This document shows, in pieces, positions 1-64,000 of a DNA stretch of 64,000 nt. Origin of the DNA: Desulfovibrionaceae bacterium (lineage in GTDB: Bacteria > Desulfobacterota > Desulfovibrionia > Desulfovibrionales > Desulfovibrionaceae). Position 1 is the stretch's first letter, and each line of letters starts with the position of its first letter. A program made the translations under genes and the position numbers. Below the pieces are notes generated by a model. The model saw only the letters and a program-made list of their open reading frames with translations, was not told the origin of the DNA and made no database searches. The stretch is taken from assembly GCA_016932995.1 (NCBI GenBank), contig JAFGBU010000010.1:62001-126000 (forward strand), in the 5' to 3' direction.

Positions 1-857
1 GGCTCGTCCCCGGCGTAGTAGAGAAAGTAGTAGGGCTCGGGCGTGACCCGCTCGCAGGGCAGGATGAGCTTCATGAAATGCCTGCCGATGTAGCGCAGCT
101 CGCCGTGGCAGTAGTCGAACACGATGTCCGGGGAAATGGTGCTGACGATGATGTCGCCCTCGATCCACTCGTCTCCGGCCAAGACCCGCTTCCGGTCCAC
201 GTCCAGGCAGTGGACCGGGCAGTTGCGGATGACCGTGGCCCCGTCCACGCAGGCCTTGAAAAAGGGGTTGAAGCCCTCGATGTCGATCGGGTACCCGATG
301 ACCTTGGAGCCCTCGAAGCTGACCTTGGAGCCCTCCTTCAGGGCCACGCCCTTGGGCGAGAACCCGAAGTCGTCGATCTCCCGGTTGTTCCTGATCCCCC
401 ACATCTTCTTGGAGTAGTCGTTGATGTACTTGTCGTACAGCGTGCGGCCCACGGAGTTGACCCAGTACTCCTCGAAGTTTTGGGACCCGGACACGTCGGC
501 CCGCTCGGCCAGCTCCCTGCGGACGGCCTCCTTGTCCGGCATGAACTCGATCTCGTCCCTGTGGATGGGGTAGGTGTAGAACCTGTTGTCCCGGGAGACA
601 TAGGTCAGGCTGTGGTGGTCGAGCCTGCGCATCTTAACGAAGCGCTCCACGTACTCCCAGGTGTACATCTCGTCCACGTCCACCAGGATGTGGCGCGGGC
701 CTATGGTGTAGGGGTGGCCGTGATAGAAGAAGGTCCGGCAGCCGCCGCCTACGAACCCTCCGGCCTCCACGACCGTGACCGCAAAGCCCCTGGACTTGAG
801 CATCTCGGTTATGACGCAGCCGGAAAAACCGCCTCCCACGACAACAGCTTTCTTCAT
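1..857 (-). CDS. glf: UDP-galactopyranose mutase-like flavoenzyme (C-terminus beyond window)
   Basis: The reading frame opens at an ATG at 857 and runs off the left edge with no stop, giving about 285 residues. The N-terminus MKKAVVVGGGFSG is a dinucleotide-binding (FAD) motif. It is followed by a GGGCRTF segment and GPRHILV, which resemble the GG-C and GPHIFHT motifs of UDP-galactopyranose mutase. That family converts UDP-galactopyranose to UDP-galactofuranose in the cytoplasm for glycan synthesis. The gene is the most downstream visible member of the minus-strand glycan operon, 25 nt after the DUF268 gene. The substrate could be another UDP-pyranose; the flavoenzyme fold is more certain than the exact sugar. 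Confidence 0.75.
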   Translation of the reverse strand, partial: MKKAVVVGGGFSGCVITEMLKSRGFAVTVVEAGGFVGGGCRTFFYHGHPYTIGPRHILVDVDEMYTWEYVERFVKMRRLDHHSLTYVSRDNRFYTYPIHRDEIEFMPDKEAVRRELAERADVSGSQNFEEYWVNSVGRTLYDKYINDYSKKMWGIRNNREIDDFGFSPKGVALKEGSKVSFEGSKVIGYPIDIEGFNPFFKACVDGATVIRNCPVHCLDVDRKRVLAGDEWIEGDIIVSTISPDIVFDYCHGELRYIGRHFMKLILPCERVTPEPYYFLYYAGDE

Positions 858-882
858 CTCTGCATTCCCTTCCCGCCCGGCC

Positions 883-2064
883 TTAAGGGATGTTCCTCAA
901 GACGAAGAGCGGGTTGAAGACCTTTTCCGGGTCCTGGCGCATCCTGTTTCGGTCGCAGCCCCAGGAGTCCAGGACCTCGAAGCCCTCCAGGATCATGGGC
1001 AGCCTCAGCCGGCCGTAGACCCGGAACTCGTTGAAGTAGATCATGTCCCTTTCCGCGACCGGGACATTGAAAAACACCAGGCCCCCGGGCCGCAGGCGGG
1101 CCTTCATGGCCCGCATGGCCGCAAGGTCCGCGTCCGGGTCCAAGGGGTCGCCGTACGCGCCCAGGCCGTCGTGCTCGAACGAGGAGATGGACAGGGCGTG
1201 GTCGAACACCCTATCCCCGGAGGTGAACTCCCGGGCGGTGATGGTCTCTATGCGCAAGGTCCTGGAGATTATGGGGTTGTAGTCCACGGTCACCGGCCGA
1301 GCGCCGTGGCAAATGCAGAAGCCCTCGTACCACGGGCTGATCGAGCCCATGACCGCGACGCTCGCGCCCCGGATCGGGTGCCGGGCAAGGGCCTCGCGGA
1401 GCCAGTCGTCCAGCCGGCCGTATATGCCGCACTCGCCCAGGTCGATGCGCCGCAGGCAGTCGTCCAGCTCCTGGTCGGTGTAGATCAGCGGGTGGTTCGA
1501 GGGGTAGCGCCTGTCCCATATCTTGTGCTCCACGATCTCGCAGTCGCCGTTCATGGTGAAGGCGTCCACGAGCCCGGCCGGGATGTCCTCGGCCAGGGGC
1601 GGGAGCCCGCACGGCGCGCCGAAGTGCTCGCGGCACAGGGCCCGGTAGCGCCACAGGTACAGGTCGTGGAAGTAGCGGTGGAAGTCCCTGTCCCCGCGCA
1701 GGGCCTCGACGGCCTCGAAGACCTCCTTGTCGCGCCTGACCCTCTCGTCCTCGAGGTCGCGCATCAGGATGCAGGCCTCAAAGGGGCCGCGCCCCTCCAG
1801 CCGCCTGGCGATGTCCCGGTAGTTGGCCGAGGCGATGACCACCGCGTCGAGGGACTGCAGAAGCTCATTCGCCTCCTCGATGTTCACCAGACCCAGGCCG
1901 TCCAGCTCGCCGCTGGGCCTGAAGGTGTCCAGAAAGCAGATGATCCGCGCGTCCGGGCGCTCGCGCTCCAGATCCGCCCTGACCGACGCGCCGTAGGCCC
2001 CGGCGCCGTAGACGGCGACCCTGGTCCCGGGTAGATCACTAAGCGAATGAATGACCTTGAACAT
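883..2064 (-). CDS. Rossmann accessory domain fused to DUF268 methyltransferase-like domain
   Basis: This is a 393-residue protein. The ATG at 2064 is preferred over an upstream in-frame start because GGAGA lies just ahead of it. Residues about 8-105 form a Rossmann-like unit (RVAVYGAGAYGAS, then CFLDTF and VVIASANY) of the type repeated in other enzymes of this locus. The C-terminal half contains MGSISPWYEGFCI and VTVDYNPI, characteristic of the DUF268 family, which looks like a divergent SAM-dependent methyltransferase fold (DHALSISSFEHDGLGAYGDP and a late RPGG turn). The substrate is unknown; its place between glf-like and epimerase genes suggests a sugar or glycan intermediate. Confidence 0.7.
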   Translation of the reverse strand: MFKVIHSLSDLPGTRVAVYGAGAYGASVRADLERERPDARIICFLDTFRPSGELDGLGLVNIEEANELLQSLDAVVIASANYRDIARRLEGRGPFEACILMRDLEDERVRRDKEVFEAVEALRGDRDFHRYFHDLYLWRYRALCREHFGAPCGLPPLAEDIPAGLVDAFTMNGDCEIVEHKIWDRRYPSNHPLIYTDQELDDCLRRIDLGECGIYGRLDDWLREALARHPIRGASVAVMGSISPWYEGFCICHGARPVTVDYNPIISRTLRIETITAREFTSGDRVFDHALSISSFEHDGLGAYGDPLDPDADLAAMRAMKARLRPGGLVFFNVPVAERDMIYFNEFRVYGRLRLPMILEGFEVLDSWGCDRNRMRQDPEKVFNPLFVLRNIP

Positions 2065-2093
2065 GCCTTCTCCAAGTTTCCACAAGCCCGGCC

Positions 2094-2966
2094 TCAGTTC
2101 TTCAGAAAATTGACCAGCCGGTCGAGGCCGTCCTCGATCGGGGTGAGGTCCAGGGGGCCGACCACCCGGCGCAGCTTGGTCAGGTCAAAGACCAGGTCGT
2201 TCGAGCGCTCGCCCGGGGGCTCCATCTTGAGCCGCAGCTCGCAGTTGAGCCTCTTTGCCAGCAGGTTCAAAATGTCGATGAGCCTGCGGCTGGCGCCGGT
2301 GGCGATGTTCAGGACCCCGTTGTGGGGCCTTTTGAGCAGGGCCGCGACAATGGCGCACAGATCGTCCACGAACACGAAGTCCCGGAGCGTGCCCCCGTCC
2401 CCGAATATCCGGACCGTGTCCCCGGCCGCGATCTTCCTGGCGAACATGCCCAGGATGCTCCGGCCGTTGTCCGTGGGCCCGAATATCCCGGGCAGCCTGA
2501 GCGAGGAGACCGGGCAATCCACGGCCGCGGAGTTGGCCAGGATGCGCTCGCAGACATACTTGGCCAGCCCGTAGTAGCCGTCCGGCGCGGGCAGGGTCTT
2601 TTCGCTCACCGGGCAGGTGGGGCTGTTGCCGTAGACGTCCGTCGAGCTCAGATAGACCACGCTCTGGAACTGGCCGGGCCGGGCCAGGCGCGCGAAGTTC
2701 TCGACCATGGCCACGTTGTCCTGAAAGACCTCGAACCCGTCCCGCTGGGTCCGGCTGATGCAGGCGCAGAGCACGGCCGAGCCGCCGGGCTCGATGGCCG
2801 CAAGGGTCCTTTCCACGGCCCCGGGGTCGACCATGTCGCACTCGCGCCGGGTCAGCGGGGTCACCGACCAACCCGCCCGGCCAAGGGCCTCGACCAGGAC
2901 CGAGCCGATGAATCCCGCGGCCCCGAAAACCGCCACCCGCGTGTTCTGCACTCCGAAATCCTTCAT
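2094..2966 (-). CDS. NAD-dependent epimerase/dehydratase (extended SDR)
   Basis: The 290-residue product is a typical extended short-chain dehydrogenase. The N-terminal VAVFGAAGFIGS is the GxxGxxG nucleotide-binding loop, SSTDVYG holds the active-site Ser/Thr region, and YYGLAK is the YxxxK catalytic pair. RDFVFVDDL is the usual downstream motif for nucleotide-sugar substrates. It probably epimerises, dehydrates or reduces a nucleotide-bound sugar in the cytoplasm for the surrounding glycan pathway. The start has GAGG 7 nt upstream. Gene spacing is 24-29 nt on each side, consistent with one operon. The exact substrate cannot be read from the sequence. Confidence 0.85.
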   Translation of the reverse strand: MKDFGVQNTRVAVFGAAGFIGSVLVEALGRAGWSVTPLTRRECDMVDPGAVERTLAAIEPGGSAVLCACISRTQRDGFEVFQDNVAMVENFARLARPGQFQSVVYLSSTDVYGNSPTCPVSEKTLPAPDGYYGLAKYVCERILANSAAVDCPVSSLRLPGIFGPTDNGRSILGMFARKIAAGDTVRIFGDGGTLRDFVFVDDLCAIVAALLKRPHNGVLNIATGASRRLIDILNLLAKRLNCELRLKMEPPGERSNDLVFDLTKLRRVVGPLDLTPIEDGLDRLVNFLKN

Positions 2967-2990
2967 CTTCCGGCCTCGATCCCCTGAAAA

Positions 2991-4085
2991 TCAGGCCCCG
3001 CGCCAGGGCCGGACGACCTCGGCGCCCGTCCCGGACACGCGCTGCTCCATGGCGTCCAGGGTCTGGCTGTTGTTGGAGCACAGGACAACGAGCGAGCCCC
3101 GGTCGATGCGCCCCTGCCTGGGCAGCCCGAAGACCGGCTCGCGCTCCTGGCTGAAGCTGTCGTCAAAATAATGACAAACGGCCCCGGCCAACTGGGCCTT
3201 GAGCTCGCGGTACAAGAGCCTGAAAATCGTGTACGCGCCGTAAAAAACCACCTTTTTCCCCTCGAGGGCACGCCTTTTTATGTGCCCGACAAGCTCCCTG
3301 CGGCTGTGCTCCAGCTTTTTGCAGCTCTCCGCAAGGCTCGAAAAGTCCTGCCTCAAGGCCGGGGCCTTTGTCCGGCCCCTGCGGAACACGGCCCGCAGGG
3401 AGGCCTCTTCCTGGGCCGCCACCGGCTCGAATCCCTCCAGGGCCAGGCACAGGGTGCCCAGGTTGAAGTACCCGATGTGGTGGAGGACAAAGCCCTCGGT
3501 CTGCTCTTTCAAAATCCAGTCCACATTGGGCACGTCCAGGTACAGAAACCCGTCCTCCTTGAGCACCGTGGAGACCTGGGCCGCGAAGCCCTTGGGATCG
3601 GTGAAGTGCTCCAGGATGTGCTTCAAAATCACGACGTCGAACCTGGAGGCGAACAGGTCCGGGGAGAAACAGCGCCTTATGGTCGGCACGCCCCGGTCGT
3701 CGGACTGCCCGGGGTCCACGCCCAGGACGTTGCACTCCGGCCGCTGCTCCTTGAGCATGTACAGCAGGTCCCCGCGGTTGGAGCCGACCTCCAGGACCGA
3801 GGCCGCGCTGTCCGCGGGCAGGTGCCGCAGGACCATGTCCAGGGCCTTTTTGTTCTCCCTGTCCCGGCGCGGGAAGGCGAAGATGTCCCGGTCGTAATAG
3901 GTCTGGTAGGCGGTTTTCATGACCTCCTGGTATTGGTCCGAAAAGGCGCTGGACTGGAACAGGAACCCGCACGCGGCGCAGGCCGCGACCTCCAACCCGA
4001 GGCGCAGGTCGCGGTCCGCGAAGTAGGCCTCGGGGTTGACGTACACCGGCCGGGCCCGGTTCCCGCACAAGGGGCAGATGTTCAC
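2991..4085 (-). CDS. Zinc-binding SAM methyltransferase with C-terminal Rossmann-like domain
   Basis: This 364-residue protein starts at a GTG at 4085 that overlaps the upstream stop as GTGA, with GGGAGG upstream. CPLCGNRA and CAACGFLF near residues 3-40 form the four-cysteine putative zinc site of C-methyltransferase-type proteins. A class I methyltransferase core follows (ASVLEVGSNRGDLL, LGVDPG, LKHILEHF). The last 90 residues (KKVVFYGAYTIFRLL, YFDDSF, VVLCSNN) resemble the Methyltransf_14-type C-terminal domain and the accessory domain seen N-terminally in neighbours. Sugar C- or O-methylation is the likely role, by family inference. A longer upstream reading of the frame would run into the preceding gene and is not supported. 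Confidence 0.8.
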   Translation of the reverse strand: MNICPLCGNRARPVYVNPEAYFADRDLRLGLEVAACAACGFLFQSSAFSDQYQEVMKTAYQTYYDRDIFAFPRRDRENKKALDMVLRHLPADSAASVLEVGSNRGDLLYMLKEQRPECNVLGVDPGQSDDRGVPTIRRCFSPDLFASRFDVVILKHILEHFTDPKGFAAQVSTVLKEDGFLYLDVPNVDWILKEQTEGFVLHHIGYFNLGTLCLALEGFEPVAAQEEASLRAVFRRGRTKAPALRQDFSSLAESCKKLEHSRRELVGHIKRRALEGKKVVFYGAYTIFRLLYRELKAQLAGAVCHYFDDSFSQEREPVFGLPRQGRIDRGSLVVLCSNNSQTLDAMEQRVSGTGAEVVRPWRGA

Positions 4086-5755
4086 CCCCCGCCTCCCCCG
4101 GCGCTGAGCCGGTCGTAAAACTCGATCATGTCTTTGGCGTGGGCCTGGACCGAGAGCTCGGCGCACAGGGCCCGGATGTTCGCCAGGCAGCGGTCCAGGT
4201 CGTAGTCCTTGAGCAGGTCCGCAAGCCTTGGCCAGTCGTGGCTTTCAACGCTAAGCCCGATGCCCTTTTCCAGGACCAGGCCGTGGCTGTGCTCGAACTC
4301 CGGGGAGACCAGGGTCGGCAGCCCGGCCTGGGCATAGGCGAATATCTTGAGCTGCAGGTTGGTGCGCACGAACTCGGACACCCGGCCCCTGAACCGATAG
4401 CCCAGCCAGCCGTAGTCGTATCTGGCCAGCTCGGGCAGGAACCGGTCGTAGGGCAGGTGCGTCCGGTACTCGAAGAGCGGGTTTTCGCGGGCCAGGTCCA
4501 TGAACTCCTCCCAGCCCGAGCCGGTCCGGTCCATGCTGTTGAACACGGTGAACCCCAGGCCGGTCGCGGTCACCGCCTCTATGAGCCGCAACAGCTCCCG
4601 GCAGTCGAACCACTCCCTGAAGAAAAAGCCCTGGTGCAGGCTGTGGGCGAACGCGATGCGCCTGATCCCGTCCCGGGCCGAGTGCTTCTCGGCAGGCGGC
4701 CGGGCCAGGCACCCGCCGTCGATGTAGGGCAGGTGAAACAGCCTCCGGGGCCAGGCCCCGAACATGGCGCAGAACCGGTCCAGGGCCTTGTCCGAGTCCT
4801 TGTAGATGACCGCGTCCACATTGCGGAAGAACCGGGCGTAGCAGCGCCTGAGGCAGTCCTGGTCCAGGCCCAGGTTGGCGCTGAACTGCTCGGCGTGGCC
4901 CGGGTCCTCGAAAAACGAGGACAAGAAGTTGTCCGCATAGGCGATGGTCCTGGCCCTTGCCGTCTCGGCGACCTTGGACACGTACCAGACGTTCTTGAAA
5001 TGCTTGGGGAACTCGAACAGGGTGAACAGGTCGTGCTCGCCTAGCAGGTGCAGGAGCGCGAACTCCAGGGCCTCGTCCGAAGAGGCCACGTAGACATAGT
5101 CCACATACCCGGCCGAGACCATGTCCTCGGCCGGCATGGGCAGGCAGGCCGCGCGGGTGGTCGCCAGGACCAGGCCGTACCCGGCCTCGCGGACCTTCTT
5201 GAAGGCGCTCAAGCGGTACACGGACCCGAAGTTCATCATCTGAACGCAGATGCTCTTGCCGCCCAGGCACGGCAGGCCCGACAGGTCCCGGGCGAGCCGT
5301 TTCCCCTGGTCCAGGGCCCGTTCCAGGCAGGCGGAAAGACTCTCTCTGGAGACGCAGGTCCGGACGATGTCCTCGAGCCCGACAATGCCTTTCGGGTCCA
5401 GGCCCTTGAGGTTCAGGCGCATGGAGTGCTCGTAGGTGGCCGAGAGAAGCGCGATCCTGTCCGGCGGCGACTTCAATATCTGGTCCAGCGAGGTCCTTGG
5501 AAAGCCGTGAAAAAGGGCCTCCCCGTTCGCCCGGGTGGTGAAGAACGCGAGCCTGCGGCCCTCAAGGGCCTCTTTGTGCCCCCTCGCCAGGCGCGCGGCC
5601 ACCGCGCCGCAGCCGTAAAGGCCCACCGAGACCCCGGCCGGAAGGCCCTGGAGCCAGTCGGCGAGCGCGGCCGCCCGGGCCGCCTCCTCGCCCGGGTCCT
5701 TGGCCATCAGCGCGCATATCTCGGCGCGCAGGCCCGGGTCGTCGAGGCTGAACAC
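4082..5755 (-). CDS. Glycosyltransferase-like protein with N-terminal accessory domain (paralogue 1)
   Basis: The 557-residue product starts at a GTG at 5755 that overlaps the upstream TAG by one base. Residues about 38-125 form a small nucleotide-binding-like unit (GVSVGLYGCGAVAARLAR, HGFPRTSLDQI, LLSATYEHSMRL). The C-terminal part looks like a GT-B glycosyltransferase: LQLKIFAYAQAGLPTLVSPE precedes a short block where an accepting glutamate or donor contact is usual, and a conserved DWPRLADLLKDY segment follows. It is homologous along its length to the next gene (5755-7428) and has exactly the same length. It is likely cytoplasmic, adding a sugar to a surface or protein glycan. Donor and acceptor are unknown. 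Confidence 0.65.
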   Translation of the reverse strand: MFSLDDPGLRAEICALMAKDPGEEAARAAALADWLQGLPAGVSVGLYGCGAVAARLARGHKEALEGRRLAFFTTRANGEALFHGFPRTSLDQILKSPPDRIALLSATYEHSMRLNLKGLDPKGIVGLEDIVRTCVSRESLSACLERALDQGKRLARDLSGLPCLGGKSICVQMMNFGSVYRLSAFKKVREAGYGLVLATTRAACLPMPAEDMVSAGYVDYVYVASSDEALEFALLHLLGEHDLFTLFEFPKHFKNVWYVSKVAETARARTIAYADNFLSSFFEDPGHAEQFSANLGLDQDCLRRCYARFFRNVDAVIYKDSDKALDRFCAMFGAWPRRLFHLPYIDGGCLARPPAEKHSARDGIRRIAFAHSLHQGFFFREWFDCRELLRLIEAVTATGLGFTVFNSMDRTGSGWEEFMDLARENPLFEYRTHLPYDRFLPELARYDYGWLGYRFRGRVSEFVRTNLQLKIFAYAQAGLPTLVSPEFEHSHGLVLEKGIGLSVESHDWPRLADLLKDYDLDRCLANIRALCAELSVQAHAKDMIEFYDRLSAGGGGG

Positions 5756-7428
5756 TATGCAGCCCCCCTCTTAGCCGATCCCCGGTCCAGGGAGCGGAAA
5801 AAGCCGCCCAGCCTGAGGGCCATGGGCCCGGGCGCCAGGTCCCTGCGGAAGGCCTCGATGTCCCTGCGCGAGCGCTCAAAGTCAAAGGCCTCCATGACCT
5901 CCCTGGCCCGGGACCAGTCATGGTGCGCAAGGCACAGGCCCAGGTTGTTCCGCTCCACGATCCGGCACAGATACTTCAGCTCCGGGGACACGATCACCGG
6001 GGTCCCGGCCGCGACCGCCTGGAACAGGGTCAAAGGCAGGTGCGTCTCGTGGTAGTTAGATGGGCACGGCGGCACCTCGCGGCACAGCCAGACGAAATCG
6101 TGCCCCGCGATGACCTTGAGCAGCTCCTCGGGATGGATGGCCGAATTGTAGGTCAGCAGCGGGTTTTCGCGGGCCAGCTCGTGCAGGGCCTCGTAGCCGC
6201 CGCCCACGTCCAGGGGATTGTATACGGCCAGCTCCACGCCCTGGCCGGTCAACTTGTCAATGGCCTCGTAGATGCCCTCCAGGGTCCAGGCGACATTGGC
6301 GTCGGCCCCCGGGCCGGTGTGCAGGGAGCAGACAAAGATGATCCGCAAGGCCCGGCTCTTTGACCGCTTTGCGGCCCCGCGCCCTGCGGTCTCGGGAAGC
6401 AGGGGCCGGTAGAACTTCAGGGCCGGGACCCCGCTGCCGTGCCTGCGGGCCGCCTCGGCCATCTGCCAGGACGGGCACCTGTGGACCACCCCGGCCGCGC
6501 CGTTCATGATCCGGCCCTCCAGGGCCAGGGCCTCCCCGCGCTCCAGCTCGTGCCTGGTCCGGAAGAGCTCGCGCACCGCCGGGATCTCGATGACCTGGGA
6601 GAGGAACGAGTCGTGCCAGACCACGACCGGGCTCAGGGACCGGTCCACGATCCGGGCCACGTTTCTGTGCGTATACATGAGCATCCAGACGTTCAGGACC
6701 TGGAAACGGACCCTGGCCGCCAGGTGATAGGCCATGAGCCACAAAAAGTGCAGGGACGGGGCCTGGTAGAAGAAGTCGGCCCAGCCCTGGGCGCACATGT
6801 CCTCGATCGGGACCATGCTGGGCACGAAGCGCCGCGAGAGCAAAATCAGCCTGTAGCCCTGTTGCCTGAGCAGGGCGTAGGTCTCGAGATAGGGCCTGGT
6901 CAGGTCGGCGTCGAAAAAACAGATCGTGCGCTCCTGGCCGGGGAATGCGGCGAGAAGCTCTTGGGCCAGGCGCTCGGCCTCGGCCACGACCACCTCCAGG
7001 GCCCGGGACAGGAGGTCCTGGTTGCAGCCCAGGGCCACGGCCTGTTCAAGGCCCTTGATCCGGTCCGGGTCGACATGCGCCAGCTCGGCGCGCATGGCCT
7101 GTTCATAGGACCCGCTGAGCAGGACCACAACGGCCGCGTCGCTTGGGACCGTGCTCGCCCTGCGCCGGGCAAAGCCATGAAAATCGTTCTCCTGCGGCTC
7201 GTCCGTGGAGACAAAGACCGCCCCTGCCCGCTCCAGGACCTCCCGGTGCCTGCGGGCCAGAATCCGGGCGGTCGCGCCGCAGCCGTAGAGCACCACCCCG
7301 CGGCCCGGCGGCAGGGTCGAGAGATACCCGGCCACGGCCTCGGCCCGGCTGGCCTCGAACACCGGGTCAGCGAGCAGGGACCCGACAAGGGCCTCCCTGA
7401 CGTCTTTTTCGGCCAACAGGTTGGTCAT
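5755..7428 (-). CDS. Glycosyltransferase-like protein with N-terminal accessory domain (paralogue 2)
   Basis: The 557-residue product starts at the ATG at 7428, chosen over an ATG four codons upstream because GGAGG sits 6 nt before it. Residues about 40-130 repeat the accessory unit of the neighbour (GVVLYGCGATARILARRH, DFHGFARR, VVLLSGSYEQAMRAEL, ending RIKGLE). The C-terminal half has GT-B-like features (LRIIFVCSLHTGPG, ENPLLTYNSAIHPEELL, LTLFQAVAAGTPVIVSPE). It is paralogous to 4082-5755, and the two probably arose by tandem duplication. A role in consecutive glycosyl transfers or alternative sugars is inferred; no catalytic residue can be named with confidence. Confidence 0.65.
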   Translation of the reverse strand: MTNLLAEKDVREALVGSLLADPVFEASRAEAVAGYLSTLPPGRGVVLYGCGATARILARRHREVLERAGAVFVSTDEPQENDFHGFARRRASTVPSDAAVVVLLSGSYEQAMRAELAHVDPDRIKGLEQAVALGCNQDLLSRALEVVVAEAERLAQELLAAFPGQERTICFFDADLTRPYLETYALLRQQGYRLILLSRRFVPSMVPIEDMCAQGWADFFYQAPSLHFLWLMAYHLAARVRFQVLNVWMLMYTHRNVARIVDRSLSPVVVWHDSFLSQVIEIPAVRELFRTRHELERGEALALEGRIMNGAAGVVHRCPSWQMAEAARRHGSGVPALKFYRPLLPETAGRGAAKRSKSRALRIIFVCSLHTGPGADANVAWTLEGIYEAIDKLTGQGVELAVYNPLDVGGGYEALHELARENPLLTYNSAIHPEELLKVIAGHDFVWLCREVPPCPSNYHETHLPLTLFQAVAAGTPVIVSPELKYLCRIVERNNLGLCLAHHDWSRAREVMEAFDFERSRRDIEAFRRDLAPGPMALRLGGFFRSLDRGSAKRGAA

Positions 7429-7452
7429 TCGCCCCTCCATGCCTAAGCGCGT

Positions 7453-8787
7453 TCAGCGGCCCGGGACCCGGTCTCCAAGCCCGGCGCCGGGTTGCGCTCC
7501 CAGGCCGTTCGCGGGCCATTGACCCTTGCGCTCCGCGCCGGCCGCAAGGCCGGGCAGGGCCTTGAGCTCGGCCAGGGCCAGACAGGTCCGCTCCGCGATC
7601 TCCGCGGCGAACCCCGCGCAGTAGTGGACCTCGTCCACATAGAGGTTCTCCGGCCGGCCGGCCTGGATGTCCTCCAGAAAGACCACCCTGCCCGCGTACA
7701 GGTCGTTGTGCTTCAGCTCTTGGATCAGGCAGGGATAGACGTCCCGGGCGTTTTCATTGTTGCCCAGGCCGTGGGAGGTGAGCATCCGGTGGCAGCCAAG
7801 GTCGTAGTTGAAGCTCGGCACGGGCTGGAGCACGACAACGGACTTGACCCCGTACTGCCTGGACAAGAGCTCGATCTGCCGGTGGTTGGCGGTGAAACGC
7901 CCGACCACCCGGCGCACGTCCTGGTCAGAGGGCTTCCTGTATCCCGGAAAGACCGGGGGGTCGTCATCGAGCTTTGACCCGGAAAACACCTCCAGCAGCC
8001 TTTCGAGCACGGTCATCAGGGGCAGGGACAACACGAACAGCTTCAAGCGGATCCATCTTGTCCTGGCCCGGGTGGCGTACTCGGAAAACTCGCGCTGCTG
8101 GCTGGACCTCTCCCTGAGCAGCTCGGTGTACAGCTCCGCGGTCGCGGTCTGGCCTCCGACGCAGACCGAGTCGTTCAGGCCGTCGAAGAACAGGACCAGG
8201 TCCGGGACATGGCCCTCGCTCAGCAGCCTCTGGAACAGTATCTTCTCCTGGGCCGAGTAAAAGGAGCAGCGGCCGAAGTTGTAGACCCGGGCCGGTCTTT
8301 CGGTCTTCCCGTCCAGGAACTCCTGCATCCGCGAGGCGACCGAGGTCCAGTCCGGGCCTATGTGATAGGTCGTCGAGCCGCCGAAGACAAAGATATTGAA
8401 GCATTCCGGGTCCAGGGGCCAGGGGCCCTGGTTGGCGACCAGGCGGAAGCCGTGGGCCGAGACGTTCCAGAACTCGCCCTTCATCTCCCGGTGCCGGAAC
8501 TCGCAAAACGGGTCGTAGTCTATGTCGATGCCCTGCAGGACGAGCTCGGACCAGTAGCGCTCAAAGGCCTGCGCGTCCGGCAGCCCGAGGTACTTGAATC
8601 TGTCGTCTTTCAGGTACAGGCGCTTGCGGTTGCCGACATCGCGCTTCCTGCGCCTGGACTCCGGGATGACCATTGCCGGAAAGAGCGAGACGGCCAGCCA
8701 GGCGAGCAGATTGAGCCCGACAAAGACCAGCCCCAGGGTCAGGACACAGGCCGAGACCTGGACATATATCTGGCTCGCCGCGCTCAC
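7453..8787 (-). CDS. Membrane-anchored SGNH/GDSL-type hydrolase (paralogue A)
   Basis: The 444-residue product starts at a GTG at 8787. One hydrophobic segment (residues about 10-42) is an N-terminal anchor and places the rest in the periplasm. SGNH blocks are visible: FGGSTT with Ser138 (block I nucleophile position), FFDGLND (203-206, block III GxND) and DEVHYC with Asp385 and His388 (block V DxxH). The family includes O-acetyl esterases and acetyltransferases acting on carbohydrates. A paralogue lies at 11491-12756, and both are preceded by a 37-residue membrane protein gene. Here 171 bp separate the two genes. The likely role is editing or acetylation of the locus glycan, by inference. 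Confidence 0.75.
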   Translation of the reverse strand: MSAASQIYVQVSACVLTLGLVFVGLNLLAWLAVSLFPAMVIPESRRRKRDVGNRKRLYLKDDRFKYLGLPDAQAFERYWSELVLQGIDIDYDPFCEFRHREMKGEFWNVSAHGFRLVANQGPWPLDPECFNIFVFGGSTTYHIGPDWTSVASRMQEFLDGKTERPARVYNFGRCSFYSAQEKILFQRLLSEGHVPDLVLFFDGLNDSVCVGGQTATAELYTELLRERSSQQREFSEYATRARTRWIRLKLFVLSLPLMTVLERLLEVFSGSKLDDDPPVFPGYRKPSDQDVRRVVGRFTANHRQIELLSRQYGVKSVVVLQPVPSFNYDLGCHRMLTSHGLGNNENARDVYPCLIQELKHNDLYAGRVVFLEDIQAGRPENLYVDEVHYCAGFAAEIAERTCLALAELKALPGLAAGAERKGQWPANGLGAQPGAGLGDRVPGR

Positions 8788-8958
8788 GGCTCAAGACCCG
8801 CGGCCAGAGGCCCGGCCGGTCGCGGCCCGGACAGGCCGAAAATACGAACCTCGACAGCGCCCCGCGAGCTACTGTCCAAAGCCGCCACAAGGCCGAAACC
8901 AGCCGCAAGGCCGTTTTGAAAAGCTGTTCCCATGTCCGAGCCCTTCACCGCGCGGTCC

Positions 8959-9072
8959 TCAAAAAACAGGATAGATGTCGTTGAACGTCTTCTTTTTCTT
9001 TCTCTTGTTGCGCATCAAAAGAACGACGCTTGCGACCACTATCGCCAGGCAGGAAAAGATTATATACCACAT
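8959..9072 (-). CDS. Small single-pass membrane protein, 37 residues (member A)
   Basis: The ATG at 9072 follows AAGGGAG with 8 nt spacing, and the frame closes at 8959. The sequence is a hydrophobic helix (residues 2-20, WYIIFSCLAIVVASVVLL) followed by a strongly basic stretch (RNKRKKKK) and the tail FNDIYPVF. A protein of exactly the same length and plan lies at 12768-12881, ending NNNIYPFW-like (KNNIYPFW). Each precedes an SGNH hydrolase gene. The positive-inside rule predicts an N-out/C-in helix. No known family comes to mind. The repeat of length, ending and gene context argues that it is a real gene. Confidence 0.75.
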   Translation of the reverse strand: MWYIIFSCLAIVVASVVLLMRNKRKKKKTFNDIYPVF

Positions 9073-9097
9073 CTCATATCTCCCTTGCTTGCTTCTC

Positions 9098-10318
9098 TCA
9101 TAATATTTCATTCGGCACGCAGTACCAGACCGTTTCGCCAAAGCCTATGTAATAGTGGCCTATGTAGTGCGTGTACTGCTTGAGGTTTTGTATCAAGAAA
9201 AGTGGTATTTCAACCATGTCCTTCTTGCTGTGATAGATCGATATCGCCAGCTGCGGCCTGTGCTTAAGTATGGTCTTGTAGGCCCCTTGTATGGCGTTCA
9301 TCTCCGCGCCCTCTATGTCCAGCTTTATGAAGTCGACCTTGCCTATGCCCCTCTCCTGGACGTAACTGTCCAGATCGCAGGCCTTGACCTTGATCCCTGA
9401 CTCGGCGAAGTCCCTGCTGACGTTCGCCCCGTCGTATCCCTGGCCGTACAGCCAGAGGTTTTCCCGGCAGTCCCAGAGGGCGTAGGGCTCTATGCAGTAT
9501 GCGCCCTCGAAGCGCTCAAGGCAGGGGCTCTTTATCTCCTCGAACTTGGCCCTGTCCGGCTCGAACCCGATGACCCTTGAGCCCGAGGGCGTGCGTTCGA
9601 GAAAGTTGCAGGTGTCCTGGCCGTCGAACACCCCGCCCTCAATGACCGTCTTCATTTTTGAAAAGTCAACGTGATCCAGGTAGTGCCTGTGCAGGGACAC
9701 GTTTGCGAAATGGAGTATGACCTTGGTGCTTGCCTCAAGAAAGTCCCTTTCCTTCTTGGTATAGGCGTACAGCCACTTGTTGTTGTAAAGCCCGTCCACC
9801 TCTTGGTTGTATTGCTCGATGATCCCGCTATAGGGCTCGAAGTTTCCGAAGTGGCAGTCCATCAGCGCCCTGTAGAATATCCTGTCCGAATCAAGCTTGA
9901 GGCTTGAGGCAATGATCCCGACCTTTTCCTCGGCCTCAAGCCGCTCGTCGTCCGAGCAGCGGAGCACTCCGAATATGTTCGCGATCCTGTGGACCACGTA
10001 GTTGTCGATGCCCAAGCCCTTCAGCCTGTCGATGATCTCCGGGAAGGCGTGCGAGCAGATGATTATGGCCTCAAAGGCCGCGCTGCTCTCCTTGAGCCGG
10101 TCCACCTGGACCACGGGAAGGCCGTTGAAGGTCCCGGATTTGAAGGAGTCGATGAAAAAGCAGACCCTTGCGCCCGGCAGCCTGTCTCTGATCAGGTTGT
10201 GGACGCGAATTCCCCTTTCGCCGGTCCCGTACAGGGCATAGACGCCGTTCTCGGGCAGCCCGTAAAGGTCGTCCCCGACGACCAGGCCCGGGGGCAAGCG
10301 ATCCTCTACTCGGCACAT
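9098..10318 (-). CDS. FkbM-family methyltransferase with N-terminal Rossmann accessory domain
   Basis: The 406-residue product starts at the ATG at 10318, with GGGA upstream. Residues about 27-115 are the locus accessory domain (VYALYGTGERGIRVHN, CFFIDSFKSGTFNGLPVV, AIIICSHAFPEI). The C-terminal half is an FkbM methyltransferase: VIEGGVFDGQDT is the SAM-binding region and DFIKLDIEGAEMNAIQGA is the family signature. FkbM enzymes O-methylate sugars or polyketides. Codon use is visibly more A/T-rich than in region 2 genes (TAT, AAA, TTT frequent), which could mark transfer. The 37-residue gene starts 25 nt downstream. Confidence 0.85.
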   Translation of the reverse strand: MCRVEDRLPPGLVVGDDLYGLPENGVYALYGTGERGIRVHNLIRDRLPGARVCFFIDSFKSGTFNGLPVVQVDRLKESSAAFEAIIICSHAFPEIIDRLKGLGIDNYVVHRIANIFGVLRCSDDERLEAEEKVGIIASSLKLDSDRIFYRALMDCHFGNFEPYSGIIEQYNQEVDGLYNNKWLYAYTKKERDFLEASTKVILHFANVSLHRHYLDHVDFSKMKTVIEGGVFDGQDTCNFLERTPSGSRVIGFEPDRAKFEEIKSPCLERFEGAYCIEPYALWDCRENLWLYGQGYDGANVSRDFAESGIKVKACDLDSYVQERGIGKVDFIKLDIEGAEMNAIQGAYKTILKHRPQLAISIYHSKKDMVEIPLFLIQNLKQYTHYIGHYYIGFGETVWYCVPNEIL

Positions 10319-10413
10319 TTTCAATCCCTTAATGAACGGTTTCGCACAGTCCTGCCGGGCTCAAAAGGTTCTCAGACATAAGTGTTGCAACTATCAGGCC
10401 GGGCCGATCAGGG

Positions 10414-11472
10414 TCATCTCTTGTGAAAGAGCAGGCAGGCGATGTCCGGGCTCTCATCCAGCGAGGCCTCGACCGGCTGCGGGTACGGCTCTCCGAGCCC
10501 GAACCCCTCCCCGGAGTACAGGGCGTAGTAGCGCTCCTCGACCAGGTCCCAGGAGAACTCGACGGGCCAGCCCATAGCCATGTCGTAAGAGAACACCCGG
10601 GTTATCCAATTGAAGTCCGGGGAGTAGAGAACGCTCTGCTCGTGCCTGTGGATGTCGTCTATGGAGTAGTGCCTGTTGAACGGCATGGTGATGAGCACAT
10701 GGCCGCCAGGCTTGCAGGACAGGTCCATGTTCACCAGCGCGGCCTTGTAGTCCTGGACGTGCTCCAACACGCTCACGCAGGTCACGAGGTCAAAGGAGTG
10801 GTCGTAAGAGGTGACCTGGATGTCCTCGTTGTGCACATAGCAGGCCGGATTGTTCTGGGCCTCGGCATTGCAGTCTATGGCCCTGACCTTTGCGTTGCCC
10901 CGCTCCATGAGCGAGGGCAGGCAGGACTCGCCGGTGCCCACATCGAGTATCCGGCGCGGGTAGTATTTGGCCAGGCAGTTGAAGACAAAGGCGTACTCGG
11001 CAAAGCGCTCCGAAAAGTACTCGTTGACGATGGTGAACATGGTGACCGCGTCCTTGTACAGATAGACGCGGACCCCGCCGAACCCCGCGGCCACCAGATC
11101 CTCGGTTATGGCCTTGTAATGACGCGGGCTTGAGCAGATGAACACATAGTCCAGGGACGCCAGCCTGCCCCTGTCCGCGGGCCCTGCCGGGTTGAGGTAG
11201 GGCAGGGAGCCGAGGGAGTTGGTCGGCCTTTCCCTGTCTATTACATATTCAAAGCGAACCCCCGGGACCCTGGCCAGGCACTCGTAGACAATGGTCGCCG
11301 CGCCCTTGGCCCCCCAGATGGCCACCCGGGCGCCCGGCTTGATGTTCTCCTTCAAGAACCGGTCGATCCTGTCCGTGATGGCGGTGAAGTTCTTGTACAG
11401 GTCGGCGCTGATCCTGGTGAACCAATCATAGGGGATGTCGATGCACAGGGGCTTCTTGTCCGTCGTTTTCAT
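10414..11472 (-). CDS. SAM methyltransferase with N-terminal accessory domain
   Basis: The 352-residue product starts at an ATG after GGGAGA. Residues about 46-135 resemble the accessory Rossmann unit (ARVAIWGAKGAATIVYECL, FEYVIDRER, YVFICSSPRHYKAI). From residue 170 on there is a class I methyltransferase core: RRILDVGTGESCLPSL (motif I), AIDCNAEAQ (acidic end of beta 2), SFDLVTCVSVLEHVQDY and KPGGHVLITMPF. The SAM-binding assignment is firm. The substrate is unknown but is presumably a glycan or lipid-linked sugar, given that it lies between two SGNH modules. It is followed by 95 nt without a gene before the FkbM gene. Confidence 0.8.
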   Translation of the reverse strand: MKTTDKKPLCIDIPYDWFTRISADLYKNFTAITDRIDRFLKENIKPGARVAIWGAKGAATIVYECLARVPGVRFEYVIDRERPTNSLGSLPYLNPAGPADRGRLASLDYVFICSSPRHYKAITEDLVAAGFGGVRVYLYKDAVTMFTIVNEYFSERFAEYAFVFNCLAKYYPRRILDVGTGESCLPSLMERGNAKVRAIDCNAEAQNNPACYVHNEDIQVTSYDHSFDLVTCVSVLEHVQDYKAALVNMDLSCKPGGHVLITMPFNRHYSIDDIHRHEQSVLYSPDFNWITRVFSYDMAMGWPVEFSWDLVEERYYALYSGEGFGLGEPYPQPVEASLDESPDIACLLFHKR

Positions 11473-11490
11473 TGTCTTTCTCCCAACCGG

Positions 11491-12756
11491 TTATGGTTGC
11501 TGCCCAGGCAGGGCCGATGGGCCCGGCTGGAGCAGTCCCCTTTGCACGAGCTCCGAGGCAAGGGCCCTGGCGATGTCCTGGGCAAAGGCCGCGGTGTAGT
11601 GGCAGGAGTCCAGGTACAGGTTCTCGGCCCGGTCCTGCTGCATGTCCGCCAGGGATATGAAGTTCGGCCTTTCAAGGCCCTGCTCGGCCATGATCTCGAA
11701 CAGCACCGGGTAGCCCCTGCCCGAGCGCTCCTGGCCCATCAGCCCGTGGCCCGCCTTCTTGAGGATCTGGTAGGGCGCGTGGTGGCGCAGGTCGTAGTTG
11801 TAGCCGGGCACCGGCTGGAGCGCGAACACGGCCCGGACCCCGAAGGCCTCGGACACGGCCTCGATCTCGCGCTGGTTGTGCACAAGCCGCCTGGAGACCT
11901 TCTCGTAAACGGCCCTGTCCAGCGCAACGTCCGTGTGGTAGGCCGTCTGTCCCGCGGCCTTTTTCATGACCAGGGCCTGCATGGCCCGTTCGAGCAGGAG
12001 CGGAAAGGGCAGGGACTGGAAGAACCTGCGCAGCGCGCCCCACTGGGGCGCGGCGAAGTTCCTGTTGGCCGACCTCTCGCGCTCGATGCGCGACTTCTCG
12101 CCCAGGGCCTCCTGAAAGCAGCCATAGGTCGCGGGCAGGCCCTCGAACATGTAGTAGTCGTTCAGGCCGTGGAAGAACAGGGCCATGTCCGGCCTAAAGC
12201 CCTCGGCGAGCAGCTTGGAGTGCAGTATCTTCTCCTGGGTGGAGAAATAGGCCGAGCATCCGAAGTTGTAGACCCTGACCTCTTTGCCGTGCTCGCTGTT
12301 CAGGCACTCCTGCAGGCGGCTGGCCACGCTCTGCCAGCCGGCCCCGGGATGCAGGGCCGTGGAGCCGCCGTAAAAAAAGATGTTGTAGTGCTTTGCTGTC
12401 GGCGGCCAGGGGCCCTGGTCCCTGCCGACCCTGAACCCGGGCCCGGCGATCTGGAAGTACTTTCCGGCAAAGGCCTTCATCCTGAACTCGACAAAGGGCT
12501 CATGGACCTCGGAGGCCTTGATCCTCTTGGTCTGCTCACGCATATACTCGGCGTACTGCTCTTTGCTCAGGCCGTACCACTCGTGCACCCTGTCCCTGGC
12601 CTCGGGGTCGGCCCTCAGGTCGTCGAGCGCGTAGCCAAGCTCGGTCTTTCTGCTCAGCCAGGCGCTGGCCCGGGGAAAGGCGAGCCGGGCCAGGACGTTC
12701 AGGAGCACAAAGAAGGCCAGCGCCAGGGCCAGGACATTCACGGCGTTCTCAAGCAT
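11491..12756 (-). CDS. Membrane-anchored SGNH/GDSL-type hydrolase (paralogue B)
   Basis: The 421-residue product uses the ATG at 12756, 11 nt after the small-gene stop. The Shine-Dalgarno is poor and an upstream TTG at 12774 is an alternative. Residues about 5-28 are a hydrophobic anchor. FYGGSTA carries the block I serine (Ser132), FFHGLND is block III (197-200) and LDSCH is block V (Asp383, His386). It matches paralogue A along most of its length, including VYNFG, STQEKIL and NYDLR. It is probably a periplasmic carbohydrate esterase or acyltransferase partner of the small membrane protein encoded immediately upstream. Confidence 0.75.
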   Translation of the reverse strand: MLENAVNVLALALAFFVLLNVLARLAFPRASAWLSRKTELGYALDDLRADPEARDRVHEWYGLSKEQYAEYMREQTKRIKASEVHEPFVEFRMKAFAGKYFQIAGPGFRVGRDQGPWPPTAKHYNIFFYGGSTALHPGAGWQSVASRLQECLNSEHGKEVRVYNFGCSAYFSTQEKILHSKLLAEGFRPDMALFFHGLNDYYMFEGLPATYGCFQEALGEKSRIERERSANRNFAAPQWGALRRFFQSLPFPLLLERAMQALVMKKAAGQTAYHTDVALDRAVYEKVSRRLVHNQREIEAVSEAFGVRAVFALQPVPGYNYDLRHHAPYQILKKAGHGLMGQERSGRGYPVLFEIMAEQGLERPNFISLADMQQDRAENLYLDSCHYTAAFAQDIARALASELVQRGLLQPGPSALPGQQP

Positions 12757-12767
12757 CGCTAGGTCGG

Positions 12768-12881
12768 CTACCAAAAGGGGTAGATGTTGTTCTTGTTCGC
12801 GTTCCTGGTGCGCCTGGCGCGCAAAAAGGCCCAGGCCCCGACGGCCGCGACGAGCATTGCGCAGGCTATGACGTACTTCAT
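12768..12881 (-). CDS. Small single-pass membrane protein, 37 residues (member B)
   Basis: The ATG at 12881 overlaps the upstream glycosyltransferase stop as ATGA, with GAGGGTG before it, so translation is probably coupled. The product has a hydrophobic helix (KYVIACAMLVAAVGAWAFL), a basic stretch (RARRTR) and the ending NANKNNIYPFW. Member A (8959-9072) is also 37 residues long with the same order: helix, basic patch, N-[DN]-I-Y-P-[VF]-aromatic tail. An SGNH hydrolase gene follows after 11 nt. I recognise no family. The function is unknown, but the context suggests a partner or regulator of the hydrolase at the inner membrane. Confidence 0.8.
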   Translation of the reverse strand: MKYVIACAMLVAAVGAWAFLRARRTRNANKNNIYPFW

Positions 12882-14236
12882 GTCACCCTCGCGTGCTTGG
12901 CACGGCTTGCCCGGGTCTCTGGCCGGGGCGGGGGTCCGCCGCCAAGGCCCGCGTCGGCCGTGTCCATGGATTTCACCGGCTGCCGGCCGGCCTCGGCGTC
13001 AAGGGCCTGGTCGAGCAGGTCCTTGACCATGCGGCTGTTGAACCTGTCCCTGTATGCTTCGAGGTTCGCGCACAGCCGCCCGTAGTCGCAGCCCCTGGCC
13101 AGGTCCACGACCCGGTCCAGGTCGTTCAGCTCGTAGGACAGGCCGAAGCCGTTTCCGACCACGGTCTCGTGGATGTAGGGGGCCTTGGTGTGCACCAGGA
13201 TGGGCAGCCCGGCCTCGACGTAGCTGAATATCTTGGTGGCCATGTTGATGGCGAAGTGGTCCGGGTTGTAGCTCGACTCGGGTATGTTCTCCCAGTAGAC
13301 GGCGAAGTCCTGGGTCGATATCTTCGCCGGCAGATCGAAGAACGGCACGCCCTTTTCAAAGGAGAAGTTCGGGTAAGTGTCCTGAAAGTCCATGTACCGC
13401 CTGTGCTCGTCCCAGAACATGTTGCGCGCGTTCTGGTTGACCACGAAGGTCAGCTCGCCCTGGTTGGCGCACACCGAGTGGATCAGGGGGTCCATGACGT
13501 GGTTCTCGTGTCTTTTGCTCACCGCGATGTGGTAGGGGATGATCCCGCCCGCGAAGACCAATTTGGGCGGCCTGTCCCCGCGATACCCGCCGCAGTCCTG
13601 GAACAGCTCGACCTCGGGCAGGCTGTGCACCAGCCAGTCCGGGGTCTCGAAGCCCCAGTCCGCGCGCATCTTGTCCACGCCCCAGCCGGGCATCTTGTGG
13701 ACAATGGCCGAGGCCTCGGAAAGGATGCGCGCCTCGAGCCGGCACTCGAAGCCGAAGGGATCCCGGCTCATGTAGTAGAGCGAGTCGTTGATGTCGACGA
13801 CCGCCCTTGCGCCGGTCCTGGCCGCGGCCTCCACGGCGATCGCGCCGTTTATCAGCGGCTGGATGACCGAGGACACGGCCCAGGGCCCGGCCGAGGACAA
13901 AATGTCGTAGAGCTCGGTGTAGTCCTCGACCTCGTAGCACTGGTCGAAAAAGCGCTCGGGATTGTGGTCCCGGCGCACGCAGCAGCCGATGAAGGTCAGA
14001 TAGTACTGCCCGCTGCGCCTAAGGGCCCAGGCCTTTTTGCAGACCGCGGGCTGGAGGTAGTAGGAGTTGAAGACCACGTGCCTCTTGCCGTCCACCAGGC
14101 GCTGGTCCAGGTGCCCGGGCCTGGTCCGGTAGACTAGACCCTCCCGGCCCCTGGGCATGGGGGCCTCGAGGTAGGTCTTTTGAAGGTAGCGCCTCTGGTC
14201 CGCGTCCAGCCAGTGGAAACGTTCGGTCTCGTTCAT
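12878..14236 (-). CDS. Glycosyltransferase-like protein (GT-B type)
   Basis: The 452-residue product starts at the ATG at 14236 behind GGGGGAGGAC, 11 nt after the upstream stop. Open frame before this start is an extension without support. ARAVVDINDSLYYMSRD lies early, and a C-terminal Rossmann half is suggested by KLVFAGGIIPYHIAV followed by MATKIFSYVEAGLPILV, a pattern frequent in GT4-like transferases. Near the end the protein becomes proline- and arginine-rich (GGGPPPRPETR), probably a disordered tail. Its last codons overlap the 37-residue gene. It likely adds a sugar in the cytoplasm; the donor is not identifiable. Confidence 0.65.
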   Translation of the reverse strand: MNETERFHWLDADQRRYLQKTYLEAPMPRGREGLVYRTRPGHLDQRLVDGKRHVVFNSYYLQPAVCKKAWALRRSGQYYLTFIGCCVRRDHNPERFFDQCYEVEDYTELYDILSSAGPWAVSSVIQPLINGAIAVEAAARTGARAVVDINDSLYYMSRDPFGFECRLEARILSEASAIVHKMPGWGVDKMRADWGFETPDWLVHSLPEVELFQDCGGYRGDRPPKLVFAGGIIPYHIAVSKRHENHVMDPLIHSVCANQGELTFVVNQNARNMFWDEHRRYMDFQDTYPNFSFEKGVPFFDLPAKISTQDFAVYWENIPESSYNPDHFAINMATKIFSYVEAGLPILVHTKAPYIHETVVGNGFGLSYELNDLDRVVDLARGCDYGRLCANLEAYRDRFNSRMVKDLLDQALDAEAGRQPVKSMDTADAGLGGGPPPRPETRASRAKHARVT

Positions 14237-14247
14237 GTCCTCCCCCG

Positions 14248-15321
14248 TCAGGCCGGCTGCGCCACGCGCTGGCCGACCCGGTCCACGATTTCCTCGAATA
14301 TGGCCCGCAAATCGTAGCGGTACTCCCAGTCCGGGTAGTGGCTGCGGAACTTTCCCACGTCGCTGACCCACCAGATGTGGTCGCCGATGCGGTTGGCCTC
14401 CTGGTAGGTGTGGTTGAACGGCCTGCCGGTCAGCTCCTCGCAGAGCGCTATGGCCTCGAGCATGGAGCAGTTGGAGTGCCGGCCGCCGCCCGCGTTGTAG
14501 ACCTCGCCCGGCCGCGGCCTCTGGATGTACTCCCAGAACATGGCGATCAGGTCCGCGGCGTGGATGTTGTCGCGCACCTGCTTGCCCTGGTACCCGAAGA
14601 CCGTGTACGGCGCGCCGCACAGCCCGCACTTGATGAGATAGGCCAAAAACCCGTGCAGCTGGGCCCCGGAGTGGTCCGACCCGGTCAGGCAGCCGCCCCT
14701 GAAGCAGACCGTGTTCATGCCGAAGTATCGGCCGTACTCCTGGACCATGACGTCCGCGGCCACCTTGGAGGCCCCGAACACGCTGTGGGTGCTGGCGTCG
14801 ATGCCCATGGACTCGTCGATGCCGTTCTCGGCCCAGGGGTGGGCCGGGTCGAGCTCGAAGCGCGTGTCCAGCTCCACGAGCGGCAGCCTGTTGGGCGCGT
14901 CGCCGTAGACCTTGTTCGTGGAGGTGAATATGAACGCGGCCTCGGGGCAGTGCCTCCTGGTCAATTCCAGGAGCAGGACCGTGGCCTGGGCGTTGATGGA
15001 AAAGTCCGTGAGCGGCTCGCGCGCCGCCCAGTCGTGGGACGGCTGGGCCGCGGTGTGGACCACGGCCAGGATGTCCCGGCCGTGGCGCGAAAATATCCGC
15101 TCCATGGCCCCCTGGTCGCGGATGTCCTCGCGCAGGTGGCGATAGCGGCCCACGGTCCTGGCCAAATCATCCACGTTCCAGGCCGTCGAGGCCTCGGGCC
15201 CGAAGAAGTAGCCGCGCATGTCGTTGTCCACGCCGACCACGTCAAGGCCGCGATCGGCCATGAAGCGCACCGTGGCGCTCCCTATCAGGCCCCCGGAGCC
15301 GGTCACAAGGCATACGGACAT
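14248..15321 (-). CDS. CDP-paratose 2-epimerase-like NAD-dependent sugar epimerase
   Basis: The 357-residue product starts at the ATG at 15321, overlapping the upstream TGA by one base, with GGGAGG 8 nt before. The N-terminal [10 protein letters not shown] is the NAD loop. STNKVYGD, the EYGRYFGM region, [15 protein letters not shown] and GKQVRDNIH match the CDP-paratose/tyvelose 2-epimerase-like branch of extended SDRs. The usual YxxxK tyrosine is replaced by phenylalanine (HSVFGASK, Phe182 and Lys186). I believe this occurs in some related proteins but could not verify it. It probably acts on a nucleotide-bound dideoxy or related sugar in the cytoplasm. The substrate is inferred only from similarity. 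Confidence 0.75.
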
Positions 15322-16142
15322 CACTCGCCTCCCGCTGCGGCCGGGGCCGCGGCCCGGCGGACCTTCCTGACCAGGGACACGGACTCGTCCAGCAGCCGCG
15401 ACCAGTTGGACGAGGAGTGCACGCCGACCTCGCGGTTCTCGTGGATGCGCACCGAGTACAGGGTCTTTGCCACGTGCCTGAAGCGCGCCCCGCCCATGGC
15501 CAGGCGCAGGTAGAACTCGTGGTCGTTGGCCAGAAAGTCGTTGTCGTACCAGCCGAAGGTCTGATGCAGGCTGCGGCGGTAGAGCTTGGAGACCCCGCAC
15601 AGATACCAGTCCCCGAAGCAGGCCCTGAAGTCGTAGTCCGGGACCTTGAACTCCCTGAGTATCCGGCCCTGGTCGTTGAACACGAACATGTCCGAATAGA
15701 CAAAATCCGCCTCGTCCGCGTCCAGCGGCCGGGCCAGGGTGGAGATCATCTGCGGGTGGCAGATGTCGTCCGAGGCGATGTAGGTGCAGTACTCCCCGGT
15801 GGCGGCCTTGAAGCCCCGGTTGTAGGTCCGGGTCGAGCCCATGTTGCGCTCGTTGTGCAGGACCACGATCTCCCGGCCCTGCTGGGGGTAGCGGTAGTGC
15901 TCGGTCCTTTCGATCTCTCCGGTCTGCTCGTTGTACCCGGAGGCAAAGGAGGTCTTTTCAGCCGCCGCCGCGGCCACGAACTCCTCGATGACCTCCCTGG
16001 TCCGGTCCTTAGAGCAGTCGTTGACGATGATTATCTCCAGGTCCGGGTGGTCCTGGAACATGATCGAGTCCAGGCAGGCCCCGAGGTACCGGGCCTGGTT
16101 GTATGTCGGCACTATGAGCGACACCTTGCCGGTCTTGTCCAT
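15321..16142 (-). CDS. Family 2 glycosyltransferase
   Basis: The 273-residue product starts at the ATG at 16142 immediately after GGAGGGGG. It is a single GT-A domain: [20 protein letters not shown] at the N-terminus, [16 protein letters not shown] (nucleotide-binding acidic residues), [17 protein letters not shown], and ASDD as the metal-binding DxD-like motif. The ending [13 protein letters not shown] is the usual acceptor-site ED/DHE block. It transfers a sugar from a nucleotide donor on the cytoplasmic side of the membrane. An alanine-rich, low-complexity tail closes the protein. It is coupled to the epimerase gene downstream by a TGATG overlap. Confidence 0.85.
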
Positions 16143-16162
16143 CTCCCCCTCCGTGCGGATGA

Positions 16163-17668
16163 TCACAGCCGCTCGCGCACCAGCGCGGCGACCTCCTGCC
16201 TGGACCAGGTCCGCGCGCCCGGGGCCGGGGGCTCGAACAGCGCGGGCAGGCCCTTGAAATCGGTTGCGTACATGTCCCTGAAGTTCTCCCGGCGAAAGTT
16301 GGCCTCGAACAGCTCGTGGCCCCGGGTCACGAACACCCCGTTGCCGACCACGAACCGCCTGCGGTCGCCCCGGCTGACGCAGGCGCACTCGCCCGCGAGG
16401 TGGTCCTGCCAGAAGTCCCGGTCCTTGATGTGCGCGCCGTGGCAGATGAACAGGGGCGCGAACCCGGCCCGGTAGAGCTCCTCGTACAGGTACTGGCGGT
16501 CCTTTTCCGGGGACTCGAAGCCGTAGCAGTGGGCGAAGAACAGGCCGTTCTTGTTGAGCTTCATGCGGAACAGCGCCAGGTAGTCCCTGAGGGCCTCGGG
16601 GTTGAACTCCAAGAGGTTGGCGTTCGAGTTGACCAGGTCGAAGCGCGCGTTCGAGGCGGCCAGCGCGCCGAGCTTCCACCACGGGTAGTGGAAGACCGTC
16701 TTCGGGGCGTCCGAGGGGGCCAACGAAAGCCAGAACCGCAACGGATCGTCCGGCCTTATGAACCACTCGCCCTCGGCCTGGTCGTGGACCAGCTGCTGGA
16801 AGCGCTCCTTGAACAGCTGGCGGTTGACCGCGTCCTGCAGGATGTAGAAGCTCTCGCAGCTCTCGGTCAGGGAGTAGTTCTCAAGCCCCGGACGGTTGCG
16901 CAGAAACAGCGCCAGGTAGCCGCACCCGGGCCCGACCTCGAGGATCGATTTGAACCCCGGGGCCAGGCCGTCGAGCTTCTTGTAGACCACGAGCATGGCC
17001 AGCACGGTGTCCAGGGGCAGCAGGAGGCTCCTGCCGGGATAGTGACGCCGCTGGAAGCGCGCCAGCTCGAGGCAGGCCTCGACCAGCGCGCCGAGGTCGG
17101 CCTCGGAAAGCCCGCCCAGCTCCTCCTGGAGGCGCTCGAAGCGGCTTTCCTGCATGGTGTCCAAAAGCTGACGGGTCTCCAGAAAGGTGGTTATCCGGAC
17201 CGGGAAGCCGTAGCGCTCGTAGTGGTCGAGGTTGTGGCGCCGGGCGATCCTCCAGTCGGCCAGGCCGCGCCTGGCCATGGACTCCATGTCCCGGTACCCG
17301 AGCAGGCTCGAACGGTTGTGCAGGATGTGGCTGCCGCTGCTCCTGGACTCGTCCAGGACCGGCAGCCGCTCGTAGACCAGGAACCCGGCTATCCCGGCCT
17401 TGCCGAGACCCATGGCTATCTCCGGATAAAAGGCCGAGGCAATGACCAGGCAGTCCTTTTCAGGGTCGTACTTGGCAATGAAATCCTTGAGGCAAAGGAC
17501 CTCCAGGCCCATGAACCGGCCCGAGGAAAAGGAGTCCACAAAGCAGCCCACCCGGACCCCGGGCCTTTGGCCAAGGGCCTCAAGCAGCTCGGCCCCGCGC
17601 CGGCCCCGGCCGTAGATGCAGACCCTGCGGCCCTCGGGGACCTGGCTCGCGTCGTGGATGAACTTCAT
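16163..17668 (-). CDS. Methyltransferase-like protein with N-terminal accessory domain (tandem paralogue 1)
   Basis: The 501-residue product is taken from the ATG at 17668; a GTG six bases upstream is an alternative. Residues about 13-105 are the accessory unit (RRVCIYGRGRRGAELLEAL, CFVDSFSSGRFMGLEVL, CLVIASAFYPEI). From about 150 on it is homologous to the next upstream gene, with shared HNLDH, GFPVRI, ETRQL-DTMQ, LEVGPGCGYLALF (SAM-binding-like glycine loop), SCESFYILQ and NANLLEFNPEALRDYL. It appears to be a SAM-dependent O-methyltransferase-like protein of the glycan locus. No catalytic residues are known to me, so the activity is inferred from the glycine-rich motif and context. Confidence 0.65.
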   Translation of the reverse strand: MKFIHDASQVPEGRRVCIYGRGRRGAELLEALGQRPGVRVGCFVDSFSSGRFMGLEVLCLKDFIAKYDPEKDCLVIASAFYPEIAMGLGKAGIAGFLVYERLPVLDESRSSGSHILHNRSSLLGYRDMESMARRGLADWRIARRHNLDHYERYGFPVRITTFLETRQLLDTMQESRFERLQEELGGLSEADLGALVEACLELARFQRRHYPGRSLLLPLDTVLAMLVVYKKLDGLAPGFKSILEVGPGCGYLALFLRNRPGLENYSLTESCESFYILQDAVNRQLFKERFQQLVHDQAEGEWFIRPDDPLRFWLSLAPSDAPKTVFHYPWWKLGALAASNARFDLVNSNANLLEFNPEALRDYLALFRMKLNKNGLFFAHCYGFESPEKDRQYLYEELYRAGFAPLFICHGAHIKDRDFWQDHLAGECACVSRGDRRRFVVGNGVFVTRGHELFEANFRRENFRDMYATDFKGLPALFEPPAPGARTWSRQEVAALVRERL

Positions 17669-17676
17669 GCCCACGG

Positions 17677-18837
17677 CTAAGCCCCGCCCTGCTCCAGGCG
17701 CCTGGCCACGGCCTCGGCAAGCTCGGCGCGCGAGTAGTCTCTCGCGCCCTGCTCCGGGGGCTCGAAGAACCCGGCCAGCTCCGGCGTGTCCAGGGCAAAG
17801 GCGTTCTTGTAGTTGCCCGGGTCGTGGCAGTCCGAAAAACGCGGATGGGACTCGGTGACGAGCACCGCGTAGTCGCTGGCGAACAGCCTCGGGTCTTTGG
17901 AGCGGATAAAGGCGCACTCCCCGCGCGTCTTGTCCGCCCAGTACTCCCGGTCCTTGGGCAGGGAGCCCAGGGTGATGAACAGCGGGGCCAGGCCGTGCTC
18001 GTGGAGCAGGTCAAAGAGGTAGGCCTTGTTCTTTTCCTCGGACTCGTAGCCGAAGCTCTGGACAAAGATCATGCCCTCTGGGGAGAGCTTGGCCTTGAAC
18101 AGCTCGAGATAGTCCCTGAGGGCCTCGGGGTTGAACTCCAACAGGTTGGCGTTGCAGACCACCAGGTCGAACTCGACCTCGGCCTCGTACAGGGCGCGCA
18201 GCCTCCACCACGGGTAGTGGAAGGCCCTGCGGCCGGCCGCGGCCGGGGCCGTGACCTTGGAGGCGCCGCGCTCCTGGGCCGTGAAATGGCTGGACCGGAA
18301 TTGCGGATAAATCATCTGCCTGAAGCCCGGGCCGAAGGCGAAGATGTTTATGTAGTGTTGGAGGAGATAGAAGCTCTCGCAGCTCTCCACGCTGCTGTAG
18401 TTGGTCAGCGGCCCGTGCCCGGCGGCGAAAAGCCCGAGGTAGCCGCAGCCCGGCCCGACCTCGAGCAGGGTCCTGAACGAGGGCTTGAGCGCCCTGATCC
18501 GCTTCCAGGCGCAGAGCATGGCCATGGCCGTGTCCAGGGGCACGATCGGGGTCTGGTCCGGGTAGTGGATGAGCTGGAACCCGACCAGGTCCGCGCAGGC
18601 CCCGACCAGGAGTTCGAGGTCCTTTGGCCCCAGCCCGCCGAGGTCGTCCCGGTACTTCTCGAACCCGTCCTCCTGCATGGTGTCGATCAGCTGCCTGGTC
18701 TCCCCGAGGCTGGAGATGCGGACCGGAAAGCCGGTCTTCTCGAAGTGGTCCAGGTTGTGGCGCTGGGCGATCTGCCAGTTGGGCAGGGCGGCCTTGGCCA
18801 GGGTCTCGAACTGTCGGTAGGCTATGGTGTCCAGCAT
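17677..18837 (-). CDS. Methyltransferase-like protein (tandem paralogue 2)
   Basis: The 386-residue product starts at the ATG at 18837, with GAGG upstream. It is the first gene of the leftward glycan operon. It matches the second half of the following gene: QRHNLDHFEKTGFPVRI, ETRQLIDTMQ, LLEVGPGCGYLGLF, SCESFYLLQ, FDLVVCNANLLEFNPEALRDYL and FEPPEQGARDYSR near the C-terminus. It lacks the N-terminal accessory domain of that paralogue. The VGPGCGYLG loop resembles motif I of class I methyltransferases. It is probably a sugar-modifying enzyme; the substrate is unknown. Confidence 0.65.
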   Translation of the reverse strand: MLDTIAYRQFETLAKAALPNWQIAQRHNLDHFEKTGFPVRISSLGETRQLIDTMQEDGFEKYRDDLGGLGPKDLELLVGACADLVGFQLIHYPDQTPIVPLDTAMAMLCAWKRIRALKPSFRTLLEVGPGCGYLGLFAAGHGPLTNYSSVESCESFYLLQHYINIFAFGPGFRQMIYPQFRSSHFTAQERGASKVTAPAAAGRRAFHYPWWRLRALYEAEVEFDLVVCNANLLEFNPEALRDYLELFKAKLSPEGMIFVQSFGYESEEKNKAYLFDLLHEHGLAPLFITLGSLPKDREYWADKTRGECAFIRSKDPRLFASDYAVLVTESHPRFSDCHDPGNYKNAFALDTPELAGFFEPPEQGARDYSRAELAEAVARRLEQGGA

Positions 18838-19064
18838 GCTCGGCCTCGCTGCGGATGGTCTTTAGGGGTTCAGTGCACAAGGCGTCCCGGGCCCGGAAAA
18901 GGGGCCCGCGGGCAGGCTGCGGCCGGGACCGTCTTGATTATTAAGCAAGCGATCGAATCCGGGCCCATAAATGCCCGGGCCGACGCGCGCCTCAAGGGCC
19001 ACGGCAACGGGCTGGGTGTCCGGGCGGACAGGGCAGATGCAGGCTGCATGCTTCATGGACGACC

Positions 19065-20585
19065 TCACATGAGAAGTGAAACCAGGTGCTTGCTGAAGGC
19101 GACCTTGTCCAGGAAGGCCTTGTTGCACATGGTCCCCACGGCCTGGGCCCCGGCCACTGCGCCGAGGAACCCGATGGTCTCCATGGGAAAGCCCTTTGCC
19201 GCGGCCATGGCCGTGATGGCCAGCACGGTGTCGCCGGCCCCGGTCCTGTCCACCACGTTGGCCGAGAAGGCCGGGACCCGGACAAAGCCCTCCCGGGCGT
19301 CAAAGCACAGGCAGCCCTTTTCGCCCTGGGTGATCAGTATCTTGTCGCAGGAGACCTTTTTCGAGGCCTCTCGGATGAGCTCCTTGAGGTCCCGGGTCCT
19401 GCTCCGGGCCTCCATGCGCAGCTCGTTCTCCGAGATGCTGATGAAGTCGGCCCGCGGGTACTTGGAAAAGGCGTGGAAGCCCTGATTGCCTGCGTTCTGC
19501 TGGGTGTTCAGGGCCAGAAAGCGGGACTTTTCGGAAATGATCCTCCTGGCCGCGGAGTTGATCATGCCGTGGCCGTAGTCGGCCACCACGACCAGGTCGG
19601 CCTCCGGGACCCTCTCCTCCAGCTCGCGGCACAGGGCCTCGTCACCGGCCCGGTCGTACTCGCAGCCGTTCATGACGTAGATCTCGAACAGCTTCTGGAA
19701 CGGGTAGTGCTCGACAAAGCGCCTCTTCACGATGGTCGGGGCCTTGGGCAGGGTCAGGAAGTGGGGCTTGACCCGGCCGTTGAGCTGCTCGGCGATGAAC
19801 TCCTGGTGGGAGTCGACCTCGCCCAGCTGGCTCACCAGATCGACCTGGCCGCTGAACGAGGCCACGTGGTTGGCCACGGCGAGGATCCCGCCCGCGTAGC
19901 GCTCGGAGCGCTGGTACCTGGAGGCCAGGATCGGCTCCTTGCCGGATTTGCCGATGGTCTCGCAGAAGTGGTACTCGTCGATGATCGTCTCGCCGACCAC
20001 CAGGACCTTCAGGGTGTCCAGGGAGTCCAGGGCCCTGACCACGGCCTCGGGCCGGTTCCTCCTGGCGAACTCGGAAACGAAGTCGCAGCCCTGCTCGCTT
20101 AAGGCCGGAAAGCACCTGTTGGCCAGGTTCGAGGAGCTGAAGGTGATGCCGTTGGTGAACCTGAGCTGGCCGCCCACGCTCCTGACCGCGGCCTCCTCCT
20201 CAACGATCTTGCCGCTGATGTCCTTGGCCGCGTCGCTGTACTCCGCGCCCTTGACGTAGAAGTCGGGCCTGAGCAGCTTAATGGTCTCCACGGCCGTGGG
20301 CCACTCGTTGACCGCGACGAAATCCACCTCGCTCAGCGCGGCCAGGACCTCGGCCCGGTAGGGCTCTGAAAACACCGGCCTGTGGGGCCCCTTGTTCACG
20401 TATCTGTCCGGGGAGATGGTCACCACCAGGACGTCGCCCATGGCCTTGGCCGCCCTGAGGTGGCGGATGTGGCCCAGGTGCAGGATGTCGAACACCCCGT
20501 GACAGTGGACGATGCTCTTTCCGGGCCGTATGGCCTCGAGCTTCCGGCAAAGCCTCTCAATGCTGCATATCTTCTCGGTGTCCAC
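19065..20585 (-). CDS. Bifunctional nucleotidyltransferase/PfkB sugar kinase, HldE-like with reversed domain order
   Basis: The 506-residue product is taken from a GTG at 20585, with TAGGAAG upstream; the open frame before it is GC-rich and unsupported. Residues about 25-160 are a cytidylyl/adenylyltransferase (HGVFDILHLGHIRHL with the HxGH motif at 36-39, and VKGAEYSD). Residues about 190-500 are a PfkB-type kinase (RYAGGILAVANHVA; VDRTGAGDTVLA with catalytic Asp about 452). E. coli HldE has the kinase first. By analogy the protein would phosphorylate a heptose-like sugar phosphate and activate it as a nucleotide sugar for LPS or capsule. The substrate is inferred. Confidence 0.8.
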   Translation of the reverse strand: MDTEKICSIERLCRKLEAIRPGKSIVHCHGVFDILHLGHIRHLRAAKAMGDVLVVTISPDRYVNKGPHRPVFSEPYRAEVLAALSEVDFVAVNEWPTAVETIKLLRPDFYVKGAEYSDAAKDISGKIVEEEAAVRSVGGQLRFTNGITFSSSNLANRCFPALSEQGCDFVSEFARRNRPEAVVRALDSLDTLKVLVVGETIIDEYHFCETIGKSGKEPILASRYQRSERYAGGILAVANHVASFSGQVDLVSQLGEVDSHQEFIAEQLNGRVKPHFLTLPKAPTIVKRRFVEHYPFQKLFEIYVMNGCEYDRAGDEALCRELEERVPEADLVVVADYGHGMINSAARRIISEKSRFLALNTQQNAGNQGFHAFSKYPRADFISISENELRMEARSRTRDLKELIREASKKVSCDKILITQGEKGCLCFDAREGFVRVPAFSANVVDRTGAGDTVLAITAMAAAKGFPMETIGFLGAVAGAQAVGTMCNKAFLDKVAFSKHLVSLLM

Positions 20586-20976
20586 GGGCGGCTTCCTAGC
20601 TTTTCGGTTTTGTCGCCTTCCTGCCCGGCCTGCGGCCCGGCAAAACCAGGGGCCGAGAGCCGATCTGGGCCATCTGCCTGCGGTCCAGCGGGAACAGGAA
20701 AAAGCTCTCCCTTGGCCGGCATATGCAACTTGCAAGCCAAAACACCGAGGGCCGCTGCGGCCCGCTCCGGGTCAAAAGGCGTGGACGTCCGCGGCCGCGC
20801 GGGCCGGCGGATCGAGGGTCCGGGCCGGGATGGGTCCGGAAGACGCAGTGTGGATCAAGGGGCGGGCGCGGCTGCGGCTGCGGCCGGCGCCGGGGACGGC
20901 CGCGTCCTGCTCGCGGCCGGGGCCTTTTCCCCGGGGTCGGGGCCGGCCATAAAATGTTCGGCGGGCGCGGCCGCGG
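20586..20976. other. Non-coding spacer between infA and the HldE-like gene
   Basis: This stretch of 391 bp has no gene I can support. It is very GC-rich on the infA side and has a perfect 6-bp inverted repeat at 20917-20934 (CCGGGG and CCCCGG around CCTTTT). No U tract follows on the minus strand, so it is not called a terminator. Nearer the HldE-like gene the composition is mixed, and a promoter for that gene may lie here, but I could not place one. Confidence 0.5.
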
Positions 20977-21195
20977 CTAGCGCGGCCGGAAGGTGATCCT
21001 GCCCCTGGCCAGGTCGTAGGGGCTGACCTCGACGGTCACCTGGTCTCCGGGCATGACCCTGATGCGGTATTTTCTCATCTTGCCCGAGATATGGGCCAAA
21101 ACCATGTGCCCGTTGTCCAGGGCGACCCTGAACATGGCGTTGGGCAGGGCCTCCTCAACCGTTCCGTTGACGCTGATTCCTTCTTCCTTGGCCAT
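20977..21195 (-). CDS. infA: Translation initiation factor IF-1
   Basis: The 72-residue product has exactly the usual IF-1 length. The ATG at 21195 follows a strong AAGGAGG. The single S1-like OB fold is clear: [39 protein letters not shown], then [15 protein letters not shown] and the end [11 protein letters not shown]-1 binds the ribosomal A site region on 30S and supports IF-2 and IF-3. The gene lies downstream of an RNA-binding-protein gene, and its leader holds a 14-bp perfect stem-loop about 27 nt before the start codon. Confidence 0.97.
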
Positions 21196-21221
21196 CAAAC
21201 CTCCTTGGCCCGGCGATGAAA

Positions 21222-21264
21222 CACATTCAGCCCGCCCCACATAAAGCGGAGCGGGCTGAATGTG
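21222..21264 (-). terminator. Strong stem-loop between the RRM gene and infA
   Basis: A perfect 14-bp inverted repeat (CACATTCAGCCCGC at 21222-21235 and its complement at 21251-21264) encloses a 15-nt loop. On the minus strand it follows the RRM gene stop and is followed by only TTTC, so it is either a weak intrinsic terminator or a processing/regulatory hairpin in the infA leader. The base pairing is seen directly; the role is inferred. Confidence 0.6.
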
Positions 21265-21288
21265 ACCTGGTCGGGTTTAAAAAGGGAC

Positions 21289-21555
21289 TTACCAGCGCTT
21301 GTTCTGCTGGGGGCGGGGCTTGGCCTCGTTGACCTTGATGTTGCGTCCGCCCATCAAGGAGCCGTCCAGGGCGCGGATGGCCTCCTCAAATCCGGCGTCC
21401 TCCATCTCGACAAAGCCGAAGCCGCGAGAACGACCGGTTTCACGATCGTATATGATCTTCGCGGATATGACCTCCCCATACTGGGCAAAGGCGTCGCGGA
21501 TTTCTTCTTCAGTGGTGTTCCAGGGGAGGTTGCCTACAAAAATGTTCTTGGCCAT
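21289..21555 (-). CDS. Single-RRM RNA-binding protein
   Basis: The 88-residue product starts at an ATG behind AAGGAG. It is one RNA recognition motif: RNP2 IFVGNL (residues 5-10) and RNP1 RGFGFVEM (44-51), with a basic glutamine-rich tail (RPQQNKRW). Such small RRM proteins are common in cyanobacteria and deltaproteobacteria and are thought to bind RNA, sometimes in cold response. The leader just upstream is unusually A/T-rich (AATTTTTATCATTTTTTTAAGG) for this genome, which fits strong or temperature-sensitive expression but is not proof. Confidence 0.93.
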   Translation of the reverse strand: MAKNIFVGNLPWNTTEEEIRDAFAQYGEVISAKIIYDRETGRSRGFGFVEMEDAGFEEAIRALDGSLMGGRNIKVNEAKPRPQQNKRW

Positions 21556-21975
21556 TTCTACATAACTCCTTAAAAAAATGATAAAAATTCGGGCGTTCGT
21601 AACCGAGGCGAGTTTTCCGGACAGGGCAGTGTCGTCAGGGGTCCCCTAGGACCGGCTTGCCTCGGCCGGGAAACGACCGGAGGCGGGTACGCACAAATAC
21701 ATCCACGGGCGTAACGCCCCGCTGATTGCACTCCTAATGTGAATGAGACATTCTGTCCAGAAATATTTTCATCCTCCGACAAAAACCCGTGGCCCAAAAA
21801 CTCGGCCGTGGTCGGCTGGTCTTTTCCCGAAAAAAACGCACCCCCGGGACCCCCGGGGCAACAACGCCTCCCGCACGCTTTATTTTTTGTTTTTTATAAG
21901 ATAGGGATAAGCTCCAAGAAGGATAATATCCCTAACGCAGGGTTTGGAACACCGCCTTCCAAAAGGGAAGACCCC
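21556..21975. other. A/T-rich divergent intergenic region between the RRM and HDOD genes
   Basis: This 420-bp stretch has no gene. Visible structure: a 7-bp GC hairpin at 21842-21858 (CCCCGGG/CCCGGGG), a T-rich block around 21880-21900 with TATAAG, and two hairpins in the HDOD leader annotated separately. The minus side holds the leader of the RRM gene. It is the most A/T-rich non-coding patch in the window. Confidence 0.5.
21903..21970 (+). promoter_or_regulatory. Structured leader of the HDOD gene with two hairpins and ribosome-binding site
   Basis: Two perfect 7-bp inverted repeats lie in series: AGGGATA (21903-21909) with TATCCCT (21927-21933), and TTTGGAA (21943-21949) with TTCCAAA (21957-21963). 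The second ends right at the Shine-Dalgarno GGGAAG, 5-6 nt before a TTG start. The pairing could hide or expose the ribosome-binding site. No known riboswitch consensus was recognised. Confidence 0.45.
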
Positions 21976-23193
21976 TTGAAATCGGTCGAAATTTCAAAGC
22001 TTGAACCAGGCATGATCCTGGCCAGGGAGTTAAAAACCCGCGACGGCAGGCTTCTCCTTCCGGCCAAGGCGGCGATCAGCGAAAGGCAGCTGGAGCTCAT
22101 AAAAAAGCAGTGCGACGGCGAGGCCCAGATCGAGACCCCGAAACCCGAGGTCGGTGCGCAGGACCTGGCCCAAGGCGACGAGTACGTCCGCCGCTACTTC
22201 ATGTTCGTGGACCACGGCGACACGGTCATAGACGAGCTCTTCAGGGTCGCGGTGACGCGCACGGCAGAGAGGATCGCCGAGGGCTGGAGCCCGCCCGGCA
22301 AGGAGGCCCTCCTGGGCCTGGGCTTCGAGAACCTGCGCGACAAGTTCTTCAAGCAGGAAAGCACCCTGAAGGACATCGTCAACGACGAGGTCCAGGTCTC
22401 GGCCTTCTCGGACATCTACTTCAAGCTCAACGAGGTCCTCAAGTCGCCCAAGAGCTCGGCCTCGGACGTGGCCTCCATCGTCAGCACCGACCCCGGCCTG
22501 TCGGCCAAGCTGCTCAAGATCGTGAACAGCCCATTCTACTCCTTTTCCGCGGAGATCGACTCCGTGTCCAGGGCCGTGGCCCTGGTCGGGGGCCAGGAGC
22601 TCCTGACCCTGGCCATAGGCGTCACGGCCATCAACTACTTCAAGGACATCCCGCCGGAGCTCGTGGACATGAAGACGTTCTGGCGCCACTCCATCTCCTG
22701 CGGGATCATCGCCAAGGCCATTGCCGAAAGGGTCCCCGGCCTGGCCGTGGAGCGCTACTTCACCGCCGGCCTGCTGCACGACGTGGGCCGGCTGATCATC
22801 TTCAAGAAGCAGCCCTACGCCTCGGTCCAGGCCCTGATCTACGCCCGGGAGAACTACGTGCCCCTGGTGGAGGCGGAAAGGGCCGTCTTGGGCTTCGACC
22901 ACAGCAAGGTCGGGCACCTGCTGCTCAAGGCCTGGCGCTTCCCGGCCCTGTTGAACCAGATGGTCACCTACCACCACGAGCCGGGCAGCTCGCCCAACAA
23001 GCTCGACGCCTCGGTCATCCACGTGGCCGACAACATCGCCAACGCCCTGGGCATCTCGGCCGGGGCCATGTTCGTCCTGCCGGGCATCGAGCCCGGGGCC
23101 TGGGAGCGGCTCAAGCTTCCCCTCAAGGCCATAGAGTCCATCGTCAAGACCTACGACGAGCAGATCAGCGAGATAGAAGAGGCCTTTTTCTAG
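21976..23193 (+). CDS. HDOD-domain signalling protein
   Basis: The 405-residue product starts at a TTG at 21976 behind AAAAGGGAAG; no ATG or GTG fits between this point and the intergenic region. Residues 1-150 are a variable N-terminal part (SVEISKLEPGMILARELKT, a motif seen at the start of many HD-GYP proteins). The HDOD domain follows: LNEVLKSPKSSASDVASIV, DPGLSAKLLKIVNSPFYSF, VSRAVALVGGQELLTLAI, and GLLHDVGRLIIF retaining an HD pair. HDOD proteins act in signalling scaffolds and are usually not catalytic. It is transcribed alone and converges on phoU. Confidence 0.85.
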   Translation: MKSVEISKLEPGMILARELKTRDGRLLLPAKAAISERQLELIKKQCDGEAQIETPKPEVGAQDLAQGDEYVRRYFMFVDHGDTVIDELFRVAVTRTAERIAEGWSPPGKEALLGLGFENLRDKFFKQESTLKDIVNDEVQVSAFSDIYFKLNEVLKSPKSSASDVASIVSTDPGLSAKLLKIVNSPFYSFSAEIDSVSRAVALVGGQELLTLAIGVTAINYFKDIPPELVDMKTFWRHSISCGIIAKAIAERVPGLAVERYFTAGLLHDVGRLIIFKKQPYASVQALIYARENYVPLVEAERAVLGFDHSKVGHLLLKAWRFPALLNQMVTYHHEPGSSPNKLDASVIHVADNIANALGISAGAMFVLPGIEPGAWERLKLPLKAIESIVKTYDEQISEIEEAFF

Positions 23194-23304
23194 GCCCCTG
23201 GCCAGGCCAACGGCCTCGCCCGTCAATCGACCGACGCCCGTCAGGGCCCGGGCCGTTGAAGACAGAACCTCGTCCGCCCTGCGCTCCAAAGGCCAAAGGG
23301 CCGC

Positions 23305-24036
23305 TCAGCCCTCGGCCCCGACATCCTCGATCCGCCGGGAAGGCGTGTCCGCCTCCGGAACGCGGTCGTCGAAGTAGCGCTGGTGCTTGATGTTCGTCCC
23401 GCTGACCACGAAGACCACGGTCTCGGCGACATTGGTGGACAGGTCGGCGATGCGCTCGTATCTCCTGATGATGTTGATGATGTGCACCGAGCGCCTGATG
23501 GCCGGGGTCTCGGTGACCATGTACTCGATGACCTTGCGGATGTTCTTCTGGTTCAGCTCGTCCACCAGGTTGTCCATGCAGCAGACCTCGCGGGCCTTGT
23601 CCGGGTCCCCGCTCGAAAACGAGCGCACCGCGTGCCTGAGCATGACCAGGGCCTTGTCGGACATGGCCCGGATGTCGTCGTGAAAGGGCAGGGGCGGCCG
23701 CGAGCTCAGGATCATGGACCGCTCGGCGATGTTCACGGCCTCGTCGGCGATGCGCTCCAGGTCCACGCTGATGCGCATGCAGCCGACGATGAACCTCAGG
23801 TCCCCGGCCACCGGTCCTTCCAGGGCCAGGAGCCGGAGGCAAAACCTGTCGATGTCCACCTCCAGCTCGTTGATCCGGTTGTCCCCGAGGATGACCTCCT
23901 CGGCCAGGCCCTCGTCCCGCTCGACAAAGCCCCGGGTCGCCTTTTCCACGGCGCGCTCGGTCATGGCGGCCATGTTCAGGACCTGGTGCTTGAGCTTCTC
24001 GATCTCTTCGTTCAGATGGGTTTGATGGCTGCTCAT
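23305..24036 (-). CDS. phoU: Phosphate transport system regulator PhoU
   Basis: The 243-residue product starts at the ATG at 24036 after GGAGAAG. It has two PhoU helical repeats: LNEEIEKLKHQVLNMAAMTERAVEKAT with DNRINELEVDIDRFCLRLLAL, then DKALVMLRHAVRSFSSGD with DNLVDELNQ, and RYERIADLSTNVAETVVF matching the E/DxxxD metal-binding pattern. PhoU links the Pst transporter to PhoR and lowers PhoB activation when phosphate is plentiful. It is the last gene of the pst-pho operon, 41 nt after pstB. The acidic C-terminal tail is slightly longer than usual. Confidence 0.95.
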   Translation of the reverse strand: MSSHQTHLNEEIEKLKHQVLNMAAMTERAVEKATRGFVERDEGLAEEVILGDNRINELEVDIDRFCLRLLALEGPVAGDLRFIVGCMRISVDLERIADEAVNIAERSMILSSRPPLPFHDDIRAMSDKALVMLRHAVRSFSSGDPDKAREVCCMDNLVDELNQKNIRKVIEYMVTETPAIRRSVHIINIIRRYERIADLSTNVAETVVFVVSGTNIKHQRYFDDRVPEADTPSRRIEDVGAEG

Positions 24037-24077
24037 CTCTTCTCCGTATGCTGCGTTGCCGGCGGCGGCGCGAACCC

Positions 24078-24839
24078 TCAACCAAAGCGGCCGGTGATGT
24101 AGTCCTCTGTCTGCTTGTGCCGGGGATAGGTGAAGATGGTCTCCGTGTTCCCGACCTCGATCAGCCTGCCCATGTAGAAAAAGGCCGTGCGGTCCGAGAC
24201 CCGCGCCGCCTGCTGCATGCTGTGGGTGACGATGATGATGGTGAACCTCTTCTTGAGCTCGTGGATGAGCTCCTCGATCTTCTGGGTGGCTATGGGGTCC
24301 AGGGCCGAGGCCGGCTCGTCCATGAGCAGGACCTCGGGCCTGACGGCCAGGGCCCGGGCTATGCACAGCCGCTGCTGCTGCCCCCCGGACAGGCCCAGGG
24401 CGGACTGGTCCAGCCGGTCCTTGACCTCGTCCCAGAGGGCCGAGAGCCTGAGGCTCTCCTCGACCCGCCGGGAGAGGGCCTCCCGGTCCCGGCCGCCGTT
24501 GACCCTCAGGCCGTAGGCCACGTTCTCGAAGATGGTCTTGGGAAAGGGGTTGGGCTTCTGAAAGACCATGCCCACCCTGCGCCTGATCTCGACCACGTCC
24601 ACCTTGGGCCCGTAGATGTCCTGGCCGTCCAGGCAGAGCGAGCCCTCGACCCTGACCCCGGGAATGAGGTCGTTCATCCTGTTGATACACCTCAAGAACG
24701 TGGACTTGCCGCAGCCCGAGGGCCCGATTAGCGCCGTGGCCTGGTGCGGGAAAAAATCCAGGCTGACCTCCGAGAGCGCGAGGAAGTCCGTGTAGTAGAA
24801 ATTGAGGTTCTTGGCCCTTATCTTGATCTGTTCTTTCAT
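24078..24839 (-). CDS. pstB: Phosphate ABC transporter ATP-binding protein PstB
   Basis: The 253-residue product has the standard PstB length. Walker A is GPSGCGKST (39-47), followed by [12 protein letters not shown], the PstB hallmark, [11 protein letters not shown] (Q loop), the ABC signature LSGGQQQR, Walker B LLMDEP and the switch histidine in THSM. The protein energises phosphate import through PstA/PstC at the inner membrane. The gene follows phoR after only 7 nt, and its Shine-Dalgarno is weak, so coupling to phoR translation is likely. Confidence 0.97.
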
Positions 24840-24846
24840 TTTTGAT

Positions 24847-26673
24847 TCACGTCGCCTTTGTCTGGTCCGCCGAGGCCCTGGCCAGGGGCAGGCTGAACTC
24901 GAACCTGGTTCCGCCGTCCCTGCCCGGGACCGGGCTCCGGGCCCGGATGGAGCCGTTGTGGTTCTTCAGGATGTGCCGGCAGATGGCCAGGCCCAGCCCG
25001 GTTCCCGCGGGCCTGCCCCTTGCGCCCTTGTCCACGCGGTAGAAGCGCTCGAAGACCCTGTCCAGGTGCTCCGGGGCGATGCCCGGCCCGTTGTCGTCCA
25101 CCGCGACCACCAGCTCGTCGCCCCGGACCTCGGCCCGGACCTCCACCCTGCCCCTGCCCTGGGGCGCGTACTTGACGGCGTTCTCAAGCAGGTTGCGGAA
25201 GACCTGGACCAGCTGATCGAAGTCCGCCAGGACCTTGGGCCGCTGCGCCGGGAAATCGCCGACCACGGCCACCCCGCGCTCCGCGGCCAGGGCGGCGAGG
25301 CCCTTTTCAGCGCTCCGGAAGGCGTTGGCCGCGTCCATGGGCTCCAGGGACATGCGGGCCTTGCCCGACTCGATCCTGGAGAGCTGCAACAGGTCGTCGA
25401 GCATCCTGTCCATGTGGTCGGCGTTCTTGCGGATGACCTCCAAGAACGAGCGCGCGTTTCCGGAAAACTGCTCCCCGGAGTCGAGCATGGTCTCGGCGTA
25501 GCCCTTAATCGAGGTCAGGGGCGTGCGCAATTCGTGGGACACGTTGGCCACGAAGTCCCGGCGCACGTTGGCCAGCCTCTTGATCTCCGAGATGTCGTGA
25601 AAGACCACGATCGCGCCCGCAAAGCCCTCGCCCGGGACCGGGACCAGGCTGACCTCGTAGTGCCGGTCCGAATCGCTGCGCAGCTGGACGCGGCGCTGCG
25701 AGAACAGGCCCTCCTGGCCGTTCTTCAAGACCTCTTCGCAGGCCTGCTGCAGCTCCGGCTCCAGGGTCGCCTCCAGGGGCGTCTTGCCCACGTAGGCCGG
25801 GGCGGCCGGGAACATCTCCTCCAGGGCCGGGTTGGTCCGGACTATCCGGCCCTCGGCGTTCAGGACCATGACCCCGGCGCGCATGCCGTTGAGTATGGCC
25901 TCGGACTCCGATTTCTGGCGGGTGATGGTGGCGATGTTGGCCTGGATCCTCTCGGCCATGCCGTTGAAGGCCTTGACCAGGGGGGCGAACTCCCGGCCCG
26001 GAACGGTGGTGATGCGCTTGTCCAGGCCGCCCTCGCCGATGTCCATGGCCACCTTGACCATGCCCCGGACCCCGTCGGTCATCGTCTTGATGACCAGGGC
26101 GACCAGGATCGCCGCCACCAGAAAGCTCGCCGCGAGCACGGCCAGAAGGTGGCCTCCGGCCCGGTCCACCAGGGCCGTGACCCTGGTGAACGGCTTGGCT
26201 ATCCTCAGGACCCCCGGGGGGACCCGGCCGTAGCCGGAGGTGGACCTGGCCGCGTAGATGAGCTCGCCGCCGACGCTCGCGCTGTAGCGCAGGCTCGCGC
26301 CCATGGGGGCGCGCCTGGCCTCCAGGACCTCGGGCCTGGCGGCGTGGTTCTCCAGCTCGCCGACCCGGTCCAGGCTGAACGCGGAGTCGGCCAGGACCTG
26401 TCCGCCGTCCGCGATGTAGGTGATCCTCATGTCCAGCCGCGCGGCCAGGCCCTTTATGGTCGCGTCCAGCCACCTGAGGTCGCGCGCGCCCCCGGCGTGC
26501 CCCAGGGTCCAGTCCAGGGCCCTGAGCTGCCTGGCGACCTCCTGAACCGCCTCCTCGCGGACCTCGCTCTTGATCCTGTGGCCGAAGTACAGGGCCGGTC
26601 CGAGCAGGGCCAGGAAGAGCACGGCCCAGAAGGCCAATACCAGTCTGTTCCTGAAGGAAAATCCGCTGTTCAT
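24847..26673 (-). CDS. phoR: Phosphate-regulon sensor histidine kinase PhoR-like
   Basis: The 608-residue product starts at the ATG at 26673 after GGGACGG. Order: transmembrane helix about 9-28, a periplasmic sensor of about 130 residues, a second helix about 165-190, HAMP ([17 protein letters not shown]), PAS about 250-360, HisKA with [12 protein letters not shown] (phosphoacceptor His380) and HATPase_c with [15 protein letters not shown] and GTGLGL. E. coli PhoR has only a minimal periplasmic part; here a sizeable extracytoplasmic domain and a HAMP are present, as in Bacillus-type PhoR. It phosphorylates PhoB, encoded 26 nt upstream. Its place between phoB and pstB supports the assignment. 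Confidence 0.9.
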
Positions 26674-26699
26674 GCCGTCCCGCCCAAGGCCCCGGGTAA

Positions 26700-27386
26700 T
26701 CAGGCCGTCAGCCTGTAGCCCACGCCGCGCACGGTCTCCAGGAGCGCGGCGTAGGGCCCGAGCTTTTTCCTCAGCCTGCGCATGTGGGTGTCCACGGTCC
26801 TGCTGTAGCCCTCGAACTCGTAGCCCCAGACCTCGGACAACAGCCTCTCCCGGTTCAGGACCTTGCCCGGGTTGCGGACAAAGGCGTCCAAAAGGTTGAA
26901 CTCCGTGCTCGTCAGCCAGACCTCCCGGCCGTCCACCAGAAAGGTGTGGGCCTCGAAGTCGAGCGCAAGCCCGTCCCTCTCCCACCTGGGCCGGGACGCG
27001 CAGCCCCCGGCGTTGCGCTTGAGCACCGCCTTGATCCGGAGCATCAGCTCCCTGGGGCTGAACGGCTTGACCACGTAGTCGTCGGCCCCGGACTCGAACC
27101 CGGTGATCCGGTCCGCCTCCTCGCCCCGGGCGGTGAGCATTATCACCGGTATGCGCCGGGTGTCGGTGTTGCCCTTCACCGCCCTGCAGACGTCCACCCC
27201 GCTGATGTCCGGGAGCATGAGGTCCAGAAGCACCAGGTCGGGCTTCTCGGTCAGGATCAGCCTGAGCCCGGTCTCCCCGCTCTCCGCGGTCAGGACCCCG
27301 TAGCCCTCGGACCTCAGATTCAGGGCCAAGAGGTTTAAGATGTCGGCGTCGTCCTCGACGACAAGCACCTTTCCCTGGCCGGTCAT
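26700..27386 (-). CDS. phoB: Phosphate-regulon response regulator PhoB
   Basis: The 228-residue product starts at the ATG at 27386 after GGGGGAG. The receiver domain occupies residues 1-120: VEDDADI acidic pocket, LLDLMLPD with phosphoacceptor Asp55, MLTARG and YVVKPFSPREL with the conserved lysine. The C-terminal winged helix is OmpR/PhoB type (EVWLTSTEFNLLDAF, VLNRERLLSEVWGY, RTVDTHMRRLRKKL, VRGVGYRL). It activates phosphate-starvation promoters; a matching operator is visible upstream of pstS. Being inside the operon it controls, it should be autoregulated. Confidence 0.94.
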   Translation of the reverse strand: MTGQGKVLVVEDDADILNLLALNLRSEGYGVLTAESGETGLRLILTEKPDLVLLDLMLPDISGVDVCRAVKGNTDTRRIPVIMLTARGEEADRITGFESGADDYVVKPFSPRELMLRIKAVLKRNAGGCASRPRWERDGLALDFEAHTFLVDGREVWLTSTEFNLLDAFVRNPGKVLNRERLLSEVWGYEFEGYSRTVDTHMRRLRKKLGPYAALLETVRGVGYRLTA

Positions 27387-27427
27387 GACTCCCCCTGCCC
27401 CTGACGCCCGGGGCGTTATTGAAAACG

Positions 27428-28351
27428 TCACTGGTTCCTCTTCTGTATCCTGGCCCGATACCAGATGGCCGCCAGATTCATGCCCAAAACCAGGCAGATG
27501 AGCACCAGGGCCGTGCCGTACTGCAGGGGCCGGGTCTTTTCGATCTCCGTGCCGGCCGTGGCCAGGACATATATATGATAGGGCAGGGCCATGACCTGGT
27601 CAAAGATTCCGCTGGGCATCCTGGGCGAAAAGAACACCGCCGCGGTGAACATGATGGCCGCGGTCTCGCCCGCGGCCCTGGACAGGCCCAGGATGGACCC
27701 GGTGAGCATGCCCGGGACGGCGGCCGGGAGCACGACCCTGGAGATGGTCTGCCACTTGGTGGCCCCGAGCCCCAGGGAGGCCTCGCGGTAGGTCTGGGGG
27801 ACCGAGCGCAGGGCCTCCTCGGCCGTGCCGATGATCACCGGCAGGCTGAGCAGCCCGAGGGTCAGCACGCCCGAAAGGATGCTCACCCCGAACCCGCACC
27901 AGGTCACGAAAAAGGCCAGGCCGAACAGGCCGAAGACCACCGAGGGCACCCCGGCCAGGTTGTTGATGCCCAGCCTGATGACCCGCACCGCCCTGCCCGG
28001 CGCGGCGTACTCGCTGAGAAACACGGCCGAGGCCACGCCCAGGGGAAAGGCCACGAGCATGGCCCCGAGCCCCAGGATCAGGGTGCCCACGATGCAGGGC
28101 AGGATCCCGCCCCGGGTCATGGAGTCGTAGGGCTGCTCGGTCAAGAACTCCCAGGTGACGCTCCCGGCCCCGTTCTTGAGCAGGAAGAACACGATGACCA
28201 ACAGGGCCAGGCCGTTTATCAGCGCCGCGGCCCTGAACAGGCCGAACATCCCGGCCTGGACCGCCTTTCTCCGGCTCATTCCCGGCGCCCGGAACCCGTC
28301 GGCCTCTTTGTTCTCCGGCCTGCGCTCCAAGGCCGCCTCAATCAAGTCCAT
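27428..28351 (-). CDS. pstA: Phosphate ABC transporter permease PstA
   Basis: The 307-residue product begins with an ATG after AGGGGTC. A soluble N-terminal stretch of about 35 residues precedes six hydrophobic segments (ALINGLALLVIVFFLL; ILPCIVGTLILGLGAMLV; and others). The EAA-type loop contacting PstB is EEALRSVPQTYREASLGLGATKWQT. SRAAGETAAIMFTAAV is a PstA/PstC family block. It forms the inner-membrane phosphate channel with PstC. It lies 12 nt after pstC and 41 nt before phoB, all on the minus strand. Confidence 0.95.
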   Translation of the reverse strand: MDLIEAALERRPENKEADGFRAPGMSRRKAVQAGMFGLFRAAALINGLALLVIVFFLLKNGAGSVTWEFLTEQPYDSMTRGGILPCIVGTLILGLGAMLVAFPLGVASAVFLSEYAAPGRAVRVIRLGINNLAGVPSVVFGLFGLAFFVTWCGFGVSILSGVLTLGLLSLPVIIGTAEEALRSVPQTYREASLGLGATKWQTISRVVLPAAVPGMLTGSILGLSRAAGETAAIMFTAAVFFSPRMPSGIFDQVMALPYHIYVLATAGTEIEKTRPLQYGTALVLICLVLGMNLAAIWYRARIQKRNQ

Positions 28352-28363
28352 AAAGACCCCTGC

Positions 28364-29254
28364 CTAGAGCGTTGCCGCGCCGACCTGCTTGTGCCTGCCC
28401 GCGATGTAGTCGGCGCAGATGTTGAACAAAAAGGTGAACAGGAACAGGACCACGCCGATGGCGAACAGGGCGTAGTAGTGCTCGCTGTGAAACGGGGCCT
28501 CGGCCATCTCGGCCGCGATGCTGGCCGGCATCGGCCGCACCGGATCGAACAGCGAGCCCGGGATCAGGCTGGCCCCGCCCGCGACCATGAGCACGACCAT
28601 GGTCTCGCCCATGGCCCTGGACATGCCAAGGATCACGGCCGTGGATATCCCGGACAGGGCGGCCGGGACAATGACCCGGTAGATGGTCTGCCAGTGGGTC
28701 GCGCCCAGGGCCAGGGAGGCCTCCTTGAGCTCCGCGGGCACGGAGTAGATGGCGTCCTCGGAGATGCTGCAGATGGTCGGCACGGACATGAACGCGAGCA
28801 TGATCGAGGCGTTCAATAGATTGAGCCCGGTCAAGAGGTCCAGCTGCTCCAGGAGAAAGGGCGCGAACACGACCATGCCGAAAAAGCCTATAACCACCGA
28901 GGGCAGGGCGGCCAGCATCTCGACCACGGGTTTGAAAAAGCCGCGCATGCGCGGGGAGGCTATCTCGGCCAGGTACACGGCGGTCGTGACCCCAAGCGGG
29001 ATGGCGATCAGGGACGAGACCGCGGTCACCGCCACCGAGGCCGCGATCAGGGGCAGGATGCCGAAGTCCGGGGGCTCGGCGGTCGGATACCACTGGGTGC
29101 CGAAGATGAACCTCCCGACCGAGACCTGGTCGAAGATCGGCAGGCCCTGGCTGAAGAGAAAGACCATGATCATGCCGAGCACCAAAACGGAGACCAGGGC
29201 GGTGACGAAGAACCCGGCCCGGATCAGCTTTTCCTTCAAAAACCTCTTGTTCAT
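28364..29254 (-). CDS. pstC: Phosphate ABC transporter permease PstC
   Basis: The 296-residue product starts at the ATG at 29254 after GGAGAG; an ATG four codons upstream is less well placed. Six hydrophobic segments include FFVTALVSVLVLGMIMVFLF near the N-terminus. The cytoplasmic EAA loop is VPAELKEASLALGATHWQT, and GMSRAMGETMVVLMVAGG is the conserved phosphate-permease block. It pairs with PstA in the inner membrane. A strong stem-loop separates it from pstS, which would allow more binding protein than permease to be made. Confidence 0.95.
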   Translation of the reverse strand: MNKRFLKEKLIRAGFFVTALVSVLVLGMIMVFLFSQGLPIFDQVSVGRFIFGTQWYPTAEPPDFGILPLIAASVAVTAVSSLIAIPLGVTTAVYLAEIASPRMRGFFKPVVEMLAALPSVVIGFFGMVVFAPFLLEQLDLLTGLNLLNASIMLAFMSVPTICSISEDAIYSVPAELKEASLALGATHWQTIYRVIVPAALSGISTAVILGMSRAMGETMVVLMVAGGASLIPGSLFDPVRPMPASIAAEMAEAPFHSEHYYALFAIGVVLFLFTFLFNICADYIAGRHKQVGAATL

Positions 29255-29286
29255 CTCTCCATCCATGTTCGCATCTTCGCCGCTTC

Positions 29287-29324
29287 GGCCGCGGGGTCCG
29301 GTCTTTCGACCGGACCCCGCGGCC
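29287..29324 (-). promoter_or_regulatory. 17-bp perfect stem-loop between pstS and pstC
   Basis: Arms at 29287-29303 and 29308-29324 are perfectly complementary (GGCCGCGGGGTCCGGTC and its complement) around a 4-nt loop. On the transcribed minus strand no U tract follows, so this is better read as an mRNA-stabilising or attenuating hairpin protecting the pstS 3' end than as a full terminator. A similar differential-expression role is known for hairpins after binding-protein genes in other ABC operons. Confidence 0.7.
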
Positions 29325-29344
29325 CGGCCCTGTCGGACAGGCCC

Positions 29345-30160
29345 CTAATACAGGGGCACGTAGCCGGTGGCGGCCACGGCCTTCTGGCCGTGGGCCGGAT
29401 GCAGCACGTAGCGAATGAAGTCGGCGGTCTCGCCGCTCGGCCAGCCGTTGGTGAACATGAACAGGGGCCTGGAGATCGGGTACTGGCCGTTCAGGGTGGT
29501 CTCCTTGCTGCCCTGCACGCCGTTGACCGCAAGGCCCTTGACGGCCTTGTTCAGGTAGCCGATGCCGTTGTAGGCGATGGCGTACTTGTTCTTGGCCACG
29601 GCCTGGTCAGCGGCCCCGGCCGAGGGCGTCATCTGCGCGCCGGCGAACACGCGCTCCTTGTGCATGACCTTCTCGGCCCAGGTCTCGAAGGTGCCCGAGG
29701 ACGAGTCGCGGGAGATGACCACGATCGGCCTGTCGTCGCCGCCGACATCCTTCCAGTTGGTGATCTTGCCCATGTAGATGTCCCTGAGCTGCTCGATGCT
29801 CAGGTCATTGACCTTGTTGCTCGGGTGCACGATGGGCACGATGGAGTCGTAGGCAATGGCAAAGGGCACCGGGTAGCGGCCGTTGTCCACGGCGAGCTCG
29901 ATCTCCTTGTCCTTGATGAACCTGGACGCGTCGGCGATGTCCGTGTTGCCGTCGATCAGGGCCTTGAGCCCGTTGCTGGAACCGCCCCCGGAAATGGAGA
30001 TGGACACCGCGGGGTTCTCCTTCATGTACGCCTCGGCGACCTTCTGGGCGATGGGCAGAACGGTTGTCGAGCCATTGATCTTGAGGCTTCCGGCCCAGGC
30101 AGGGAGCGAAAGGCCGAGCACCAGGGTCAGGGTCAAGGCCGCAAAAAAAGTCCTGTTCAT
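29345..30160 (-). CDS. pstS: Phosphate-binding periplasmic protein PstS
   Basis: The 271-residue product starts at an ATG after AGGAG and a run of A. The signal peptide MNRTFFAALTLTLVLGLSLP ends at AWA-GS. The mature part shows PstS phosphate contacts: NGSTTVLPIAQK, SGGGSSNGLKALIDG, IADASRF and SRDSSSGTFETW. It binds phosphate in the periplasm and delivers it to PstC/PstA. It is the first gene of the operon, directly behind a PhoB-type promoter, so it should be strongly induced by phosphate limitation. Confidence 0.96.
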   Translation of the reverse strand: MNRTFFAALTLTLVLGLSLPAWAGSLKINGSTTVLPIAQKVAEAYMKENPAVSISISGGGSSNGLKALIDGNTDIADASRFIKDKEIELAVDNGRYPVPFAIAYDSIVPIVHPSNKVNDLSIEQLRDIYMGKITNWKDVGGDDRPIVVISRDSSSGTFETWAEKVMHKERVFAGAQMTPSAGAADQAVAKNKYAIAYNGIGYLNKAVKGLAVNGVQGSKETTLNGQYPISRPLFMFTNGWPSGETADFIRYVLHPAHGQKAVAATGYVPLY

Positions 30161-30203
30161 TTTTTTCTCCTCTGTGTGGAATCAACATATGGCCATGACC
30201 CGG

Positions 30204-30237
30204 CATATACGCGGCCAGGGTTACAGGCCGGTCACGA
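30204..30237 (-). promoter_or_regulatory. Candidate PhoB box and -10 element for pstS
   Basis: On the minus strand the order is TCGTGAC, 4 nt, CTGTAAC, 10 nt, TATATG. This is the 7-4-7-10-6 layout of E. coli Pho promoters such as phoA, where the Pho box replaces the -35. A third related heptamer, CCGTAAC, lies 22 bp further upstream at 30253-30259, in the same 11-bp register. The leader to pstS is about 40 nt. The match to the E. coli heptamer is partial, so the protein-DNA specificity is inferred. Confidence 0.6.
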
Positions 30238-30359
30238 AGCCATATATCCTGTGTTACGGCCCGTTGCGGCCCTGCGGCCATGGACTGCCCGCGCCTTGCC
30301 GTGTATGTTGATGGATGAAGCGTCCCGCGACCCTCACCCATCAACAAAGGAGCGTCTCC

Positions 30360-31031
30360 ATGAAAACCCTGTTCAAGGCGGCCCTGATCGCCGCGGCCCT
30401 GGGCCTGCTCTGCCTGGGCCCGGCCCCGGCGGCCCAGGATACGGCCGGGGGAAAGAGCGAGACCCGGGTGCTCAAGCTGTCCTACACGCCCTCTGACATC
30501 GAGGCCCCGAAAAGCCCGCTCAAGATGGCCGTGGTCCCCTTCCTGGACAAGAGGGCCGACAGGTCCATCGGGCTCATCGCCGACAAATGCCAGGTCCAGG
30601 CCTCGCCCGAGGTCGGGGAGTGGATCGGCCGCGCCCTGTACCAGCAGCTGAAGCACAACGGCTACGACGTCAGCTACTTCGACGACCCGGCCAAGGTCGG
30701 CGACGACTTCGACTTCATCATCGGCGGCGAGGTCACCCGGTTCTTCTTCAGGCACCCGGCCATGCTCCAATACGACAGCGACCTGCGGGTGACCTTCGTG
30801 GCCGCCGGCATCTTCACCGGGGTCAGGGTCCTGGCCAGCGACGAGGGCCTGGACGTGACGAGCACCAAGAAGACCGTGACCTTCCGCAAGAAGGCCTGGG
30901 AGACCGAGCATCGGACCACGCTGAAGTCGGGTCTGGAGGACAAGATGGCCCAGGACGAGCTCAGGGACCTGTTCGACGACGTGCTCTCGGAGATCGTCTA
31001 TCTGATGAACGAGGCCGCGGCCACCCAATAG
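30360..31031 (+). CDS. Secreted protein of unknown function divergent from pstS
   Basis: The 223-residue product starts at the ATG at 30360 after AAGGAG. The N-terminus MKTLFKAALIAAALGLLCLG is a Sec signal, with cleavage probably near APAA-QD; the cysteine does not sit in a good lipobox. The mature part begins near MAVVPFLDKRADRSIG, a style common in periplasmic or outer-membrane-associated proteins that form small alpha/beta units, and contains FDFIIGGEVTRFFF. I do not recognise the family. It shares a 199-bp divergent region and the Pho-box area with pstS, so phosphate control is possible. The next gene starts 4 nt downstream. Confidence 0.7.
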   Translation: MKTLFKAALIAAALGLLCLGPAPAAQDTAGGKSETRVLKLSYTPSDIEAPKSPLKMAVVPFLDKRADRSIGLIADKCQVQASPEVGEWIGRALYQQLKHNGYDVSYFDDPAKVGDDFDFIIGGEVTRFFFRHPAMLQYDSDLRVTFVAAGIFTGVRVLASDEGLDVTSTKKTVTFRKKAWETEHRTTLKSGLEDKMAQDELRDLFDDVLSEIVYLMNEAAATQ

Positions 31032-31035
31032 CGCC

Positions 31036-32019
31036 ATGCGGGCAGTCGTCTTCAAGGACCGCTCGGCGTCCCTGGCCATAAGGCCCGAGCCGGAGCCCGG
31101 CCCGGGCGAGGCCCTGCTCAGGGTCCGCCTGGCCGGGATCTGCAACACCGATCTGGAGCTGCTGGCCGGCTGTTACGGTTTCCAGGGAGTGCCCGGCCAC
31201 GAGTTCGTGGCCCTGGTAAAGTCCTGCCCGGACCGGCCGGATATGGAGGGCAGGCGCGTGGTCGCGGACATAAACTGCGGCTGCGGCGCCTGCCCCCGGT
31301 GTCTGGCCGGGGACAGCCGCCACTGCGCCTCGCGCACGGTCATTGGCATCGCGGGCCGGGACGGCGCCTTTGCCGACTACCTGAGCGCGCCTGCGGCCAA
31401 CCTGATCCCGGTTCCGGACGGGCTCAGGGACCAGGAGGCGGTGTTCGCCGAGCCGCTGGCCGCGGCCCTGGAGATCGGCCAGCAGGTCCACATCACGGCC
31501 AGACAAAAGGTCCTGGTCCTGGGCGACGGCAAGCTCGGCCTGCTCGCGGCCCTCGGCCTGCGGACCCTCAACCCGCGACTGGTCCTGGCCGGCCACCACC
31601 CGGACAAGCTGGCCAAGGCCGCGGCCCAGGGCGTTGTCTCCAGGCTGGTGCGCGGGGCCCAGGGCCTGGCGGAAATGATCAAGGAGTTCGGACTGTTCGA
31701 CCTCGTGGTCGAGGCCACGGGCAGGGAGGACGGCCTGACCGACGCCCTCAAGTGCGTGCGGCCCGAGGGCGTAATCGCGGCCAAGACCACCTCGCGCAGG
31801 CCGACCCGCCTGGACCTGGCCAGGGTGGTGGTCAACGAGGTGACCATCCTGGGCTCGCGCTGCGGGGACCTGGCCCTGGCCCTGGACCATCTGGCCAACA
31901 AGCGGCTGGACGTGAACCCGCTCATCGAGGCCGTATACCCGTTCGGCCGCTTCGCCGACGCCCTGGAGCACGCCCGGCGGCCCGGGGCGCTCAAGGTCCT
32001 TCTGCTCATGAGCGAGTAG
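31036..32019 (+). CDS. Zinc-dependent medium-chain alcohol dehydrogenase
   Basis: The 327-residue product is a medium-chain dehydrogenase. The catalytic zinc site is C36 (GICNTDLE) with the GHE block at 54-56. The structural zinc cysteines C83, C86, C89 and C97 lie in CGCGACPRCLAGDSRHC, and the nucleotide fold starts at VLVLGDGKLGLL. It is about 15-20 residues shorter than many relatives. It oxidises an alcohol or polyol with NAD(P); the substrate is unknown. It starts 4 nt after the secreted-protein gene, so the two are probably co-transcribed, and its end overlaps the convergent TPR gene by 14 nt. Confidence 0.9.
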   Translation: MRAVVFKDRSASLAIRPEPEPGPGEALLRVRLAGICNTDLELLAGCYGFQGVPGHEFVALVKSCPDRPDMEGRRVVADINCGCGACPRCLAGDSRHCASRTVIGIAGRDGAFADYLSAPAANLIPVPDGLRDQEAVFAEPLAAALEIGQQVHITARQKVLVLGDGKLGLLAALGLRTLNPRLVLAGHHPDKLAKAAAQGVVSRLVRGAQGLAEMIKEFGLFDLVVEATGREDGLTDALKCVRPEGVIAAKTTSRRPTRLDLARVVVNEVTILGSRCGDLALALDHLANKRLDVNPLIEAVYPFGRFADALEHARRPGALKVLLLMSE

Positions 32020-33373
32020 CCGGCTTGGGCCCTGCAAGCTCCTTGAGCAGCCTGGCCGCCTTTTCCCTTTCCGGGTCCAGGTCAAGGGCCCTTTGGGCGA
32101 ACTCCCGGGCCTGGTCCCTGTTGCCGGACTTGGCGAGCAGAACGGCGATGTTGCAGCAGGTCGAGGCCGAGCCCTCCCAGAACCCGGGGTTGATCTCCAG
32201 GGCCTTGGCCAGATGCTGTACGGCCTCGTCAAAGAGTCCGCCCTCGGCCAGGGACAGGGACAGGTTGTACTCCAGCACGCCGTCGCCGGGTCCCAGCTCC
32301 AGGGCCTTGCGATACTCCTTGATCGCCTCCTGCCAGCGCCCCTGCTTGCGCAGGGCGATGCCCAGCTTGTTGAACAAAACCATCTGGGCCTTGCCGTAGG
32401 CGCCCTTTCCGGACTCCAGGACCATGCGGCTGTACTTCTCGGCCAGGGCCGGGCTGTGGGCCATGCAGGCGTCCGCGACCTTGGCCGCGGTCCGGGCCGC
32501 CGCGTCCCGGCCCTGCCTGGCGGCCAGCTTGAGGGCCGCCTGAAAGACCTCCTCGGCCTCGTGCCCGCGGTCCACGCGCAGGTACACGTTGCCCAAAAGG
32601 ACCTTGCGCTCCAGGTTCAGCGGGCTGAGCTTGTCCAGCTTCTTCAGGGCCTTTATCTGCGTGGGCCGGTCCTCCTCCCACTGGGCCAGGCCGGACATCT
32701 TGACCAGGGGCTCCAGGAACCTGCCGGACAGCTCCGAGGCCCGCGTGTAGGCCTCCACGGCCCCGGGGTTGTCGCCCATGGAGTTGAGGGCGTCGCCCTT
32801 GAGGCTGTAGCCCAGGGGCCTTTCGGGGTGCTTTCTTATCAGCTCATCGCTCAGGGCCAGGGCCCTGGAGTAGTCGCCCTGCTCCAGACAGGCCCTGATC
32901 TCGCCGGACAGACCCTCGGCGGCCTGGGGCCTGGAGACCACGCCGGCGATCTTCTCGATCACCTTGGCGGCCGAAACCGGCTTGATGATGAAGTCCTGGG
33001 CCCCGAGCTCGTAGAGAAGGATCAGGGGGTCTCCCTGCACGGGCCCGGAGACCGCGATCACGAACTCCGGCCGGCACTCCCAGCCAGGGGCCCGCAAATG
33101 GTCGTTGGCCAAGTCCCCGTCCATCTCGGCCTCGATGAACAGAAATATGCGCTTTGCCTCCGCGCACAGCCTCTCGAAGGTCGCGGCCATGTCCTCGTAC
33201 CTGGACAGCTCGGCCACGCACTCGAGACCAAGGCCCAGATAGCGCCTGAAGACCGACAAGAACAGCTTGCGGAAGGCCAGGTCCCTGGTGACCAGGACGA
33301 ACGCGCCGCCATTGTCCACAAAGGACTTGACCTCGGCGTCGCACTCCCGTTCCAGCCTCTTTTCCTCGCTCAT
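32006..33373 (-). CDS. Pseudo-receiver/TPR protein
   Basis: The 455-residue product starts at the ATG at 33373; upstream frame lacks a good start. Residues about 20-145 follow a receiver fold (GAFVLVTRDLAFRKLF, RIFLFIEAEMDGD, FVIAVSG, YELGAQDFIIKPVS). The usual phosphoacceptor Asp appears as Glu81, and the acidic pair of the first loop is missing, while the conserved lysine (KP) is kept. Residues about 155-440 are TPR repeats (DYSRALALSDELIRKHPER, GRWQEAIKEYRKALELGPGD, LAKALEINPGFWEG). It is likely a cytoplasmic protein-interaction hub rather than a phosphorylated regulator; the partner is unknown. Confidence 0.75.
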   Translation of the reverse strand: MSEEKRLERECDAEVKSFVDNGGAFVLVTRDLAFRKLFLSVFRRYLGLGLECVAELSRYEDMAATFERLCAEAKRIFLFIEAEMDGDLANDHLRAPGWECRPEFVIAVSGPVQGDPLILLYELGAQDFIIKPVSAAKVIEKIAGVVSRPQAAEGLSGEIRACLEQGDYSRALALSDELIRKHPERPLGYSLKGDALNSMGDNPGAVEAYTRASELSGRFLEPLVKMSGLAQWEEDRPTQIKALKKLDKLSPLNLERKVLLGNVYLRVDRGHEAEEVFQAALKLAARQGRDAAARTAAKVADACMAHSPALAEKYSRMVLESGKGAYGKAQMVLFNKLGIALRKQGRWQEAIKEYRKALELGPGDGVLEYNLSLSLAEGGLFDEAVQHLAKALEINPGFWEGSASTCCNIAVLLAKSGNRDQAREFAQRALDLDPEREKAARLLKELAGPKPATRS

Positions 33374-33557
33374 GTCCGCCCTTTTGCCTTCAGCATCGCC
33401 AATCCCCCGGGCCCGCCGGGCCGGGACCGGATCCAAAGGAATCAAGGCTATGCAAAAGCGGCCCGAAAATCAATTCCGGGAAAAGGCGCGGCAAGCGGTT
33501 GACCGGCGGGAGCGATTGATGTTTCCTGGGTCCGGAAACCGAACAGGAGGACGCATC

Positions 33558-34064
33558 ATGCGCGAGCCGCACTGGCAGGAGATAGACAACGTCTACGCCG
33601 AGCTGCCGGGCTACAACTGCTTTGCCTGCTCCCCGCTGCACCCCTCGGGCTTCAGGCTCAAATTCTATCACGATCCCGCGGCGCAGCTGGTGGTCAGCCC
33701 GCTTTCCGGGGTCAAGGAGGAGATGGCCGGGTTTCCGGGCATAGTCCACGGCGGGTTCCAGGCCATGCTCCTGGACGAGGCCATGTGCTGGGCGGCCCTG
33801 CACTTTGAAAAACGGCTCGTGTTCACGGCCGGGATGTCGATCCGCCTGTCCAGGCCCATGCCCACGCAGACCCCCTGCCTGATCAAGGCCAAAATAGACG
33901 CCCCGGGCGCTCGGATGATCTCGGCCAGGGCCTGGATCGAGGCCCACGGGCAGACCGTGGCCTCGGCCCGGGGCGAACTGTTCGTGCCCAAGGCCGGGGA
34001 CGTCCAGAGAAACCTGGGCCTGGACGAGACGCCGAAATGCCTGCGGCCGTACCTGAGGGCCTGA
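33558..34064 (+). CDS. PaaI-like hotdog-fold thioesterase
   Basis: The 168-residue product starts at the ATG at 33558 behind AGGAGG. NCFACSPLHPSGFRLKF and GFPGIVHGGFQAMLLDEAMCWAA are typical of the PaaI/YbgC-style acyl-CoA thioesterase branch; the HGG turn and the following Asp/Glu line the active site. A second strand pair (LVFTAGMSIRLSRPMPTQTP) completes the hotdog. It probably hydrolyses an acyl-CoA in the cytoplasm. It is monocistronic and convergent with the large membrane-protein gene 22 nt away. The substrate cannot be deduced. Confidence 0.85.
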   Translation: MREPHWQEIDNVYAELPGYNCFACSPLHPSGFRLKFYHDPAAQLVVSPLSGVKEEMAGFPGIVHGGFQAMLLDEAMCWAALHFEKRLVFTAGMSIRLSRPMPTQTPCLIKAKIDAPGARMISARAWIEAHGQTVASARGELFVPKAGDVQRNLGLDETPKCLRPYLRA

Positions 34065-34086
34065 CCGGCCTGTCCGCAAAGGCCGC

Positions 34087-37000
34087 CTACATGAAGGGCT
34101 TCTGCGCCCTGCCCCCGCCGTAGACCTGGTCCTGGCCCTCGGTCCAGCCCACGACCACTTCCTCGGACCCGGCCAGGGCCCAGTACTTGTGGGCCAAAAG
34201 CTGGATGGCGTCCATGTACTCCCCGCAGCGGTTGAGATAAAAGGCCAGGGCCCGGGAAAAGTTCTTGCCCACGATGCCGTCCACGAAGAGCTGGCTTATC
34301 TCCCTCTCGCGCTGGAGTATCAGCTGGGAGATAACCAGTATCTGGCGCTCCTCCTGGGGCATGGACTTGAGCACCCGGCGCAGGACGGTCCTGGCCTGGG
34401 GCTGGTACATCCAAAAGTAGAGCAGGTCCAGGACGTGGACCATGATGACCTTTTCCAGGTCCCGACCCTCCTCCAGGGGCCCGCCCACGGACTCCACCGG
34501 GGAGGCCAGAAGCTCCAGCAGGTCGGTCTCCGGGAACAGGCTCTCCAGCCGGGAGTAGGTCCCGAAGAGCTGGAACAGCTTGCTGTTGTAGTCCCACCAG
34601 CGCATGCGCATGTTGTGGGCCCGGTCGGCCAGGCCCTCGATGAACCCGGCCACGCAGTCCGAGGCCAGCTTGGAGATGACCGCGGCCCACTTCTGCAGGA
34701 CCAGGTTCACCCCGAGCACCCCGCAGACGCCCAGCAGGCCGCCGGCGGCCCAGTTGAAGGCCACGGCCAGGGGGATGGACAGCACGCTCCTGAAGATGTT
34801 GCCCAGGGCCGCGCTCCGGGGCAGGCCGCGCAGGATGTTGTGGCTGAAGATGTACAGGCCGTTGGCCAGGGCCATGACCGTGTACAGCAGGACCGGGTTG
34901 GTGGTGGTGTTGACGTCCAGGCCGCGGTCCAGGGCCAGGGTCTTGACCAGGTAGTCGAGCAGGGGCACCGAGAATCCGGTCCAGAACAGGGAGTCGCACA
35001 GCCTCTCCCAGCTCACGTAGTCGTTCCAGCGCAACAGCGGCGAGCGCCTGAGCCCGCCGCCGCCCAGGACCGACTGGATTATGTTCCGAAGCCCGGTGAT
35101 GGCGAACCATATGACCGCGCCGAAATAGGCCAGCAGCCACCAGTCCTTGGTCAAGAAAAAGGTCAGGAACGCGGGCATGAAGCCGACCAGGACCTTGAGG
35201 CTGTTCCGAAGCACGCTGTGCAGCCTCTTGAGCGAGAACCTCGGGGCCTCGTAGCCGCACTCCGAGGGCTCCAGGCACAGCCTTTCCTCGACCTGGGCCT
35301 GTCGGCCGCCCAGGGTGATGATGTTGCCGCAGTCCCTCAAGTGGGCGGAGTAGCCCCTGACCACCCAGTCCCGGCGCACCGGGCCGCCCAGGCGGCCGAG
35401 CACCGGAAAGGCGCCGGCCAGGTGGGTCAGGAGGCTGATCAGGCCCCCGCCCTTTTCCTGGGGCAGGAAGCTGGTCCGCAGGTGGGCGTCGGCGCTCACC
35501 GGAAGGCAGAGCCGCGAGCCGTTGTTGCGGTCGTCCTCAATCCCCCTGAGCCCCCGGGCCGGTATGCTGCCCTTGACCGCCAGGCCCATGCCGTGGGTCC
35601 GGCTGGAGCCGCCCGTGGACCCGCTGCCGATGCGCGCCCTGATCGGCGACTCCCTGTAAAAGGCGAGCAGGGGCGAGATGTTGCGCAATATCTCCTTGAA
35701 CTTGAGCACCCGGTCCGCGGCCTCGGGCCCGGCCTCCCTGTCCACCTTCTGGATGAGCCTGCGGACATAGCGCTTGATCCTGATGATGTTGCCGCTGTTT
35801 ATGTCCCGCTGGAGCTTGACCAGGTTGGGATCGAAGGTCGAGGGGTCCCGGACGTAGTTCTTGAGGTTGAAGACCTCCAGGTCGGTGATCATGCCCTGGC
35901 AGTCGTAGAGCAGCTCGAGCACGTCCTCCTCGCCCAGGCCGCTCAGGTAGAGCGTGACCTTGGGCCCGGACCTGAAGCCCTTGATCCGGGTCAAAAGGGC
36001 CTTGGGCTCCAGGGTCAAAAGCTCGGGCACGTCGTCGCCGTCCCTGGGCACCGCCGGGTCCGGCAGGTGCGGGTTGTGCGCCGGCAGGAGATACTCGTCG
36101 ATGATGAAGTCCGAGTCCAGGCGGTTCATGTCCTGGACCAGCTTCCTTATCTCGGCCCGCTCCTGTTCGCCGCCCTGGCCGTACATCGTGCGCAGGTCCT
36201 CCAGCCTGGACTGCATGGCCGAAAAAAGGCTGTTGTGGATGTACTTGCCGAGATGCAGCAGGGACGGCTGGCCAGCGCCCACAAAGGCCCTGAAGCTCGC
36301 CTCGTCCAAAGGCTCCAGGTCCAGGCCGTAACGCCTGGCCATGGCCGGCCGGTGCCGCTCGTTGTACTCGGCCAGGACGCTGAACACGTACTTCTGCTGA
36401 TAGGTCGAGACCTTTCGGCTCTCGGCCAAGAAGGCGCTGACCTCGGGCTTCTGGAGAAAGGCCAGAAAGTCCTGGTTGTCGGCGAAGCCCGAGGGGGTCC
36501 AGATGAGCTTGACGAACCGGCCCCTGAACCGGGCCGAGAACTCTATGCCGATGCGCACCTCGATGTCCATGATGGCCGCGGACTCCAAGAGCTCCCAGGC
36601 GACCTCGGGCTGGATGTAGTTGTAGTAGACCACGGTCAGGGAGCGCACGCCCTTGATCCAGGCGTCCATGATCAGGTGGGTGCTGGACTTGCGGCCCTTG
36701 GTGTTCGCGTCGTGGACATGGTCGTCAAAGGCGATCTGGTTCCAGTCCTCGGGCATCTCGAACAAGTGGTAGCGCCTCAGGGCCCGGCGTATGATCCTGG
36801 GCTTGCCCGAGATCGAGACCCTGAAGTCGTGGGCCAGCTCGAGCTGTCTGGCGTAGTCGCCCTTGGCGCGCACCAGGTCCTTCATGATCTGGACCAGGAC
36901 CCTGGCCGTGTTCATGCGCAGGGCGCTGCGCGAGGTGTACAGGACCTCGTCGCGCAGGGCCCGCAGGGCGACCAGCCGGTCGTCCACCTGCCCGGCCTCC

Positions 37001-37212
37001 AGTGAGCCGAGAAGCCGGATGACCGCATAGGCGATGCGCAGGGCCCTGGGCGCGGCCATTTCCTTGATCCCGTGGGGATGAAGGTAGGGGGCCAGAAGCT
37101 TTTTCAGGCCGCTCAGGGACCTGTCCCCGGCAAGCACGTCGTTGACTATGCGCAGCAGGTCGTGGTCCCGCTGGTCAAAAAACAGCTTTGACGCCTTTGC
37201 GTAGTGGTTCAT
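34087..37212 (-). CDS. Large orphan multidomain membrane protein, 1041 residues
   Basis: No family was recognised with confidence. Residues about 160-260 (DDHVHDANTKGRKSSTHLI, VRSLTVVYYN, MDIEVRIGIEFSARFRG) suggest a PHP-like or TIM-barrel hydrolase-type region. Residues about 390-510 contain LTRIKGFRSGPKVTLYLSG and FNLKNYVRD. From about 670 to 850 there are several transmembrane helices (SLKVLVGFMPAFLTFFL, WLLAYFGAVIWFAITG, LLYTVMALANGLYIF, VLSIPLAVAFNWAAGGLLGV), and a helical cytoplasmic tail follows. It stands alone on the minus strand, with a stem-loop in its leader. It may be a membrane-bound enzyme, but this is speculation. Confidence 0.7.
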   Translation of the reverse strand: MNHYAKASKLFFDQRDHDLLRIVNDVLAGDRSLSGLKKLLAPYLHPHGIKEMAAPRALRIAYAVIRLLGSLEAGQVDDRLVALRALRDEVLYTSRSALRMNTARVLVQIMKDLVRAKGDYARQLELAHDFRVSISGKPRIIRRALRRYHLFEMPEDWNQIAFDDHVHDANTKGRKSSTHLIMDAWIKGVRSLTVVYYNYIQPEVAWELLESAAIMDIEVRIGIEFSARFRGRFVKLIWTPSGFADNQDFLAFLQKPEVSAFLAESRKVSTYQQKYVFSVLAEYNERHRPAMARRYGLDLEPLDEASFRAFVGAGQPSLLHLGKYIHNSLFSAMQSRLEDLRTMYGQGGEQERAEIRKLVQDMNRLDSDFIIDEYLLPAHNPHLPDPAVPRDGDDVPELLTLEPKALLTRIKGFRSGPKVTLYLSGLGEEDVLELLYDCQGMITDLEVFNLKNYVRDPSTFDPNLVKLQRDINSGNIIRIKRYVRRLIQKVDREAGPEAADRVLKFKEILRNISPLLAFYRESPIRARIGSGSTGGSSRTHGMGLAVKGSIPARGLRGIEDDRNNGSRLCLPVSADAHLRTSFLPQEKGGGLISLLTHLAGAFPVLGRLGGPVRRDWVVRGYSAHLRDCGNIITLGGRQAQVEERLCLEPSECGYEAPRFSLKRLHSVLRNSLKVLVGFMPAFLTFFLTKDWWLLAYFGAVIWFAITGLRNIIQSVLGGGGLRRSPLLRWNDYVSWERLCDSLFWTGFSVPLLDYLVKTLALDRGLDVNTTTNPVLLYTVMALANGLYIFSHNILRGLPRSAALGNIFRSVLSIPLAVAFNWAAGGLLGVCGVLGVNLVLQKWAAVISKLASDCVAGFIEGLADRAHNMRMRWWDYNSKLFQLFGTYSRLESLFPETDLLELLASPVESVGGPLEEGRDLEKVIMVHVLDLLYFWMYQPQARTVLRRVLKSMPQEERQILVISQLILQREREISQLFVDGIVGKNFSRALAFYLNRCGEYMDAIQLLAHKYWALAGSEEVVVGWTEGQDQVYGGGRAQKPFM

Positions 37213-37519
37213 GGCCTCGCCTCACCCTCGTCGGCCCGGTCGCCTGGCTGCGACCGGGCCGCAACTGCAAAATATCAGCTTTGATTCCACAAATCTAGAG
37301 CAAAATGTTTCACAATCTTAACCCGCTTGGGAAAAAAATCACTATCGCCCGGGCCTCCAGGCTTGGTTGCGCTCGGACCATGTTTGATCTTAGTATGAAT
37401 CACTAAGGAGCCCAGGTTCGGCAGGCCGCCCTGTCGAGCGGACACGCCCTCCCGGGCACCTGCAAGGCGTGCCCGGCGGCCTGCGCCTTGACCCGGACCT
37501 GCGGCCAAGGAGTTGCCCG
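37213..37519. other. Divergent intergenic region with A/T-rich centre
   Basis: These 307 bp separate the large membrane-protein gene from the iron alcohol dehydrogenase. A perfect 11-bp stem-loop (GGCCCGGTCGC at 37233-37243 and its complement at 37250-37260) lies in the leader of the minus-strand gene. The centre (about 37270-37410) is A/T-rich for this genome and probably holds both promoters, but I could not fix -35/-10 pairs. AAGGAG before 37520 is the dehydrogenase ribosome-binding site. Confidence 0.55.
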
Positions 37520-38689
37520 ATGAATGACGACCGGATCCTGGAGATGAGGAAGTTCGTCGCCCCGGAGTTCGTTTTCGGCAAAGACAGCTCGCTGTTGGCC
37601 GGCCAATACGCCAAAAACCTGTGCGTGAGAAAGGCCCTGGTCGTTTCCGGGCCGATAATCAAACGTTCGGGCTGGACCGACCGGGTCACGGACTCTCTGG
37701 CCGAGGCCGGCGTGGACGCGGTCCTGTTCACGGAGCTCTCGCCCAATCCGCGCGACTCCGAGGTCATGGCCGGCGCGGCCCTGTACGGGCAGGAGGGCTG
37801 CGACTCCATTGTCGCCGTGGGCGGCGGATCGCCCATGGACTGCGCCAAGGCCATCGGCGTGGTCTCCACCAACAAGAGGCACGTCCTGGATTTCGAGGGC
37901 GTTGACAACGTTCCCCGGCCCTGCCCGCCCCTGATCTGCATCCCGACCACCGCGGGCACGGCCTCGGAGGTCTCCCAGTTTTCGATCATCCTGGACTCCA
38001 AGCGAAAGGTCAAGATAGCCATCGTCAGCAAGGCCATGATCCCGGACGCGGCCCTGATCGACCCGGTCCTGACCACGACCATGGACGCCAGCCTGACCGC
38101 GTACACCGGGCTCGACGCCCTGACCCACGCCATAGAGGCCTACGTGTCCAACGCCAGCTCGCCGGTGACCGACCTGCACGCCCTCCAGGCCGTGCGCCTG
38201 GTGTCCGAGTACCTGGTCCGGGCCATCAGGGAGCCGGACGACCTGGTGGTCCGCGGCCAGATGCTCTTGGCCAGCCTTCACGCCGGCCTGGCCTTTTCCA
38301 ACGCCATACTCGGGGCGGTGCACGCCATGGCCCACAGCCTCGGCGGACTGCTCGACCTGCCGCACGGCCAATGCAACGCCCTGCTCCTGGACCAGGTCAT
38401 GGACTACAACTTCGACTACGCCCCGGAGCGCTTTACGGACATCGGCCGGGCCATGGGCGCGGACATCTCCCCAAAGGCGTCCAGGGAGCGGCAAAAGGCC
38501 CTGGTCCTTGGGGCGATCAGGGGGCTCAAGTCCGAAGCCGGGGTCAGCGAGACCCTGTCCGACCTCGGGGTCAAGCCCGCGGACATCCCGGAGCTCACGG
38601 CCAAGGCCATGGACGATCCGTGCATGATCACCAACCCCAGACAGCCCAGCAAAGAAGAGATCGCCCGAGTCTATGAAGATGCCTGCTGA
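37520..38689 (+). CDS. Iron-containing (group III) alcohol dehydrogenase
   Basis: The 389-residue product starts at the ATG at 37520 after AAGGAG. It is a full-length group III enzyme: [10 protein letters not shown] for NAD binding, [13 protein letters not shown], and metal ligands in [12 protein letters not shown] (Asp and His), [12 protein letters not shown] and LPHGQCNA. All four metal-binding positions are present, unlike the homologue at 60865. It oxidises or reduces primary alcohols and aldehydes, typical of alcohol-using sulfate reducers. Its last 17 nt overlap the next kinase gene, which suggests co-expression. Confidence 0.93.
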
Positions 38690-40034
38690 AGACAAGGACC
38701 TGCTCGCGCAACGCCGGAAGCTCATCGGCCTTGGCGAGCGCTCCATAAGCAAGAGCTACTACCCCGAGCTCCAGCAGCGTCTGGACGAGCTGGAACGCTT
38801 CCGCTCGCTCATGGACCAGGGCAACGACGCCATCTTCCTGGTGGACACGGCCACGGGCCGGATCACCGACGCCACGGGGGCGGCCGAGACCATGCTCGGG
38901 GTCAGGCCGCAAAAGCTGATCCACAGGCTGTTCACGGACATCGTCCACCCGGAGACGGCCTCGCGCATCGAACGACTGTACAGCAACCCCCTGGCCCACA
39001 AGACCATGGAGACCCTGCTGATGCTCAAGGGCGGCGGGATCCACCCCCCGGTGCCCGTGGAGATGACCATCCGCATCGTGAGCGGGGGGGTGTTCAACAA
39101 GGCCGTGGTCGTGGCCAGGGACATCTCGGAGCGCAAGAAGGCCGAGGCGGCCCTCAAGGACTACCAGGAGACCCTGGAGCAGCGGGTCCAGGAGCGGACC
39201 AGGGAGCTCACCCTGTCCAACGAGCGGCTCCAGGCCGAGGTCAAGGACAGGCTGGCCGCCGAGGCCCTGTACAAGGAGGCCTCGGAACGCGCCGACGCCG
39301 CCAACAAGGCCAAGACCGAGTTTCTGTCCATGGTCTCCCACGAGCTGCGCACGCCCCTGACCTCGATCCTGGGCTTTGCCAAGATCATCGAAAAACGGCT
39401 GAACGAAAACGTGGTCCCGGCCGTGGGCCCGGAAAACGCCAAGGCCCTGTCCTCCCTGGGCATTGTCTCGGAAAACGTGGCCATCATCGTCTCCGAGAGC
39501 AGGCGGCTCTCGGCGCTGATAAACGACGTCCTGGACATCGCCAAGCTGGAGGCCGGCAAGGTCGAGATGCGCCTGGAGCCCCTGTCCCTGGCCCAGGTCG
39601 CGGGCCAGGCCCTGGCCGCGGTCGCCCCGCTCTTCAAGGACGGCGGCCCGGTCCTGAGCAAGGACCTGCCCGCCGACCTCCCGCCCGTGCTCGCGGACCG
39701 CGACCGGCTGATCCAGGTCCTGGTCAACCTGCTCTCCAACGCCGCGAAGTTCACGGCCAAGGGCGCGGTCACCTGCAGGGCCCGCAGGGACAGAAACATG
39801 GTCCGGGTGAGCGTCGAGGACACCGGGCGGGGCATGGCCGAGCAGGGCCTCAAGCTGATCTTCAAAAAATTCGTCCAGCTGGGCGATCCGATGACCTCCA
39901 AGCCCCACGGCACCGGCCTCGGCCTGGCCATCTGCCGGCACATCGTCGAGGCCCACGGCGGCCGGATCTGGGCCGAGTCCGAGCTCGGCAAGGGCAGCAG
40001 GTTCCACTTCACCCTGCCCGTGGCCCCGGGCTGA
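38673..40034 (+). CDS. Cytoplasmic PAS sensor histidine kinase
   Basis: The 453-residue product starts inside the end of the dehydrogenase gene (17-nt overlap). No membrane helix is visible, so it is cytosolic. A PAS domain covers residues about 45-155 ([18 protein letters not shown]). A coiled coil ([19 protein letters not shown]) leads to HisKA with [16 protein letters not shown] (phosphoacceptor His223). HATPase_c shows [15 protein letters not shown] and GTGLGL. No receiver is attached and no response regulator gene is adjacent, so the partner is elsewhere. The overlap with the alcohol dehydrogenase suggests a link to redox or alcohol metabolism. Confidence 0.88.
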
Positions 40035-40039
40035 GGCGG

Positions 40040-40060
40040 GCCCGGCCCAGCCGGGCTTTT
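40040..40060 (+). terminator. Intrinsic terminator after the PAS kinase gene
   Basis: GCCCGGC and GCCGGGC pair over a 3-nt loop (CCA) and are followed directly by TTTT. It lies 6 nt after the kinase stop on the coding strand and would end the dehydrogenase-kinase transcript. Confidence 0.8.
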
Positions 40061-40117
40061 CATCCGCCCCGGCTTGGGGTATGGACCTCTCACCGATCAC
40101 AAAACCACCGGCAAGAC

Positions 40118-41212
40118 ATGAAAAAACAATTCGGTCACCTGACCGTCCCGTTCAAGCGCATCCACATCGAGCTGACCAACGTCTGCGACTTCAACTGCGC
40201 CTTCTGCCCCAAGCCGCTCATGACCAGGCCCTACGGGTACATGGACACCGGGCTGGCCAAACGCCTGATCAGCGAGATCAAGGAGCACGGGCTGGCCGAA
40301 AAGATCACCTTCCACGTCATGGGCGAGCCCACCCTGCACCGGGACTTCTTCGAGATACTGGCCCACGCCCAGGCCGAGGGCCAGCCCGTGGGCCTGACCA
40401 CCAACGCGGGCGGCCTGGGCCGGGCCGTGGGCCAAGAGCTGCTCAAATACGGGCTCAAGCAGCTGGACGTGTCCCTTCAGACCCCGGACAGGGAGTCCTT
40501 TGCCCTGCGCAGGGCCGGAGGGCTGAAGTTCGAGGACTACCTGGAAGGCATCATGTCCTTTTTCGCCAAGTACCGGGCCAGATGGGCGGACACGGTGTTC
40601 AAGTTCCGGTTCCTGAACACCACCTTCGCGCCCAAGAGCGTGGAAAAGGTCGCCGGCCCGATCAAGGTCATCTCCTCGACCGCCGAGCTGAGGCGGACAT
40701 TCGCCTACTGGGCCCAGCGCATCTTCGAGATAATGAACACCGACCAGTCCCTGCGGGACAGGGTCATCGACCGGATCCAGGGCCTGGTCTCCTGGAAATG
40801 GCAGGTCGCCGAGGTCCTTCCCGGGATATTCTTCGAGACCTACATGCTCGCGGACTGGGGCCACGCCTTCACCGACGAGCCGGTGCTCGACGCCTGGGCC
40901 GGGTACTGCTTCGGCATGCGCGACCACTTCGCGGTGCTCCACAACGGGGACGTAATCCTGTGCTGCGTGGACTTCGACGGCAAGACCGCCTTCGGCAACC
41001 TGCGCGACTCCACGCTCAAGGAAGTTCTGTCAGGACAGGAGCTGGGCGAGATCATGGACGGCTTCCGCAGGTTCAAACCGATTCTGCCCTACTGCAAACG
41101 CTGCCTGGGCAGCAGGACCAGGACCGGCTGGCTGCTCAAGCCCCTGGCCGAGATCGCGGGCCTGCGCCTGCTCAAGCCGTACTTCTACAGGAAGATAAAG
41201 CTCTACGTCTGA
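40118..41212 (+). CDS. Radical SAM enzyme with SPASM-like C-terminus
   Basis: The 364-residue product has the radical SAM cluster motif CxxxCxxC at C23, C27 and C30 (NVCDFNCAFC), a GEPTLH segment for SAM contact, and a C-terminal cysteine group (VILCCVDFDGKTAFGNL ... YCKRCLGS) typical of SPASM/twitch auxiliary-cluster proteins. Related enzymes in sugar loci modify glycans or peptides. Two other radical SAM genes with the same plan lie at 57800 and 62226. The Shine-Dalgarno is weak (GGCAAG). The substrate is unknown. Confidence 0.88.
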   Translation: MKKQFGHLTVPFKRIHIELTNVCDFNCAFCPKPLMTRPYGYMDTGLAKRLISEIKEHGLAEKITFHVMGEPTLHRDFFEILAHAQAEGQPVGLTTNAGGLGRAVGQELLKYGLKQLDVSLQTPDRESFALRRAGGLKFEDYLEGIMSFFAKYRARWADTVFKFRFLNTTFAPKSVEKVAGPIKVISSTAELRRTFAYWAQRIFEIMNTDQSLRDRVIDRIQGLVSWKWQVAEVLPGIFFETYMLADWGHAFTDEPVLDAWAGYCFGMRDHFAVLHNGDVILCCVDFDGKTAFGNLRDSTLKEVLSGQELGEIMDGFRRFKPILPYCKRCLGSRTRTGWLLKPLAEIAGLRLLKPYFYRKIKLYV

Positions 41213-41222
41213 GCCCGGCCGC

Positions 41223-43880
41223 TCATTGCTCGGGCGCGGCCTCGGGCATTATGAGCACCTGGACCCCCTTCTCGGCCAGCTGCCTGGACATGTCCGAGAC
41301 GTTTTCCGAGGCCGCGGGGATGATGACCGTGCCCATGAACCCCTTGTCGACCTGGTCCCACATCTCCTGCTCGGTGCAGTAGGAGACCCTGGCCGAGGTC
41401 CTGGCGAAGTCGCAGGACGCGGCCGGGCCCTTTTCGGGCCTGAGCACGATGAGGTTCTGGCCGCTGTCGCGCTTGAGCAGCAGGCCGTTCACCGCGTCCA
41501 GGAGCCTCTCCGGCTCCAGGGGCTTGACCAGGGCCGCGTCGCCGCCCGCATAGACCGCGTCCTGGAGCACGGACAGGACCAGCACCGGTATGTCCTTGAG
41601 CCTGGGGTCGCCGCGCAGGCGGGCGATGGCCGTCCTGCCGTCCATGCCGGGCATCATGATGTCCATGGTTATCAGGTCCGGCCGGAGCCTGCCGGCCATC
41701 TCCAGGGCCTGCTCGCCGTCGTAGGCCACGGCCACGTCAAGGCCGTGGTCGCCCAAAAGCTGGGTCAGAAACGTGCTCGTGGCCTGGTCGTCCTCGACCA
41801 CCAGGACCAGCGGGGTCCCGGTGCGCACAAAGACCGGCGAGCCCTCGCTCATAGCCGCGCCGAGCTCGGACCTGCGGCCCTGGCGGTCCGCCGGATGGGT
41901 GGACAACCTGAAGATGAAGGTGCTGCCCTTGCCGGGCTCGGACTCGGCCCAGATGCGGCCCCCGTAATGGCTTATTATCTCCCGGCAGATGGTCAGGCCC
42001 AGGCCCGTGCCCTTGGGCTTCTCGGCCAGGGTGTCCTCGTTCTCGGCCTGCTGGAACTTGAGGAATATCTTTTCCAGGTCCTCCTTGTTGATGCCCACCC
42101 CGGTGTCCGAGACCCGGGCCTCGATCACGCCCTGGTCGATCTCCGAGACGCTCAGCCTGACCACGCCGCTCTTGGTGAACTTGGCCGCGTTGTTCAGGAG
42201 GTTGATGAACACCTGGACCATGCGGTCCCTGTCGGCGCGCATCAGGGGCAGGTCCTCCCGCACCTCGACCTTGAGGACCACGTCCGGCTTGAGCGCGAAC
42301 TGGCCGGCCACGGCGTTGACCGCCTGCTCCACGCACTCGGCCATGGACATCTCCACGTCGTGCCACTCGATGCGGCCGGACTCGATCTTGTTCAGGTCCA
42401 AGACGTCGTTGATCAGCCTTGTCAGGCGCTCTCCCTCGTGCTCGATGATCTCGAGGTTGTCCCTGATGCGCTCGCCCTTCCTGGCCAGCTTGGCGTCGTC
42501 CCCGGCCAAGGGGAGATAGGCGCCGGAGAAGTCCTTGTTTATGAGCTTGGCGAAACCCAGAATCGAGGTCAGGGGCGTGCGCAGCTCGTGGGACACCGAG
42601 GACAAGAACGAGGACTTGGCCTCGTCGAGCTCCTTGAGCCGCTGGTTGGCGAGCCTGAGCTCGCCGGCCTTGTGGGCCAGGTCCCGGGTCCGCTCCTCGA
42701 CCAGGTTCTCCAGCCTGCGGTTCAGGTCGGCCAGATCGAGCTCCGCCTTCTTGCGGGCGGTCACGTCCTCGGCCGTGCCCTCGATGCACAGGGGCTCGCC
42801 GTTTTCATCCTCCAGCACCCGGGCCTTGAGCGAGACCCAGATGAGGTCGCCGTCGCGGCGCCTGAGCAGGGTCTCGAAGTGGTCCACCGAGCCCTTGTCC
42901 CTCAACATCTCCACAAACCGCTTGCGCTCCTCGGGGTGGACGTAGAGCTCGGTGAACAGGTTCTTGTAGTGCCTGATGACCTGCTCCGGGTTCTCGAAGC
43001 CGAGCATCTTGGCCACCGCGGGGTTGGCGCTCAGGAACGCGCCCTCGAAGCTGGTCTGGAAGATGCCCGAAGGGATGCCCTCGAATATGCCCCGGTAGCG
43101 CTTTTCGCTGGCCTGGAGGTTGACCCTGGCCCTGATGCTCTCCACGGTCCGCTCCTCTATCTTGGAGACCATGGAGTTGATGCCCCGCTGCAGGCCCGCG
43201 ATCTCGTCCCGGCCCTGGACAGGCTCCACCCGGGCCTTGAAATCGCCCTGCTCGACCTTGCGGACGCAGTCCAGGGCCCTTTGAAGCCTGCCCACCAGGG
43301 CCCTGACCGAGAGGGTGAACATGAAGGCCGCGACCACGAAGGCGACCAGGGCAAAGGCCGAGACGTTCTGCAGAAACTCGTTTCGCTTCTCGAACATCTC
43401 GTGGCGGCTTATGGACAGGGACAGGAGCCAGTTCCAGGGCGCAAATGAGCGAAAGGCCCCGAAACGGGTCCCGTCCGAGGCCTCGAACTCCAGGACCCCG
43501 GCGTCCTGGCCGGCCATCTGGCTGAAAACGGCCTCGTTGATCCGGCCGGGCGCTCCGACCGTCAGGACCAGCCTGTTCGCGGTCAGGTCGAATATCTCCA
43601 GCCGCCCGGTCCGGCCATAGGCATAGTCGCTCAGCTCGTCGACCACCTCCTGCTCGGTCAGCTGGACATAGGCCTTCACCCCGGCCAGGCCGGACCGCTC
43701 CAGCAGGCCGTGGGCCCCGGCGACCTTGTCCGCCACGCTGCCCAACTCCTGGCACAAGAGGCGACTGTTCATGTCATAGGTGATGTCGTCGATGACCAAA
43801 AGGCCCACGATGATCAGGCACAGCGAAAGCAGGGCCATGACCGCCAGGGCAAAGGCGTTTATCTTGACCACCAGCTTCAC
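41223..43880 (-). CDS. Membrane hybrid sensor kinase (Cache-like, HAMP, PAS, HisKA, HATPase, REC)
   Basis: The 885-residue product starts at a GTG that overlaps the upstream stop as GTGA. Order: helix about 7-30, a small periplasmic sensor about 35-165 (LEIFDLTANRLVLTVGAPG, Cache-like), helix about 172-195, HAMP, PAS about 264-385, a coiled coil, HisKA with VSHELRTPL (His431), HATPase (NLLNNAAKF, DTGVGI, GTGLGL) and a receiver with MDIMMPGMDG (Asp740). A further 80 residues follow the receiver. The upstream gene encodes a periplasmic ABC_sub_bind protein, very likely its input partner. No separate output regulator lies next to it. Confidence 0.9.
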   Translation of the reverse strand: MKLVVKINAFALAVMALLSLCLIIVGLLVIDDITYDMNSRLLCQELGSVADKVAGAHGLLERSGLAGVKAYVQLTEQEVVDELSDYAYGRTGRLEIFDLTANRLVLTVGAPGRINEAVFSQMAGQDAGVLEFEASDGTRFGAFRSFAPWNWLLSLSISRHEMFEKRNEFLQNVSAFALVAFVVAAFMFTLSVRALVGRLQRALDCVRKVEQGDFKARVEPVQGRDEIAGLQRGINSMVSKIEERTVESIRARVNLQASEKRYRGIFEGIPSGIFQTSFEGAFLSANPAVAKMLGFENPEQVIRHYKNLFTELYVHPEERKRFVEMLRDKGSVDHFETLLRRRDGDLIWVSLKARVLEDENGEPLCIEGTAEDVTARKKAELDLADLNRRLENLVEERTRDLAHKAGELRLANQRLKELDEAKSSFLSSVSHELRTPLTSILGFAKLINKDFSGAYLPLAGDDAKLARKGERIRDNLEIIEHEGERLTRLINDVLDLNKIESGRIEWHDVEMSMAECVEQAVNAVAGQFALKPDVVLKVEVREDLPLMRADRDRMVQVFINLLNNAAKFTKSGVVRLSVSEIDQGVIEARVSDTGVGINKEDLEKIFLKFQQAENEDTLAEKPKGTGLGLTICREIISHYGGRIWAESEPGKGSTFIFRLSTHPADRQGRRSELGAAMSEGSPVFVRTGTPLVLVVEDDQATSTFLTQLLGDHGLDVAVAYDGEQALEMAGRLRPDLITMDIMMPGMDGRTAIARLRGDPRLKDIPVLVLSVLQDAVYAGGDAALVKPLEPERLLDAVNGLLLKRDSGQNLIVLRPEKGPAASCDFARTSARVSYCTEQEMWDQVDKGFMGTVIIPAASENVSDMSRQLAEKGVQVLIMPEAAPEQ

Positions 43881-44875
43881 GGCCGCCCTCCGGTTCCGGG
43901 CCCGGGCCCGCGTCCGATGATGGTCGCGTTCTTGAGCAGCGAACGGTCAAAGACTATGCCCAGGCGCTCGGCTATGCGCAGGTTGATTATCAGCCCGGCC
44001 TCCCGGTTGGTCACCACGGGGATCGAGGACGGCCTTGTCCCGTCCAGGATCAAGAGCGCGGTCCTGGCCGACCAGACGCCCTGCTCCTCCGGGACCTTGG
44101 CCAGGGTTATCAGGGCGTAGGGCGCCATCCAGTCGAGGCGCGCGCCGGTGGGGACGCGGGTGTTTTGGACGATGAACGCCTCGGCCTCGGCCGGGTCCCA
44201 GCGGTCTATGCCGGCGTAGTTGGACACGATGAGCATGTCCGTCTCTTTCTGGGCCGCGACAAAGGCCGCCTTGAACTCATCAAAGGTCCGGACCAAAAAC
44301 ATCTTCAGCTCGCCGTGGTAAAAGCGCTCGTTGTAGATCCTGGTTATCTTGTCCTCGGAGAGCGAGGGCACGGAAATGTAGGCGGTCCGGTCGCCCTTGG
44401 CGTAGCGCCTGAGGAGCCTCTTCATCTCCTCGGCCAGGTCGACCTCGATCATGCCCGTGGCGTTGGCGTAGGGATAGCCGTAGGCCGAGGCGTCCCAGTT
44501 GATCCCGCAAAAGACCACCGGCACGGGTCCGTCCTTGAGAAAGGGCTGCACCAGATACTTGGAGGCCGCGTCGTCCGAGGCGATGACCACGTCCGGGGCA
44601 AAGGACCTCACCGCCTCCAGGGCCGCAAGCCCGGCCCGGCGCTTGAACTCCTCGGACGGGTTGCGCTTGGTGTCCATGTGCAGGACGCGAAGCTCGACCC
44701 TGGTCCTGTCCAGGACCGACCTCGCGCCCTCGATGACCCCGTCGCTCCAGGCGTATCCGGCATTGTAGGAGTCGACGAAAAGGATCTTTTTCCCCTCGTA
44801 TCTCCCGGCCCAGGCCGTGAGCGCGAAGAGCGCGAAAAGCGCCGGCGTCAGAACCGCGACGAGTCCCCTGCGCAT
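43877..44875 (-). CDS. Periplasmic ABC_sub_bind-type protein, probable sensor partner of the kinase
   Basis: The 332-residue product starts at the ATG at 44875 after GGGCGGGAC. Its Sec signal MRRGLVAVLTPALFALFALT ends at AWA-GR. The mature part fits the ABC transporter substrate-binding (DUF-type sugar/amino-acid sensor) fold: [50 protein letters not shown] and PVVTNREAGLIINLRIAERLG. No transporter genes are adjacent. The GTGA overlap with the kinase indicates that it works as an extracytoplasmic ligand-binding subunit. The same domain is fused to a kinase at 49098. Confidence 0.8.
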   Translation of the reverse strand: MRRGLVAVLTPALFALFALTAWAGRYEGKKILFVDSYNAGYAWSDGVIEGARSVLDRTRVELRVLHMDTKRNPSEEFKRRAGLAALEAVRSFAPDVVIASDDAASKYLVQPFLKDGPVPVVFCGINWDASAYGYPYANATGMIEVDLAEEMKRLLRRYAKGDRTAYISVPSLSEDKITRIYNERFYHGELKMFLVRTFDEFKAAFVAAQKETDMLIVSNYAGIDRWDPAEAEAFIVQNTRVPTGARLDWMAPYALITLAKVPEEQGVWSARTALLILDGTRPSSIPVVTNREAGLIINLRIAERLGIVFDRSLLKNATIIGRGPGPGTGGRP

Positions 44876-44912
44876 TGTCCCGCCCCCAAAGAGCGCCGGA
44901 AACATCCGGCGC

Positions 44913-45260
44913 TCAGTGGTTGTTCGAGGAGGAAACCTTGTCGATGGCCACGGGCAGCTCCCGCCTTATCAGGCCCCGGACCTCCTCGATCCTGCGGAAG
45001 AAGCCCTCGTTGGGCGAGGTCTTCTCCAATATACTACAACTATAAAGCGGCGGCACCTTGTTCAGCACTATGGCCGCCACGTCCTGGATGCAGACGCTGC
45101 AGGTGCAGAAGTCCCTGTCGCCCTGCTCTATCAGGGAGTGCAGCTCCTCGAAGAGTATCTCCTCGGCCATGTTTTCGAGGTCTTCGTGGAAAAACAGCTC
45201 CTTATATCTTCCCATGGCTGCGAGCTCCAGGATGTTGGAAGGGCCGCGGGTTTCACGCAT
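44913..45260 (-). CDS. ComFB-family protein
   Basis: The 115-residue product may start at 45260 or at the ATG at 45215, which has GGAG upstream. It has the ComFB core: LENMAEEILFEELHSLIEQ followed by DFCTCSVCIQDVAAIVLNKVPPLY, where C52, C54 and C57 form the usual cysteine group. ComFB proteins of cyanobacteria have been described as cyclic-dinucleotide receptors; the family is widespread beyond competence genes. A GGDEF cyclase and a DAC-like protein lie 2.6 and 7 kb away. The gene stands alone, 37 nt before the periplasmic sensor gene. Confidence 0.85.
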   Translation of the reverse strand: MRETRGPSNILELAAMGRYKELFFHEDLENMAEEILFEELHSLIEQGDRDFCTCSVCIQDVAAIVLNKVPPLYSCSILEKTSPNEGFFRRIEEVRGLIRRELPVAIDKVSSSNNH

Positions 45261-45394
45261 CCTACAATTGATAAGTTAAGCCCTATTGGAATTTTGGGCA
45301 AGGCCGGAATGGGCATGGCGGCCGCTCCGGGCCCGAGCTTTCCCAAACCCGCGAACCAGGGTATCCTGGGTCGGCGTCCCGGAGGTCAGGGGCA

Positions 45395-46288
45395 ATGAAG
45401 CCAGCGCTCAGCATAGTCATTCCCAACCACGATTACGGAAGCTGCCTGCCCGGGCTGTTTGCGGCCCTTGGGGAACAGAGCCTCGGGCTTGAGCGCACGG
45501 AGATAATCTTCGTGGACGACTGCAGCAGCGACGGCTCCCTGGACCTGGCCAAGGCCCTTGGCCGCGGCCTTGCCTGCCAGGGGTTCGAGGCCCTGTCCTC
45601 GCCGCGCCGGGGTCGGCCGGGCCCGGTCAGGAATCTGGGCCTGACCAGGGCCAGGGGCGATTATCTGCTGTGCATGGACCCGGACGACCTGCCCGAGCCC
45701 GGGTTCATGTCCGCCTGTCTCAGGGCCCTGGCCGCGCGTCCGGACGCCGGCCTGGCGGCCACGGACTACTGGCACGAGGAGGGCTCCGGCCGCCGCCTGG
45801 TGGGCCTTCCCCAGTGGGACCCCGGGCTGTTGAGGGTCCAGAACGTCCTGTCCCCGTGCGTCATGATCCGCAGGGCGGTGTGGGAAAAGAGCCGCGGCTA
45901 CAGGGACAACACCGCCTACGAGGACTGGGATTTCTGGGTCCAGGCCGCGGCCAACGGCTTTGCCGCGGCCCTGGTCAACGAGCCCCTGTTCCGCTACCGG
46001 GCCCATCCGGGCAGCTACTCCGAGCGCGCCCGGGCCGAGGACGGCCGGGCAAAGGCCATGATCGTGCTCAACAACCCGGAGTTCTTTCCCCTTGCGGTCC
46101 GGCGCTGGGCCGCGGCCCTGACCAATGGCGAGCCGTGGGCCCTGCCCTTTGGCCGGGGCCTGATCCCCGGGCCCGGGCAGGTCAGGACCATGCTGGACAT
46201 CGCGGCCCGGGCCGCGGACCAGGTCCAGGGCGGACGCGGCCCGGAACAGACGCCGGGGCCAACGGGCCGCGCCGAACACGACAACTAG
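45395..46288 (+). CDS. Family 2 glycosyltransferase
   Basis: The 297-residue product starts at an ATG after AGGGGC. It is a GT-A enzyme: LSIVIPNHDYGSCLPGLFAAL, IIFVDDCSSDGSLDLA, GRPGPVRNLGLTRARGDYLL and the MDPDD metal site, then NTAYEDWDFWVQAAANG (ED motif) and FRYRAHPGSYSERA. It is isolated from the glycan islands and flanked by signalling genes, divergent from comFB. It probably works in LPS, capsule or flagellin glycosylation. Sugar donor and acceptor are unknown. The tail from about residue 270 is arginine- and proline-rich. Confidence 0.87.
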   Translation: MKPALSIVIPNHDYGSCLPGLFAALGEQSLGLERTEIIFVDDCSSDGSLDLAKALGRGLACQGFEALSSPRRGRPGPVRNLGLTRARGDYLLCMDPDDLPEPGFMSACLRALAARPDAGLAATDYWHEEGSGRRLVGLPQWDPGLLRVQNVLSPCVMIRRAVWEKSRGYRDNTAYEDWDFWVQAAANGFAAALVNEPLFRYRAHPGSYSERARAEDGRAKAMIVLNNPEFFPLAVRRWAAALTNGEPWALPFGRGLIPGPGQVRTMLDIAARAADQVQGGRGPEQTPGPTGRAEHDN

Positions 46289-46356
46289 GACCGCGGCCGG
46301 CCCGAAACGCACCCCTTGCCTCGGCCCGGGCTATGGATTAGAGCACCCGGAAAGAG

Positions 46357-47832
46357 ATGCAAGGAAAACAAGACATGATCAGCGACTCCGAAGACAAGGT
46401 CGTCCCCGGCCCTCGCGGGGCCGATCAAGGCGCGCCCCTGTTCCCCGAGACCTCGGCCCAAGAGCTTCCGGAACACCTGCGCAGGGCCCTGGACCGGGCG
46501 GGCTGGAAGGATCTGGCCCCGGTGCAGGCCCTGTCCATCCCGACCATCCTGGCCGGCCAGGACCTCATGGTCCAGGCCCGGACCGGGAGCGGCAAGACCG
46601 GGGCCTTCATCCTGCCCATCCTGCACAAGATCGACCCCGGCCGGGCCCAGTGCCAGGCCCTGGTGCTCACCCCGACCAGGGAGCTCGCCCGCCAGGTCGC
46701 GGGCGAGGCCGAGACCCTTTTCGGAGACACCGGGGCCCGGGTGATCGCGGTCTACGGCGGGGTCGCATACGGCCCCCAGGAGGAGGCCTTCCGCCGGGGC
46801 GCGCACCTGGTGGTCGGCACGCCTGGCCGGATCCTGGACCACCTGCTCAAGCGCAACCTGTCCCTGGAGGGGCTGCGCATGCTCGTGTTCGACGAGGCCG
46901 ACCGCATGCTCTCCATAGGCTTTTACCCGGACATGAAGGAGGTCCAGCGCTACCTGCCGGGCCGCAAGGTGGACTCGTTCATGTTCTCGGCCACCTTTCC
47001 GCCCCAGGTCCTGCGCCTGGCCGAGGAGTTCCTGACCGAGCCGAAGTTCCTCAGCCTGTCCGGCAAGACCGTCCACGTGGCCGAGTCCGAGCACGTCTTC
47101 TACGAGGTGCCGGCCATGGGCAAGGAGCGCTGCCTGATGCGGGTCATCGAGACCGAGGAGCCGGTCTCGGCCATCATCTTCTGCAACACAAAGGCCCACG
47201 TCCACTTCGTGGCCGAGGTCCTGAAGCAGTTCGGCTACGACGCGGACGAGCTCTCGGCCGATCTGAGCCAGCCCCAGCGCGACAAGGTCCTGGCCAGGGT
47301 GCGCGAGGGCAAGCTGCGCTTTCTGGTGGCCACGGACGTGGCCGCCCGGGGAATAGACATCCCGGACCTGTCCCACGTGATCCTCTACGAGCCGCCCGAG
47401 GACACCGAGGGATACATCCACCGGGCCGGGCGCACCGGCAGGGCCGGGGCCAGCGGCACGGTGATCTCGCTCGCGGACGTGATCCAGAAGCTGGACCTCA
47501 AGCGCATCGCCGCGCGCTACGCTATCGACCTCCAGGAAAGGCCCCTGCCCGACGACAGCCAGGTCCAGGAGGTCGTCTCCCAAAGGCTGATCGCCCTGCT
47601 CGAGGCCCGACTGCGCAAACGCACGCCCCTTGAGCGGGAGCGCATGCGCCGCTACCTGGGCCTGGTCGAGAGGCTGGCCGCGGAAGGCGCCGGCACCGAG
47701 ATAATGGCCATGCTCCTGGACGAGGCCTATCAACAGTCCAGACACCAAGCCCCCAGCCTGCCGTCCGGAGGACCGCCTCCGGAGGCCGAAAGCCCCCGCA
47801 GGCCGCGGCCCCGCAAGGGGCGAAGATATTAG
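46357..47832 (+). CDS. DEAD-box RNA helicase
   Basis: The 491-residue product starts at 46357 (GGA 5 nt upstream); the ATG at 46375 with AAGGA is an alternative. Helicase motifs in order: Q motif region (DLAPVQALSIPTI), ARTGSGKT (74-81), PTRELA, GTPGR, DEAD (179-182), SAT, IIFCNTK, ATDVAARGIDIPD and HRAGRTGRAG. A basic, proline-rich C-terminal tail (RRPRPRKGRRY) may bind RNA. It unwinds short RNA duplexes in ribosome assembly or mRNA turnover. It is closely followed by the GGDEF gene (7 nt), so the two may be co-transcribed. Confidence 0.94.
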   Translation: MQGKQDMISDSEDKVVPGPRGADQGAPLFPETSAQELPEHLRRALDRAGWKDLAPVQALSIPTILAGQDLMVQARTGSGKTGAFILPILHKIDPGRAQCQALVLTPTRELARQVAGEAETLFGDTGARVIAVYGGVAYGPQEEAFRRGAHLVVGTPGRILDHLLKRNLSLEGLRMLVFDEADRMLSIGFYPDMKEVQRYLPGRKVDSFMFSATFPPQVLRLAEEFLTEPKFLSLSGKTVHVAESEHVFYEVPAMGKERCLMRVIETEEPVSAIIFCNTKAHVHFVAEVLKQFGYDADELSADLSQPQRDKVLARVREGKLRFLVATDVAARGIDIPDLSHVILYEPPEDTEGYIHRAGRTGRAGASGTVISLADVIQKLDLKRIAARYAIDLQERPLPDDSQVQEVVSQRLIALLEARLRKRTPLERERMRRYLGLVERLAAEGAGTEIMAMLLDEAYQQSRHQAPSLPSGGPPPEAESPRRPRPRKGRRY

Positions 47833-47839
47833 CCGGCCA

Positions 47840-48979
47840 ATGGGCTTTCATTCGGACCGACAAAAGGTTATTCAGACCACAATGGACGGCAACGATCGCT
47901 CGCCAAAGCCCGGCGCCCCCAGGCCCCCGTACATGGAGCGGCTGTGCGCCATAATGGACAAGTTCGGCATCTCCGACAACGAGGACTGGATCGCGGTCGT
48001 CCTGTTCGCCAGAAACCTGCTCAAGGCCCTGGCCTGCTTCACCGAGGACCAGAAAAACAACCTCCGGCAGTATGTGTTCAGGGAGGTCTCCAGGGACAAC
48101 CTTTCGGACAAGCGCCTGGCCGCGGTGCTCCAGCGGCTGGAGGAGTTCATCCTCTCCAACAAGAAGACCGGCGAACTGGAGGTCCGACTCAGGGAGGAGA
48201 AGCGCTCCTCTGCGGCCATGATCAACGAGATCATGTCCGTCCTGGTGGAGGTCAGACAGAACAGCAGCAAGCGCGAGTCCGACCTGAACAGGTTCGGAGA
48301 GCAGACCGTGGCCGTTGTCCAGAGCGACGTGGAGCGCTCAGAGATGATCAACTCCATACGCGGCATGGTCGAAAGGCTCGTGGAGGAGGCCCGCGAGGAG
48401 GCCCGCTACTGGGAGAGCAGGGCCAGGGCCATGGAGCTCTGCGCGGTCTACGACCCCCTGCTGACCGAGCTGCGCAACCGCAGGGCCCTGGACGCCAATC
48501 TGGCCGTGGGCCTGAAACGGGCCCAGGCCGAGGGACGGCCCGTGTCCGTGATGATGATCGACCTGGACCACTTCAAGCGGGTCAACGACACCTTTGGTCA
48601 TCAGGTCGGCGACGACGTGCTCAAGGCGGTGTCCAAGATCGTGGCCGCCCAGACCTCGAACTTCGGCGGCTTCGCGGCCAGGTACGGCGGCGAGGAGATC
48701 GTGGTCGTGTGCGAAGGCCTGGCCCTGGAGGAGGCCGTGGACCAGGCCGAGGCCATGAGGGCCGCGGTGGAGGCTTACGAGTTCCGCCTCCGGACCCAGG
48801 GCAGGATGTCGGACAGGCTGGGCATCACCATAAGCGTCGGCGTGGCCCAGATGTCGCCGGGCCATGGCCCCTCGGAACTCATCAGCGCCGCGGACAGGGC
48901 CATGTACCGGGCCAAGAACCTCGGCCGGAACCGGGTCGAGGCCATCCGGCCCAACGAACCTCCGGCCCCTTCGGCCTAG
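47840..48979 (+). CDS. GGDEF diguanylate cyclase with N-terminal helical region
   Basis: The 379-residue product follows the helicase gene after 7 nt. The start is uncertain because no good Shine-Dalgarno is present; ATG codons at 47840 and 47882 are options. Residues 20-205 are mostly helical ([33 protein letters not shown]), perhaps a dimerisation region. The GGDEF domain runs from about 210 to 365: [38 protein letters not shown], and active-site GGEEI (283-287). No RxxD inhibitory site precedes it, so product inhibition may be weak. It makes c-di-GMP in the cytoplasm. Confidence 0.9.
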
Positions 48980-49011
48980 GCAGGACCGAGCCCCGCGCGC
49001 GGGCAGGTGTT

Positions 49012-49046
49012 TTGTTTTGGCAACCTCGTCCCCTATGATGTATTTT
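49012..49046 (+). promoter_or_regulatory. Candidate sigma-70 promoter for the hybrid kinase at 49098
   Basis: Two overlapping solutions are visible: TTGTTT (49012) with TATGAT (49034) at 16-bp spacing, or TTGGCA (49017) with TATTTT (49041) at 18-bp spacing. Both lie in an A/T-rich patch after the GGDEF gene and would start RNA shortly before the GGAG that precedes the TTG start. Confidence 0.4.
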
Positions 49047-49097
49047 AAGAAAAAAAATTACTTTCAGATACGAGCAGGGCATGCGGAGAAAAAAGCG

Positions 49098-52310
<3,213 letters not shown>

Positions 52311-52313
52311 GCG

Positions 52314-53780
52314 TCAACCCTGGCCGTCCCTGACCCAGTCCTCGATGCAGGGCGGGGAAGGGCAGCCGTAAAAGGGCAGCCACTCGCAGATCGCGGTCAG
52401 GTTCACCCCGCCCTGGATCACGGACACCGGCCTGTCCGAGGACACCGTGACCACGATGACCTCCTCGTGTCCCGAGGTGAAGCGCACCGCCGAGTTGTAG
52501 CGCGCGCCCCGGGCCCGGTCCTCGCCCGGCGCGGCCTTGCCGTCCATGAGACAGGCGAAGCCGTGGAGCCGCAGGTCCGAACGCAGGTGCAGGGCCCCGT
52601 CCACCTTGGACAGGGACAGGGCCAGGTCCAGGTTCTCGTCCGCCCTCAGGTCCAGGGGCCGGTCCAGGTACTGGCCGGACATGCTCAGGCCGCGGCCGCC
52701 CAGGTCGATGACCACGGCGCAGCCGTGCTTGCGCTCGCCCGCGGCGTGCACGATCCTGGTCACGATCTGCATCAGCCGGTGCTGGTCCTCGTGCGTCAGG
52801 CCGGTCTCCAACAGCGCCTCCTCCAGGTGGACCAGGTTGGCCCTGCGGGTGCTGGAATGGAAGCTGCCGTCGGAAAAGCTGCACACCGGCGTCCCGCCCA
52901 GGAAGAGGAACCCGTGCCCGCCCCTGAAGTCGGCCACGATGGCCGATCCCGGCACCAGGTCCCGGGACACCCCGACCAGGCTCCTGCCGTCCGAGACCAG
53001 CTGGCGCGGGGAGAACTCAACGGCCTGGAGCAGCTTGCGCACGTGCTTGAAGTTCTGGATGCTCGGCCGCTCGTTATCGGGGAACCTGGCCAGAAAGGGC
53101 AGGCCGGAGATCTCCGAGGGCTCCACGAACACCAGCCTGCCCCGCGGCCAGGCCCCCTCCTCCAGGGTCTTGGACACGCCGAGGACCGCGTCCAGGATCG
53201 GGTAGACCCGCAGATTGGTGTCCATGCCCCTGATTCTTATGCGCTCGTCCACGATGTGGTCGCGCACCGCGTGCACGGCGCACTGCTGGAGCAGGAACCC
53301 GGCGCTCTCCAGGGTCAGCACGCTCTTTACCGCGTAGTTCTGGGAAAACAGGCGCACCGCGTGCTCGAGCCAGCGCTGGGTCGGACCCACCGAGCACATC
53401 TGCAAGTGCTGCTCGGTGAACCACATCTGGTAGGCCACGTGCCTGGATCTCCCGCCCAAGGCGATCAGGCCCGCGAGCTGAAGGTTCTCGTAGTGCGGGG
53501 CCTCCAGCAGCTCCACCTCGTCGCTTTCGCTGGGCCGGCCGCGCCAGTCCAGGGACTCGAGGTAGAACTCCTTGAGCTTGGGCTGGTGGCCGCGCATCAG
53601 GTCCTGGGGGTCGTAGATGCGCGGCCGGTCGCCATGGCCTATGGCGTATATCACCGCGGCCCGGCTGCGGTCCGAAAAATGGGACAGCCCGTCCCTGAGC
53701 CCGTCCAGGATGTGAAAGACACACACGTTTTCAAAGGCCCTGGCCAAGACCGCCCCCGGAACCTGGGTGTTCTCCGGCAT
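52314..53780 (-). CDS. Diverged diadenylate-cyclase-like protein (DisA_N/DACNV type)
   Basis: The 488-residue product is read from the ATG at 53780; an upstream TTG at 53825 is less likely. The N-terminal 330 residues are a long unassigned region (HILDGLRDGLSHFSD, AVIYAIGHGDRPRIYDP). The C-terminal part resembles the DisA_N fold: LSKVDGALHL (DGA motif, Asp about 394), then RGARYNSAVRF (about 424-434) where DisA has GTRHRAA, and VIVVTVSSDRPVSVIQGG as the closing strands. DGA is kept but the RHR triplet reads RYN. It may make c-di-AMP or bind a nucleotide as a sensor. It is convergent with the kinase, 3 nt away. Confidence 0.7.
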   Translation of the reverse strand: MPENTQVPGAVLARAFENVCVFHILDGLRDGLSHFSDRSRAAVIYAIGHGDRPRIYDPQDLMRGHQPKLKEFYLESLDWRGRPSESDEVELLEAPHYENLQLAGLIALGGRSRHVAYQMWFTEQHLQMCSVGPTQRWLEHAVRLFSQNYAVKSVLTLESAGFLLQQCAVHAVRDHIVDERIRIRGMDTNLRVYPILDAVLGVSKTLEEGAWPRGRLVFVEPSEISGLPFLARFPDNERPSIQNFKHVRKLLQAVEFSPRQLVSDGRSLVGVSRDLVPGSAIVADFRGGHGFLFLGGTPVCSFSDGSFHSSTRRANLVHLEEALLETGLTHEDQHRLMQIVTRIVHAAGERKHGCAVVIDLGGRGLSMSGQYLDRPLDLRADENLDLALSLSKVDGALHLRSDLRLHGFACLMDGKAAPGEDRARGARYNSAVRFTSGHEEVIVVTVSSDRPVSVIQGGVNLTAICEWLPFYGCPSPPCIEDWVRDGQG

Positions 53781-53902
53781 GATCGGCGAATCCTGCCCAA
53801 AAAAAACCGCCTTGTCCACGCGCAAAAGCGGCGATTGACAAGCCAGGGGCCGGTTTCTATTGTCGAACCCGGTTTGTGGACAGCGACATGAGGAGCTCCG
53901 GC

Positions 53903-55063
53903 ATGTCCCGAGACAATGTCCCCGCCCGGGTCGTCGAGGCCCTGAGGCTGGTTCTGGCCGAACACAAGGGCCCGGTCGGCCTGCACGAGCCCTGCCTGGC
54001 GGGCAGGGAGTGGGAGTACGTCAAGCAGTGCCTGGACACGGGCTGGGTGTCCTCGGCCGGCTCATTCGTGGAGCGCTTCGAGTCCATGCTCGCGCGGTAC
54101 ACCGGCGCGGCCCGGGCCGTGGCCGTGGTCAACGGGACCTGCGGCCTGACCGCGGCCCTTAGGCTGTGCGGCGTGGGCCCAAACGACGAGGTCATCGTCC
54201 CGGCCCTGACCTTCGCGGCCACGGCCAACGCCGTGGCCCACCTGGGCGCGGTCCCCCACTTCGCGGACAGCTCCCGCCAGACCCTGGGCCTGGACCCGGA
54301 CAAGCTGGCCGAGCACCTGGACAGGATCGCGCTCCCGGGTCCGGACGGGCCGCGCAACAAAATCACGGGCCGGCGCATGGCCGCGGTGGTCCCGGTGCAC
54401 GTCTTCGGCCACCCCGTGGACCTGGACCCCCTGGCCGAGGTCTGCGCGCGCTTCGACCTGGTCCTGGTCGAGGACGCGGCCGAGTCCCTGGGCTCGCTGT
54501 ACAAGGGCCGGCACACGGGCAACTGGGGCCGGCTGGCCGTTATCAGCTTCAACGGCAACAAGACCGTGACCACCGGGGGCGGGGGAATGATCCTGACCAA
54601 CGACCCGGAGCTGGGCGAAAGGGCCAGGCATCTGACCAGCACGGCCAAGAGGCCGCACAAGTGGGAGTACTACCACGACCAGCCCGGCTACAACTACCGC
54701 ATGCCGAACATCAACGCGGCCCTGGGCTGCGCCCAGATGGAGCAATTGGCCGGGTTCGTGGAGCGCAAAAGGGACCTGGCCGAGCGCTATCGCCGGGCCC
54801 TGGCCGAGGTCCCGGGGGTCGAGTTCTTTGTCGAGCCCAAGTTCGCGCGCAGCAACTACTGGCTGAACGCCGTGATCCTTAAGGACCCGGGCCAGCGCGA
54901 CCCGGTCCTTTCCCAGACCAACGCCGCCGGGTTCGCGACCCGGCCGGTCTGGACCCTGATGCACAGGCTGCCCATGTACGAAAAGTGCCCGAAGATGCGG
55001 CTGGACACGGCCGAGGACCTGGAGTCGAGAATCGTCAACCTGCCGAGCGGGGCGGGCCTATGA
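53903..55063 (+). CDS. legC: DegT/DnrJ-type PLP aminotransferase, LegC-like
   Basis: The 386-residue product starts at the ATG at 53903 after AGGAG; the earlier GTG in frame lacks a ribosome site. It matches LegC-type UDP-4-keto-6-deoxy-sugar aminotransferases of legionaminic/bacillosamine loci: GREWEYVKQCLDTGWVSS, VNGTCGLTAALRL, EDAAESLGS and FNGNKTVTTGGGG with the PLP lysine at Lys220. It would add the C4 amino group to a UDP-sugar made by a dehydratase not in this window. Its stop overlaps the acetyltransferase start (ATGA), as in legC-legH pairs. Confidence 0.85.
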   Translation: MSRDNVPARVVEALRLVLAEHKGPVGLHEPCLAGREWEYVKQCLDTGWVSSAGSFVERFESMLARYTGAARAVAVVNGTCGLTAALRLCGVGPNDEVIVPALTFAATANAVAHLGAVPHFADSSRQTLGLDPDKLAEHLDRIALPGPDGPRNKITGRRMAAVVPVHVFGHPVDLDPLAEVCARFDLVLVEDAAESLGSLYKGRHTGNWGRLAVISFNGNKTVTTGGGGMILTNDPELGERARHLTSTAKRPHKWEYYHDQPGYNYRMPNINAALGCAQMEQLAGFVERKRDLAERYRRALAEVPGVEFFVEPKFARSNYWLNAVILKDPGQRDPVLSQTNAAGFATRPVWTLMHRLPMYEKCPKMRLDTAEDLESRIVNLPSGAGL

Positions 55064-55674
55064 AACAGGACCTCATCCTGATCGGCGGCGGCGGGCACTG
55101 CAAGTCCTGCATCGAGGTCATCGAGTCCCAGGGCCGCTTCGCCGTGGCCGGCATCGTGGACCTGGCCGAGCGCCTGGGCCAAAAGGTCCTGGGCTACGAG
55201 ATTCTGGCCACGGACCAGGACCTGCCCGGGCTGGTCAAGGACTACGGGCTGTTCCTGGTGACCATCGGCCAGGTCAAGAGCGTGGACCGCCGCAGGCAGG
55301 CCTTTGAGACCCTCAAGTCTCTGGGCGCGGAGCTGCCCGTGGTGGTCTCGCCCCTGGCCCGGGTCTCGCCCCACGCCGAGGTCAACGAGGGAACCGTGGT
55401 CATGCACAACGCCGTGGTCAACGCCGCGGCCAGGGTCGGCCGCAACTGCATCGTCAACACCTGCGCCCTGATCGAGCACGACGCGGTCATCGAGGACCAC
55501 TGCCACGTGTCCACGGCCGCGGTGGTCAACGGCGGCGTGCGCATGGGCGAGGGGACCTTTTTGGGCAGCAACGCCGTGGTCAGGGAGAATGTATCCATCG
55601 GCAGGGGCTGCGTGGTGGGCATGGGGGTCAGGGTTTACCGCAACCTGCCGGCCGGGTCCCTGGTCAAGCATTGA
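55060..55674 (+). CDS. PglD/NeuD-type sugar N-acetyltransferase
   Basis: The 204-residue product starts at the ATG overlapping the legC stop. The N-terminal Rossmann-like part (LILIGGGGHCKSCIEVI) binds the UDP-sugar. From about residue 95 a left-handed beta helix of hexapeptide repeats (ARVSPHAEVNEGTVVMHNAV and so on, GRNCIVNTCALIEHDAVIED with the catalytic His of the H-E/D pair) binds acetyl-CoA. The family acetylates the 4-amino group produced by LegC/PglE-like enzymes. Order and overlap make the functional link strong. The family is also called LegH in Legionella-type pathways. Confidence 0.85.
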   Translation: MKQDLILIGGGGHCKSCIEVIESQGRFAVAGIVDLAERLGQKVLGYEILATDQDLPGLVKDYGLFLVTIGQVKSVDRRRQAFETLKSLGAELPVVVSPLARVSPHAEVNEGTVVMHNAVVNAAARVGRNCIVNTCALIEHDAVIEDHCHVSTAAVVNGGVRMGEGTFLGSNAVVRENVSIGRGCVVGMGVRVYRNLPAGSLVKH

Positions 55675-55697
55675 GTTTTTTGCGGAGATTGCAAATC

Positions 55698-56711
55698 GTG
55701 TCCGAAAAGATATTCATCATCGCCGAGGCCGGGGTGAACCACAACGGCGACCCGGACCTGGCCCTGCGCATGGTCCGGGCCGCGGCCGAGGCCGGGGCGG
55801 ACGCGGTCAAGTTCCAGACCTTCCGGGCCGAGAGCCTGGCAACCTCAAAGGCCCCAAAGGCCGAATACCAGCGCCTGACCACCGGCCAGGAGGGCTCCCA
55901 GCTGGAGATGCTCAGGCGCCTGGAGCTCGACCGGGCCGCGCATCAGGCCCTGGTCCGGGCCTGCCGAGAGCAGGGCGTGGAGTTCATGTCCACGCCCTTT
56001 GACCTCAAGAGCGTGGACCTGCTCCTCGGCCTGGGCATGCGCGTCTTCAAGGTCCCCTCGGGCGAGATCACCAACCTGCCGCTCCTGCGGCGGATCGGGT
56101 CCCTGGGCCGGGAGCTGATCGTGTCCACGGGCATGGCGGACATGGACGAGGTGGGCCAGGCCCTCAGGGCCCTGGAGCAGGCCGGCGCGGACAGGAAAAA
56201 TATCACCCTGCTGCACTGCACCACCGAGTACCCCGCGCCCTTCGAGGACCTGAACCTGCGGGCCATGGCCGCCATGGCCCGGGCCTTTCCCGGGGTGCGC
56301 GTGGGCTACTCGGACCACACCCAGGGCATCGAGGCGGCCATAGCCGCGGCCGCGCTCGGGGCCCGGGTCATCGAGAAGCACTTCACCCTTGACAAAAACA
56401 TGGCCGGCCCGGACCATCGGGCCAGCCTGGAGCCGGACGAGCTCAAGGCCATGGTCAGGGCGGTGCGCAATGTTGAAAAGGCCCTTGGAAGGGATATAAA
56501 GGGACCGAGCCCCGGCGAGGTCAAGAACAAGGCCGCGGCCAGGAAGTGCCTGGTGGCCGCCCGGGCCATAGCCAGGGGCGAGACCTTTTCCGAGGCCAAC
56601 CTGGCGGTCAAGCGCGCCGGGGTGGCCGGGGTCAGCCCCATGCTCTGGGACCAGGTCCTGGGCCGGCCGGCCAAGCAGGACTTCGAACCGGACCAACCCA
56701 TAGAGATTTAG
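55698..56711 (+). CDS. Nonulosonic acid synthase (NeuB/LegI family)
   Basis: The 337-residue product starts at a GTG at 55698 with GGAG about 10 nt upstream; a TTG at 55671 overlapping pglD is an alternative. The TIM barrel shows IIAEAGVNHNGD, DAVKFQTF, MSTPFD, VPSGEITNLPLL and GYSDHTQG, all typical of NeuB/LegI/PseI. A C-terminal SAF antifreeze-like domain (CLVAARAIARGETF to the end) closes the active site. It condenses a 6-carbon amino sugar with phosphoenolpyruvate to a 9-carbon nonulosonic acid. With LegC-, PtmE- and NeuA-like neighbours, legionaminic-type acid is likelier than sialic acid. Confidence 0.9.
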   Translation: MSEKIFIIAEAGVNHNGDPDLALRMVRAAAEAGADAVKFQTFRAESLATSKAPKAEYQRLTTGQEGSQLEMLRRLELDRAAHQALVRACREQGVEFMSTPFDLKSVDLLLGLGMRVFKVPSGEITNLPLLRRIGSLGRELIVSTGMADMDEVGQALRALEQAGADRKNITLLHCTTEYPAPFEDLNLRAMAAMARAFPGVRVGYSDHTQGIEAAIAAAALGARVIEKHFTLDKNMAGPDHRASLEPDELKAMVRAVRNVEKALGRDIKGPSPGEVKNKAAARKCLVAARAIARGETFSEANLAVKRAGVAGVSPMLWDQVLGRPAKQDFEPDQPIEI

Positions 56712-56744
56712 GGGCCGCGCAGGCCCAAGGAGCCGAACCAGGCC

Positions 56745-57803
56745 ATGTCCTCGAACTGGAAATCCGTATTGGTGTCCCCGGACACCCCGATCATAGAGGC
56801 CATCCGGATCATCGACGGCAGCGCCCTGCAGATCGCCCTGGTCGTGGACGGCCAGGGACGGCTGCTGGGCACGGTGACCGACGGCGACATCCGCCGGGGC
56901 ATCCTCCAGTCCGTGCCCACGGACGCGCCGGTCAGCCGGATCATGTGCGACCGGCCCACGGCCGGGAGCGTGCACGACGACCGCGAGACCCTGCTGACGA
57001 TCATGAAGCGCAAGGTCCTGCGCCAGATACCCATCCTGGACGACTCCGGCCGGATCGTGGGCCTGGAGACCATGATCGAGCTCATCCAGGGCCGGGACAT
57101 GGACAACCCCGTGGTGCTCATGGCCGGGGGCCTGGGAAACCGGCTCCGGCCCCTGACCGAGGACTGCCCCAAGCCCCTGCTCAGGCTCGGGGACAAGCCC
57201 ATCCTGGAGATCATCCTGGAGAACTTCCTGAACTACGGGTTCAAGAACTTCTTCATCTCGGTCAACTACAAGGCCGAGATGATCGAGGAGCACTTCGGGG
57301 ACGGGTCCCGCTGGGGCGCGAGCCTGACCTACCTCCGGGAGGACCGGCCCCTGGGCACGGCCGGGGCCCTGGGCCTTCTGCCCGCGGGCCAGAGCCTGCC
57401 CGTGCTGGTCATGAACGGCGACCTGCTGACCAAGGTCAACTTCGCCCACCTCCTGGAGTTCCACCGGGAGTCCGGCTCGGCCGCGAGCATGTGCGTGCGC
57501 GACTACGGCCTGCAGGTGCCCTTCGGCGTGGCCAAGGTAGAGAAGGGCCGCCTGGTCGGCCTGGAGGAAAAGCCCTGCCACAACTTCTTTGTCAACGCCG
57601 GGATCTACGTGCTCAACCCCGAGGTCCTGGACCGGGTGCGGCCGGACACGGCCATAGACATGACCACCCTGCTCGAGGGCCTGGTCAGGGACGGCGGCGA
57701 GGTGACCGTGTTCCCGGTGCGCGAGTACTGGCTGGACATAGGCAGGCTGAGCGACTATGAGCAGGCCAAGGGCGAGTACTGCCAGCACTTCAACGACGAA
57801 TGA
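56745..57803 (+). CDS. ptmE: CBS-domain sugar-1-phosphate nucleotidyltransferase, PtmE-like
   Basis: The 352-residue product starts at an ATG behind AAGGAG. Two CBS motifs (about 10-115; DTPIIEAIRIIDGSALQIA, DGDIRRGI) precede a nucleotidyltransferase domain (VLMAGGLGNRLRPLTEDCPK, about 122-141). The same fusion is known in Campylobacter PtmE, which makes GDP-glucosamine at the start of legionaminic acid synthesis. The C-terminal REYWLDIGRLSDYEQA is usual for the family. This points to GDP-linked early steps, while LegC-like enzymes may work on UDP- or GDP-sugars. Its stop overlaps the next start (ATGA). Confidence 0.85.
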   Translation: MSSNWKSVLVSPDTPIIEAIRIIDGSALQIALVVDGQGRLLGTVTDGDIRRGILQSVPTDAPVSRIMCDRPTAGSVHDDRETLLTIMKRKVLRQIPILDDSGRIVGLETMIELIQGRDMDNPVVLMAGGLGNRLRPLTEDCPKPLLRLGDKPILEIILENFLNYGFKNFFISVNYKAEMIEEHFGDGSRWGASLTYLREDRPLGTAGALGLLPAGQSLPVLVMNGDLLTKVNFAHLLEFHRESGSAASMCVRDYGLQVPFGVAKVEKGRLVGLEEKPCHNFFVNAGIYVLNPEVLDRVRPDTAIDMTTLLEGLVRDGGEVTVFPVREYWLDIGRLSDYEQAKGEYCQHFNDE

Positions 57804-58915
57804 CCCGCCCGGCGAGCCTGTCCATGCCCGGTTCAAAGATCGACCTTAGAAACCTGCTCAACCCGGCCAAGTTCCTGCCCGCCTACCTGGAGCGCAAGGA
57901 CCGGGACCCCTTGGGCCTGGCGCCCTACTCCGTTGAGTTCCACCTGACCTCGACCTGCAACTACAACTGCTGCCACTGCTCCTACGGGACGCGCAACAGG
58001 GCCGGGACCTTTGTCCGGCCCAAGCGAATCGAGCTTTTGCTGGAAGATTTGACCGGGCCGCTCAGGCCGAGGGGGGTCTACTTCTCGGGCGGGGGCGAGC
58101 CGACCACGCTCAAGGGCTGGGACGGCTACATCCAGCGCCTGGCCGACAGCGGCGTGCGCACCGCCCTGGTGACCAACGCCTCGCTTCTGGGCCAAAGACA
58201 CCTGCCCGCCCTGGCCAGGCTCGACTACCTGGCCGTGTCCATCTACAGCCCGAACCAGGAGACCTACAAGAAGATCACCGGCGGCGACAGGTTCGCGGCC
58301 CAGTTCGAAATCCCGGCCATGGTCAAGGCCGTGGCCCCAAAGGTCACGGTCGGGGCCAGAAACGTGATCAACCCCCACAACCACGCCCAGGTCCCGGACA
58401 TCTACCGCCTGGCCATGCAGGCCGGCTACGACTACGTGATCTTCATCCCGGAGATCGACTACGAAAAACGCGGCCTGGCCCTGAGCGCCCAGGAGGTCGA
58501 GACCCTGCTGGACATCTGCCCCAGGGCGGACGCGGACCCGGCCAAGACCAACCTGACGGGCCTGGTCGCCAACCGCTTCGGGTACTACCGCGACTTCCAG
58601 GACATCTGCGGCCAAATCGACTGCCTGGCCGCCCGGCTGCGCACCAACGCCTTCGTCAACTACGACGGCGGGGTCTACCTCTGCCAGCCGCTGATCGGGA
58701 ACCAGGACTACTGCGTCGGGAACATCAATGAAAAGCGCCTGGCCGAGATATGGAACTCAAAGCGCCACCAGGCCGTGGTCGAGGCCCTGAGCGGCCGCTG
58801 GCGCGCGGGCCAATGCGAGAACTGCCGCTCCGGCTCGCACAACCGGGCGGCGCTCGAGTACCAAAAGGCCCCGGAAAACACGCCCCTGACCGTGCTCAAG
58901 GACAGCTTTTTGTAG
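57800..58915 (+). CDS. Radical SAM enzyme with SPASM-like C-terminus
   Basis: The 371-residue product overlaps ptmE by 4 nt, so it is part of the nonulosonate operon. The cluster motif is C53, C57 and C60 in STCNYNCCHCSYG. GVYFSGGGEPTT is the usual glycine-rich SAM-contact block. A C-terminal auxiliary cysteine set is seen in GGVYLCQPLIGNQDYCVGNI and CENCRSGSHN. It is similar in plan to the genes at 40118 and 62226. Its co-translation with ptmE suggests a step in sugar synthesis or modification of the glycan carrier, but no substrate can be named. Confidence 0.85.
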   Translation: MTRPASLSMPGSKIDLRNLLNPAKFLPAYLERKDRDPLGLAPYSVEFHLTSTCNYNCCHCSYGTRNRAGTFVRPKRIELLLEDLTGPLRPRGVYFSGGGEPTTLKGWDGYIQRLADSGVRTALVTNASLLGQRHLPALARLDYLAVSIYSPNQETYKKITGGDRFAAQFEIPAMVKAVAPKVTVGARNVINPHNHAQVPDIYRLAMQAGYDYVIFIPEIDYEKRGLALSAQEVETLLDICPRADADPAKTNLTGLVANRFGYYRDFQDICGQIDCLAARLRTNAFVNYDGGVYLCQPLIGNQDYCVGNINEKRLAEIWNSKRHQAVVEALSGRWRAGQCENCRSGSHNRAALEYQKAPENTPLTVLKDSFL

Positions 58916-58975
58916 CCCATTTTGATCTTGATGCTTGGGAACGGCGCGCTTTTCGGCTTTTTCCTGCGCTTCGCC

Positions 58976-59686
58976 CTAATCCGAACCCTTGGCCCTGAGC
59001 AGGCACTCGCAGAGCGCAAGGTCAAGGGGCGTGTCCACGTCCAGGCCCCTTTCCCGGGGCATGACCAGAAGCTCGGTCTCGGCCTCGCGCACGAACAGGC
59101 CCTGGGAGCGCAGAAACTCCGTGGAGTTGACGTACACCGCGCCGTTTATGAAGTAAAAGCGCTCTGTTCCGTAGTCCTGACGCCGGTGGACCGGTTTTTC
59201 CGGCCGGGCCAGAAAGCCCCAGGTCCGGCCCGAGGTCCTGAGGCACTCAAAGGGGTGCTCGGCCAGCTCGTGGACCGTGACCAGGCTCCGGGACCCGGAC
59301 TTGAGAAAGGCCGCGACCGCGGCGTCGATGTCCGCGGCCAGGCGCAAAGGGCAGGTCGGCTGGAGCAGGGCCACGGCGTCCGGGACATAGCCCTGCTCGG
59401 CCTCCAGCCAGTCCAGGCCGTGCAGCACGCAGTCGATCACCCGGGAGTCGTCCGCGGCAAGAGAGGCCGGCCGCACATACGGGGAGTGCAGGCCGAGGGC
59501 CCTGCAGACCTCGACTATCTCGGCATCCTCGGTGGACAGAAAGACCCTGTCCAGGGCCCGGCTCTTTAGGGCCGCGTCCACGGTGTAGCTGATGAGCGGC
59601 CTTCCGGCCAAATCAGCCAGGTTCTTGCGCGGGATGCCCTTGGAGCCCCCGCGGGCGGTGATGAAGCCCAGGACCCTTGCGGACAT
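58976..59686 (-). CDS. CMP-nonulosonate cytidylyltransferase (NeuA/LegF family)
   Basis: The 236-residue product starts right after the upstream TAG (no gap), with GAGG 8 nt before the ATG. FITARGGSKGIPRKNLADLAGRPLI is the NeuA-type CTP-binding loop, distinct from KdsB, which has an ARxxSTRLPGKPL-type loop. LLQPTCPLR and a C-terminal GLDVDTPLDLALCE (metal-binding acidic residues) also fit. It activates a nonulosonic acid as CMP-sugar before transfer. It is encoded in the operon of the KdnA/KdnB-like genes and converges with the ptmE operon, so its substrate might come from either pathway. Confidence 0.9.
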   Translation of the reverse strand: MSARVLGFITARGGSKGIPRKNLADLAGRPLISYTVDAALKSRALDRVFLSTEDAEIVEVCRALGLHSPYVRPASLAADDSRVIDCVLHGLDWLEAEQGYVPDAVALLQPTCPLRLAADIDAAVAAFLKSGSRSLVTVHELAEHPFECLRTSGRTWGFLARPEKPVHRRQDYGTERFYFINGAVYVNSTEFLRSQGLFVREAETELLVMPRERGLDVDTPLDLALCECLLRAKGSD

Positions 59687-60850
59687 CTAGATTTCCTCGG
59701 CGATGCGCAGGCACTTTTCCGCGATCTCGGCGATGCGCTCATCAGTCATCTTGACCATCACCGGCAGGGCCACGGCCCGCTCCAGGAGGTCCGCGGACCT
59801 CTGCCACTGCTCGCGCCAGGAGTCCCTGTACCAGCCGTATCTCTTAAACATGTAGCCCCAGTGCTTGGCAAAGTGCCAGCGCATGGCGTCGGGCACGTTC
59901 TTGGTGCCCAGGCCCTCGCGCTTGAGCCCATCCACGAACCCGGCCGCGGCCTCGCGGTCGGGCAGATAGAAGATCAAAGAGTCCCCGAGCTCGCCCGGGT
60001 CGAGGATGGTCCGAAACTCGAAGGGCAGGCCCTTGAGCAGGCCCATGAGCCTGGCCTTGTTCCTGCGCTGGGCCTCGAGGATCATGTCCAGCTTTCCGAG
60101 CTGGACCAGGCCGATGGCCCCCTGAAGCTCGGTCATCCGGTAGTTGAAGCCGTTGCCGATGGCCCCCTCCTCGCCCCGGCCGACCGTGCCGCTGTACTCG
60201 TGGCCGTGGTCGTGAAAGGCCCTGGCCCTGACGAACAGATCCTGGTCCCTGGTCACGACCATGCCGCCCTCGCCGGTGATGATGACCTTTCCGGCGTCGA
60301 AGCTGAAGGCCCCCATGTGGCCGATGGTCCCGAGCGGGGTCCCCCGCCAGGCGCCGCCGCAGGCCTGGGCCGCGTCCTCCAGGACCAAGAGCCCGTGGCG
60401 CTCGGCCACGGCCATTATCCGGTCCATGTCCGCGGGCGCGCCCATCATGTGCACCGGGATCACCGCCCTGGTCCTGTTGGTCAGGGCGGCCGAAAGGGCC
60501 TCGGGATCCATGTTCAGGGACCTGTCCACGTCCACGACCACCAGGTCCGCGCCGGTCTGGATGACCGCCTCGGCCGTGGCCACGAAGGTGAAGCAGGGGA
60601 TGACCACCTCGTGGCCCGGGCCGATCCCCAGGGCCTCCAGGGCGACCCTGAGCGCGGCCGTGCACGAGGACACGGCCTGGGCGTGGGGCGCGCCCATGCG
60701 CGCGGCAAACGCGGCCTCGAACTCGCGCACCCGGTAGACGCCCTTGCGCATGGCGTCAAAGCCGTGGGCAAAGAGTATCCCGCCGTTGAGCTCGAAGAGC
60801 TCGTTGATGGCCCGCCGCTCCTCTTCCCCGAAAACCTCGAAACCGGGCAT
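59687..60850 (-). CDS. PLP aminotransferase, KdnA-like (DegT/DnrJ family)
   Basis: The 387-residue product starts at the ATG at 60850 after AAGGAG. The N-terminus MPGFEVFGEEE matches KdnA, the aminotransferase that makes 8-amino-3,8-dideoxy-octulosonate from 8-oxo-Kdo in Shewanella. SSCTAALRVALEALGIGPGHEVVIPCFTF, EDAAQACGG and FDAGKVIITGEGG with PLP Lys188 confirm the fold. The neighbouring dehydrogenase gene encodes a KdnB-like protein, so a two-step oxidation-amination of a keto-sugar acid is inferred. The substrate could instead be another nucleotide sugar typical of this large family. Confidence 0.85.
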   Translation of the reverse strand: MPGFEVFGEEERRAINELFELNGGILFAHGFDAMRKGVYRVREFEAAFAARMGAPHAQAVSSCTAALRVALEALGIGPGHEVVIPCFTFVATAEAVIQTGADLVVVDVDRSLNMDPEALSAALTNRTRAVIPVHMMGAPADMDRIMAVAERHGLLVLEDAAQACGGAWRGTPLGTIGHMGAFSFDAGKVIITGEGGMVVTRDQDLFVRARAFHDHGHEYSGTVGRGEEGAIGNGFNYRMTELQGAIGLVQLGKLDMILEAQRRNKARLMGLLKGLPFEFRTILDPGELGDSLIFYLPDREAAAGFVDGLKREGLGTKNVPDAMRWHFAKHWGYMFKRYGWYRDSWREQWQRSADLLERAVALPVMVKMTDERIAEIAEKCLRIAEEI

Positions 60851-60864
60851 TGCCTCTCCTTGTC

Positions 60865-62034
60865 TCAGTCTAGGTGTTTCATCAACAGCCTGGGCGCGTC
60901 CTCCTCGGCGGAGAAGGGCACCGGGTTCTGGTCGAACGCGGCCTGCAGGGGGAGCATCAGGGCCGCGACCTGGTCGGCCTTGTCCCTGGCCAGGCCCCAC
61001 TTGGCCAGGGTGCGCGGGACCCCGAGTCCGTCGGACAGCTCCCGCAAAAGCAGCGCGAAGCGCCGGCTCTTTTCCCGCTCGTCCAGCTCGGGCCTGCACT
61101 CCACCAGGTCCAGGAGCTCGGCGTAGTCGGTGTAGCCGCGCTCCACGTTATACTCGACCACCGAGGCCAGAAAGATCGCCCCGCCGATGCCGTGGGGGAC
61201 CTTGAAGTGCGCGCCCAGGGGATAGGAAAAGGCCCCGGCCACCCCGGACCCGGAGTTGAACAGCCCGGCCGCGGCCAGATAGCTTCCCAGAAGCAGGAGC
61301 TGGCGCCGGTCGCGGTTCTCGGGATCGTCCTTTAAGCAGGGCAGGTTCTGGTACAGGATGCGGAAGGCCTCCTTGCTGTAGGCCCGGGTCAGGACGTTGT
61401 GCTGCCTGCAGCTGAAGCTCTCCAGGGCGTGGGTCATGGCGTCCATGCCCGAGGACAGGGCCGCGTCCTGGGGGCAGCTCATGGTCCACTCGGCGTCGAG
61501 CACGGCCCAGTCCGCGTTCATGAACCGGCCGTTGATGCCCAGCTTCCTGCGCTCGGCCTTGTCCGTGAACACCGCGTTGATGGTCACCTCGCTGCCCGTG
61601 CCGGCCGTGGTCGGGACGCAGACCGTGGCCACCGGGTGCAGCCTGACCTTGTCAAAGCCCCGGTAGTCTATGCCCCGGCCCGGGTTGGTCAGCAGCATGG
61701 CCACGGCCTTGGCCATGTCCATGCACGAGCCCCCGCCGATGCCCAGGACCAGCTCGAAGTCGCCCAGGCTGCGGGCGTGGCCGGCCACCTGGTCCAGATA
61801 GTCGTAGTCGGGCTCCTCGGTGCCGCGCAGCTGCTCCACGTGCAGCGAGCCCGCGGCGAGCTCGATGATCTCCCTGATCTCCCTGAAGTAAGCCGAATGC
61901 TTGGCGCAGCCCTCGTCAACGAGCATGAGCACCCGGGAAAAGCCCCGGTCGCGGACGAACCCGCCCAGGCGCCGGGACGCGCCCAGGCCGTAAAAGACAT
62001 TGGTGTGCAGCTGAAAAAAGAACTCCTCGGACAT
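60865..62034 (-). CDS. KdnB-like group III alcohol dehydrogenase with altered metal site
   Basis: The 389-residue product starts at the ATG at 62034 after GGGGAG. GIGGGSCMDMAK is the NAD loop, LTNPGRGIDYRGFD resembles KdnB, and PTTAGTGSEVTINAVFT follows. MDAMTHALESF supplies the Asp and His metal ligands and VPHGIGG the last His. In the third ligand block, usually GxxHAxxH or GACHAVSY, this protein has GVAGAFSYPLG, so the metal-binding His is Gly. It may use a different metal geometry or be inactive as an iron enzyme. It is the first gene of the aminotransferase-cytidylyltransferase operon. Confidence 0.8.
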   Translation of the reverse strand: MSEEFFFQLHTNVFYGLGASRRLGGFVRDRGFSRVLMLVDEGCAKHSAYFREIREIIELAAGSLHVEQLRGTEEPDYDYLDQVAGHARSLGDFELVLGIGGGSCMDMAKAVAMLLTNPGRGIDYRGFDKVRLHPVATVCVPTTAGTGSEVTINAVFTDKAERRKLGINGRFMNADWAVLDAEWTMSCPQDAALSSGMDAMTHALESFSCRQHNVLTRAYSKEAFRILYQNLPCLKDDPENRDRRQLLLLGSYLAAAGLFNSGSGVAGAFSYPLGAHFKVPHGIGGAIFLASVVEYNVERGYTDYAELLDLVECRPELDEREKSRRFALLLRELSDGLGVPRTLAKWGLARDKADQVAALMLPLQAAFDQNPVPFSAEEDAPRLLMKHLD

Positions 62035-62114
62035 GACGCGGCTCCCCATCCGGTTTGAAAAAACCCCAAAGGCCTTGGCGCACAACAGTCGTGGTTAATA
62101 TCATTCGGCCCGGT

Positions 62115-62120
62115 TATCAA
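62115..62120 (-). promoter_or_regulatory. Possible -35 element of the KdnB-like operon
   Basis: TTGATA on the minus strand precedes ACCGGGCCGAATGATATTAACC, so a -10 such as TATTAA or TAACCA lies 14-17 bp downstream. This is the most promoter-like sequence in the 191-bp divergent space to the radical SAM gene; spacing is not ideal. Confidence 0.25.
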
Positions 62121-62225
62121 CGAAAACATGCGCCCGGCCGGGCCCGGGCAGGGGCGGCTTGATAATGGCTCCGGGCTCAAGTATGAGGCCCGAAAGACCA
62201 CGGCGCGCCAGCCAGGGAGGGCCTT

Positions 62226-63110
62226 TTGTCGACCGTTCCCCTGTCCAGGATCAAGAAGGCCAACATCGACACCTGCACCCTGTGCAACCATCGCTGCGTC
62301 TTCTGCCCCAGCCACCGGGCCCGGGCGCTAAAAAACACCCTGTCCATGGACGACTTCCGCCTGGTCCTGGACCAGGTCTGCGGCCAGGCCGAGATCAGCG
62401 AGCTCGGGCTCTCGGCCAAGGGCGAGCCCCTGCTGAACAAGGACCTCGAAAACATGGTCGCCTTGGCCAAGCGCGGGCGCAAGATTCCCTACGTCTACAT
62501 CAGCACCAACGGCGCCCTGCTCCACGGCCCGAGGCTGGCCGCGCTCCTGGACGCCGGCCTGGACAGCGTAAAGTTCTCGATCAACGCCTTTGACCGCGAG
62601 GGCTATCGCCGGGTCCACGGCAGGGACGACTTCGACCTGGTGCTGGAAAACCTCGGCCTGGCCATCAAGGAAAAGTCGCGCCGGCCGTTCAGGATACTGG
62701 TCTCCGCGGTCACTGAGCTGCCGGACCGGGTGATCCGCGAGCGCCTGGAGGCCCTTTTGGGCCCCGGAATCAAGGCCCTGGACCACATCTGGCACTACGG
62801 CCGCTGCTACATGCCCGGGTTTCCGGAACCGCCCGCGCCCCCGGACGCGGCCTACAGGCCCTGCCCCCTGATCTTCAACGAGATATACGTGGACGCCAAC
62901 TGCGACCTGATGGCCTGCTGCGTGGACTACTTCGGGGAGCTCAGGTTCGGCAACCTCAAGGACCGGCCCCTGTCCGAGCTCTGGGCCGGGCCCGGGTTCG
63001 AGGCCTTAAGGCGCATGCACAGGGAGCGCTCGCTGCCCGAGGGCCACATGTGCAGGCTGTGCCTGACCCACAGCTTCAGGACCCAGGACAAGACCTGCCT
63101 GGAAGACTAG
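62226..63110 (+). CDS. Radical SAM enzyme with SPASM-like C-terminus
   Basis: The 294-residue product starts at a TTG behind GGGAGGG. The cluster cysteines are C20, C24 and C27 (LCNHRCVFCPSH), with an additional C17. LGLSAKGEPLLN and VYISTNGALL line the barrel. The C-terminus has DLMACCVDYFGELRFGNLKD and HMCRLCLTH, typical auxiliary-cluster cysteines. It is about 70 residues shorter than the two other radical SAM proteins here. It is divergent from the KdnB-like operon, and its 3' end overlaps the convergent glycosyltransferase-like gene by 35 nt. The substrate is unknown. Confidence 0.85.
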   Translation: MSTVPLSRIKKANIDTCTLCNHRCVFCPSHRARALKNTLSMDDFRLVLDQVCGQAEISELGLSAKGEPLLNKDLENMVALAKRGRKIPYVYISTNGALLHGPRLAALLDAGLDSVKFSINAFDREGYRRVHGRDDFDLVLENLGLAIKEKSRRPFRILVSAVTELPDRVIRERLEALLGPGIKALDHIWHYGRCYMPGFPEPPAPPDAAYRPCPLIFNEIYVDANCDLMACCVDYFGELRFGNLKDRPLSELWAGPGFEALRRMHRERSLPEGHMCRLCLTHSFRTQDKTCLED

Positions 63111-64000
63111 CCGACGCCGAGCCGGACTGTCCCCGGAGCCTGGCCAGCAGGTGGGCCGGGAGCTTGGCCTTGCCCACGTAGGAAAAAGGCACCCGACCCC
63201 GGTACAGCCTGCGCACCGCGGCCATGCTGCCCAGGGCGGGCAGGTCCTGCGGCAGGTCGAGCAGGCCTTGGAGGCAGTCCAGGTGCTGCTCGAACGAGTC
63301 CCGATCCGGGTTGGCGTAAATCTTGGAGCGGACCGCCTCGTAGTCGGCCTCGGAAAAATCCGCTCCCTCCAGGCCCTGCTCCAGAAACGGCCCCAGCTCG
63401 TCCGCGGACCCGAGCCTGAGCGAACAGGTGCTCACGATGTCCGTCTGGATGGCGTCCAGCCTGCGGAACCGGCTGCCCGAGGGCAGGTACAGGCCGGGCC
63501 TGTGCCACAGGGCCAGCTCCATGCCCACGGACGAGCCGCGCATGACCGCCAGGTCGCAGAACTTGTAGGCCCAGGAGGTGTCCTTCTCCTCGATGGCCCT
63601 GAGCCCCCAGCGCTCGGCCGAGGTGCAGCCCTTGTTCTCCGGGTCGAAGCCGTGGCCGTAGAACTTGTACTCCCAGGGGTGCATCTTGAGCCCCAGGTTC
63701 AGGCCCGCGGCCCTGACCGCCTCGACGATCTTGCCGAAGCTTAAGTCCAGGGCGTCGAGGCGGTCCGGGAGCCAGAGGACCAGGGGCCGGTCCGGGTCCA
63801 GGCCGTACTTGGCGAAAAAGGAGGCGCGGTCGCTGACCCGGGTGGTCCAGACATTGGGCAGGGGCTCGTAGAAGATGTTTCCGGCGAAGAATATGCCCTT
63901 GGCCGCGGGCAGCAGGCGCGAGGACCGGGACCTGGAGTACTCGACCTCGAACCACAGGGTCAGGGGGTGCTGCATTATGCAGAAGTCGGCCCCGGAGTAG
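63076..64000 (-). CDS. GT-B-like glycosyltransferase or CDP-glycerol transferase-like protein (N-terminus beyond window)
   Basis: The frame is open to the right edge, so the ATG at 63975 is probably internal and the N-terminus is missing. About 307 residues are visible. DRPLVLWLPDRLDALDLSFG begins a second Rossmann half; LGLKMHPWEY and DLAVMRGSSVGMELALWHRPGLY resemble the donor-binding half of CDP-glycerol glycerophosphotransferase-like and capsule transferases (KxHP and S-S-x-E patterns). Its end overlaps the radical SAM gene by 35 nt. Acceptor and donor are unknown; the two-domain GT-B reading is the best guess. Confidence 0.6.
   Translation of the reverse strand, partial: YSGADFCIMQHPLTLWFEVEYSRSRSSRLLPAAKGIFFAGNIFYEPLPNVWTTRVSDRASFFAKYGLDPDRPLVLWLPDRLDALDLSFGKIVEAVRAAGLNLGLKMHPWEYKFYGHGFDPENKGCTSAERWGLRAIEEKDTSWAYKFCDLAVMRGSSVGMELALWHRPGLYLPSGSRFRRLDAIQTDIVSTCSLRLGSADELGPFLEQGLEGADFSEADYEAVRSKIYANPDRDSFEQHLDCLQGLLDLPQDLPALGSMAAVRRLYRGRVPFSYVGKAKLPAHLLARLRGQSGSASASLPGRSCPGS

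Follow-up and report, generated by a model that had tools for sequence, protein, structure and literature searches.

Tyrosine-tailed microproteins as probable partners of SGNH enzymes in bacterial surface-glycan loci

We describe a set of single-pass membrane microproteins that probably partner SGNH enzymes, a view based on the recurrence of the gene pairing in distant bacteria. Two of the microproteins are encoded in the stretch of DNA analyzed here, a 64,000-nucleotide window of a Desulfovibrionaceae genome (G000:C14:62001-126000; assembly of 2.48 Mb, 99.5% complete), alongside two SGNH genes and their neighbors:

7453..8787, minus strand: SGNH protein A, with an N-terminal transmembrane (TM) segment and then a basic stretch; GGST, GLND and DxxHY intact
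8959..9072, minus strand: microprotein A, 37 aa (37 codons, MWYIIFSCLAIVVASVVLLMRNKRKKKKTFNDIYPVF); one TM helix, a basic patch and the conserved tail FNDIYPVF; orthologue in genome G030
9098..10324, minus strand: FkbM-type methyltransferase between the two modules (PF05050, E 5.6e-16)
10414..11472, minus strand: SAM methyltransferase directly downstream of SGNH B (PF13489, E 2.3e-14)
11491..12774, minus strand: SGNH protein B, paralogue of SGNH A; likely start at the ATG at 12756
12768..12881, minus strand: microprotein B, 37 aa (37 codons, MKYVIACAMLVAAVGAWAFLRARRTRNANKNNIYPFW); tail KNNIYPFW; start overlaps the upstream stop (ATGA)
12878..14182, minus strand: probable glycosyltransferase upstream of microprotein B, resembling by eye a homologue in the G030 cluster (L062 14935-16182); a Pfam search gave no match

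Both micro-ORFs are true genes and not chance reading frames. A previous sequence-only reading had called two 37-codon genes at these positions, and we confirmed both on the minus strand; their equal length carries no meaning, as family members range from 36 to 42 residues. The gene for microprotein A follows the FkbM gene and has an AGGGAG-type ribosome site ahead of its ATG. A TTG start would extend it to 60 codons, but the longer form is disfavored because the G030 orthologue has an ATG in roughly the position of the 9072 ATG. The proposed coupling of microprotein B to the gene ending at 12878 was borne out by the ATGA overlap. Each micro-ORF had also been said to precede a paralogous SGNH gene. 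The paralogy held (37–38% identity between SGNH A and B) and the spacing needed correction: 171 nt separate the microprotein A gene from the SGNH A start as listed, and the microprotein B gene either overlaps the TTG start of SGNH B or lies 11 nt from the likelier ATG. As anticipated, neither microprotein had a Pfam or NCBIfam match above the cut-off, the DltX family included, and neither matched the DUF5989 model PF19451. The microproteins are apparently uncatalogued as a family and are short enough for routine annotation to miss.

Searches for relatives brought the set to six microproteins from five genomes in two distant groups, the four additional members coming from G030, Azospirillum cavernae (G507), G628 and G872, with the last two being genomes from the class and order of A. 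cavernae. Each of the six has a single hydrophobic helix and a basic patch, and ends in [DN]-I-Y-P-x-[FW]. G030 belongs to the same family as the window genome and has a similar gene order: its orthologue (MVFWIVVALVLICVVACGILRIRHNKKKKTFQDIYPLF) is encoded by a gene ending 3 nt before an SGNH gene whose product is 47% identical to SGNH A, and the locus continues with methyltransferase, glycosyltransferase and epimerase genes resembling those in the window. The G628 gene (product ending NPNDIYPLW) is likewise directly upstream of its SGNH gene, so that four of the six microprotein genes (A, B, G030 and G628) directly precede a member of a single clade of anchored SGNH proteins. For A. cavernae, the microprotein gene (product ending KDIYPHW) is in the same cluster as the SGNH gene (L008 5998-7251), on the opposite strand, in a gap of 200 nt that lies 1.8 kb past the SGNH stop. 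In G872, the gene (product ending NPNDIYPLW) and the anchored SGNH gene are ~31 kb apart, but another SGNH gene starts 7 nt downstream of the micro-ORF; its 656-aa product is soluble, contains TPR-like repeats and lacks a TM segment (L209:5664-7634, minus strand).

In the SGNH tree, the six linked SGNH proteins group together with that of G799. Of the six genomes that have a close SGNH relative, five contain the microprotein gene; no recognizable micro-ORF was found in the sixth, G799, or in the genomes with more distant SGNH relatives (G732, G655, G834, G369, G443, G159 and G387). SGNH loci lacking the small ORF had been named at the outset as evidence that would count against a partnership, and here the picture is mixed: many distant homologues are without the ORF but have a different N-terminus, while in the closest clade the ORF is missing only from G799 and is located away from the anchored SGNH gene in G507 and G872.

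Several other features of these loci were recorded. At its start, the A. cavernae contig with the SGNH gene carries a further near-copy of that gene, frame-broken and perhaps an assembly artefact (L176:31-1389, minus strand). A short PglD_N-like Rossmann domain recurs (L008:7248-7694 and L008 9189-9626, plus strand; L209:5202-5645, minus strand; window 883-2085, minus strand), being combined with a C-terminal hydrophobic segment in the alphaproteobacterial loci and forming the N-terminal part of some window genes. Elsewhere in the window (53876-59686), a group of DegT-like, NeuD-like, NeuB-like, nucleotidyltransferase and NeuA-like genes looks by eye like nonulosonic acid synthesis.

A search across genomes for ORFs ending in the tail motif had also been proposed. 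We scanned 395 + 119 genomes with a DNA pattern for [DN]IYPx[FW] followed by a stop. Where F/W and the stop were genuinely encoded, the match was read upstream in frame, apart from one at a contig edge. Across these ~500 genomes, the combination of helix, basic patch and tail occurred only in A, B and G030 among the inspected matches, and no credible unlinked helix-plus-tail gene emerged. One hydrophobic ORF ending in the tail, from L117, was discarded since it lies out of frame within a 556-codon ORF. A microprotein-only profile search of 297 genomes returned, beyond A and B, mostly matches in long frames that aligned over the helix only. No match was obtained with tblastn of the A. cavernae microprotein against plasmids, or in a search of viral contigs; an SGNH search in plasmids yielded one weak Gemmatirosa match with DUF5989 beside it.

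Codon comparisons show purifying selection on the tail, as had been suspected from the conservation of its motif. Over the last eight codons, pN was below pS in 15 of 15 microprotein pairs (for example, pS 1.38 and pN 0.15 for A versus G030), values that indicate constraint and not a rate, given the small number of sites and the almost saturated pS. The codons used for the invariant I, Y and P vary, and pN is high in the rest of the ORF (0.51–0.67).

Charge distribution predicts a tail on the cytosolic side. The six microproteins have 0–1 basic residues before the helix and 4–7 in the 15 residues after it, so the prediction is an N-terminus outside and a cytoplasmic tail. In the linked genomes, the anchored SGNH proteins have 0, 0, 0, 2, 0 and 0 Lys/Arg before the TM segment, compared with 2–7 in ten unlinked relatives (Mann–Whitney p 0.0016; p 0.024 for net charge), p-values that are uncorrected for phylogeny and overstate independence because the SGNH rows are related by descent. 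The G507 SGNH protein has the opposite charge bias. Overall, the linked SGNH domain is predicted to be anchored at the inner membrane face, facing the cytosol, and the soluble G872 protein, a single case, fits a cytosolic partner. The small protein had been proposed to dock, export for or regulate the hydrolase as a micro-subunit. A specific tie to one SGNH clade is supported; export fits poorly because the charges would put the tail in the cytoplasm.

The partner proteins resemble the SGNH/GDSL superfamily (PF13472) in their sequence blocks: GGST, GLND and DxxHY are intact in both SGNH A and SGNH B, and GGST, YNFG, G[LI]ND and DxxHY are all present in the six linked proteins. They differ in scoring below the Pfam cut-off (19.1 and 21.2 bits for SGNH A and B; cut-off, 32.9) and in an N-terminal region of ~120 residues with no family assignment. 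Foldseek matched a low-confidence AlphaFold2 model of SGNH A to GDSL esterases and TesA, which serves as a rough fold check only (3-row alignment; mean pLDDT, 52). A sequence search of solved structures gave nothing beyond CgnD (E 0.21) and an unrelated methyltransferase. Block II gave no clear marker of transferase versus hydrolase activity, since the residue two past YNFGR is variable (S, A or G).

We tentatively propose that the tail enters the SGNH catalytic site, or lies next to it, and displays its tyrosine at that site, with the enzyme acylating or deacylating a sugar before export. Under this proposal, microproteins of 36–42 aa would partner one SGNH clade within surface-glycan loci, with tail and SGNH domain both on the cytosolic membrane face. 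The invariant tyrosine would be offered at the catalytic site after the manner of the DltX or PatA tail, perhaps delivering an acyl group to it, and the modified sugar would be lipid- or nucleotide-linked. With both partners on the cytosolic side, an acyl-transporting MBOAT would be unneeded, which fits the lack of any MBOAT (PF03062) match in the 99.5% complete window genome; there was also none in A. cavernae and one in G030. The fully specified version, an MBOAT-free, cytosol-facing acyl-tyrosine shuttle in which a free-standing microprotein, inverted relative to DltX, hands an acyl group to an SGNH transferase during glycan assembly, is rather unlikely. Several observations count against action of the tail at the active site, including Asp or Asn instead of Phe at motif position 1, the opposite charge bias of the G507 SGNH protein, the separation of the micro-ORF from the anchored SGNH gene in G507 and G872, and the SGNH gene without a micro-ORF in G799. 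In addition, known acyl shuttles act on the outer face, while the tail here is predicted to be inside. Action at the active site nonetheless remains, with some hesitation, the best single explanation, and a pure tether is nearly as likely.

As such a tether or scaffold, which is a serious contender though also short of an even chance, the tail would be a docking peptide that keeps the SGNH protein at the inner face, perhaps along with glycosyltransferases or PglD_N-like proteins, and the tyrosine would bind without ever being acylated. A short tail with invariant I, Y and P and an aromatic end is typical of docking peptides, the soluble SGNH neighbor in G872 is a protein for which tethering would make sense, and the absence of MBOAT from G000 and G507 agrees with a non-catalytic role. 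However, most of the SGNH partners already have a membrane anchor of their own, and the placement of the tyrosine and terminal aromatic is rather close to that of acyl-shuttle tails.

A strictly DltX-like arrangement, with the tail outside and an MBOAT or AT3 protein encoded elsewhere supplying the acyl group to a periplasmic SGNH enzyme, is improbable. The motif has the same spacing as FXYXXF, AT3 genes exist in G000 (one) and G507 (at least one), and unlinked SGNH relatives have the basic N-termini expected for a periplasmic domain. Set against these points are the 4–7 basic residues between helix and tail, the missing MBOAT in G000 and G507, the location of the G000 AT3 gene on another contig and the soluble SGNH neighbor in G872. 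Still less probable is a tail tyrosine on which the surrounding glycosyltransferases would build a glycan or another group, the tyrosine acting as primer and the SGNH enzyme editing the product: the tyrosine is close to a free C-terminus and glycosyltransferase and epimerase genes are nearby, but the microprotein is tightly tied to a single SGNH clade, with no such tie to any one glycosyltransferase family, and we know of no precedent for such a primer in loci of this kind. Finally, chance or non-translated ORFs have a negligible likelihood, even though the ORFs are short, given that the genes recur across phyla, show purifying selection at the codon level, and have ribosome-binding sites and ATGA coupling.

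Placing the tyrosine at the SGNH active site invites comparison with known acyl-transfer systems. For Dlt and PatAB, an MBOAT protein loads the acyl group onto the tyrosine of a C-terminal FXYXXF motif, from which an SGNH enzyme takes it, and MBOAT/SGNH pathways other than Dlt are stated to lack a DltX-like microprotein (PMC12148441). DltX, which functions with DltB (MBOAT) and DltD (SGNH) in teichoic acid D-alanylation, is also a single-TM microprotein with an SGNH partner gene, and its short C-terminal tail has a tyrosine three residues before the terminal aromatic (Y-x-x-aromatic-COOH). In contrast, the tail described here is [DN]IYPx[FW] and not FXYXXF, with Asp/Asn replacing the first Phe and Pro following the Tyr, and a basic patch between helix and tail predicts that the tail is inside. 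Judged by its charges, the missing host MBOAT and Asp/Asn at position 1, the microprotein is not DltX. The C-terminal hexapeptide of PatA in Gram-negative peptidoglycan O-acetylation is similar in presenting an IYxxF-type tail to an SGNH enzyme (PatB), but it is fused to the MBOAT and faces the periplasm, whereas the tail here belongs to a separate protein of 36–42 aa.

Another parallel is DUF5989 (PF19451), an IYxxF-ending microprotein encoded with SxtJ and a NodU-type carbamoyltransferase near distant relatives of the same SGNH proteins. We observed it near SGNH relatives in four loci (L068:4136-4294, L061:7112-7270 and L174:1898-2080, minus strand; L075:10161-10361, plus strand), and all four proteins have a FIYxxF or MIYALF end that resembles the acyl-shuttle motif of DltX and PatA. 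DUF5989 adjoins the SGNH relative in L068 and L174, both with a carbamoyltransferase-type gene close by, and in L174 SxtJ and a NodU-type carbamoyltransferase are adjacent. A literature search retrieved no paper naming DUF5989, or SxtJ together with SGNH. The two microprotein groups differ in that DUF5989 has its basic residues before the helix, and so a predicted inverted topology, and is accompanied by SxtJ and carbamoyltransferase genes, families that were both absent from the scanned window genes around the pairs. Comparison by hhalign gave a 1.2% probability, that is, no detectable homology between DUF5989 and the window-type microproteins. In our reading, similar tails may have been put to use beside related SGNH enzymes in both groups. 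The new microproteins and, separately, DUF5989 near SGNH, carbamoyltransferase and SxtJ genes suggest that SGNH enzymes are served more widely by free tyrosine-tailed microproteins, for which an MBOAT may be dispensable.
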